33,088 nt of DNA, from positions 1 through 33,088 of the IMG/VR virus record IMGVR_UViG_3300048924_000588; one strand, given 5' to 3'. Below the pieces are notes generated by a model that did not search any database, had not been told where the DNA came from, and saw nothing but the letters and a program-made list of their open reading frames with translations. This document shows positions 1 through 33,088 of this stretch, one piece after another. Position 1 is the first letter of the stretch, and each line of letters opens with the position of its first letter. The DNA comes from a virus. A program made the position numbers and the translations under genes.

Positions 1-1353
1 GTGCAACAAAAAATAAAATCGAATTCATATGTAGTTTGGGTTGCGGCACTAGTGAGTATAGGCGGAATTTTATACGGCTATGATATGGGGGTTATTTCAG
101 GCGCTTTACTTTTTGTGCGTGATTCTATTCCCATGACAGATACTCAAGTAGGCTTTATTGTTGGTGCGGTGTTGGGGGGAGGATTGGTAGGAACTCTGCT
201 GGCAGGACCATTGGGTGATAAATTCGGTCGACGTTTTTTAATTGCTTTATCTAGCATTATTTTTATTATCGGCGTTTTGTTGATTATGCTAGCTAATTCA
301 TTTGCTATGTTGCTTGCAGCACGGCTCTTTTTAGGAATAGGGGTGGGTGTTGTTGCAGTTTCCGTACCTTTGTATGTTAGCGAAATTGTGCCAAGTCAAT
401 TTCGTGGTCGTTATGTCACTTTTTTCCAGCTACTTTTAACATTTGGTATTGTACTTGCCTATTTTGTGGATTTAATTTTTACTCCTTCCGGTAATTGGCG
501 CGCCATGTTTGCGGTATTGTTGGTTCCCGCTATATTCCTCTTGTTAGGCTTATTTTTTATGCCTGAAAGTCCTCGTTGGTTAATGGCAAAGAAGCAACCT
601 GAAAAAGCGCGAGCGGTATTAACTAAGCTTCGTAATAATGAATCAGAGGTCGATGAAGATTTACTATTAATAACTCAAGGATTGACTGAGGTGCACGGTT
701 CTTGGGGAGACTTGTTTTCTCACCAATTACTTTTACCTTCATTAGTTGCAGTTGCAGTTGCGATTTTTAATCAACTAACGGGCATTAATTCTTTTTTACA
801 ATATGCGCCTTTAATCTTAAAAAATGCTGGGATTAGCTCTGATTTGGTGACGATGATTGGGTCTGTGGGTATTGGTATTCTAAATTTCTTATTTACTATT
901 ATTGCTATTTGTTTAATTGATTCTTTGGGTCGCCGTCCTTTATTGTTGACAGGGGTGGCCGGGGTTATTGTTTCTGAGGTGTTTTTAGGGGCAGTTAATT
1001 TCTTTATACCTGATTCTCCCAATGCTGGGATTTTATCTTTAGTAGGACTATTATTTTTTATTATATTTTTTGCGATTGGACCCGGCGTCGTGGTTTGGTT
1101 GGTGATTTCTGAGCTTTTTCCTACGCAAATTCGTGGTAAAGGGATCGCGGTTTGTTTGTTTTTTAATTCATTAGCCTCAACTATTTTAGCAACGCTATTT
1201 TTGCCTTTGGTGAAAAATTTGGGTGTTGGCGAGACATATTGGTTATTTGCCTTTTTTACGACAGGCTATTTTTTGGTGGTTTATTTCTTTTTGCCTGAGA
1301 CGAAAGAGAAGTCACTGGAAGAGATTCAGCATTACTTTTTTGAGCGGCGGTAA
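1..1353 (+). CDS. MFS sugar porter (sugar/H+ symporter), possibly 5'-truncated by window
   Basis: Inner-membrane major facilitator superfamily transporter of the sugar porter family (XylE/GalP/AraE type), expected to import a sugar or polyol with protons. Seen: 450 residues, about 12 hydrophobic segments, and the family signatures in order: GYDMGVISGAL in TM1, GDKFGRR after TM2, PLYVSEIVPSQFRGR after TM4, PESPRWL before the central loop, FNQLTGINSFLQYAP in TM7, DSLGRRPLL in the second half, FPTQIRGKG and the C-terminal FLPETKEKSLEEI. The reading frame begins with a GTG at the first base of the window, so the true start may lie upstream. Substrate cannot be told from sequence. Host chromosomal gene, outside the prophage. 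Confidence 0.93.
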   Translation: MQQKIKSNSYVVWVAALVSIGGILYGYDMGVISGALLFVRDSIPMTDTQVGFIVGAVLGGGLVGTLLAGPLGDKFGRRFLIALSSIIFIIGVLLIMLANSFAMLLAARLFLGIGVGVVAVSVPLYVSEIVPSQFRGRYVTFFQLLLTFGIVLAYFVDLIFTPSGNWRAMFAVLLVPAIFLLLGLFFMPESPRWLMAKKQPEKARAVLTKLRNNESEVDEDLLLITQGLTEVHGSWGDLFSHQLLLPSLVAVAVAIFNQLTGINSFLQYAPLILKNAGISSDLVTMIGSVGIGILNFLFTIIAICLIDSLGRRPLLLTGVAGVIVSEVFLGAVNFFIPDSPNAGILSLVGLLFFIIFFAIGPGVVVWLVISELFPTQIRGKGIAVCLFFNSLASTILATLFLPLVKNLGVGETYWLFAFFTTGYFLVVYFFLPETKEKSLEEIQHYFFERR

Positions 1354-1366
1354 TAGCTAGTTGAGT

Positions 1367-1390
1367 TCGGCGGTGAGTTGTTACCGCCGA
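1367..1390 (+). terminator. Intergenic hairpin between convergent genes
   Basis: Perfect 8-bp inverted repeat (arms TCGGCGGT and ACCGCCGA, 8-nt loop) lying 13 bp after the transporter stop. A run of five Ts (1401-1405) follows about 10 nt later, so the U-tract is not ideal. It most likely ends rightward transcription, and could hinder leftward read-through from the acyltransferase. Confidence 0.5.
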
Positions 1391-1403
1391 CATTAAATTG
1401 TTT

Positions 1404-2579
1404 TTAAGTTTTCTTCATATTCCATTCTGATTTGTATTCCTCGTTTGCTTCTTCTTTTTGCCGATCTGCAATTTTCTTTCCAATATAATTAGTGGGTTTT
1501 TCTATGCAAGTGTGTATTAGCCAACTAAGACTAGCGGCACTAGAGATAGCGATTAGGTAAGCAGTTATTGTGTTTATTCTAAGGTCTAATAATATTCGTA
1601 AAACAACAAATCCAAATACACAATGACAGGCATAGAGTGGATAACTGATATTGGCAAAAAAGACAAAAAATTTATGCTTGCACCACATCCCTGTATATTT
1701 TGCGGCAAGTAAAAAAACCGGTATTGCTAGGAGATAATTTAGCGAGAGTCCAATAGTTGGTGCATGTATGCTGAATTTTAAAATAGCTAGGAAAAGCAAA
1801 AAAAGCAAGCTAGCCCAGAGTATAAATTTTTTGTAAGTAACAATACCTTTGTAGTAAAGGTGAAATGCGACTCCGATAAACATATAAATAATAAAAGAGC
1901 CCGTTAATACAAAAATGGATGCTAAACGATTCCATAATACATGCGTTGATTCCCATGTGGGTATTAAAGGATTCAATATGAATGCAATGAGTCCAATGCC
2001 TAGCGGGACATACAAGATTTTTTTAGAAGGTTGTTGCAGCCAGCTATAAAATAAAGCGCAAACCAAATAAAAACGCACTTCTATAGAAAGTGTCCAAACC
2101 ACGCCGTCCATGCCTTTTGCGCCAACTATATCCTGTAAGCCTGGTATGTAGTGAGTAATGATTTCCTGAAAATGATAAGGGAAGCTGCGATGGAAATATA
2201 ATCCTGCACAATAGACTGAGAGTAAGGTAATGGAAAATCCTATTGCATAAGTGGGTAGGATTCTGAAAGCTCTACCGATTAAAAATTCTTTCCATTTGTA
2301 ACGTTCGAACGAGAAGGGGATAACAAATCCGCTTATTAGAAAGAATAATCCCACACCCAATAGACCTAAGCTGGTGTAGTGGTTAAAGGTGGCAAGAATG
2401 GGATGAAATATGACGGGTGGTTGATAGAGGTCGGGTAATAGAGGTGAGTTAATCAAGGTGCTTACTGAATCCCGTCCAAGCCAAAAAACAGCGCAATAAT
2501 GAGAGATTAAGACACAAATTACGGCAATGCCGCGAAGGGCGTTGGCAAATTCTACTCGAGTAGTTTTTGGCGATGACAT
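1404..2579 (-). CDS. Acyltransferase 3 family membrane protein (OafA/YrhL-like)
   Basis: Integral membrane O-acyltransferase that typically transfers acetyl or other acyl groups to surface polysaccharide or lipid sugars. Seen: 391 residues with about ten hydrophobic segments, an N-terminal FANALRGIAVICVLISHY segment carrying the expected R and H, then FFLISGFVIPFSFERY and GVVWTLSIEVRFYLVCALFY, all typical of the family. The frame is open further upstream to 2645, but that extension reads through the tRNA-Lys fragment, so the ATG at 2579 is preferred. No clear Shine-Dalgarno precedes it. Host gene next to the prophage junction; its original promoter may have included sequence now displaced by integration. 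Confidence 0.88.
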   Translation of the reverse strand: MSSPKTTRVEFANALRGIAVICVLISHYCAVFWLGRDSVSTLINSPLLPDLYQPPVIFHPILATFNHYTSLGLLGVGLFFLISGFVIPFSFERYKWKEFLIGRAFRILPTYAIGFSITLLSVYCAGLYFHRSFPYHFQEIITHYIPGLQDIVGAKGMDGVVWTLSIEVRFYLVCALFYSWLQQPSKKILYVPLGIGLIAFILNPLIPTWESTHVLWNRLASIFVLTGSFIIYMFIGVAFHLYYKGIVTYKKFILWASLLFLLFLAILKFSIHAPTIGLSLNYLLAIPVFLLAAKYTGMWCKHKFFVFFANISYPLYACHCVFGFVVLRILLDLRINTITAYLIAISSAASLSWLIHTCIEKPTNYIGKKIADRQKEEANEEYKSEWNMKKT

Positions 2580-2618
2580 AGTTTCATGAGCCGGTATATG
2601 TAGATGTTTTTTTACTAC

Positions 2619-2664
2619 TGGTGGGCCGTGTTGGGATCGAACCAACGACCTATTGATTAAGAGC
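2619..2664 (-). other. Prophage attachment site: displaced 3' half of tRNA-Lys(CTT)
   Basis: Read on the minus strand this is the 3' half of a tRNA: anticodon loop CTCTTAA with anticodon CTT at 2661-2659, 3' anticodon stem TCAAT, T stem GTTGG/CCAAC closing a TTCGATC loop, acceptor strand ACGGCCC, discriminator A and encoded CCA. The 5' half (D arm and 5' acceptor strand) is absent; upstream sequence is AT-rich and unrelated to a tRNA. An integrase gene starts its downstream end about 150 bp away. This is the classic signature of integration into a tRNA 3' end, with the complete gene regenerated at the far prophage end. The exact crossover core cannot be fixed from one junction. Confidence 0.88.
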
Positions 2665-2706
2665 TAACAGCGCATTTAATCAAAATTTTCTTTTAAATCA
2701 ATAACT

Positions 2707-2793
2707 TAATTATATCAATCTGTCTAATTATATCATCAAAAACTATCAAAATACTATAAAAAAATCCCGTAAAAATTTAATCGTATTAGACAG
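2707..2793. repeat. Repeats in the att-integrase gap, candidate Int/Xis arm sites
   Basis: Between the att core and the integrase stop lie two 11-bp direct repeats TAATTATATCA (2707-2717 and 2725-2735, 18 bp apart) and a 9-bp inverted repeat CTGTCTAAT (2720-2728) / ATTAGACAG (2785-2793). Repeats here in tRNA-integrating phages often serve as integrase arm-type or excisionase sites. The assignment is by position only. Confidence 0.4.
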
Positions 2794-2811
2794 CCCTTTT
2801 CTCTAAAAAAT

Positions 2812-3795
2812 CTATTTAATTGGTACCACTTTCTTATGGTTTCTAATATACGTCTTTTCAGTAAACTTTGTATTTGAGTGCCCTAATAAATCACTAGCTT
2901 GCCTAAGATTTTTGGCATCGCTAGCGGCTTTAGCTCTTATATCATGAAATGTAAAAGGCTCTTTAATTAAACCATCCAGTAATGCTTTTTTCATAATCCT
3001 CTTGAAGATGCTAGAAAATCCACTATAAGTTAATGGGCCACCTCGTCTATTACAAAAGAGAGTGATGCTATGAATAACTGACCTGGGGAGTTTTTTAATT
3101 TTAAAGACACACTCGCTCAGTTCGTCAGACCATCCAATAATTAATTTGGATCCGGTTTTATTTTGCTCTATTTTTATCCCATTCTCGGAGATATCAGTCA
3201 TTTTTATTGTGAGAATGTCCCCAATTCTTTGGCCTGTTAAATAAGCAAAATCCATAATCAAATTAATTTGGCTTGAAGCAATATTCTTAACTGCCAAAAA
3301 TTCATGATCCTCTATATAGCGTGTTCGTGGTTTTTCAGTAATACGCTTAACGTTACGGCAAGGGTTGTCCCGTACTATTCCCCAGCGAATAGCCATACTA
3401 AATACATGGCTTAAGAGTGACTTTTCTCTGTTTGCTCCAACCTTAGCTTTTATACTTCGTTTATCAATATATTTGTAAATATCTACGGGGGTGACTTCAT
3501 CTGGCTTCATGTTGCCGAACCAAATACGCAATGGCGAAATTTGAATCAAATTTGCTTTATAGCTAGCAGGTGATTTTAGGGGCGCAACTTCAAACATATA
3601 GCGATCAAAAAGCTGATTCATTATATGAGCATGCTCAGGACGGTTAATTAACTTCGTCCACGCAGCCATTGCCTCAGAAAAATTAGCTCCTAGTCTATGC
3701 CACTTATTCTTAACATCAACATAATAAAAAGCATTGTGCTTTATGTAGACCCTGGGAGGGAGGTGTTTGTCAGTTTTTCTAGGCTTTGGTGCCAT
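2812..3795 (-). CDS. int: Phage tyrosine recombinase (integrase)
   Basis: Site-specific recombinase that would integrate and excise the prophage at the adjacent tRNA-Lys site. Seen in 327 residues: an N-terminal arm-binding/SAM-like region (about 55-150), then the catalytic domain with R190 in TGQRIGDIL, K213 in EQNKTGSK, H284 and R287 in FHDIRAKAA, H306 in LLGHSN and the nucleophile Y316 in TEKTYIR. All catalytic positions are present, so the enzyme looks active. Its ATG overlaps the stop of the upstream DUF4224 gene by one base (TAATG), suggesting coupled translation. It is the last gene of the leftward operon, next to the att site. Confidence 0.96.
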   Translation of the reverse strand: MAPKPRKTDKHLPPRVYIKHNAFYYVDVKNKWHRLGANFSEAMAAWTKLINRPEHAHIMNQLFDRYMFEVAPLKSPASYKANLIQISPLRIWFGNMKPDEVTPVDIYKYIDKRSIKAKVGANREKSLLSHVFSMAIRWGIVRDNPCRNVKRITEKPRTRYIEDHEFLAVKNIASSQINLIMDFAYLTGQRIGDILTIKMTDISENGIKIEQNKTGSKLIIGWSDELSECVFKIKKLPRSVIHSITLFCNRRGGPLTYSGFSSIFKRIMKKALLDGLIKEPFTFHDIRAKAASDAKNLRQASDLLGHSNTKFTEKTYIRNHKKVVPIK

Positions 3796-4022
3796 TATAT
3801 AATACCCATAAATTGGTCTAAGCCTTGCTCATCAGGCTCGACTCGTCTTTTTGTATTTTTTGTGTTTGATCCTATAATGGATTCTATTTGGCTAAGTAAC
3901 ACTCTAGGCTTCCCGTCGCAGCCAATTAAATGCTTAATACCATTTTGTCGTAACCACTGTATTTGTGAAGCCGCCTTTTTATATCCTGTTAGCTCGCGAA
4001 TATCATCTTGACTTAGGAGCAT
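3795..4022 (-). CDS. DUF4224-type small protein, probable excisionase/recombination accessory
   Basis: 75 residues. The N-terminal LLSQDDIRELTGYKKAASQIQWLRQNGI matches the DUF4224 pattern (an LT-GYK block, then QxxWLxxxGI), a short helix-turn-helix-like domain found directly upstream of many phage integrases. By position and size it probably acts as a recombination directionality factor or regulates int, but that role is inferred. The stop codon overlaps the integrase start by one base. No obvious strong Shine-Dalgarno; a GGAATT stretch lies just upstream of the ATG. Confidence 0.75.
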   Translation of the reverse strand: MLLSQDDIRELTGYKKAASQIQWLRQNGIKHLIGCDGKPRVLLSQIESIIGSNTKNTKRRVEPDEQGLDQFMGII

Positions 4023-4066
4023 AGTAATTCCTTTAATTATTGTTATGATAGCTGATTAATATTTAA

Positions 4067-4117
4067 TGCCAGTTTATCCACCGACTGGCAGCGGTTGCAT
4101 GGACAGTAGCAATGTCC
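4067..4117 (-). other. Tandem hairpins upstream of the DUF4224/int pair
   Basis: Two perfect inverted repeats in the 113-bp gap: arms TGCCAGT/ACTGGCA (4067-4073, 4084-4090) around a 10-nt loop, and GGACA/TGTCC on the minus strand around a 7-nt loop (4101-4117). No T-run follows, so a simple terminator is unlikely. They could be RNA structure controlling int/xis expression or binding sites for a recombination protein. Confidence 0.4.
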
Positions 4118-4135
4118 TGGATTCGTAAAGCTAAT

Positions 4136-4282
4136 TTATTTTTTAATGTCTTTTTGTGCTTTTTTATCGTGCTTAGTAACTTCTTTTGTTATTAAGTCAT
4201 GTAATTTAGTAATCAACTTAGTTGCTTCTTCACTTAGCTTAAATTCTTTCTTCATTTTTTTTACTTTCTTTGGTCTTGCCAT
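4136..4282 (-). CDS. Small highly basic protein (48 aa), unknown
   Basis: Starts at the ATG at 4282 with MARPKKVKKMKKEFKLSEE and ends with a lysine-rich tail. About one third of residues are lysine; the centre (ATKLITKLHDLITKEV) would form an amphipathic helix. The composition suggests a nucleic-acid-binding peptide, but no family is recognised. It overlaps the 3' end of the two-TM gene upstream by 44 bp in another frame. Short and lysine-biased, so it could be spurious, but the overlap is compatible with compact phage packing. Confidence 0.45.
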   Translation of the reverse strand: MARPKKVKKMKKEFKLSEEATKLITKLHDLITKEVTKHDKKAQKDIKK

Positions 4283-4463
4283 TTTTTTTTATCCTTTCGT
4301 AAATTAAAATTGAAATTTTGGTAAATAAAAAGCATATAGCTATTAATATTAAAACAATTAAAATTAATGGTAATTTAGACGAAATAATGAAAGGTAAAAT
4401 AATTCCAAACATTATTAATAAAATAAATATGCCGCTAAAAATAATCATAGTAATTTTTTGCAC
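4239..4463 (-). CDS. Small membrane protein with two predicted TM helices
   Basis: 74 residues, GTG start at 4463 two bases after the stop of the SPFH lipoprotein gene and preceded by AAGGA at good spacing. Residues about 5-28 and 30-52 are two long hydrophobic stretches; the tail is lysine/glutamate-rich and cytoplasmic in the likely topology. Tight linkage suggests it works with the SPFH lipoprotein, as membrane partner proteins often do in SPFH (NfeD/stomatin) pairs; it is too short to be NfeD itself. Function unknown. Confidence 0.65.
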   Translation of the reverse strand: MQKITMIIFSGIFILLIMFGIILPFIISSKLPLILIVLILIAICFLFTKISILIYERIKKNGKTKESKKNEERI

Positions 4464-4464
4464 G

Positions 4465-5310
4465 TTATTTTCCTTGTAAGTTAATTAATGGAATTGCATT
4501 GCTTCCCATCATAGTGGGCAATATTCCATTCCATCTGAGTATTGTTTGATAATGAACAAACTCTGGAGTTAAGCTGTCAGCCAGAATTTTATTGGCTTTT
4601 GCTTGCGACTCAGCATTAATTAAAATTTGTTGCGCTCTGGCTTGTGCTTGCACAACGGTCTTTTGTGCTTCAGCCTTAGCGGTTGCTACTTCATTCTCAA
4701 CTTTCATAGCGTTTTGAGAAGCTTGTATTTTAGAGTTAATCGATTGAATGACGGTTTCTGGTAATCTAAATGAGCCTATTAAGTATATTTTATCAACTTC
4801 AATTCCATTCTGAACAGCTTGAGATTTAACGATAATATTAACTTTTTTAATGAAATCTTCTTTGTTTAATCCGTATATTTGTTCAACTGTCATGGTTGAA
4901 GAAACTTGATTCATTGCATCTCTTACCATATTTCTAAGAAATGTATTTGTTATTTCATCAATGCCTTGTCTATATTTTTGAAATACCTTAACAACGTTTT
5001 CTGGTCGTATGTTGTATGTTATTCCAACATCGGTATTAATGCTAAGGCCTTCACTAGTCTGCATTGTTATTGATTCATCCTGGCTTTTTTCTGAAATCCA
5101 GGTGTAATTTTGTAAGAATGTAGGAAATAGATAAAGCTCTTCATTCCATCCTATATAATATTTACCAACGTCGAGAGGTTGTTCAGAAATACCTTTTTCT
5201 GATCCGTAAAGGTTTACTTTAACTCCTTTATATCCCGCTGGTACTTTGCTGCAACTTGATAAAATGATGCATGCAATGATAGTTAATCCTGTTTTGTATT
5301 CTAATTTCAT
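4465..5310 (-). CDS. SPFH/Band 7 (prohibitin-like) lipoprotein
   Basis: 281 residues. Signal sequence ends in a lipobox (L17 S18 S19 C20), so it should be a membrane-anchored lipoprotein. The body has a Band 7/SPFH domain (about 23-190; DVGKYYIGWNEELYLFPTF, then TSEGLSINTDVGITYNI) followed by an Ala/Glu/Gln-rich coiled coil (about 195-245) like the oligomerising stalk of prohibitins and HflK/HflC. Such proteins form rings at membranes and can bind FtsH-type proteases. A phage copy could protect phage proteins from proteolysis, alter the host membrane or exclude other phages; the choice is speculation. It sits mid-operon in the left arm. Confidence 0.85.
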   Translation of the reverse strand: MKLEYKTGLTIIACIILSSCSKVPAGYKGVKVNLYGSEKGISEQPLDVGKYYIGWNEELYLFPTFLQNYTWISEKSQDESITMQTSEGLSINTDVGITYNIRPENVVKVFQKYRQGIDEITNTFLRNMVRDAMNQVSSTMTVEQIYGLNKEDFIKKVNIIVKSQAVQNGIEVDKIYLIGSFRLPETVIQSINSKIQASQNAMKVENEVATAKAEAQKTVVQAQARAQQILINAESQAKANKILADSLTPEFVHYQTILRWNGILPTMMGSNAIPLINLQGK

Positions 5311-5334
5311 TTTTTACTCCGTTATTGTAAATAG

Positions 5335-6357
5335 TTATTGATTAACTCTGCATATCATTTCTTTTAATTGTTCTTTGGCATAACCAAGGCGGTGGGTTCT
5401 ATCGTCATAATTAACCAACTTGTTTTTCCACTCCAGATACCATTCACCTATTTGATAGCAGATCCAATCCATTTGTTCTGGGTTAAATAATGAATTTTTA
5501 AAGGTGTCGATTTCGACAGGTTTAGATTCATCAATAATTATATGAGCAGGGCGTTCAGATTCTTCTTTAAGTTTAGCTATGCGTCTTTCTTCTGCGTTAA
5601 TAGCGGCTTCTTTCTCGGCTTGCTCTTTAGCTATAGCTTCTAATCGCTCACGTTCTGCTTGTTGCTCAGTACGCATTTTCTCTAGGCGCTCGCCTTCAAT
5701 GCGTCTTTCTTCAGATTCTTTAGTAAGCTGTTCTTGACGTAAAGCTTCTAGACGAGCAGCTTCGGCCTTGCGCTCTGCTTCTATACGCTCTTCTTCAAAT
5801 TTACGTTTAGCAATAGCTTCATTTTGTTCTTTGAATGAAATTTCTGCTTGTATGATTAGCTGATCGAATATATCTGAAGGCATTGTTTCTACTTCGATTG
5901 GTGAAATTGAAATTCTTCTGCCTTCCGTATGGCCATCAACAAAATTAACTGCGTTAAATCTAACATTTAATTTATAAAGCTTATCGATGCGATCTTGATA
6001 CTTGCGCTTTTTTTCTTCTTCCACTTCTTTTTTAATACGGTCTTTTTCAGCATTGTAATCATCTTCTTGTTTAGCGAGATAAGCTTCTAATGGTTCGAGG
6101 AGGGCAGTTATCCGTTTAGCTTCGGTATTGATTAGTCTCTGTACTTCTAAGGCATCAGCAGTTAGCTCTTTTCGTTTCTTGTCCACCTCCACGCGCTTGC
6201 CTTTGACTACAAGTCTAGCCTCGCGTACCGCTGCATAACCTGCTTTGTCATCAATGCCGGAAATTGTTAAATGTGAATATTGATTGTTAAGCTCAGCAAT
6301 GCCCGCATCAGTTACTGTGAATTTTTTTAACTCTGTTTCTATATGTGTTAGTTCCAT
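5335..6357 (-). CDS. Phage coiled-coil protein, DUF1351-like
   Basis: 340 residues. The N-terminus (about 40-100: GYAAVREARLVVKGKRVEVD, then EAKRITALLEPLEAYL) resembles the DUF1351-type phage proteins encoded next to recombination genes. Residues about 100-275 are an extremely charged E/K/R/A-rich coiled coil; the C-terminus (MDWICYQIGEWYLEWKNKL) is globular. Encoded directly downstream of the candidate annealase, so a role in phage recombination or replication is likely but unproven. Start ATG at 6357 with AAAGGA upstream. Confidence 0.7.
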   Translation of the reverse strand: MELTHIETELKKFTVTDAGIAELNNQYSHLTISGIDDKAGYAAVREARLVVKGKRVEVDKKRKELTADALEVQRLINTEAKRITALLEPLEAYLAKQEDDYNAEKDRIKKEVEEEKKRKYQDRIDKLYKLNVRFNAVNFVDGHTEGRRISISPIEVETMPSDIFDQLIIQAEISFKEQNEAIAKRKFEEERIEAERKAEAARLEALRQEQLTKESEERRIEGERLEKMRTEQQAERERLEAIAKEQAEKEAAINAEERRIAKLKEESERPAHIIIDESKPVEIDTFKNSLFNPEQMDWICYQIGEWYLEWKNKLVNYDDRTHRLGYAKEQLKEMICRVNQ

Positions 6358-6382
6358 TTCTTAATCCTTTCTAAATATTGGT

Positions 6383-6479
6383 GAGAGCATGTCGGACTTT
6401 ACCGACCGGCTTGAGCGCTTCTTCCCCCAATCAACTTGGATGCTACGCCTCTATAACGCGTGATATAGACGATGCTCTC
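6383..6479 (-). ncRNA. Structured intergenic element with degenerate tRNA-like fold
   Basis: The 128-bp gap between two left-arm genes folds on the minus strand into an outer 8-bp stem (GAGAGCAT with ATGCTCTC), a TCTATA/TATAGA hairpin, a TCCAA/TTGGG hairpin, and a GTCGG/CCGAC hairpin directly against the outer stem, followed by ACCA. That is the layout of a tRNA acceptor/T domain with a 3' CCA. It lacks a T loop of the TTCRA type, D-loop GG and a 7-nt anticodon loop closed by five pairs, so it is not a normal tRNA. It may be a tRNA mimic, an RNase P substrate that processes the operon mRNA, or a decayed tRNA. Confidence 0.5.
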
Positions 6480-6485
6480 GTATTC

Positions 6486-7505
6486 TTATTTCAATACTTT
6501 TTCTTTTTCTCTATAAAAATTTGTTAATTCAATCTGTTCTTTTTCTTCAAGCTCACGAATTAAGTCTGCTGCAAGATGAAGTGTGTCTAAAGATTTGGCC
6601 TCATTTAATTTATTTTTCACAGAGTCAAAAGAGATTTTTTTAACACTTGAAATTTCTGAGTTTTTTTCGACATCTTTGGGTTTCTTGGTATCTTGTGTTA
6701 TCTTTTCATTGATTTCAGATGCAACAGGCGGTAATGGCGCAGATACATCAAAAAAGTCATCTCTCTTGGCCATGCCATCTTTGAGTGATTTTAAAATTGA
6801 TTGCAATTGTATTGCTTCGGCTGGAATTGTTGCGTCTAGTTTGTGACCTAAGCGTTTCTCAATTTGATCTAACGTAATACCTACTTCGTCAAATCTCAAA
6901 ACTAATTTTCTTAATCTATCTATGAGGGGTTCTTTTCCATTGGTTACCGTGTATTTACACCTTTCAATGGCTGCTTCCACAATATCGCCAGGGATCACAG
7001 CTAAAATGCATGCTCGCATACGTCTAGCCCCTTGATTAGCAACTAATTCATAAATGTCTCTCGGGTCTGTTAATCTCTGTGTACCTTTTTTTGTATGTCT
7101 CTCGTGTGGAACATGAAATATCTTAACTTCTCTAAAGTTTGTTTCTAAATCTACGGCATATGCTTCAGCAACAGAGATCCCATTTGATTGGCTTATTTCT
7201 CTTATGCCAACATCGATATTTCCCCACGATTGAGCTAATACTTCTGCAAGCCTAATGGATGGCCCAGTTACAACTTGATTTCCTCGTGGATATGCATACA
7301 TGGCTTGCTCTGCGAGAAATGGTCTTTCGCATGCTTTCATGATTTTTGTAAATGCCTGGTTTTCATCACGAGGAAATTTTTTAGCGATTACATAAGCTGC
7401 TTGAACTTCCTGTGCCGCTCTAGATTGTTCTATTTGCACAATGCTGTTGTCTTTTGATGTTGATTCAGAAAAACCATAGTTTTGTAATATTTGATTACTT
7501 TGCAT
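6486..7505 (-). CDS. Conserved phage recombination-associated protein, candidate ssDNA annealase
   Basis: 339 residues from the ATG at 7505; the frame is open to 7571 but that would overlap the exonuclease gene, and an AGAGG precedes the chosen start. Conserved blocks: SRAAQEVQAAYVIAKKFPRD, GPSIRLAEVLAQSWGNID, VPHERHTKKGTQRLTDPRDI and VANQGARRMRACILAVIPGD. This combination is widespread in temperate phages and is usually encoded beside a RecE/YqaJ-type exonuclease, which fits a RecT-like single-strand annealing role. The C-terminal third is a low-complexity linker and a helical tail. Family recognition is firm; biochemical role is inferred. Confidence 0.7.
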   Translation of the reverse strand: MQSNQILQNYGFSESTSKDNSIVQIEQSRAAQEVQAAYVIAKKFPRDENQAFTKIMKACERPFLAEQAMYAYPRGNQVVTGPSIRLAEVLAQSWGNIDVGIREISQSNGISVAEAYAVDLETNFREVKIFHVPHERHTKKGTQRLTDPRDIYELVANQGARRMRACILAVIPGDIVEAAIERCKYTVTNGKEPLIDRLRKLVLRFDEVGITLDQIEKRLGHKLDATIPAEAIQLQSILKSLKDGMAKRDDFFDVSAPLPPVASEINEKITQDTKKPKDVEKNSEISSVKKISFDSVKNKLNEAKSLDTLHLAADLIRELEEKEQIELTNFYREKEKVLK

Positions 7506-7510
7506 TGCTC

Positions 7511-8329
7511 TTAACCTCTGTACCAATTGGGTAAGCTGATAGTTCCTATAGTTTCTGGATATCCAGGCCATTCATTGCGCTCTAAGCATTCATGATAAGT
7601 TTCAATTGCTTCCTCAACCTCGTCATGAGCAATTCGCATAGCGCTTTCTTCAATCATATAATTGGCAGTTAAATGAGGTTCCTCTTTCTCAACAGCAACT
7701 AAAAGCACATGTTTGTAGTTTCGTTCTCTTAATTTGGTTAATCCAGATGTTGATAGATGTGCTTGACGGTGATATCCGTACTCAGCAATAGATCTGCAAA
7801 AGGCATATTCCTCCGCTGATTCTGTGGTTTTAATATCGATAATGATGTCATCGCAAAACCAGTCAGGACGTGATTTAAGCAAGGTCCCACTGGGGTGACG
7901 CCAGTATAGTGAGTTCTCTATATGGCCAGCGCCTCTACTATCGATGATTGCTTTAAAGGCTTTATTCGAGCGAATAGAGTAAGCCATTCTGGACGCTTTT
8001 CTAAACTCATCATCTTTTAGCAGAGATTTACCTGAAATTAAGAATTGTTCATAAATCATTTTCCCATCTTTTGTGCGTCTATCTAAGCCCTCTGGAAGTA
8101 CAGCAAAAAAATTTTGAAATAGTTCTGGTTCTAATGCAAGCATGTGTACAGCTGAACCAAGTAAAGTTGCTTTTGTATCTTCTTTTTGAAAAAGACCAGA
8201 CAAATATTGATAGTAGTATTTTGCTGGGGCTTCTCTAATTAAATTTAATCCGCTATTACTGATCCCATGACTCTTATGATAATCAGTGATGCTAATATTA
8301 GAATGTATTCCAACGGGAAAGTTTTTCAT
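7511..8329 (-). CDS. PD-(D/E)XK exonuclease, RecE C-terminal/DUF3799-like
   Basis: 272 residues. Probable dsDNA 5'-3' exonuclease making single-stranded ends for annealing. Seen: N-terminal YHKSHGISNSGLNLIREAP, LGSAVHMLALEPELF with the conserved G and H, then the nuclease core LLKSRPDWFCDDIIIDIKTT (D of RPDW, D and K of DIKTT) and YHRQAHLS with the helix Q. This order matches the DUF3799/RecE nuclease domain. The stop lies 5 bp before the next ATG, so exonuclease and candidate annealase are translated as a pair, like RecE/RecT or lambda exo/beta. Confidence 0.88.
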   Translation of the reverse strand: MKNFPVGIHSNISITDYHKSHGISNSGLNLIREAPAKYYYQYLSGLFQKEDTKATLLGSAVHMLALEPELFQNFFAVLPEGLDRRTKDGKMIYEQFLISGKSLLKDDEFRKASRMAYSIRSNKAFKAIIDSRGAGHIENSLYWRHPSGTLLKSRPDWFCDDIIIDIKTTESAEEYAFCRSIAEYGYHRQAHLSTSGLTKLRERNYKHVLLVAVEKEEPHLTANYMIEESAMRIAHDEVEEAIETYHECLERNEWPGYPETIGTISLPNWYRG

Positions 8330-8340
8330 TTTTAAATCTC

Positions 8341-8547
8341 TTATTTAATATAAATATGAACTACAGAAATAATTATCGTTAAAAAAAACATGCTGCCGAT
8401 TACATTGCTTTTTAAATTAAGCAGATGATTTTTCCAGGCCTCTTTGATTCTGTTCTTTTTGTTATATAGATATCCTATTTCTTTTGTTGTTAACAAAAAT
8501 TCAGGTGATTTATTTTCCAAATATTTTATATGGTCTTTCATCATCAT
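8341..8547 (-). CDS. Small membrane protein, one C-terminal TM helix
   Basis: 68 residues beginning with three consecutive ATG codons at 8547, preceded by AGGGA. A polar, basic N-terminal domain (about 1-45) is followed by a hydrophobic helix (about 49-66, SMFFLTIIISVVHIYI) at the very C-terminus, a tail-anchored layout. No family recognised. Lies between two early phage genes in the same leftward operon. Confidence 0.6.
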   Translation of the reverse strand: MMMKDHIKYLENKSPEFLLTTKEIGYLYNKKNRIKEAWKNHLLNLKSNVIGSMFFLTIIISVVHIYIK

Positions 8548-8551
8548 AATT

Positions 8552-8920
8552 TTATTCCCTGTTTAGGTTTTTATATTCTTGCGCTGCATAATTGAAATAT
8601 TCGTTTAATGAGTTTCTAAAATATTTCAAAGCCTGTATCTCAGTTGCTTCTAAAAAATTAAATTGCTTTTCGTGATACTCGTCTCGCCCAGAGCAGGTCA
8701 TTGCATCTATTAAATTAATAACTATGTCATCAAGATCATCGCAATTTACTAACCATTCTGTGCGGTCATCTAGGCAGTCAATTAAGCGACCTACAATCTC
8801 GTGCTTATCTGAATCGCAGAGATCGTCAAAGCAGGTTGTACCATCATTAATATGATCATTTACTAAGTTAATAAATTTTTCTCTGGCAACTTTGTTTTGT
8901 TGATTAAGAAAGTAAAACAT
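8552..8920 (-). CDS. Acidic hypothetical phage protein (122 aa)
   Basis: Not recognised. Strongly acidic with many D and N residues and five cysteines; predicted mostly helical. Acidic early phage proteins sometimes act as DNA mimics or host-enzyme inhibitors, but there is no specific evidence here. The ATG overlaps the stop of the upstream 63-aa gene by one base (TGATG), showing coupled translation in the left operon. Confidence 0.65.
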   Translation of the reverse strand: MFYFLNQQNKVAREKFINLVNDHINDGTTCFDDLCDSDKHEIVGRLIDCLDDRTEWLVNCDDLDDIVINLIDAMTCSGRDEYHEKQFNFLEATEIQALKYFRNSLNEYFNYAAQEYKNLNRE

Positions 8921-9111
8921 CAGATGAGCCTCATTTTTTCAGCTATATAAGCTTCATTTTTCTTTTTGGCTTCCATTTCTGCGATTTCCGCGTACCCTTT
9001 AAGTTCACCGGCTTCTGATGCTTCAACCATTTCTGCTATTAGTCCTAATCCTAAAATTCTTAAACACTCAGCTATAATTTTTACTTTTGTTTCCCTTTCT
9101 AAGTCCGACAT
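8920..9111 (-). CDS. Small helical hypothetical protein (63 aa)
   Basis: Not recognised. The sequence is helical throughout: an amphipathic segment KVKIIAECLRILGLGLIAEM followed by an Ala/Glu/Lys-rich segment ending IAEKMRLI. No cysteine pair or TM segment. It overlaps the next gene by one base and lies 16 bp downstream of the first gene of the PL operon. An AACGGAAT stretch just upstream supplies a weak Shine-Dalgarno. Confidence 0.6.
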   Translation of the reverse strand: MSDLERETKVKIIAECLRILGLGLIAEMVEASEAGELKGYAEIAEMEAKKKNEAYIAEKMRLI

Positions 9112-9126
9112 TCCGTTGTTCCTTAT

Positions 9127-9300
9127 TTATAAAGTTTGAGGTTTGATCTTAATTTCATATCCTAGTTTTTTGATAACGTTGATAGAGTTATCGGTAAGCG
9201 TTTTAGTGCCTGCTAGCGCGGCTAAATTTTTCGCCTTGTCGCAAATCGGATAGATGAACTTGTTTCCATAAACTGTTTTTATTTCAACTGTGATTTCCAT
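9127..9300 (-). CDS. First gene of the left operon: small hypothetical protein (57 aa)
   Basis: Not recognised. The ATG at 9300 is chosen over an upstream in-frame codon at 9357 because it is preceded by a strong AAGGGAG and lies about 22 bp downstream of the predicted PL start, whereas the upstream codon overlaps the promoter. The product is basic, beginning MEITVEIKTVYGNKFIYPIC, with likely beta-alpha structure. First gene after PL in lambdoid layouts can be an antiterminator, but nothing in this sequence shows one (no arginine-rich N peptide). Confidence 0.65.
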   Translation of the reverse strand: MEITVEIKTVYGNKFIYPICDKAKNLAALAGTKTLTDNSINVIKKLGYEIKIKPQTL

Positions 9301-9328
9301 GTTTTTCTCCCTTAGTTTCAATGAGGGA

Positions 9329-9357
9329 AGAATACAGTTAAAAACTGTATCAGTCAA
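9329..9357 (-). promoter_or_regulatory. PL, leftward early promoter
   Basis: On the minus strand: -35 TTGACT (9357-9352), 17-bp spacer, -10 TATTCT (9334-9329). Operator OL1 fills the spacer and OL2 covers the upstream edge, so repressor bound here would block RNA polymerase. Predicted start near 9322, giving a short leader before the ATG at 9300. Drives the recombination/integration operon. Confidence 0.8.
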
Positions 9358-9394
9358 CAGGGTAAAACTGTTTTAGATAAAAAATTTAACCTGT
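9334..9394. promoter_or_regulatory. Operator OL (OL1, OL2, weak OL3)
   Basis: Three 15-bp sites of the form ACAG-N7-CTGT at exactly 23-bp centre-to-centre spacing: OL1 ACAGTTAAAAACTGT (9334-9348), OL2 ACAGGGTAAAACTGT (9357-9371), and a half-conserved OL3 ending CCTGT (9380-9394). OL1 extends to a perfect 19-bp palindrome (9332-9350). The same sequence type recurs between cI and cro, so these are the likely CI/Cro binding sites. OL3 is weak and may not be real. Confidence 0.8.
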
Positions 9395-9400
9395 TAAAGT
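9372..9400 (+). promoter_or_regulatory. Candidate rightward promoter for the exported-protein genes
   Basis: -35 TTTAGA (9372-9377), 17-bp spacer, -10 TAAAGT (9395-9400) with a TG extension two bases upstream. Predicted start near 9407, 20 bp before the first ATG. OL2 abuts the -35 element with its centre at about -43, nearly the distance at which lambda CI activates PRM, so expression in the lysogen by CI activation is plausible. Confidence 0.45.
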
Positions 9401-9426
9401 CTTGCGCTAGATGTGCGGAGATTAAG

Positions 9427-9777
9427 ATGAAAAGAAAATTGCTTCTGGGGTTTTGGTTACTGTTAACTTCCGCAGGAATTTGGGCTGCGGCTCCTTATCC
9501 AATAGCTGAGGAGATAGTTGAATTCAAATCTGATGCATTTGGATGTTTGACGAAAGATGCTTTAAATCAAGCAATGGTTCATGTTCATAAGAAAGAAACT
9601 ACTCTAGCCAAAGAAATGTTCGAAAAGAATGAATGTTTCAGCATATCCAAAAATACTAAGTGGAAGGTTTTATCTACTGATTACAAGTGGAGGGATCATC
9701 CTTTACAAATTAAAAGCCAAGAAAACCTTAATGTAGATATTCGTTTATGGATATATGCAGAATTTCTTAACAGTTGA
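9427..9777 (+). CDS. Small exported protein, prophage cargo (116 aa)
   Basis: Not recognised. Clear Sec signal peptide: basic MKRK, hydrophobic core LLLGFWLLLTSAG, likely cleavage after IWA or IWAA. The mature part (about 95 residues) has two cysteines, C40 and C70 approximately, that could form a disulfide. Ribosome site GGAG precedes the ATG. First of three rightward genes with signal peptides lying inside the immunity region and reading against both neighbouring operons, a position typical of cargo (moron) genes expressed from the silent prophage. It may alter the lysogen's envelope or host interaction. Confidence 0.7.
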   Translation: MKRKLLLGFWLLLTSAGIWAAAPYPIAEEIVEFKSDAFGCLTKDALNQAMVHVHKKETTLAKEMFEKNECFSISKNTKWKVLSTDYKWRDHPLQIKSQENLNVDIRLWIYAEFLNS

Positions 9778-9797
9778 GCAAAAATATTGGGATATGT

Positions 9798-10199
9798 ATG
9801 AGAAAAATATTAGTTTTGGTTTTAGGTTTGATGTTTTGTCAGTTAACTTTTGGCAAACCTGCAAAACCTGATTGGATTAATGTTTCAAACATGACTGAAG
9901 TCTTTGCTGCAGCTTCATCAAGAGGTGGAAATATTGGATTTCCTATTACACCACATAATTCAGGCAGTCTTGAGTTTGAGCAAATTTTTTCTAATTGTGT
10001 TGGTCAAAATCCTTGTATAATTGATTTTGGTTTATGGGGTGAAAAGCAGCAGCAGTTATTAATCATTGGGAAGATCAAGATCTCTTTAGATGTAAAAAAT
10101 TATTCAATTACAATTCTATCTGCAGAATCATTAAAGCCGTTGACTTATCATTTCAATGTTTTAAGTTCAAATAGCATAAAAATATCAACAGCAAAATAA
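9798..10199 (+). CDS. Small exported protein, prophage cargo (133 aa)
   Basis: Not recognised. The ATG at 9798 is preferred over an upstream TTG because MRKILVLVLGLMFCQLTFG then forms a proper Sec signal peptide, probably cut before KPAKPDW. The mature domain has a NCVGQNPC cysteine pair and ends in beta-rich sequence. The KPxW start and a PCI motif also occur in the small exported protein at 18412, suggesting they may be distantly related. Second gene of the cargo operon, 20 bp after the first. Confidence 0.7.
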   Translation: MRKILVLVLGLMFCQLTFGKPAKPDWINVSNMTEVFAAASSRGGNIGFPITPHNSGSLEFEQIFSNCVGQNPCIIDFGLWGEKQQQLLIIGKIKISLDVKNYSITILSAESLKPLTYHFNVLSSNSIKISTAK

Positions 10200-10227
10200 A
10201 TTCCAAAAGTGATAAGAAGAAATTAGC

Positions 10228-10677
10228 ATGAGAATTAAGATAATATTTGCAATTTTCAATTTGGTTCTGATGAATCAAGCTTTGGCTCAAGAGCTTGTCT
10301 ATTGTCCAGAAAAAATAGAATGTAATATGAGAGACGATATAAAATCCTGCAGAGCTTTCCCCGGTGGGGATGGATTATGGGCTAATATGGGCGTTACCTC
10401 GATAGTGGAAAAGGGTATATATACTTTTGAAAAAGCTAGTGCACCATATGAATTAGTTAAAGGACGCTCTTTTAATACCATCTGCTCTTATGGATTTAAG
10501 GTTAACTCAAAGATAACAAAGTTTATTTATCTTTCTGCGGGGGAGAAGCAAAAGCTTCAGGCTTTTTCGACTGAAGAGGTTGATAATGAATGGGCTATGA
10601 GTGCATCTGAAAATGACGGTGTTGTTGCGAACTGCTATTCAAATAAAGTTTCGTCTTGCCCTTTGATTAACAGTTAG
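10228..10677 (+). CDS. Cysteine-rich exported protein, prophage cargo (149 aa)
   Basis: Not recognised. Sec signal peptide MRIKIIFAIFNLVLMNQALA with cleavage ALA|QE. The mature protein has six cysteines (CPEKIEC, DIKSC, TICSYG, VANC, SSCP), an even number consistent with three disulfides and an extracytoplasmic fold. Third gene of the cargo operon, followed at once by a strong terminator. Cysteine-rich exported products of this size in prophages can be inhibitors, adhesins or secreted effectors; the sequence gives no decision. Confidence 0.72.
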   Translation: MRIKIIFAIFNLVLMNQALAQELVYCPEKIECNMRDDIKSCRAFPGGDGLWANMGVTSIVEKGIYTFEKASAPYELVKGRSFNTICSYGFKVNSKITKFIYLSAGEKQKLQAFSTEEVDNEWAMSASENDGVVANCYSNKVSSCPLINS

Positions 10678-10691
10678 GTCACTAAAAACAA

Positions 10692-10714
10692 ACCCGCTGG
10701 CGGGTCTTATTTTT
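10692..10714 (+). terminator. Bidirectional rho-independent terminator
   Basis: GC-rich stem ACCCG/CGGGT with a CTGG loop followed by CTTATTTTT on the plus strand; on the minus strand the same hairpin is followed by TTGTTTTT. It ends the rightward cargo operon and the leftward small-gene operon that converge here. Confidence 0.8.
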
Positions 10715-10889
10715 GAGGTTTTAATTTTATATGTTTATTCCAGTAGTTCTCAGCTTCTTTTGCTGCGGCTTCATATAATGTTTTACTTTCTTCAGTTTGA
10801 TCTTTTTCGTATTTTATTTTTGCTTCATCAGCGATTTTTTTCAGATCTTGGTACTTATCAATTTTTGGTCCGGCAGTAAAGTCTGTCAT
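10707..10889 (-). CDS. Small charged helical protein (60 aa)
   Basis: Not recognised. Hydrophilic, K/E/A-rich, predicted helical (DLKKIADEAKIKYEKD, then YEAAAKEAENYWNKH). No TM segment or cysteine. ATG at 10889 preceded by GGAGAA. Last of three leftward genes between the cargo operon and cI; 15 bp downstream of the membrane-protein gene, so likely co-transcribed. Confidence 0.6.
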   Translation of the reverse strand: MTDFTAGPKIDKYQDLKKIADEAKIKYEKDQTEESKTLYEAAAKEAENYWNKHIKLKPQK

Positions 10890-10904
10890 GGTTATTCTCC
10901 TTGA

Positions 10905-11225
10905 TCAATCTTGTTTGCTAAAATAATAACCCAGAATGAGTGTAACTATAGGCAGGAGTCCTGTCTTCCATATTTCAAGTAACATTGGGCTAATAGTTTT
11001 ATCTATAATATTGAAGGTAGATAAAGCATTAGAGATAATTGCTAGGATAAGAACTGAAATAATCCCCCCTAAAACCCAATAAGCTAATGTCATCTTAGCT
11101 TTCACTGGATCCCATATACTTGCGGAAGGGTCTTTCGTGATTTTTTCTTCTTTACCCCATTGGGTAACTAGCATTTGGCCGTTTAAGCTTTTTTTTATAT
11201 CTTCAGATATATTATCACTATGCAT
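10905..11225 (-). CDS. Small membrane protein with two TM helices (106 aa)
   Basis: Not recognised. A polar N-terminal half (about 1-45) is followed by two TM segments (about 46-68 LAYWVLGGIISVLILAII, and about 84-101 WKTGLLPIVTLILGYYF) and a short SKQD tail. Its ATG overlaps the end of the upstream 75-aa gene by 8 bp, so the two are translated as a pair. In the immunity region such membrane proteins often give superinfection exclusion; this is inference from position. Confidence 0.65.
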   Translation of the reverse strand: MHSDNISEDIKKSLNGQMLVTQWGKEEKITKDPSASIWDPVKAKMTLAYWVLGGIISVLILAIISNALSTFNIIDKTISPMLLEIWKTGLLPIVTLILGYYFSKQD

Positions 11226-11445
11226 ATTCTAATCCTGGAATATCTATTTTATACATGTCACCGTTTTTTTTTCTTATTAACAAGTCGCCGCCAGGATTGA
11301 TTGAATCAATAATTAAATTTAAAGTTGCTAATGCGACCCCCACGACTTCTGCATTATTATCTGTATGCAAAATACTTCGTAATTTATTAGCTATATTGAT
11401 CGTCTTTTCAGTTACTTGCATGTTAACTTCTATAAAATCATTCAT
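11218..11445 (-). CDS. Small protein, possibly ribbon-helix-helix-like (75 aa)
   Basis: Contains a helical stretch ATLNLIIDSI followed by GGDLLIRKKNGDMYKIDIPG, a pattern (helix, GG turn, LLIRKK-G strand) seen in many small phage and plasmid proteins of uncertain function. The N-terminal MQVTEKTINIANKLRSIL could be a second helix. DNA-binding is possible but not shown. Strong AAGGAG precedes the ATG. Partnered by overlap with the downstream membrane protein, a layout that recalls regulator plus membrane-effector pairs. Confidence 0.6.
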   Translation of the reverse strand: MNDFIEVNMQVTEKTINIANKLRSILHTDNNAEVVGVALATLNLIIDSINPGGDLLIRKKNGDMYKIDIPGLEYA

Positions 11446-11522
11446 GCTTGTCTTCTCCTTTATGAAAATTTACATTAGAAAATTCATATTTTCTAAATTC
11501 TTATTGTTATGGTTTTTCATTA

Positions 11523-11538
11523 TTGACAGTCTTGTCAA
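11523..11538. promoter_or_regulatory. Palindrome presenting -35 elements on both strands
   Basis: TTGACAGTCTTGTCAA is a perfect 6+4+6 dyad in the 204-bp gap between cI and the 75-aa gene. It contains a consensus TTGACA in each orientation. On the plus strand a 17-bp spacer leads to TTATAT; leftward the -10 is poor. It could be a promoter with an embedded operator for the leftward three-gene operon. No other feature is evident in this gap. Confidence 0.4.
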
Positions 11539-11649
11539 GATCGAATTATATCAAACAAAATGAATAATGATATCAAACTATCGTGGTATTGCTTTAATGA
11601 GAGCATTTAGAAAGTTAATTTCCAATAAAATCAATTATTATTAGTTTTT

Positions 11650-12279
11650 CTACGAAATTAGCTCAGCTTTTTTTTTAAGGGAGCCATGGAAAATTACAAC
11701 GCCAATGATTTTCTCGATTTTCTCTATTGGAAGTGAGGGAAAGCGGTTTTTATCTAGATTAAAGGCTTCTAGAGTTATCTTTTTCCCTTCGATTTGATAC
11801 TGTCTAAATACAATTTCATTATCTAGTTTTGTTTTTGCTAAAACAAGATCGCCGTTTTGGGCTGGCAAATCTGGATCTACAATTATTGTTTGGCCTGGGC
11901 TAATGCATCTATCTGGGTTTTGTGATTCCATTGCGTAAGTTTTTATATTTATAAAAAATGGCTGTCTACCTTTGATGTATTCTTTTAAATAGGTTGCTTC
12001 TAGATCTGGATCTATAAAGGGAGACTCTGAAGAGGGAGGGGTATTCGTTGAATTATCTGGCTCGCTCAACCATGAGGGGGCGTTTATGCCGTATTTTAGC
12101 CATTCTTCCGAAACCTCTAGGACTTTGGCCATTTTCTCTAAGAAGCGAGGATTTTTTGTATCTCCTTTTTCAATAGAAAATAGAGATTGCTGCTTCATAG
12201 GAATTAATGCAGCAAATTGTGGCTGGCTCCAGCCTTTATGCATCCTCGCTTTTATCAATCTTTCAGCTAATGTTTTCAT
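11650..12279 (-). CDS. CI-like prophage repressor (XRE HTH + S24-like domain), apparently non-cleavable
   Basis: 209 residues from the ATG at 12279; a GTG six bases upstream is possible but lies at the predicted transcript end. Residues about 4-60 form an XRE helix-turn-helix (WSQPQFAALIPMKQQSLFSIEKG). Residues about 95-205 form an S24/LexA-like dimerisation domain. At the expected catalytic serine (GDSM) the sequence reads TYAM, giving A116; at the expected lysine (FKK) it reads VFRQ, giving R159. The linker has no Ala-Gly or Cys-Gly cleavage site. It should repress PL and PR and activate its own promoter, but RecA-stimulated autocleavage looks impossible. Alignment of these positions was done by eye. 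Confidence 0.88.
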   Translation of the reverse strand: MKTLAERLIKARMHKGWSQPQFAALIPMKQQSLFSIEKGDTKNPRFLEKMAKVLEVSEEWLKYGINAPSWLSEPDNSTNTPPSSESPFIDPDLEATYLKEYIKGRQPFFINIKTYAMESQNPDRCISPGQTIIVDPDLPAQNGDLVLAKTKLDNEIVFRQYQIEGKKITLEAFNLDKNRFPSLPIEKIEKIIGVVIFHGSLKKKAELIS

Positions 12280-12285
12280 AGGCAC

Positions 12286-12314
12286 ACTATCACAAGTAAA
12301 AACTGTTTTATCAA
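12286..12314 (-). promoter_or_regulatory. PRM, repressor maintenance promoter
   Basis: Minus strand: -35 TTGATA (12314-12309), 17-bp spacer, extended -10 TGTGATAGT with hexamer at 12291-12286. The start falls at about 12279, the A of the cI ATG, so the mRNA would be leaderless, as for lambda PRM. OR3 occupies the spacer; OR2 is centred near -43, the position for CI activation. Confidence 0.7.
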
Positions 12315-12360
12315 ACAGATAAAAACTTTAATACCGTTGACGAACACAGTTAAATACTGT
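12292..12360. promoter_or_regulatory. Operator OR (OR3, OR2, OR1)
   Basis: Three 15-bp ACAG-N7-CTGT sites: OR3 ACAAGTAAAAACTGT (12292-12306), OR2 ACAGATAAAAACTTT (12315-12329) and OR1 ACAGTTAAATACTGT (12346-12360). OR1 is perfect; the other two have one half-site mismatch each. Centres are 23 and 31 bp apart, close to two and three helical turns. OR1 lies in the PR spacer, OR3 in the PRM spacer, so Cro/CI competition can work as in lambda. Confidence 0.8.
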
Positions 12361-12365
12361 ATTTT
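12337..12365 (+). promoter_or_regulatory. PR, rightward early promoter
   Basis: -35 TTGACG (12337-12342), 17-bp spacer filled by OR1, -10 TATTTT (12360-12365). The transcript should begin at about 12372, which is the cro start codon, so cro mRNA also looks leaderless. The layout mirrors PL. Confidence 0.78.
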
Positions 12366-12371
12366 TCTGTT

Positions 12372-12599
12372 ATGAAAAAATATCAAAGCAACCAACTAAA
12401 TGCATTGCTCAAAGCTATTAAGCTAGCTGGTGGGCAATCGGCCCTTGGAAGATTTTGTGGTGTTAAGCCACAAACTATAGGCGTTTGGGTTAAAACCGGC
12501 AGAGTTCCAGCTGCTCGGGTATTGCAGGTCGAAAATGCAGTAAATTGCCTCATTTCACGGCATGATTTGCGGCCTGACATATATCCTCGATCTATTTAA
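12372..12599 (+). CDS. cro: Cro-like regulator, YdaS-type HTH
   Basis: 75 residues. The segment GGQSALGRFCGVKPQTIGVW with GRVPAARVLQVENA and ISRHDLRPDIYP is the YdaS/Cro-like helix-turn-helix family, common as the Cro partner of CI in Enterobacteria and Legionella-type prophages. Divergent from cI across OR. Expected to bind ACAG-N7-CTGT sites and favour lytic growth. No Shine-Dalgarno precedes the ATG; the predicted mRNA begins at or next to the start codon. Confidence 0.88.
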   Translation: MKKYQSNQLNALLKAIKLAGGQSALGRFCGVKPQTIGVWVKTGRVPAARVLQVENAVNCLISRHDLRPDIYPRSI

Positions 12600-12708
12600 T
12601 TGTTTTATTTATGTTCACAGCATATAGCATTTATATTAAGGGAAGCTTAAGAGCTATCTTCTAAAAATAATTATTGAGTAGCTTTGATAAAAATAAAAAA
12701 GGAAGTTT

Positions 12709-13041
12709 ATGACCTCATATAGGCCTAAAGGTATTAGTGATCTCGATATTCTTTGGGCTATTCGCGATATTCCAAAATCAATTTTAAACTCCTCCAGAAA
12801 AGGGATTTTATCCATGTTTATAGCCATCATCGGTCAAAATGAAAGATGCACTTATAGCATGGCGGAGCTGGAAGATAAGTTAGGTTGTACTGATAGAAGT
12901 TTAAGAGAGAACTTTCATTATTTGGAAGAGATAAATTTTTTAATCATCGAAAGACCTTCTCATTATGTCAAAGGGGCGGTTAATCATTACAAAATAAATT
13001 ATGAAAAGATTTTAGAAGAAGCAAATTTGTATAGAAATTAG
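12709..13041 (+). CDS. Winged-helix protein, candidate replication initiator (RepO N-domain-like)
   Basis: 110 residues with a winged helix-turn-helix centre: LSMFIAIIGQNERCTYSMAELEDKLGCTDRSLRENFHYLEEINFLIIER reads as helix, conserved S/T-M-AEL, recognition helix and wing. This fold is used by phage O-type initiators and replication regulators. It sits directly upstream of a set of iterons and an AT-rich origin-like block, which fits iteron binding. It lacks any helicase-loading domain seen in longer O proteins. AAGGAAG precedes the ATG. Alternatively it is an early regulator. Confidence 0.65.
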   Translation: MTSYRPKGISDLDILWAIRDIPKSILNSSRKGILSMFIAIIGQNERCTYSMAELEDKLGCTDRSLRENFHYLEEINFLIIERPSHYVKGAVNHYKINYEKILEEANLYRN

Positions 13042-13053
13042 TGTGACAAATTG

Positions 13054-13156
13054 TAGGGGGAAAAATCTTCCGATAACTTTTTAAAACGGGTTTTAGGGGG
13101 AAGAATCTTCCGGCCTAGGGGGAAAAATCTTCCGATAACTCCGGAAGAATCTTCCG
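13054..13156. repeat. Four iterons of a phage replication origin
   Basis: Three 19-bp copies of TAGGGGGAARAATCTTCCG (13054-13072, 13094-13112, 13116-13134) and a fourth variant ending GGAAGAATCTTCCG (13138-13156). The last three are 22 bp apart start to start, i.e. on one face of the helix; the first is 40 bp from the second. The core CGGAAGA-A-TCTTCCG is a dyad in the fourth copy. They follow the winged-helix gene and precede an AT-rich block. Confidence 0.85.
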
Positions 13157-13164
13157 CACTATAT

Positions 13165-13239
13165 ATAAGATATATATTTAAGAAATACATATAAGAAATA
13201 CAACAGAAGAGAAAAATTTAAAGTTATATCTGTGGATAA
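13165..13239. other. Origin unwinding element (three 13-mers) and DnaA box
   Basis: Three tandem 13-bp AT-rich repeats (13165-13177 ATAAGATATATAT, 13178-13190 TTAAGAAATACAT, 13191-13203 ATAAGAAATACAA) resemble oriC 13-mers. A perfect DnaA box TGTGGATAA (complement TTATCCACA) lies at 13231-13239. With the iterons this makes a complete-looking replication origin that would use host DnaA and host helicase. Confidence 0.78.
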
Positions 13240-13259
13240 CTTAAAGGTGGGGGTGAAAT

Positions 13260-13493
13260 ATGGGGGCAAATTTCAAAATTGAGCATATTGATGAAAAGGA
13301 AAATCCATATTCCAGTACTGGGTATGTTCGGCTTCCAGATTCCAGAGAAGTGATGACACGCATTAAAAACAATATGCGTGCACCAGAGCCTTCACCGTTG
13401 ATTAAAGAAATTTGCAAAGAAAGAAATTTAGATTGGAAGACTCAGACTACCCTAGAAGAAATAATGATGAAGGTAAGAAAATATGCAAAGTAA
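13260..13493 (+). CDS. Hypothetical protein after the origin (77 aa)
   Basis: Not recognised. Basic, mixed charge; contains YVRLPDSREVMTRIKNNMR and a C-terminal helical segment ending MKVRKYAK. GGTGGGGGTG precedes the ATG. Its place right after the origin suggests a replication role, for instance a short helicase-recruiting factor, but no motif supports this. The 3' end overlaps the next small gene by 11 bp. Confidence 0.6.
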   Translation: MGANFKIEHIDEKENPYSSTGYVRLPDSREVMTRIKNNMRAPEPSPLIKEICKERNLDWKTQTTLEEIMMKVRKYAK

Positions 13494-13647
13494 GTGTTGT
13501 AAAGCAGAAGCTAAAGTTATTGAAACAGAAAATCGAAATTATTATGTGTGTGAGAAATGTCATTTTTGGTGTCACCTAAATTATGAGCCTGTGAGGCTTG
13601 AAAAAGAAGATGGTGCAGCAAAGATATTAGAAGAAAAAATTAATTGA
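13483..13647 (+). CDS. Small zinc-ribbon-like protein (54 aa)
   Basis: Starts with MQSKCCKAEAKVIETENRNY and then VCEKCHFWCH. The CC pair and CxxCxxxCH cluster are spaced like a single zinc knuckle, so metal binding and possibly nucleic-acid binding are likely. Overlaps the upstream gene by 11 bp in another frame. Similar small zinc proteins with the pattern C-C...C-x2-C are common in phage early regions; specific function unknown. Confidence 0.6.
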   Translation: MQSKCCKAEAKVIETENRNYYVCEKCHFWCHLNYEPVRLEKEDGAAKILEEKIN

Positions 13648-13686
13648 ATTTGAGGCGGTAGGATTTCGAAATTTCGGTATTCGTGA

Positions 13687-14061
13687 ATGAGGTTTGGAGT
13701 GGGAAAAGAAAAATTGATTGTAGCGTTACCTTATCCGCCTTCTGTTAATCGTGCGCTTCGAACAACAAGGCAGGGAAAAATCTATCTGCATGATTCAGTG
13801 AAGCGATATAGAGCATCTGTAGGGGTATTAACAATAGCTCTGCCAAGGCTAGGAAAAGCTAAATTGTGTGTTGAAGTCAACATGTATCCGCCCGACAAAA
13901 GACGACGAGACATCGATAATATTTTGAAGTCACTTTTGGATGCTTTGCAGCATGCCGGCGTTTATGAAAATGATTATCAGATCGTGAAATTGACCGTAGA
14001 AAGATGTGGTGTAAGAGAGGGTGGAATGGTTGAAGTTAAGATTGCGGAGTATAGGCAATGA
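13687..14061 (+). CDS. rusA: RusA-type Holliday junction resolvase
   Basis: 124 residues, the usual RusA length. Endonuclease that resolves Holliday junctions made during phage replication and recombination, before packaging. Seen: LPYPPSVNRALR at the N-terminus, then PPDKRRRDIDNILKSLLDAL with D75 and D77 and basic K81, and ENDYQI with D96, matching the three catalytic aspartates of E. coli RusA. The stop overlaps the next ATG by ATGA. Confidence 0.93.
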   Translation: MRFGVGKEKLIVALPYPPSVNRALRTTRQGKIYLHDSVKRYRASVGVLTIALPRLGKAKLCVEVNMYPPDKRRRDIDNILKSLLDALQHAGVYENDYQIVKLTVERCGVREGGMVEVKIAEYRQ

Positions 14062-14237
14062 CTTTGCACGAAGCTTACAAGAAGGTTCTTAGATCTCATG
14101 GTAATGATATTAATAAAACCATGAAATGGTTTAGCACTGCGTTATTCGAATTTAAACACAAATCACCTAATGAAATGATTAAGGCTAAGAAGCAGAAGAT
14201 GGTTATTGATTACATTAACAAGCATTTTATTTACTAG
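14058..14237 (+). CDS. Small protein resembling a Xre/MbcA toxin-binding-like (DUF2384) domain (59 aa)
   Basis: Sequence runs MTLHEAYKKVLRSHGNDINK, then KWFSTALFEFKHKSPNEMI and a helical tail KQKMVIDYINKHF. The W-F-..-K-SP-xEMI pattern recalls the parS/MbcA toxin-binding domain (W..T.N..L.G.SP.ELL) but is too short and diverged for certainty. No toxin gene is next to it. Overlaps rusA by ATGA, so it belongs to the same operon. Confidence 0.5.
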   Translation: MTLHEAYKKVLRSHGNDINKTMKWFSTALFEFKHKSPNEMIKAKKQKMVIDYINKHFIY

Positions 14238-14246
14238 AGGAAAGGT

Positions 14247-14600
14247 ATGAAGCCGTGGAAGCATGCGCAAGTTTCAGTGAAAAAATTTGGTGGAAAGCCT
14301 GAAGATTATTTAAAGATTCATGATTTTTTTGATTCTAGCAAAGCTCACTTTCCCGATATGCGACATCGAGCTTTACTGCATAGCAGCTTTGGCATTTTTA
14401 TTGTTGAAAGTGTATTTGGGACAAACATTATGAATAGCGATGGCAAATTGGTTTCCGTGAGAGATATTGGAGAGCAGCATGTTATTGATGATATGGGCAC
14501 CATACCAACAGTGCAGGATTATTTAATACATTTGCCCTTATTGAGTTGGTTGGGTGGTAAAAAACGCAAGATCACAAAAACAATTGAATTAGTAGATTAA
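14247..14600 (+). CDS. DUF6915 family phage protein
   Basis: 117 residues with the family blocks VKKFGGKPEDYLKIHDFFDSS, HFPDMRHRALLHSSFGIF, ESVFGTNIMNSDGK, and DIGEQHVIDDMGTIPTVQDY. This protein is widespread in temperate phages and plasmids of Proteobacteria; its role is unknown. The conserved H/D/E residues (H25, D30, H38, H44) could bind metal. GAGGAAAGG precedes the ATG. Confidence 0.8.
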   Translation: MKPWKHAQVSVKKFGGKPEDYLKIHDFFDSSKAHFPDMRHRALLHSSFGIFIVESVFGTNIMNSDGKLVSVRDIGEQHVIDDMGTIPTVQDYLIHLPLLSWLGGKKRKITKTIELVD

Positions 14601-14611
14601 GGGGAAAGGAA

Positions 14612-15034
14612 ATGAATTTAGAAGAAATTTTAGCAATAAAAAAATCTTACCAAGATGCGGTAGCGACGCATGGTAAATCCGCGCTACAACTTTTATTTAA
14701 TGATTTTTTTGGAAAGCATCCTGAGGTAGAGATTTTGTCTTGGACTCAATATATCCCAGGTTTTAATGATGGCGAACCTTGTATGTTTACTATGGGTGAA
14801 CTTGGAGTAAAGCTAGTTAATGGGGGGTATCTAGATGAAGAAGATGCAGAGGAAGATTTTTTCTCTTCTTGGAATCTTCAAGAATCAAATCCATCTTTGA
14901 GTGGATCTATGGATAGTCTAGAAATAAATCTTGGTGAATTAGAAGATTTATGCCAGGAAGTTTTTAGTTTAGACGTTCGTATATTGGTCTATAAAGACAG
15001 AATTGAAACTGAAGAATATGAATGTGGATATTAA
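14612..15034 (+). CDS. Conserved phage protein with FNDGEPC motif (140 aa)
   Basis: Not tied to a function. Contains SWTQYIPGFNDGEPCMFTMGE, a block seen in proteins of several unrelated phages and bacteria, inside an acidic, mostly helical sequence. The second half is very acidic (LDEEDAEEDFF). GGGGAAAGG precedes the ATG. Lies in the compact early-right operon between DUF6915 and an 83-aa gene. Confidence 0.65.
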   Translation: MNLEEILAIKKSYQDAVATHGKSALQLLFNDFFGKHPEVEILSWTQYIPGFNDGEPCMFTMGELGVKLVNGGYLDEEDAEEDFFSSWNLQESNPSLSGSMDSLEINLGELEDLCQEVFSLDVRILVYKDRIETEEYECGY

Positions 15035-15037
15035 AAT

Positions 15038-15289
15038 ATGAAATTTCGAATTGTTAAAAGATACGACGGAAGCTTTGAGGTTCATAAAAAGTCAGATATG
15101 TTTTCAGGTTGGCAGAAAGAGAAAATATACAAGTGGGATGTTAGTGAAAAAGATATTACGAAAGTTAGCCAAGACGGGTCAACGCCTTACTTATTTTTAG
15201 CACAAGAGGTTATGAAAAATAAAGTAAAGCAAATTAAAGAAAGAAAAATTAAAAAAGAATTCCAAATAATTGAGGAGGTGAAAATATGA
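15038..15289 (+). CDS. Hypothetical protein (83 aa)
   Basis: Not recognised. Begins MKFRIVKRYDGSFEVHKKSD, compatible with a short beta-sheet, with WQKEKIYKW in the middle and a lysine-rich helical C-terminus. Starts 3 bp after the previous stop and ends in an ATGA overlap with a small membrane protein gene. Confidence 0.6.
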   Translation: MKFRIVKRYDGSFEVHKKSDMFSGWQKEKIYKWDVSEKDITKVSQDGSTPYLFLAQEVMKNKVKQIKERKIKKEFQIIEEVKI

Positions 15290-15432
15290 AATTGGACAAT
15301 GAATCATTTTGGCATTTAGGAGTCGTTTGTTTGACGCTAATCATCGTAACTATGATTGTTTGCATTACTGTAGATGATGCGACAACTATTTCTAAGCGGT
15401 CTGAAACACACGAGAGCTATCCTAGGAATTGA
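15286..15432 (+). CDS. Small single-TM protein (48 aa)
   Basis: One hydrophobic helix (about residues 10-29, LGVVCLTLIIVTMIVCIT) between a short polar N-terminus and a hydrophilic tail. Preceded by a near-perfect GAGGAGGTG and overlapping the previous stop by ATGA, so it is very likely translated. Unknown function; small inner-membrane proteins in this place may affect host processes. Confidence 0.65.
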   Translation: MKLDNESFWHLGVVCLTLIIVTMIVCITVDDATTISKRSETHESYPRN

Positions 15433-15434
15433 GT

Positions 15435-15821
15435 ATGAATAACAAATTAAAACCGTTTGATCTTGAACGAGCGCTGGCGGGGGATCCCGTTGTTACGAGA
15501 GAGTGGAAGAAAGTTTTAACTATAGCTCACTTCCCTCATAATCATCCTAGAAATCATGTATATGCTCAAATAGAAGGAAGTTTTGCATGTGATACATTTT
15601 ATTCTAATGGAAGAAATGAAATCGACATAGAAACTGAGTGGGATCTCTTCATGGCCCCAAAAACCAAGAAGCTTTGGATTGCTGTGAATAAAACAACTAA
15701 TTCGAATGGAAATCATTGGTGTCTCTCCACAATAGAATTATCCAAAGAAGATTTAATTAAAAGCTTAATTGGAATGCCGTTAGGAAATTATCATCTCGTT
15801 GAGATTGAAATCGAAGAGTAA
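15435..15821 (+). CDS. Conserved phage protein, NKLKPFDLERALAGDP family (128 aa)
   Basis: Begins MNNKLKPFDLERALAGDPVVTR, a recurring N-terminus in many phage small proteins, often followed by a beta-rich domain such as here (YAQIEGSFACDTFY, LFMAPKTKKLWIAVN). Function unknown. ATG at 15435 is chosen because it follows the previous stop by 2 bp; a TTG two codons upstream is the alternative. Confidence 0.65.
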   Translation: MNNKLKPFDLERALAGDPVVTREWKKVLTIAHFPHNHPRNHVYAQIEGSFACDTFYSNGRNEIDIETEWDLFMAPKTKKLWIAVNKTTNSNGNHWCLSTIELSKEDLIKSLIGMPLGNYHLVEIEIEE

Positions 15822-15854
15822 GTATTAATTCACAATTACGCGTAGGGAATAAAG

Positions 15855-16121
15855 ATGAGAACAATTTGGAAATATGAAATACCCATCGCAGATAAGTTCG
15901 TTTTGCAGATGCCTATTACAGCAAAAATATTAACTACCCAAATTCAAAATGGTCTTCCTGTTATGTGGGCCGTCGTAAATACCGAAGAAAAGTTGAAAGA
16001 AAGGACATTTTATTTGTTTGGTACGGGCCATAGATTTCCTGAGGAACATAATGTGCGCTACATAAACACATTTCAAATAGACTCTTTTGTCGGACACTTG
16101 TTTGAAGACTGTGAGATTTAA
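15855..16121 (+). CDS. DUF7352-like phage protein (88 aa)
   Basis: Pattern MRTIWKYEIPIADKFVLQMP, then AKILTTQIQNGLPVMWAVVN and FYLFGTGHRFPEE corresponds to the DUF7352 family (WKY-opening, QNG-P-.WA.V, GTGH), small beta-barrel-like proteins common in phages. No biochemical function is known. GTAGGGAA precedes the ATG. Confidence 0.78.
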   Translation: MRTIWKYEIPIADKFVLQMPITAKILTTQIQNGLPVMWAVVNTEEKLKERTFYLFGTGHRFPEEHNVRYINTFQIDSFVGHLFEDCEI

Positions 16122-16124
16122 TAA

Positions 16125-16565
16125 ATGAAAATTGAAAATCAGATATGTGATTTAGAGTATGCAAAAATGCTTGAAGAGTTGGGGGTTATGCAGAATAGTT
16201 ATTTTTATCATATTTGCGGTAATGGAATAAATGATGAATTTGAGGAGCAACATATTATTTTGGATACATTACAAAAAGATGGAATATCAAAATATAAAAT
16301 TTTGGAAGGAATGAAGATTGAATTTTATTCTGCATTCACAGTTGCGGAACTGGGTGAGATCCTTCCGATAGAATTAAATGATAAGTATTTATTGTCTCAT
16401 CGGTGCTCAAGAGGTGGTTGGTGGCTTATGTATTCAAATGATAGTAACGACAATGAATGTAATTCTGTATGGGATTTATCTGAAGCCAATGCCAGAGCAA
16501 AAATGCTAATTTATTTAATCGAAAATGATCTTGTCAAAGTGGAGGATTTGAATAATGGTAATTGA
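16125..16565 (+). CDS. Conserved mobile-element protein (146 aa), unknown
   Basis: Begins MKIENQICDLEYAKMLEELG and contains FTVAELGEILPIEL and SEANARAKMLIYLIENDL. This arrangement (an SLEYAKxLxELG start and an ARAKMLIYLIEN end) recurs in hypothetical proteins of phages and plasmids. Function unknown. Starts 3 bp after the previous stop; its 3' end overlaps the next small gene by 11 bp. Confidence 0.65.
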   Translation: MKIENQICDLEYAKMLEELGVMQNSYFYHICGNGINDEFEEQHIILDTLQKDGISKYKILEGMKIEFYSAFTVAELGEILPIELNDKYLLSHRCSRGGWWLMYSNDSNDNECNSVWDLSEANARAKMLIYLIENDLVKVEDLNNGN

Positions 16566-16728
16566 TATAGTTGGATCTACGCTTTCTCTTTCAGCAGAAA
16601 ATGAAGCTGATAAGCATTATTTATCATATATAGATAATCAGCTATCTTCAAATAAGATTAATTATGAAGTTGAAAGGCAATGGGATATTCGTCGAATTGA
16701 TATTCCATTATCTTTGAAGAGTATATAG
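16555..16728 (+). CDS. Small hypothetical protein (57 aa)
   Basis: Not recognised. Starts at an ATG preceded by GGAGG within the upstream gene's last codons. Acidic, with SYIDNQLSSNKINYEVERQ suggesting helix then strand. The good ribosome site and the overlap are the main support. Confidence 0.5.
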   Translation: MVIDIVGSTLSLSAENEADKHYLSYIDNQLSSNKINYEVERQWDIRRIDIPLSLKSI

Positions 16729-16758
16729 ATTTCTAATTGGTTGGAAGTGGGGGGGTAA

Positions 16759-16938
16759 ATGACAGAATTAAATATATTTCCTTGTCCGGTTTGTGGTGGG
16801 GGAGGGGAATTGTCTACTGGTCAAATTGGGCCAATGAGAGCAATAGCGTATTACATTGAATGTATGTCTTGTTCATCCTCAAGCAATATGAAGTTTGGTA
16901 TTGAAAATGCAATAGAAGCATGGAATAAGCGAGTATGA
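16759..16938 (+). CDS. Lar-like restriction alleviation/zinc-ribbon protein (59 aa)
   Basis: Has FPCPVCGGGGELS, then YIECMSCSSSS, and ends with AIEAWNKRV: two CxxC pairs and the EAxxAWNxR tail typical of Lar-family phage proteins. Rac prophage Lar modulates type I restriction; many relatives are untested. GTGGGGGGG precedes the ATG. Overlaps the next gene by ATGA. Confidence 0.75.
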   Translation: MTELNIFPCPVCGGGGELSTGQIGPMRAIAYYIECMSCSSSSNMKFGIENAIEAWNKRV

Positions 16939-17126
16939 ATAAAAAAATCTATCGTAATCCATGTGAGTATAATCCAGTAGAAAAGCGTGCTTGTTTCGAA
17001 CATGAAGTGCATGCCAATGCTGATTGTATAATTGGTCATAATGGTCATTGGAGATTATGCGACAGTTGCGCAAATCTTTCAGAATTTAAAAAATTTAAAA
17101 TTAGAAAGAAGATAGAGGATAAATAA
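16935..17126 (+). CDS. Cys/His-rich small protein (63 aa)
   Basis: Contains cysteines and histidines spaced as possible zinc ligands: NPCEYNPVEKRACFEHEVH, DCIIGHNGHWRLCDSCANL. Not matched to a family. Likely a zinc-binding structural or DNA-binding protein. Starts by ATGA overlap with the Lar-like gene. Confidence 0.6.
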   Translation: MNKKIYRNPCEYNPVEKRACFEHEVHANADCIIGHNGHWRLCDSCANLSEFKKFKIRKKIEDK

Positions 17127-17127
17127 A

Positions 17128-17367
17128 ATGAGAACCAAAAATCATTTAAAAAAATTAAGTAAGCTATCTGGATCTAAATTTTGGAAATATATCATAGAGA
17201 ACAAGCATGACCTAAAGTTGATTTTAGATAATGATGATACCATCGTTGTTCTTAATAATTCTAACGAAGATGATGAAAATCATATAAGTGCTCCTAATTA
17301 TTTAGGGAATTCTCAAGGAATTTTAGAATTACTAAAATCAATTGGTATCTGTCATGAAGTTTGCTAA
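17128..17367 (+). CDS. Hypothetical protein (79 aa)
   Basis: Not recognised. Basic N-terminus (MRTKNHLKKLSKLSGSKFWK) and an acidic centre (DNDDTIVVLNNSNEDDE). Starts one base after the preceding stop. No further features. Confidence 0.55.
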   Translation: MRTKNHLKKLSKLSGSKFWKYIIENKHDLKLILDNDDTIVVLNNSNEDDENHISAPNYLGNSQGILELLKSIGICHEVC

Positions 17368-17378
17368 GGGAATTTAAA

Positions 17379-17546
17379 ATGACTGAATCAGATACAGAAT
17401 TGCTATCTAAAATAAAGCAAGCGATGCTCTTAAGACAAAAAGCGTATGAAGCCAATCGTCAGTTTGCTAAAGCACATGCTATTAAATTAATGTTACATGA
17501 TATATCAGAAAGATTTGAATGTTCATGGATGTGTGGTTATGGATGA
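17379..17546 (+). CDS. Small helical protein (55 aa)
   Basis: ATG at 17379 (with AAGGGAA upstream) is preferred over an overlapping TTG. Begins MTESDTELLSKIKQAMLLRQ and ends with a CSWMCG cysteine pair. Its first 14 bases are identical to those of the gene at 17639, suggesting a partial duplication of start regions. Confidence 0.55.
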   Translation: MTESDTELLSKIKQAMLLRQKAYEANRQFAKAHAIKLMLHDISERFECSWMCGYG

Positions 17547-17646
17547 GTCAGAAAAATGCGCGTGCCCTGTTCCAGATCGAGAATATTTATGGGGAGATAT
17601 TTGTTTTTGTGAATATTGTCAAAAGGTAGTTAAAGATAATGACTGA
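17539..17646 (+). CDS. Tiny Cys-rich protein (35 aa)
   Basis: Sequence begins MDESEKCACPVPD and has DICFCEYCQK, two close CxC/CxxC pairs that could bind one zinc. Overlaps the upstream and downstream genes by 8 bp each. Length makes it uncertain, but the overlapped arrangement and cysteine spacing favour a real gene. Confidence 0.45.
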   Translation: MDESEKCACPVPDREYLWGDICFCEYCQKVVKDND

Positions 17647-17800
17647 ATCAGAAAAGTGCCAGAAGTTATTGGAATTTGTTAAAAATTTAGCATGGCTGCA
17701 TCGATATGATGATGAAGAGATAAAAGAATTTAATGGCCAGGGTTTTTATTTAGAAGCTAAAGAAGCAAGAGGTTTGTTAAAAGAAATAGGTGAACTATGA
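17639..17800 (+). CDS. Small helical protein (53 aa)
   Basis: Begins MTESEKCQKLLEFVKNLAWL and ends ARGLLKEIGEL. Resembles the next gene product in pattern (LLEFxK near the start, LLxxIGE at the end), so the two look like diverged paralogues. Ends in an ATGA overlap. Confidence 0.55.
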   Translation: MTESEKCQKLLEFVKNLAWLHRYDDEEIKEFNGQGFYLEAKEARGLLKEIGEL

Positions 17801-17973
17801 CATTAGAAGAAAAGTATGGGGCTTTATTAGAATTCATTAAACGCGTACACGGGGTAGGCGTCTCGATACGCAACGGCACATCTGAGGCGAGAAACGATAT
17901 AGAGCTTTTGAATGTCTATAAAGCTATGGATTTTGACGTGAGAGTATTGCTGCAAAAAATAGGTGAAGAATGA
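17797..17973 (+). CDS. Small helical protein (58 aa), paralogue of preceding gene
   Basis: Begins MTLEEKYGALLEFIKRVHG and ends VRVLLQKIGEE, matching the 17639 gene in layout. Overlaps the previous stop and the next start by ATGA, in a train of coupled genes. Function unknown. Confidence 0.55.
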   Translation: MTLEEKYGALLEFIKRVHGVGVSIRNGTSEARNDIELLNVYKAMDFDVRVLLQKIGEE

Positions 17974-18161
17974 GCGAATGGATTAGTGTTAAAGACATGT
18001 TACCCGTATCAGGTAAGATAAACTTAGTTTCTAATGGAAAAGGAGTAACCACTGGGTCATATGAAGATTTTTATCAAGAATTTATTCTTTATAATACCGT
18101 AGATAGAAAAATAGAAGATGTTACCCACTGGATGCCACTACCAAATCCTCCTGAGGAATAA
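17970..18161 (+). CDS. DUF551-like phage protein (63 aa)
   Basis: Begins MSEWISVKDMLPVSGK and ends VTHWMPLPNPPEE. WISV-D-LP at the start and VTHWMPLP-PP at the end are the DUF551 hallmark, a short domain in many lambdoid phage early genes. Function unknown. Confidence 0.85.
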   Translation: MSEWISVKDMLPVSGKINLVSNGKGVTTGSYEDFYQEFILYNTVDRKIEDVTHWMPLPNPPEE

Positions 18162-18163
18162 AT

Positions 18164-18415
18164 ATGGCCGCAATAGATAAGATATATGGAACTAGAAAGC
18201 AATACATTGAGCTTAGACAATGGTTACATAAGACAGGAAGGAAACTACATTTAACATGTATGTATGATGACATTCCACGTATAGATGATCAACATAAAGA
18301 AACTCCTATATCAAATTTCGCCTGTTGGATGGATAGAGATTTATGGCTTAACTGTCCTCTTGAATTTGTCAGGGAAAGGTTAATTGAACAATATAATGGT
18401 GAGCCTATAAAATGA
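18164..18415 (+). CDS. Hypothetical phage protein (83 aa)
   Basis: Not recognised. Contains GTRKQYIELRQWLHK, TCMYDDIPR and a WMDRDLWLNCPLEFVRERL C-terminal helix. The W/L-rich end may be a protein-interaction surface. Starts 2 bp after DUF551 and ends in ATGA overlap with an exported protein gene. Confidence 0.6.
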   Translation: MAAIDKIYGTRKQYIELRQWLHKTGRKLHLTCMYDDIPRIDDQHKETPISNFACWMDRDLWLNCPLEFVRERLIEQYNGEPIK

Positions 18416-18606
18416 ATAAATTAATATTTTTAATACTGTTATTGCCCGTAGTTTGTTTTGCTAAGCCAGAATGGGAAAAAGTAACTTGTGAAATGTCTAG
18501 TCCTTGTATTTATCGTTTGTGTGTTCCGCATGGATGGTTGGTTACGCGTGGTGCACAAGGATTAGCATTCTACCCAGACGAAAAGCATGAGTGGAGGATT
18601 GATTGA
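18412..18606 (+). CDS. Small exported Cys-containing protein (64 aa)
   Basis: Signal peptide MNKLIFLILLLPVVCFA, likely cut before KPEWEK. The mature peptide of about 47 residues has three cysteines after the cut (VTCEMSSPCIYRLCV). Shares KPxW and PCI with the cargo protein at 9798. Periplasmic or lipid-independent secretion expected. Coupled by overlap to genes on both sides. Confidence 0.6.
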   Translation: MNKLIFLILLLPVVCFAKPEWEKVTCEMSSPCIYRLCVPHGWLVTRGAQGLAFYPDEKHEWRID

Positions 18607-19133
18607 TGAAGCAAAGGGAAGCTGAATTGTTTGCTGATATAGGACATACACAAGTAGGTCAAAAGAGAAAATATACTAATGATCCATATATTTACCATCC
18701 TAGGAATGTTGCGTATTTAGTTCAGGTGGTAGGCGGAACCGATGAAATGATTTCGGCCGCTTTTTTACATGATGTTCTTGAAGATGTTGCGCCCAAATAC
18801 CCTGGTCAATTTGGTGAGGGAGCTATTAGGAAGGCATTCGGTGATGAAATTCTTGAGCTAGTTAAATGGCTAACTGATGTTTCTAAGCCTGAAGACGGTA
18901 ATAGAGATGTTAGAAAGAAAATTGATAGAGATCATACTGCTGCTGCGCCTGCGCAAGCAAAAACAATTAAGCTTGCTGATTTAATCGATAATTCATTAAG
19001 TATATGTGAGCATGATCCTGGTTTTGCGAGAATTTATTTGAAAGAAAAGAGGTTGTTGCTAGACGTGCTTAGAGATGGTGATAAAAATCTTTGGGATATA
19101 GCAAATAATATTTTAATTAGGAATGGATATTAA
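18606..19133 (+). CDS. HD-domain hydrolase, MESH1/SpoT-like (p)ppGpp hydrolase candidate
   Basis: 175 residues from the ATG at 18606, which overlaps the previous stop (TGATG). HD metal-binding set: H31 in YIYHPRNVA, H55-D56 in FLHDVLED with E59 and D60 following, and D125 in KLADLIDN. The LTDVSKP and IKLADLIDN blocks match the small alarmone hydrolase/MESH1 group. It may remove (p)ppGpp or a related nucleotide during infection, blunting the stringent response or a nucleotide-signalling defence. Other HD phosphohydrolase substrates are possible. Confidence 0.82.
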   Translation: MKQREAELFADIGHTQVGQKRKYTNDPYIYHPRNVAYLVQVVGGTDEMISAAFLHDVLEDVAPKYPGQFGEGAIRKAFGDEILELVKWLTDVSKPEDGNRDVRKKIDRDHTAAAPAQAKTIKLADLIDNSLSICEHDPGFARIYLKEKRLLLDVLRDGDKNLWDIANNILIRNGY

Positions 19134-19234
19134 TGCTGATAACTCTAGGTCATCTGTTCGATTTGTATCTTGCCGGGATAGTAACTGGCGTCATAGGTAT
19201 GTGCTGGTTTATTTGGTGGGGGAAAAATAAATAA
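19133..19234 (+). CDS. Tiny single-TM protein (33 aa)
   Basis: ATG overlaps the HD gene stop by one base (TAATG). Hydrophobic helix with YLAGIVTGVIGMCWFIWW and a short basic end. Too small to classify. May be a membrane micro-protein of the phage. Confidence 0.45.
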   Translation: MLITLGHLFDLYLAGIVTGVIGMCWFIWWGKNK

Positions 19235-19341
19235 ATGAATTTACTGAAGAAGATAAAATAATTCTTAAAAAACTAACTAATCCAAAATATGATTTAAATG
19301 ATCTTCATCAATTTTTAACTAATCAAGAGAAGAGACATTGA
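19231..19341 (+). other. Open frame of about 36 codons without an ATG
   Basis: The only frame open through this stretch encodes NEFTEEDKIILKKLTNPKYD and ends at a TGA that overlaps the next gene's TTG. Composition looks coding, but no ATG, GTG or TTG opens it after the previous stop. Either it starts at an AUA, is the remnant of a shortened gene, or is not translated. Confidence 0.3.
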
Positions 19342-19874
19342 GTGCGGAATTTGAGAAGATATATTGGGATAATGTTGAGGAATTGTATGTGCAAATGAAG
19401 AGATTTAAGATTAGTTATTATTATTGTGATTCTGGGATGGAAGGAATAGCGAATGAATTTCCTGAATGCATAATTGATGCTCATAATTTAGATATGGCCA
19501 TATTTATTTATCATCTACTATATACTAAGTCATATCTAGATATATCTTTTAGGGAATTTGAAAAAAAAGATGAAGTAGAAAAAATGTGGGGAATATCTGC
19601 TATTGAAATGCAGAAATCTCATAATGATGAAGCGGTTACTATCAAAAAATCCCAGCGGGAAGAGATGCTTGAGTATAAGAAGAAGGTTGATAATTTATTT
19701 GATTCAAGTATGTATCGATCTTATAGAGAAAGTTTAATTGATTTAAGAAAAAGAATAGAAACATTAGAAGAAGTATCAGCAGATTTCATACAGAAAGAGC
19801 AGGGCGAGTTATATAAAAGAATAATGAAATTAGAAGAAAAATTGAATACATTAACGAATGGTTGTGTTAACTAA
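19338..19874 (+). CDS. Hypothetical protein with C-terminal coiled coil (178 aa)
   Basis: Not recognised. Begins at a TTG that overlaps the preceding TGA and is preceded by AGAGAAG; no ATG occurs before codon 20. Residues about 115-175 (RESLIDLRKRIETLEEVSAD, then MKLEEKLNTL) form a long coiled coil. Unknown function. Confidence 0.6.
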   Translation: MSAEFEKIYWDNVEELYVQMKRFKISYYYCDSGMEGIANEFPECIIDAHNLDMAIFIYHLLYTKSYLDISFREFEKKDEVEKMWGISAIEMQKSHNDEAVTIKKSQREEMLEYKKKVDNLFDSSMYRSYRESLIDLRKRIETLEEVSADFIQKEQGELYKRIMKLEEKLNTLTNGCVN

Positions 19875-19978
19875 AATTTCAATAATAAATTTAGTAAATT
19901 AATCTATTGAAAAAGAATTGGAAAAATTAGAGAATAGTTCCGAAAATTTTTCATATTACAATTAATAAGGATGTGGTC

Positions 19979-20473
19979 GTGAAAAAAATAGCAATTTATT
20001 TGTTACTCGCTTCGTTGTCAATGTCAGCCTCAGCTATCACAGGTCATGGTTTTACAATTATATCTGAAACTCATAAAGTAACGCCTGGCGCGCAGGGATC
20101 GATAAAGCGCGACGTTGGAGCTGTTCCAGGCTCAAATGGTGAAGTTGCGGCTGTATCTTCGACTTCGGATGCTCATGGAAAAAAAAACACTAATATCGGG
20201 CTAAAAAGTCATCATACTTTTAGTATAAGAAACCTAACAGGAGGACCGCAACGTTATAAGGTTCATTATGAATTGGTTACTCATGGCATGTCATCAATAC
20301 ATGATATTGAGTTAGAAATCCGAGCTCAAGGATATGCTGTAGAAGGAGCGGATGTTTTTTTAGCGGTAAATTTCCCCACCCCTGCTCAATACCCAATTAA
20401 TGCTGATACTAAGATATCAGGGCCTCATTCGGATTTTTTTCGTTCGAACGCGAAATTAACTATTACTAATTAA
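19979..20473 (+). CDS. Exported protein (164 aa), end of the early-right block
   Basis: Not recognised. GTG at 19979 chosen for its spacing from TAAGG; two other GTG/GTC codons lie upstream. The signal peptide runs KKIAIYLLLASLSMSASA with likely cleavage ASA|ITG. The mature domain is beta-rich (SHHTFSIRNLTGGPQRYKVH, VEGADVFLAVNFPTP), as in periplasmic or surface immunoglobulin-like folds. It has 98 bp of upstream non-coding sequence and its own terminator, so it may be an independently expressed cargo gene. Confidence 0.7.
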   Translation: MKKIAIYLLLASLSMSASAITGHGFTIISETHKVTPGAQGSIKRDVGAVPGSNGEVAAVSSTSDAHGKKNTNIGLKSHHTFSIRNLTGGPQRYKVHYELVTHGMSSIHDIELEIRAQGYAVEGADVFLAVNFPTPAQYPINADTKISGPHSDFFRSNAKLTITN

Positions 20474-20487
20474 CTTAATAATTTAAT

Positions 20488-20525
20488 GGCATGGCCAGCA
20501 AGCTCTGGCCAATTGCCTATTTTTT
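20488..20525 (+). terminator. Strong rho-independent terminator
   Basis: Perfect TGGCCAG/CTGGCCA stem (20492-20498, 20505-20511) around a CAAGCT loop, extended by GGCA/TGCC, then TATTTTTT. Ends rightward transcription from the exported-protein gene and overlaps the end of the convergent minus-strand gene. Confidence 0.85.
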
Positions 20526-20717
20526 ATGTCTAAGTAACCAGTCTTTTATCGCGTCTAATTTTTTCTTTGTATCTTCTACATTCGCAATATACCCGTCTAA
20601 GTCCTGTGTTTTTATAGATTCACCTTCGTCCAGCATATCAATTAAGTCTCCTAATTTTTCTTGAGCTTCGGATAGATTTTCTACCCATTCATTGTTTATT
20701 TCTTTTTCGTTTGTCAT
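20517..20717 (-). CDS. Small acidic helical protein on the opposite strand (66 aa)
   Basis: Not recognised. Acidic, predicted helical (WVENLSEAQEKLGDLIDML, then a C-terminal KKLDAIKDWLLRHKK). An ideal GAGGAGGTG precedes the ATG. It is the only minus-strand gene between the early-right and late blocks and has its own promoter region, as for a late-timing regulator or lysogenically expressed gene; this is inference. Confidence 0.65.
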   Translation of the reverse strand: MTNEKEINNEWVENLSEAQEKLGDLIDMLDEGESIKTQDLDGYIANVEDTKKKLDAIKDWLLRHKK

Positions 20718-21051
20718 AACACCTCCTCAAAATCAAATTTTACCAAAATTTGTCCAATTGATGTTTGGTAATAATGACGAGCGTTACATCTGCTTGCACA
20801 CAGACTTTCCCACGGAAATTGTGGATAACTGTCAATGTGAAACGGTTGATATCTGTATTATTTATAATCCGTGATTTATATTAAAAGTGGGATTTTAAAA
20901 CCTATATTTGTCTTGTACTGTATTCAAAGTGGTGTTAAAAGTTAAAAAATTGATGTTTTTTGTCGTTAAAACCCATTTTTAGTGTTTTTGCCTCTGTTCA
21001 CATTATGGCGGTTTTGTTAATCTATTTAACAATGACCTACGGAATGACGAA
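20718..21051. other. 334-bp gap before the lysis genes: GTGG elements and a dyad
   Basis: No convincing gene; one 37-codon ATG frame (20761-20874) lacks a ribosome site. Two copies of the GTGG element, AAGTGGGA (20885-20892) and AAGTGGTG (20927-20934), are exactly 42 bp apart; the first sits in a TTAAAA/TTTTAA hairpin (20881-20898). A perfect dyad TTGTTAA/TTAACAA (21014-21032) lies just before the endolysin ribosome site. Probable late regulatory region. Confidence 0.55.
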
Positions 21052-21579
21052 ATGAGTAATTTTGATACTGCAATCATAACGGTATTAAAGCATGAGGGCG
21101 GATATGTGAACGATCCGCAAGACCCTGGTGGCGCCACTAATTTTGGTATCTCTTTGAAGTATCTGCATAGCTTAGGAGATTTATGGAGTCATTTTGACTT
21201 TGATTTCGATGGCGATGTAGATGCAGAAGACATTAAAAAGATGACTAAAGAAGAAGCGATAGAAATTTATCGTCAGTACTGGTGGGACAAGAATCAATAC
21301 GAGCGCATTCTCAATCAGCAGATTGCAACCAAGGTATTTGACTTGGCGGTAAATATGGGATCTGTGCAAGCCCATAAATGCATGCAGCGTGCAATTCGAT
21401 CTGTGTCAGGCGACTTGTTAGTTGAAGATGGCATTTTAGGATCTAAATCTATTCAGGCATTAAATACTGCGAACCCAAATGAATTATTAGCTGCGTATCG
21501 AAGTGAGGTCGCTGGATTTTATCGAAGTTTGAATAAGCCTAAATACATTAATGGTTGGCTGAATAGGGCATACGAATGA
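21052..21579 (+). CDS. GH108-type endolysin (lysozyme) with Ca-binding loop
   Basis: 175 residues. Peptidoglycan muramidase that releases virions. Seen: LKHEGGYVNDPQDPGGATNFG with catalytic E15 in EGGY, QYWWDKNQYERI, KVFDLAVNMG and the C-terminal peptidoglycan-binding part (VEDGILGSKSIQALN). Residues 51-60 (DFDGDVDAED) form a dockerin/EF-hand-like calcium loop, present in many relatives. No signal peptide, so it needs the holin encoded next, whose ATG overlaps its stop. Confidence 0.93.
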   Translation: MSNFDTAIITVLKHEGGYVNDPQDPGGATNFGISLKYLHSLGDLWSHFDFDFDGDVDAEDIKKMTKEEAIEIYRQYWWDKNQYERILNQQIATKVFDLAVNMGSVQAHKCMQRAIRSVSGDLLVEDGILGSKSIQALNTANPNELLAAYRSEVAGFYRSLNKPKYINGWLNRAYE

Positions 21580-22058
21580 GTGTAGAAGCTCTTGCAAAGA
21601 CAGTATCGCAGTATGCTCCTATTCTTGGGTCGTCGTTGCTTGGCCCTGTTGGCGGAGTTTTTGGGAGTTTGATTGCCGCACTATTTGGCGGGGCTAAAGA
21701 AGATCCTGCTGATTTAGTTAATAAGATTACGGCTGATCCTGATGCAGCGGTAAAGCTGAAGACATTAGAGCTTCAGCACAAAGACAATATTTTAAATATA
21801 GACAATAAAAATTATGCGACTGAGGTTGATGATCGCAAAGATGCTCGTGCGATGAATATCACATTGCATGATCACATGCCAAATATTCTCGCTCTTATCT
21901 TCATCGTAATTTATGCAGTCATGCAGTATCACATAGTAAATAATCCTGGAAATCAAGACGATGTGATCAGTGCCAGGGTGCAAGATATTTTTGTAATGAT
22001 TATTAGCTTTTATTTTGGCAGTGCTCACGGGAAGAAAAAACAAGAAGAAGGTAAATGA
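21576..22058 (+). CDS. Holin, three-TM type (GTA holin-like)
   Basis: 160 residues with hydrophobic segments at about 14-40 (LGSSLLGPVGGVFGSLIAALF), 103-121 (ILALIFIVIYAVMQYHIV) and 130-148 (VQDIFVMIISFYFGSAHG), and the conserved ADPDAAVKLKTLEL and DRKDARAM middle block of the 3-TM phage holin family. Forms the membrane hole that gives the endolysin access to the wall. Overlaps genes on both sides by ATGA. Confidence 0.88.
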   Translation: MSVEALAKTVSQYAPILGSSLLGPVGGVFGSLIAALFGGAKEDPADLVNKITADPDAAVKLKTLELQHKDNILNIDNKNYATEVDDRKDARAMNITLHDHMPNILALIFIVIYAVMQYHIVNNPGNQDDVISARVQDIFVMIISFYFGSAHGKKKQEEGK

Positions 22059-22600
22059 TGCCAGCAAAAGAAGAAACAAGAGGCAGGAATACTCTATATA
22101 CAGAAGAAATGGGTGATGAAATTTGCCAAGTGATTTCTGAAAGTACAAAGGGCTTAACCCCTCTGTGTATTATGAATCCCCACTGGCCAAACCCAAGAAC
22201 AATTAGAAATTGGATTTTGGATAATGAAGAGTTTGGAAAGAAATACGCGCGAGCAAAGCTAATTCAAGCCGATGAAATAGCTGAGGAATGTATAGATATT
22301 TCAGATGATAGTTCTCATGACACCCTTACGATTGAAAGAGATGATGGCTCTATTAAAGAAATAGCAAATACTGAATTTATAGCTAGATCAAGATTAAGGG
22401 TAGACACGCGAAAATGGTATGTATCTAAATTAGTTCCGAAAGTCTATGGCGATAATTCACAAAAAATCATCTATCAACAAAAATTCGAAGATTTAAGTGA
22501 GGAAGAACAAGTTAATTATATTGAATCTCTTCCTGCGGATAAAAAATTAAAACTATTTAGCGAAGTAGCTAAAAAAATTAAAGCAAGCAAGGGAAGTTAA
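22055..22600 (+). CDS. Terminase small subunit
   Basis: 181 residues. DNA-recognition subunit of the packaging motor. Begins with an HTH-like helical region (PRTIRNWILDNEEFGKKYA), then AKLIQADEIAEECIDISDDS and the hallmark RSRLRVDTRKWYVSKLVPKV followed by YGD, as in the Sf6-type small terminase family. Two ATGs in tandem (22055, 22058) are possible starts. It lies well apart from terL, which follows the fibre cluster. Confidence 0.87.
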   Translation: MMPAKEETRGRNTLYTEEMGDEICQVISESTKGLTPLCIMNPHWPNPRTIRNWILDNEEFGKKYARAKLIQADEIAEECIDISDDSSHDTLTIERDDGSIKEIANTEFIARSRLRVDTRKWYVSKLVPKVYGDNSQKIIYQQKFEDLSEEEQVNYIESLPADKKLKLFSEVAKKIKASKGS

Positions 22601-22603
22601 CTT

Positions 22604-22741
22604 ATGAGCGCTGCGATAAATTTGCTTTTGCTTTTTAATGATATTGAAGCGCCACCTGTACCGCCAACTGGCGAAAGACGTATTACAGATGATAACAACA
22701 TAAGAATTACAGACAGCGGTGATACGCGAATTACAGACTGA
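22604..22741 (+). CDS. Small protein with RITD repeats (45 aa)
   Basis: Ends in three copies of an RIT-D motif (RRITDDNNIRITDSGDTRIT), a periodic pattern also seen in short phage structural or tail-associated proteins. Starts 4 bp after terS, with GGGAAG upstream. Function unknown; a beta-prism or fibre-adaptor strand is possible. Confidence 0.55.
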   Translation: MSAAINLLLLFNDIEAPPVPPTGERRITDDNNIRITDSGDTRITD

Positions 22742-22751
22742 GGTCACACAT

Positions 22752-25340
22752 ATGGCTGATATAAAAATTGAAGGTTTAGATCCAATTACCGACCAGTCTC
22801 CAACAGATTTATATGAGATTAGTCTAGATGGTGCTGGGTCTAGAAAAGAAACTAGACAGCAACAAATTACTTATTTAGAGGATAAGTTTATTGCTCAAGG
22901 TGGCTCAGGTTCAGTTGACCAATTAGATGCGAATGTGATCAATGTTAATGATAAATTAAATCTGATCGATTATTCAGATACGATGAGCTACGTTTCTACA
23001 TCCGGTGATGTTACTAATAATGGCCAAGTCATTCAAGCGAAAAGAAATATTGAAGACAGTATAGGTCTAAATAGTGGAGATCAGCTTAATGTAACTCCGG
23101 GAACATTTACCTATACTGGTAATTTTAGTATGGCACCTTTTATTACAATAAGAGGACAGGGCTATCTAAATACTATTTATGATGTAACGGGAAATATTGG
23201 ACTAAATGATTCTACTTGGACTAGTTCATCAAATCCTGAATTTACAATACGTGATATTACCTTAATCGCAAGTGGAACAATTAATTTCACTCCAACATCA
23301 GTCATATCTGGGTCTACGCAAAGATTTTACAATGTTAATCACTTGAGTGCTGCAACATATGGCAATCTAACTAATTTAAATATTGATGGATGCATATATG
23401 GGGATATAACTATCTCCGATGTATTAAATTGTAATATTAAAAATACATTAATAACTAATGGCATTACGATAAATATAAATTCTACTAACAATATTTATAC
23501 ATTTGAAAATGTTGATTTCAACAACCAAACCGTCAATGTAGTTATTAGTGGTCCTTATGATCCTATATTTAATTTCATTAACTGTAAAAATAATGTTGTA
23601 TTTAATTATGATGATAGCTCTTTTGGATATGCCGCAATAGCTAATTTTGATTTTCCAAGTTGGCCTCTGAATGGATATCAAGATTTTGGAGGCCAGCTTA
23701 TAGCAAAACAAACGACAGAATGGCCTTTGGTAGATACTACCAGGGGATTTGGTAACTCATACCAAGGTGGTAACAATTTTTTCTGGAATCAAACAAATAG
23801 TATATTTGCAGCTGGTCTCAATGCCCATACCGTACTTGGCACCAACCAAACTCTGCTTGGTAAATCGACATCAAGCAAGAGCCATGTGTTTGTTGCAGCG
23901 GAGGCAACTAATAGTGACTTTTTCCCAGCACAAGATAATCAATTTGTGGTTAGATATTTAAATGGTTTCGGGTTCGGTACTGGGGATCCTAAAGCCAATT
24001 TCCATGTTAAAGCCAGCAATAGTGGAAGTATGTTATTTTCTGCTAGTTCATTAGTGGCTGATGCAGATATTTCTAACTCAGAATTAAACCCATATATCAC
24101 AACTACTAATTTGATATTCAAAGGTAAATATAGCGGTGGTGGAGTATTTAATTACAATTTAAATTCATTACCTGGATACCCATTACTTGCAACAAATAAT
24201 GTTTTTGCTGGACAAAACACATTTGTCTCTCCAATAGTACAAAATTCAGTAGTAATTTCATTAACAGGTAACTCTGGAACAATTAGTGCAGCTCAATTAA
24301 CCGCTGGTGTTTTAACATTTGCGACTACTGCTAATGCAAGCTGGGCTCTTCCTACAGCAGCACAAATGGATTCTCAATTAGGAGCTCCTCTAGCTGGTGG
24401 AGGCATGCGTGGTATTGAATTAAGAAACCCTAATAATTTCACATTAACAATTACAGCAGGAACGAATTTCAATCTTGGATTAATGTCTATAGCGGGAACA
24501 TTAGTCATACCTGCTAATACTTCAGTCACTGTAGGATTCACTAGGGTTGATGCAACACCAACTTATAGTCTCTATGGTAACTCAAATAATCCTCAAGGTT
24601 CAGGGGATGTGACCAAAGCAGGTGATAACGTATTCACCGGTCAGAATACTTTTATGAGTTATTCATTGAACAATGTAACTCCAGTAACGCTTACTGCTAA
24701 TGGTGGTACATTGACCGTTGGGCAACTATTCTTTGGTAACACCCAATTCATTCCAACAGCAGATTGCACATGGACATTACCAACGCAGACATCTATTGAT
24801 GGGGCCTTAATTGGCGGCTCTCCTGGGTTTGGTATTGGTTTTGACAATATCATGTTTACGAATAGTAGTAATTTCACTGTGACTTTCGTTGCTGGGACAG
24901 GGACAAATTTCAACGGTATGAGTTCACCAGGTATATTGATCTTAGGACCTGGTGCTAGTGTCACATTGAAGATAACCAAAGATAATACACCGGCCTATGT
25001 GTATTCGGGTGCATCATTTGGTTCTGGATCATATGCAATATTCAACGTGACCGGATCTTCTAAAACATTAGGATTAATTGATTCTAATTCATTACAGAAT
25101 TGTAACAGTGCTACTGCACAAACAATTACATTCCCACTCAATTCAAGCGTTGCATTTCCTATTGGAACTAGAATAGATGGGGCCCAAATTGGGGCTGGAC
25201 AAACTACTCTAGCAGCAACCGGCGGTGTAACATTGCAAAGTCAGCTTGGTAATTTAAAAACTGCCTTCCAATATGCAGCATGGACTGCAACTAAGACAGC
25301 GACTGATACATGGTTAATCGTGGGAAATCTTTCTACATGA
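22752..25340 (+). CDS. Tail fibre/receptor-binding protein, modular with internal duplication
   Basis: 862 residues from the ATG at 22752 (GAGG upstream; a longer GTG frame at 22719 overlaps the small gene). N-terminal MADIKIEGLDPITDQSPTDL is a phage virion-attachment start. Residues about 80-290 are N/T/S-rich with a regular beta-helix look (TINFTPTSVI, NLNIDGCIYGDITI). Two tandem modules begin NVFAGQNTF and NVFTGQNTF and each ends in a GTNFN-containing beta domain. Likely binds host surface sugars. Unusually placed between the terminase subunits. Confidence 0.83.
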   Translation: MADIKIEGLDPITDQSPTDLYEISLDGAGSRKETRQQQITYLEDKFIAQGGSGSVDQLDANVINVNDKLNLIDYSDTMSYVSTSGDVTNNGQVIQAKRNIEDSIGLNSGDQLNVTPGTFTYTGNFSMAPFITIRGQGYLNTIYDVTGNIGLNDSTWTSSSNPEFTIRDITLIASGTINFTPTSVISGSTQRFYNVNHLSAATYGNLTNLNIDGCIYGDITISDVLNCNIKNTLITNGITININSTNNIYTFENVDFNNQTVNVVISGPYDPIFNFINCKNNVVFNYDDSSFGYAAIANFDFPSWPLNGYQDFGGQLIAKQTTEWPLVDTTRGFGNSYQGGNNFFWNQTNSIFAAGLNAHTVLGTNQTLLGKSTSSKSHVFVAAEATNSDFFPAQDNQFVVRYLNGFGFGTGDPKANFHVKASNSGSMLFSASSLVADADISNSELNPYITTTNLIFKGKYSGGGVFNYNLNSLPGYPLLATNNVFAGQNTFVSPIVQNSVVISLTGNSGTISAAQLTAGVLTFATTANASWALPTAAQMDSQLGAPLAGGGMRGIELRNPNNFTLTITAGTNFNLGLMSIAGTLVIPANTSVTVGFTRVDATPTYSLYGNSNNPQGSGDVTKAGDNVFTGQNTFMSYSLNNVTPVTLTANGGTLTVGQLFFGNTQFIPTADCTWTLPTQTSIDGALIGGSPGFGIGFDNIMFTNSSNFTVTFVAGTGTNFNGMSSPGILILGPGASVTLKITKDNTPAYVYSGASFGSGSYAIFNVTGSSKTLGLIDSNSLQNCNSATAQTITFPLNSSVAFPIGTRIDGAQIGAGQTTLAATGGVTLQSQLGNLKTAFQYAAWTATKTATDTWLIVGNLST

Positions 25341-26215
25341 TGAGAAATAGGCTAGGCACTGTGGCGCAAGCAATACCTCAGATTCCTTTGGACTTGGGGT
25401 TTGCTTCTAATGCTGGCGCTTGGTCGGTACGAAAGATAAGGACTGCATATTCGGGATTAGCAATAACCCTACGTAGATCAAGTGATAATGCACAGACAAA
25501 TGTTTCATTTGATTATTTCGGTGGTATTAGCGCTTCATCATCGGTCAGTGCGGGAGGTAATCTTGTTACTTGGGCTGGTTCAGATACTTTATTTGCTGTT
25601 ACTTGGTATGATCAATCTGGTCTTAGTTATGATCTTACACAAGCAACCGCTGGTAGCCAATGGACATTCGTATTGAGCGTTCCTTCACTTAATGGCAAGT
25701 CAGTCTTACGCAATTCAGATGGCACAAGGACAATGACAGTATTGGGAAGTGTTACATTCAAAAATCCTCATGATATATCGATCAGCACTGTTTTCGGAAT
25801 AGCCAATATAAATAGTATCGTGTTTAGAATAAATGATAGTGCAACTGGTCGGATGTATGTTAGATATTCTGCTCTTAGCTCTGGAAGTATGAGATTAAGA
25901 GTGTATAACAGTGGTAATGTCGTCAATATTCAAACTAGTTTCGGCTTTACTACTCTTACTTCATATACTCAGATGACATGGACTGTAGTTAATGGCGCAT
26001 CTCCAACGGTGATTAGTTATTTGAATACATCCATTTTTTCTCCTGAAACCAGCGTGAATGCTTGGACTAATATAGATATTAATACAGTTCAATACACATT
26101 GGGTGTTGGCACTTATACTGGAGATATTAGTGAAATAATATTATTTGATTCGGCGTTAAATACTAATCAGTCACAAGCAGTTAATTGCAGCCAGAAAAAT
26201 TATTTTGCTACATGA
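25337..26215 (+). CDS. Tail protein with arabinofuranosidase B catalytic-like/LamG domain
   Basis: 292 residues. Contains AWSVRKIRTAYSGLAITLRR, FDYFGG, LFAVTWYDQSGLSYDLTQAT and SLNGKSVLRN, as in the alpha-L-arabinofuranosidase B catalytic-like domain found in many phage tail proteins, followed by a jelly-roll part (DISEIILFDSALN). It likely binds or trims a surface polysaccharide. ATG overlaps the fibre stop (ATGATG at 25337). Confidence 0.75.
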   Translation: MMRNRLGTVAQAIPQIPLDLGFASNAGAWSVRKIRTAYSGLAITLRRSSDNAQTNVSFDYFGGISASSSVSAGGNLVTWAGSDTLFAVTWYDQSGLSYDLTQATAGSQWTFVLSVPSLNGKSVLRNSDGTRTMTVLGSVTFKNPHDISISTVFGIANINSIVFRINDSATGRMYVRYSALSSGSMRLRVYNSGNVVNIQTSFGFTTLTSYTQMTWTVVNGASPTVISYLNTSIFSPETSVNAWTNIDINTVQYTLGVGTYTGDISEIILFDSALNTNQSQAVNCSQKNYFAT

Positions 26216-26222
26216 GGTCTTA

Positions 26223-26510
26223 ATGATAACTATATTGAAGTTTAATTCATTTGAAGATGCACAATCAAAACTTAATGAATATGACGATTTAGCTAGAAGT
26301 CCAACTTCATCGCCAGATTTTACTTTGGTAAATATATACAAACATCAAACTTTAGAAAGATGGTGGTTTAATGGTTCTAGTTGTATTGAAAATGGCGGGT
26401 TAGGTCGACAACAAATCACGGATGATATTGCAATGCAAAATACCTTTGAGGTTGCTACGTATTCCGATCTCATTGGCCTAGGATATTTGCCCCAACCTGA
26501 AGATGATTAA
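26223..26510 (+). CDS. Small tail-associated hypothetical protein (95 aa)
   Basis: Not recognised. ATG at 26223 follows GAGGTCTTA. Acidic, with KLNEYDDLARSPTSSPDFTL and a WWFNG motif; ends YLPQPEDD. Placed right after the tail protein with a LamG/arabinofuranosidase domain, so a fibre chaperone or minor tail part is possible. Confidence 0.55.
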   Translation: MITILKFNSFEDAQSKLNEYDDLARSPTSSPDFTLVNIYKHQTLERWWFNGSSCIENGGLGRQQITDDIAMQNTFEVATYSDLIGLGYLPQPEDD

Positions 26511-26553
26511 TCATATGAATATAATCCAGTTTGACTTCAAAAGGAAAAATTAA

Positions 26554-26940
26554 ATGAGCCTTAAAGAGCAGTTTTTAGTTGCTGTTGTGAATGAAATTAA
26601 TTTAGCTAAAACAGCTGTTACATTTGAAGCAGGAGCTAGTCAATCATCTGTTTTTAATTGCGGGGCTACTCCGCCAGCAGAAATGTTTTTTCCTGCTAAT
26701 TGGACAAGTTGTAATGTTTCATTTCACGTTTGTAAGACTCCAGATGGAGTTTTTGTTCCAAGAACTAATTTTGATGGTACTGCTTTAGCGGTAGCAACAG
26801 CGGCATCAACAGCAACGCCGACGCAGCCGTCTATGTTTCACTCTACACTTTTTATGAAGTTGGTTTGCTCAACTCCTCAAGTGAATGCATGTATTGTAGA
26901 CCTAGGATTAACCCCAATATATCAAGGCATTCATAATTAA
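26554..26940 (+). CDS. Conserved phage virion-associated protein (128 aa)
   Basis: Contains TFEAGASQSSVFNCGATPPA, MFFPANWTSCNVSFHVCKT and LFMKLVCSTPQVNACIVDL: an FNCG/PPA/FPANWT/SFxV pattern repeatedly seen next to phage terminase and fibre genes, predicted beta-sandwich. Probably a minor head or tail decoration protein. AAGGAAAAA precedes the ATG; its stop overlaps terL by one base. Confidence 0.65.
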   Translation: MSLKEQFLVAVVNEINLAKTAVTFEAGASQSSVFNCGATPPAEMFFPANWTSCNVSFHVCKTPDGVFVPRTNFDGTALAVATAASTATPTQPSMFHSTLFMKLVCSTPQVNACIVDLGLTPIYQGIHN

Positions 26941-28430
26941 TGTCTACTGCTCGTTTAATTTTAGAAGCTTTCGAATTACTTGAAGAGGAAGAGCTAGATA
27001 AAGAGCGAGCGGCAAAGTCATTGGCTGAATTTGTAAAGCAAGCATGGCATGTAATAGAGCCGGGAGCGCCCTATGTTCATGGTTGGCATATTGATGCGAT
27101 TTGCCAGCATTTAGAAGCGTGTACGTCTGGTGAGATTTTGCGTCTTGTGATAAATGTTCCGCCAGGCTGCATGAAAAGCTTAATCTTAAATGTATTTTGG
27201 CCTGCTTGGGAGTGGGGGCCTAAGAATATGCCTCACTTGCGCGGACTGGGTGTATCGCATAAGCAAGAGTTGGCAATGCGAGATAATATTAAGCTTCGTC
27301 GCTTAATTGCTAGCAAATGGTATCAGGCGCGATATCCGCATCTTGTTTTAACAAGAGATCAAAATTCTAAGAAAAAATTTGAAAATACAAAATTTGGCTT
27401 TAATGAAATTATGGCTTTTGGCTCAATCACGGGATCTCGAGGCGATAGAGTTAGAATTGATGATCCTCTCTCGGTAGAAGACGCTCAATCAAAGATTATT
27501 TTGGCAACTAGAGAGTTTTTGTTTAAAGAGGCTATTCCTACTCGCGTAATTAGCCCTGAGTTTTCAGTTATTGCCATAATAATGCAAAGATTACATGAGA
27601 ATGATACTACAAAGCTCGCGCTTGATATGGGTTATGAGCATTTAATGCTGCCGATGGAGTTTGAGCAAGAAAGAAGATGCGTAACTAAAATAGGTTTTTC
27701 TGATCCTAGAAGCGAAGATGGTGAGCTTTTATTTCCTGCCAGATTTCCGAAGCATGTTGTCGAAAGAGATAAGCAATCTTTGGGTAAATATGGCCATGCT
27801 TCTCAAAACCAACAAAGGCCAGCTCCACGCGAAGGTGCCATTATTAAGGTTGATTGGTTACAAAATAGATTTCCTGTTCAACGTGATGCGTATGGAAGAA
27901 TTATTCTTAATTCATACAAAGAAATTTATCAATCTTGGGATACTGCATTTAAAGAAGGCCAGGAAAATGATTATTGTGTTTGCACAACATGGGGATTGAG
28001 AGATAACGGGTTTTACTTAATTCATCGATTTAAGCAGAAGTGTGATTTCCCAACTCTTGAGAAACAAGCAATTGAGTTAGGTAATTATTTTAACCCTAAT
28101 CAAATTTTAATTGAAGATGCTGCTAGCGGGCAAAGTTTAGTTCAAGCAATGAAGAAACGGACAAGATTGCCTATAAAAGCGGTGTCTGTTGCTCAAGATA
28201 AATCTGCAAGGCTCAATTCTGTATCTGGGTATTTTGAAGGGGCTAGAGTGTTTTTGCCTAGCAATGAAGTGTGGGTGGATGAGCCTGATGGTTACGCGTA
28301 TGAGCTTACTACTTTTCCGGCGGTAAAACATGATGATTCTGTTGATAGCACTTCACAATTTTTAATAGAAATCGCACTTAGAAGAGAGGCTTCTTTAGGG
28401 GTTATAAATGGCTCCCTGATGGGGCGATAA
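26940..28430 (+). CDS. Terminase large subunit
   Basis: 496 residues: ATPase motor plus headful/cos nuclease. Walker A variant PPGCMKS (74-80), Walker B VRIDDP (171-176), coupling motif IIMQRLHEND (213-222), then the RNase H-like nuclease with D334 in SWDTAF, E392/D393 in IEDAASG and D465/D466 in KHDDSVDS. All motifs are intact. Start overlaps the preceding stop by one base. Followed by a 289-bp gap, so it may end a transcription unit. Confidence 0.95.
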   Translation: MSTARLILEAFELLEEEELDKERAAKSLAEFVKQAWHVIEPGAPYVHGWHIDAICQHLEACTSGEILRLVINVPPGCMKSLILNVFWPAWEWGPKNMPHLRGLGVSHKQELAMRDNIKLRRLIASKWYQARYPHLVLTRDQNSKKKFENTKFGFNEIMAFGSITGSRGDRVRIDDPLSVEDAQSKIILATREFLFKEAIPTRVISPEFSVIAIIMQRLHENDTTKLALDMGYEHLMLPMEFEQERRCVTKIGFSDPRSEDGELLFPARFPKHVVERDKQSLGKYGHASQNQQRPAPREGAIIKVDWLQNRFPVQRDAYGRIILNSYKEIYQSWDTAFKEGQENDYCVCTTWGLRDNGFYLIHRFKQKCDFPTLEKQAIELGNYFNPNQILIEDAASGQSLVQAMKKRTRLPIKAVSVAQDKSARLNSVSGYFEGARVFLPSNEVWVDEPDGYAYELTTFPAVKHDDSVDSTSQFLIEIALRREASLGVINGSLMGR

Positions 28431-28436
28431 ATTCAT

Positions 28437-28528
28437 AAGTGGGGATTATTGACCATTTTTGTATGTAAATTCTGCCTAAAGTGGGGTTCTAATCCTTATA
28501 TTAGCCTTAAACATATGTAAAAGTGGGG
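28437..28528 (+). repeat. Three AAGTGGGG elements exactly 42 bp apart
   Basis: AAGTGGGG occurs at 28437, 28479 and 28521, spaced 42 bp each (four helical turns), in the 289-bp gap before the portal gene. The sequence between elements is mostly unrelated but contains CC followed by AT-rich TATAT-like stretches. Same core as in the gaps before the endolysin, scaffold and capsid genes. Rest of the gap holds only two ATG frames of 13 and 15 codons. Confidence 0.7.
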
Positions 28529-28719
28529 AATATATTTATTTGAGAGATGGTTTTGATGTGAAATACTTTTTTTTTGGTTTATTATATTTCAATATTTTAT
28601 CTCATTCCTTTTAAAGGATCTCAGGATGTCACAATATTATTATAAACTCTTGGAAAAGATTGATTGATTATGAGCAGTGATCTTAGTGAAACAAATAATC
28701 AATTAAAGGATGGTTAATA

Positions 28720-30282
28720 TTGGAAGCCTCTCTGCATTCAAGTAATCATTATACACCCATGAGCGCTGGCTCAAATTCTGCAGCTAGCTCTGGGTTTATT
28801 GACAGGTTTTCTTCTAGATTTAAACTTAGATTGGACCCAGATTGGAGTTATCGCCAAAAAAAGCTTTTCATACTCAAAAAGTTTCTCGATGGCTCTATCT
28901 ACGATAATCTTTCGCCTTTTCATACTGAGTTCACGGGTAATGACAATAATGGGCAATATATTACGTTAGCTAATCGACGACCATCTGTTACCTATAATCT
29001 TTGTAAAATTATCGTAGAAGAAAGTATTTCTCTACTATTTGGTGATGACCACTTTCCTGTAATTCGTTGCAATGAATATGAAAAAACTTCTACATTTTTA
29101 CAATACATAACTAGAACGTGCGGGTTAAAAAAAGTCATGTTGAATGCTGCGCGTGTTGGTTCAGTGGGTAGTTCTTGTATTGCCATTAAGGTGTTAGAGG
29201 AAAAATTTTATTTTGAGGCGTTAGAAACCAAAAATCTAACCCCAATTTTTAATAAAATGAAGCCTGATGAATTAGAAGAGGTGATCGAAAAAGTCAAAGT
29301 TGATGGCAGTACCCTAATATCCTTCGGATATAATATCTCTAAAGATGATTTGAATAAATTCTATTGGGTGAGGCGTGACTGGACTAAAAATGAAGAAATT
29401 TTTTATCAGCCTTATCTATGTGAGAAGGATGAGGATAGAGATTTTTCTCCAAACAAAGATGAAGAAAAATCAGCTACTCATAATTTTGGATTTGTTTCAT
29501 TGGTTTGGATAAAGAATCTACCTTCCGCAGCGATGATAGATGGTGCTTGTACTTTTGAAAGTATATTGGATATAAATATTGAGATTGATTACCAGTTAAG
29601 TCAGCTTGGTAGACTAATTAAATATAACTCTGATCCAACTTTTGTAATTAAAAATCCTTCTGCAATGGAGGGTTCTAAGCTAATTAAAAGTGTTGGTATT
29701 CTTAATCTAGATGAGAGTGGTGATGCATACTATGCGGAAATTTCTGGTAAATCATCAGAGCCCGCAATGAATTATGTAAAGATGTTACGTGAGTACGCTC
29801 TTGAGGTTGCAAGGGGTAATAGAACTAACCCTGATAAGATTAATGGAGTGCAATCTGGTAAAGCAATTCAAATGCTTAATTCATCTCTCATCTCGCTTGT
29901 TAGTGAAATGCGTATTACTTACGGCGATTATGGGTTATTACAAATATATAAAATGGTTTTAGACATCACAAATAATGCGAAGATAAAAGTAGATTATGGG
30001 GATTATCCTCCAGATAATAATGACAAGTGTGAAGACAATTTAGTGTTAGACTGGCCTGATTGGTATCCTCTTTCAGCTCAAGAGAAATATCAAGAAGCTC
30101 AAACACTAGCTAGCTATAAACAAAATAACATTCTTAGTACTAAGACTGCTGTTGAATCAATTGCTGATGAATATAATATTCTAGATATACCTAGTGAATT
30201 GAAAGATATTGAAAAAGAAAAAAAGCAAGAATATACTTTATCCAATAGCAATAGTAATATAGATAACAACAGTTCTAAGTAG
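28720..30282 (+). CDS. Portal protein (SPP1 gp6-like)
   Basis: 520 residues. Dodecameric head vertex through which DNA is pumped. Seen: FILKKFLDGSIYDNL, NRRPSVTYNLCKIIVEESIS, SLLFGDD, then FTFESILDINIEIDYQLSQL-type core (TFESILDINIEIDYQLSQLG), GVQSGKAIQML and LVLDWPDWYPLS, in the order of Gp6-type portals. TTG start at 28720 is supported by AAAGGA 9 bp upstream; ATG at 28759 is the alternative. Followed by a structured gap, then the scaffold gene. Confidence 0.9.
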   Translation: MEASLHSSNHYTPMSAGSNSAASSGFIDRFSSRFKLRLDPDWSYRQKKLFILKKFLDGSIYDNLSPFHTEFTGNDNNGQYITLANRRPSVTYNLCKIIVEESISLLFGDDHFPVIRCNEYEKTSTFLQYITRTCGLKKVMLNAARVGSVGSSCIAIKVLEEKFYFEALETKNLTPIFNKMKPDELEEVIEKVKVDGSTLISFGYNISKDDLNKFYWVRRDWTKNEEIFYQPYLCEKDEDRDFSPNKDEEKSATHNFGFVSLVWIKNLPSAAMIDGACTFESILDINIEIDYQLSQLGRLIKYNSDPTFVIKNPSAMEGSKLIKSVGILNLDESGDAYYAEISGKSSEPAMNYVKMLREYALEVARGNRTNPDKINGVQSGKAIQMLNSSLISLVSEMRITYGDYGLLQIYKMVLDITNNAKIKVDYGDYPPDNNDKCEDNLVLDWPDWYPLSAQEKYQEAQTLASYKQNNILSTKTAVESIADEYNILDIPSELKDIEKEKKQEYTLSNSNSNIDNNSSK

Positions 30283-30322
30283 TAGCGTGGTGCGCACTAT
30301 AAAATTAAGTGGTGCTTAATTT
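30279..30322 (+). repeat. Two TGGTG-loop hairpins before the scaffold gene
   Basis: First: stem GCG/CGC around TGGTG (30288-30292), extended by GTAGT paired with ACTAT across one bulged A (30279-30300, one G-U). Second: eight perfect pairs, AAATTAAG (30302-30309) with CTTAATTT (30315-30322), around the same TGGTG loop. Loops are identical while stems differ. Centres are 22 bp apart. Confidence 0.75.
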
Positions 30323-30344
30323 AAATTAGAATTAAAAGGTAATT

Positions 30345-30869
30345 ATGACAGTTGAAAATAAAAACGCTGGTGATGAAGGTAAAGCTACAGTTAGCTCTGT
30401 TGATTCTCAGGCTGAAACACTTGAGCGCGATGTAAAATGGCGAGCAAAGTATTCAGCAAAAGCTGAGGAGGCTGAAAACCTTAAAAAGCAAGCTGAAGCA
30501 GAAAAGAATGATCTCCAAGCGAAAATTGATAATACTGTTAAGCAAAGTCAAGCGATGCAAAAACGTGTTATTGAAGCTGAGTTAAAAGCTCAAGCAGTGA
30601 CAGCTGGTCTGCAAGATCTTGATTTTTTAAAAATGATCGATGTTTCTACATTGAAAATTTCAGAAGATGGTGGTATTGAAGGTCTTGAGAAGGCAATAAG
30701 TGATTTTAAAGCTTCAAAGCCTGCATTATTTGCAGCTGAGAAGAAAAGTAGCTCATCTAAAAATGAAAAGCTACCTAATGATAATGAGAAAGAAAACGCA
30801 TTTGATGCTTTCAAAGTAACGGATGAAGAATACCGTGCTAAGAAATCTGAAATGTTCGGAGTTTATTAA
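30345..30869 (+). CDS. Capsid scaffolding protein
   Basis: 174 residues, very charged, helical (EAENLKKQAEAEKNDLQAKI, then AMQKRVIEAELKAQAVTAGL), with a flexible S/K/N-rich linker and a basic end FKVTDEEYRAKKSEMFGVY. This layout and the position between portal and major capsid genes match phage scaffold (gp20-like). Guides procapsid assembly and is then lost. AAAGGTAATT precedes the ATG. Confidence 0.85.
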   Translation: MTVENKNAGDEGKATVSSVDSQAETLERDVKWRAKYSAKAEEAENLKKQAEAEKNDLQAKIDNTVKQSQAMQKRVIEAELKAQAVTAGLQDLDFLKMIDVSTLKISEDGGIEGLEKAISDFKASKPALFAAEKKSSSSKNEKLPNDNEKENAFDAFKVTDEEYRAKKSEMFGVY

Positions 30870-30891
30870 GTAAGTATTTTTAAGACTATCC

Positions 30892-30950
30892 AGATTTGCT
30901 TGAGTGGTGCTTAAGTAAGTCTCGGCTCGTTGAAGTGGTGCTTCTCCGAG
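30892..30950 (+). repeat. Two TGGTG-loop hairpins before the major capsid gene
   Basis: First: up to 13 pairs with three G-U wobbles (30892-30904 with 30910-30922) closed by a TGGTG loop at 30905-30909. Second: GAAG (30932-30935) and CTTC (30941-30944) around TGGTG (30936-30940), with an outer CTCGG/CCGAG stem that competes with the first hairpin. Centres are 31 bp apart. G-U pairs argue for RNA-level structure. Confidence 0.72.
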
Positions 30951-30992
30951 GTTAAGTCAATTTATTGATTTTAACTTTTGAGGAGCAGACCC

Positions 30993-32390
30993 ATGTTCGG
31001 TCCCAATGGCAATTTATTAACAAACGCAATCCAAACAAATATGTTACAACGCGGTTTTATTGACCCGTTGATTAACGAGCTCGTATACAGAGAAATCTCA
31101 GACAAAGAAGAATTTGAAGGGAAATGGGGTACCACAATTACTAAGACCAGAATGGGCTTAATGATTCCCAATATGAACCCCCTTGATCCATCTACAAATA
31201 CAAACATTGATAATGGTTTGACCCCGATTACCTATTCTGATGAGCAATATACAGTAGGTATTGCGCAATATCCTCAACCTGCCCCAAATGTTAACTTGCT
31301 CGATAACGAAATTGCGATTGCAAATTTTGCTATGGCTAACTCTGAACGTTTAGGTGTTGCTCAAGCAACTTGTGTTGATCGACTTGCCAGAGGTGCATTG
31401 TTTAATGCATATATGTCTGGAAATACCTTTATTACTGTCGCTGCTTCAAGTGTTACGCAAAGAGTAGATGATACTCGAGGCTTTCAAACAGTGGTTATTT
31501 CTACAGCTGGTGTTGGTGGTACTGTAGTGCCAGTTAGTGTAAGTAATCCTTTAGCTGTATTTGTTAATGGCGTTGCTAATACTGTTACTGGTTTCTCTAA
31601 TGACGTATCTAATATTTCAACTACTGCCGCAACAGGCGGAACATCTGGGACAATTACATTAGGCACCACGGCAAGTACTACTGCAGGTCAGGCAGTTATT
31701 AGCGCATTTGCCCCCTTCATTGTTAGACCTAACGGCAGATCTACTAGCTTTGCTATTCAATCAACTGACTTGTTAAACATGAAATCAATCTTGGCAGCTG
31801 TTACTTATCTTAGAAACAATAAAGTGCCAAAGATTCGCGGTCGTTATAATTTATTTTGTAATGCAACCTCGATGAATCAATTATTTCAAGATCCAGAATT
31901 CCAGCTTTTAAACTCGACTCGTGGTGTTAGTGATCCTGTTTACAAGAATGCGGAAGTAACAGAGTTTTTAGACGTTAGAATGATCATGACCACTGAAACC
32001 TATGTGCAAGCTGCTGGTGCTGTTGATGGGAGTATCACTATTCCTCAGGGTATCGAGCGTCCCATCGTTTGTGGAGCCGGCGTTCTTGTTGAAGAAGTTT
32101 TCACGCAAGGTTTAGATGCGATTAAGAATTTAAATGGACAGTTGGGAATTGGCCAAGTTAGTCAAAGTGCAGGCATGCGATTAATGCTACCACAAGCAAT
32201 TTCAAAGATGGGTTTTTCATATTACATTCGTCCGCCTATTGATCGCTTGATGCAAATCATGTCGCAAACATCCAACTATGTTGGTGGGTTTGTGGTTCCT
32301 ACTGATACAACTACAACTTCTGCAATTATTCCTACAGCGAGCAATAAGTATTATAAGCGGGCTGTAGTTATTGAAACTGCGAGTGGTTAA
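30993..32390 (+). CDS. Major capsid protein
   Basis: 465 residues from the ATG at 30993, with GAGGAG upstream; the open TTG frame at 30978 is not needed. Begins MFGPNGNLLTNAIQTNML. Contains EFEGKWGTTITKTRMGLMIP, a Ser/Thr/Gly-rich insert (about 155-250, beta-rich, like an I-domain), RYNLFCNATSMNQLF and QGIERPIVCGAGVLVEEVF. Pattern fits a HK97-fold capsid of the P22/N4-gp56-like types. Downstream of scaffold as expected. Confidence 0.88.
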   Translation: MFGPNGNLLTNAIQTNMLQRGFIDPLINELVYREISDKEEFEGKWGTTITKTRMGLMIPNMNPLDPSTNTNIDNGLTPITYSDEQYTVGIAQYPQPAPNVNLLDNEIAIANFAMANSERLGVAQATCVDRLARGALFNAYMSGNTFITVAASSVTQRVDDTRGFQTVVISTAGVGGTVVPVSVSNPLAVFVNGVANTVTGFSNDVSNISTTAATGGTSGTITLGTTASTTAGQAVISAFAPFIVRPNGRSTSFAIQSTDLLNMKSILAAVTYLRNNKVPKIRGRYNLFCNATSMNQLFQDPEFQLLNSTRGVSDPVYKNAEVTEFLDVRMIMTTETYVQAAGAVDGSITIPQGIERPIVCGAGVLVEEVFTQGLDAIKNLNGQLGIGQVSQSAGMRLMLPQAISKMGFSYYIRPPIDRLMQIMSQTSNYVGGFVVPTDTTTTSAIIPTASNKYYKRAVVIETASG

Positions 32391-32394
32391 CAAA

Positions 32395-32802
32395 ATGTCT
32401 AAATCAATTGTTAAAGCATTTACAGAAATACAAACTCCTCAGCCGCTGGTTGGGGAAAATTGCGTAGAATCTAATATTTTGCAACCCATAGTTGATGAAA
32501 ATCAGAATGAGCGGCAAGTTCCAGATCTTATGATAGAAGAAAGTACGGAGTCTGGATCTTCTAATATTTCGATGGAAGATTGTGAAGTAGATAAAGCTGA
32601 CGAAAAGAACAGAATTGCTGTGTTTTATGCAAACTGGATCGAGTCAACTTTGTTAGTTCCTGGAATGCCTAATTGCTATTTCCATTCATGGAAAATTCGG
32701 CAAATTGTTTCAGAGAAGAATGACATAGAACGTCTTATTTCTCTCAATGCTCCGATCAAGGTGTATATAGAAGATGGCTCTTACAGACGCGCAGAAGGAT
32801 AA
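32395..32802 (+). CDS. Head-associated hypothetical protein (135 aa)
   Basis: Not recognised. ATG at 32395, four bases after the capsid stop. The first 80 residues are acidic and low-complexity (QPIVDENQNE, EESTESGSSNIS); the last 55 (YANWIESTLLVPGMPNCYF, then IERLISLNAPIKVYIEDG) look folded. Same position as small head-completion or decoration proteins. Overlaps the next gene by 29 bp. Confidence 0.6.
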   Translation: MSKSIVKAFTEIQTPQPLVGENCVESNILQPIVDENQNERQVPDLMIEESTESGSSNISMEDCEVDKADEKNRIAVFYANWIESTLLVPGMPNCYFHSWKIRQIVSEKNDIERLISLNAPIKVYIEDGSYRRAEG

Positions 32803-33088
32803 TGTAAGAAGACACTTAGGGTATCCTGTTTATGGTAACGGGATAACTGCGTCTCCTCCTTCCTTCGGCTATCGGTATTATGAGTGGTATTTAATTTTAG
32901 AATATCGTTTAAATAATTTATCTGCTAATCAAGAAGATTTGTTAATAAACGAATATGTTACAAGATGTGATAATGCATTAACTGCTATTCAAACCGCATC
33001 ATCAAATTTAGATACTGATAGAGCTGCCGTTTGGTATCACAATAAAAATGAAGTAAGAGATAGATTGAATTTTTACCGATTACAATGT
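32774..33088 (+). CDS. Head-tail connector/adaptor protein, partial (window end)
   Basis: At least 105 residues, still open at the last base. Begins MALTDAQKDNVRRHLGYPVY, continues FGYRYYEWYLILEYRLNNLS. The LTDAQKxxVRRHLGYP start is found in phage proteins encoded just downstream of the capsid gene and predicted to be helical head-completion adaptors. The remainder lies beyond the window. Confidence 0.7.
   Translation, partial: MALTDAQKDNVRRHLGYPVYGNGITASPPSFGYRYYEWYLILEYRLNNLSANQEDLLINEYVTRCDNALTAIQTASSNLDTDRAAVWYHNKNEVRDRLNFYRLQC

Follow-up and report, generated by a model that had tools for sequence, protein, structure and literature searches.

Why does one short motif recur, in closely spaced copies, in four intergenic gaps of a single phage genome? 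The window studied here is the whole of a 33-kb virus record (33,088 nucleotides; IMG/VR IMGVR_UViG_3300048924_000588) with gene content of the temperate-phage type, in which host-type genes and then, by eye, an integrase-like gene occupy the left end. The genes that concern us are those for endolysin (from 21052), small terminase (22055; PF20901), large terminase (TerL; 26940-28430), portal (28720-30282), a head scaffolding protein (30345..30869, plus strand; phrog_194, E=1.4e-10; PF06810, E=2.4e-12), and the major capsid protein (MCP; 30993..32390, plus strand, with its ATG at 30993; phrog_1357, E=3e-13). A sequence-only reading had located nine GTGG-core sites in the gaps ahead of the endolysin (20885, 20927), portal (28437, 28479, 28521), scaffold (loops at 30288, 30310), and capsid genes (loops at 30905, 30936), spaced by 42, 42+42, 22, and 31 bp, and all of these positions and distances are correct. 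The window has 20 matches to the degenerate form RMGTGGKR versus 6.0 +/- 2.3 in shuffles, so single copies also arise by chance. The clustering within the four gaps is not chance, with 2, 3, 2, and 2 copies per gap versus shuffled means of 0.049, 0.031, 0.022, and 0.022 (P <=0.0005 each). However, the four sites flanking the scaffold gene are the only ones at hairpin apices; the five endolysin- and portal-gap copies are not, and share only the GTGG core with them. The nine sites are thus two unrelated features, a set of RNA hairpins and a set of spaced direct repeats.

The hairpins, all on the plus strand, lie in two pairs with the scaffold gene between them. In the scaffold leader, H1 (30285..30295, GCG[UGGUG]CGC) begins 2 bases past the portal stop codon, and H2 (30302..30322, AAAUUAAG[UGGUG]CUUAAUUU) ends 22 nt upstream of the scaffold ATG (30345). 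In the MCP leader, P1 (30892..30922) has a 13-bp stem with three G-U pairs and a UGGUG loop at 30905-30909, and P2 (30926..30950), 31 nt after P1, has a lower stem CUCG/CGAG, a 2x2 internal loop, and an upper stem GAAG/CUUC closed by a UGGUG loop at 30936-30940. The four stems drawn earlier (GCG/CGC, AAATTAAG/CTTAATTT, the 13-bp stem with three G-U pairs, and GAAG/CTTC) are therefore as described. The earlier suggestion of helical spacing does not hold for these sites, where the spacing is the size of an RNA hairpin rather than a phase of the DNA helix; it is constant across relatives at 21-26 nt and 29-32 nt, the latter being the P1-P2 distance in all eight MCP leaders measured.

Relatives of the window were collected by MCP. 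The closest (L091, MCP 77% identical) carries hairpins in the same gaps with all stems altered and loops of UGGCG or UGGUG, and five more distant phages (L085, L092, L093, L094, L096; MCP 49-61%) have the loop UGGA(U/C/A). Thus TGGTG, claimed as the constant loop, is indeed the loop of all four window hairpins, but across relatives the invariant part is UGG only; nor is the closing pair always G-C as proposed (G-C 30, A-U 4, and C-G 1 among 35 hairpins). The broader claim, that the loop stays constant while stems vary, holds over eleven phage records, in which the scaffold and MCP gaps contain 36 UGGNN-loop hairpins in 2,835 bases, compared with a mean of 0.96 and a maximum of 5 in 500 shuffles of those gaps. 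The density is 12.7 per kb in the two gaps versus 0.43 per kb in the rest, and TGG is by a wide margin the most frequent triplet at the start of paired 5-nt loops in these gaps (36, the next 7). Because the 36 were selected for at least three Watson-Crick pairs, part of the pairing counted in the covariation analysis follows from that choice; the fair comparison is with the shuffle and density controls, since the same selection was applied to them. With that reservation, the covariation score over 35 hairpins was 0.783, versus 0.208 +/- 0.031 when shuffled and <=0.196 when slid, and the three loop-adjacent pairs were formed in 100% of these hairpins with 14, 14, and 5 two-sided changes. Loss of the hairpins in related phages and shuffled sequence equally rich in them had both been named beforehand as grounds for abandoning the idea, and both tests came out in its favour.

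A held-out set of four phages (L233, L239, L240, L241) was collected once the rule had been fixed, with the portal protein as sole criterion, and hairpins were found in the predicted gaps in all four. A covariance model trained without them placed eight of its ten matches in 62.7 kb at predicted sites; in the window it ranked the four hairpins first and did not rank any of the other five GTGG sites. Homologues of H1 are present in L093, L094, L096, L233, L239, L240, and L241, and in relatives the last UGG hairpin of the scaffold leader stops 13-30 nt short of the start codon, beside the Shine-Dalgarno sequence (SD). Two phages (L091, L092) have one standard scaffold-leader hairpin rather than two, and L085 has none. 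In the scaffold-MCP gap of L085 (3040-3272), the hairpin pair occurs in two tandem copies (four UGGNN hairpins), apparently a duplicated leader.

Searches against Rfam (4227 families) gave no match in the window, and none at E up to 1 for 30240-31010; corresponding leader places in L092, L094, L096, L103, L157, and L182 likewise had no match (for L103 9850-10010, none at E up to 1). An intrinsic-terminator test found no terminator-type U run after the stems of the window hairpins. Taken as sequence evidence, these results make it probable that the hairpins are a conserved cis-acting RNA regulator of phage head genes.

How such an element could act is suggested by the MCP leader, in which P1 and P2 are followed by an AU-rich hairpin, P3, and then the SD (GAGGAG, 30980..30985, plus strand). 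In minimum free energy (MFE) folds of nine MCP leaders, the SD is hidden in an extended P3 stem whose opposite strand in most cases contains the P2 3' arm. In the window this predicted OFF fold (30940..30986, plus strand) pairs the P2 3' arm at 30940-30947 (GCUUCUCC) with the SD region at 30980-30986 (GAGGAGC), enclosing P3. Because the SD-hiding stem uses the P2 3' arm, P2 must open for it to form, and the two folds are mutually exclusive. Further, the bases following the SD vary between phages in a way that matches each phage's own P2 arm: GCUUCUCC/GAGGAGC in the window, GUGUCUCCA/UGGAGAUAC in L091, AUCGCUUC/GGAGCGAU in L093, and GUCUUCG/CGGAGAC in L239. For the close clade, in a test limited to eight leaders, the duplex energy of own arms with own SDs was -91.7 versus a mean of -67.3 for swapped partners, a result matched by a fraction of 0.0004 of the 40,320 permutations. 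The P1 arms, the P2 5' arm, and coding sequence gave no own-specific signal for SD pairing (0.45-0.95).

The MCP leader therefore looks, in these models, like a two-state translational switch. The weakest part of that argument is what happens when P2 is forced in the model: the SD is clearly freed in L091, L093, and L094 (from 0 to about 0.6) and partly freed in the window (from 0 to 0.27), L239 (0.17), and L240 (0.31), but not in L085, L092, or L096. Forcing P2 costs 1-13 kcal/mol, so a binder must be strong or the folding kinetic.

The same architecture, a hairpin with an SD-pairing alternative, is found in 27 leaders from more distant phages, with MCPs about 35-45% identical. In that set the motif YYA(U/C)CG-NNNN-NNGRC-NNNN-ANG was picked without requiring pairing; all 30 of 30 motif sites were fully paired, versus 10.1 with arms shuffled, and over 412 kb the paired motif occurred 31 times, 30 of them in MCP leaders. 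Covariation was again high (0.631 vs 0.134), and none of 20,000 permutations gave SD pairing as strong as that of own partners. Several leaders, among them those of L244, L245, and L199, have tandem NNGRC hairpins 32-40 nt apart. By these sequence comparisons the NNGRC hairpin is the equivalent of the UGG hairpin of the MCP leader. The distribution of loop classes follows the MCP tree, on which the UGG class requires one change and the NNGRC class falls in the other main branch. Both are patchy: the NNGRC motif occurs in 28 of 152 distinct leaders and is missing from most Acetobacteraceae relatives, and two sisters of the UGG group (L095 and L243; MCP 52% and 50%) have neither UGG nor NNGRC hairpins, so the element is not obligatory. 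The sole NNGRC hairpin motif outside MCP leaders (L167:15443, AGCG[CTGAC]CGCT) possibly marks a second target gene.

In the mechanism we propose, a trans-acting factor would recognize the UGG loop. Bound to P2, it would stabilize the hairpin and free the SD of the MCP gene, turning MCP synthesis on; bound to the scaffold leader, the same factor would sit near the start site and block the ribosome, turning scaffold synthesis off. The scaffold leaders gave no own-specific signal in the own-versus-swapped test of SD pairing (0.39), and because the scaffold hairpin lies beside the SD without such pairing, a UGG binder would be expected to block scaffold while helping MCP. We infer the direction of control at the MCP gene, activation, from geometry alone. 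The scaffold protein is an attractive candidate for the factor, since it is encoded between the two pairs of hairpins and control of this kind would keep scaffold and coat in balance, but it is a guess; an alignment of the protein has a conserved basic segment around WRAKY, which is no proof of RNA binding. The complete scheme, a single factor (perhaps the scaffold protein) that acts on identical hairpins to turn scaffold off and capsid on and so sets the scaffold-to-coat ratio, is a tentative possibility.

A rather unlikely alternative is that control is by repression only: a head protein, either scaffold or capsid, would bind the UGG hairpins and block both genes, with the SD-hiding stem setting a low basal rate. 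The scaffold-leader hairpins do abut the start, and T4 gp43 represses its own synthesis through a conserved-loop hairpin about 40 nt before the start codon (PMC3014915). However, P2 lies 48-70 nt upstream of the MCP start, repression does not need a 3' arm specific to its own SD, and binding at P2 would oppose the stem that hides the SD. It is also improbable that the leader is a protein-free device, in which the SD-hiding stem would be an RNase III substrate, a thermosensor, or a kinetic delay that times MCP synthesis, with the hairpins as folding guides. The window, L091, and L093 do have a long OFF stem, as is typical of RNase III substrates, and P2 forms first during transcription, but a folding guide needs no invariant UGG or NNGRC loop, and the same loop is present in scaffold leaders, which have no SD-hiding stem. 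Binding of host CsrA/RsmA to GGA in hairpin loops ahead of late genes is very improbable: the UGGA(U/C/A) loops of L085, L092, L093, L094, and L096 contain GGA, but at homologous positions the loops of the window, L091, L233, and L241 are UGGUG or UGGCG, without GGA, and those of the distant relatives are NNGRC. GGA is thus not found in every loop, and CsrA/RsmA sites were rejected for the window. The remaining possibility, that all nine GTGG sites are one DNA-level late-activator site with incidental hairpins, draws on the GTGG core being common to all four gaps and above chance, but is highly unlikely and was rejected because it is contradicted by the hairpins' persistence as paired, covarying stems of changing sequence with G-U pairs, whereas the direct repeats are unpaired and recur beside terminase genes of unrelated phages.

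The preferred reading, a two-state MCP leader recognized at its UGG loops, has partial counterparts among known systems. Phage Mu Com recognizes a sequence in a hairpin that adjoins a translation-inhibition structure, and its binding exposes the mom start (PMC6483171). The present leader is similar in placing a late-gene hairpin beside an inhibitory structure that would hide the start. Here the sequestration of the SD in an inhibitory stem is a prediction, from the MFE folds and own-specific pairing. The hairpins adjoining that stem have conserved UGG or NNGRC loops on covarying stems. Unlike com/mom, where the activator is the small zinc-finger protein Com, the predicted targets are capsid and scaffold, the hairpins are tandem with invariant UGG or NNGRC loops, the P2 arm is common to hairpin and inhibitory stem, and no com gene was identified. 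The operator of T4/RB69 gene 43, a self-repression site that overlaps the ribosome-binding site, is likewise an upstream hairpin in which the loop is conserved but the stem can vary (PMC3014915), but the present leaders have two hairpins each and an alternative fold between arm and SD. The MCP leader resembles both systems in logic and is at most a candidate member of either. In P22 the scaffolding protein controls its own synthesis, and the scaffold level is regulated after transcription. The gene order portal, scaffold, coat is the same, but unlike the window phage, P22 has no such hairpin element; its genes 8 and 5 touch, leaving no leader, and homology of the arrangement was therefore rejected.

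To our knowledge, most of what is understood about how tailed phages balance scaffold and coat synthesis comes from the physiology of P22, with no RNA element defined, and in open-licence literature we found nothing relevant to a capsid-leader RNA switch. The UGG-hairpin leader looks like an undescribed RNA switch that times shell production: a compact, covarying element with a specific two-state model, found in phages of several proteobacterial groups and not in Rfam. It would provide a starting point for identifying a new RNA-binding protein and would open head-gene stoichiometry to experiment.

What, then, are the other five sites? The sequence-only reading had proposed a regulator coordinating lysis and head genes. 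Its post-transcriptional part, as control of the head genes, is the best reading, but a single regulator for all nine sites is not, since the endolysin- and portal-gap repeats form no hairpin, differ in consensus, fail the covariance model, and have counterparts that adjoin terminase genes in several unrelated phages. Three AAGTGGGG direct repeats (28437..28528, plus strand) lie 42 bp apart directly past the TerL stop codon, and two AAGTGG(G/T) direct repeats (20885..20934, plus strand), also 42 bp apart, lie upstream of the endolysin gene, a holin-like gene, and the small terminase gene; given the identical spacing, the latter pair may be a second copy of the same feature. A related spaced pair follows TerL directly, as in the window, in L092/L097; L004, L093, and L094 have no such repeats after TerL.

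When viral contigs were scanned twice for spaced AAGTGGGG repeats by unbiased pattern search, 22 loci were returned, or 14 after removal of duplicate, in-gene, and low-complexity cases. At five of the 14 (L211, L213/L219, L214, L218, L225), a terminase gene with database support is no more than about 150 bp away, and two more (L223, L226) lie beside a terminase-like or HNH-terminase cluster. At the five loci the repeats are about 42 bp apart and the small-subunit families differ (PF20901, PF03592, PF05119, or none). The pattern was found in none of 369 genomes of the class of G001, and plasmid searches for AAGTGGGG repeats gave no informative match. Because spaced repeats adjoin terminase genes in several unrelated phages, a putative DNA-packaging recognition site of the cos/pac type is the most likely reading, at an about even level of confidence. 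Like cosB and pac sites, these are direct repeats by terminase genes with a fixed spacing of about four helical turns; unlike them, one repeat is common to terminases with different small-subunit families. The feature may instead be a small mobile repeat. Ends of an IS21-type transposon were also considered for the AAGTGGGG repeats but are unlikely: the genes next to the phage copies inspected are for terminase, HNH, or unknown proteins, and by eye none is a transposase.

Other features of the window can be noted briefly. No close relative was found among the bacterial genomes searched, the portal protein had no match when used as a query against bacterial genomes, and the MCP had no match by sequence to solved structures. 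At the integrase end, 2620-2700 contains sequence like a tRNA 3' end (GGGATCGAACC), a probable mark of the attachment site, and ARAGORN reported no whole tRNA over the window. At 16759-16938, preceded by a GTGGGGGGG run, lies the gene for a zinc-ribbon protein of 59 residues that belongs to the Lar restriction-alleviation family (PF14354, E=9e-10). The TerL-portal gap holds only a truncated reading frame (28617-28719) whose start, ATGTCACAATATTA, resembles that of a complete gene (about 220 codons) occupying this position in L004 (2277-2948); the window may have lost a head-decoration gene here. In the corresponding gap of L088 (4300-4625; the same record as L096) lies a gene for a protein with a HINT/intein-like end (...YNIEVADSDNYIANGILVNNC).
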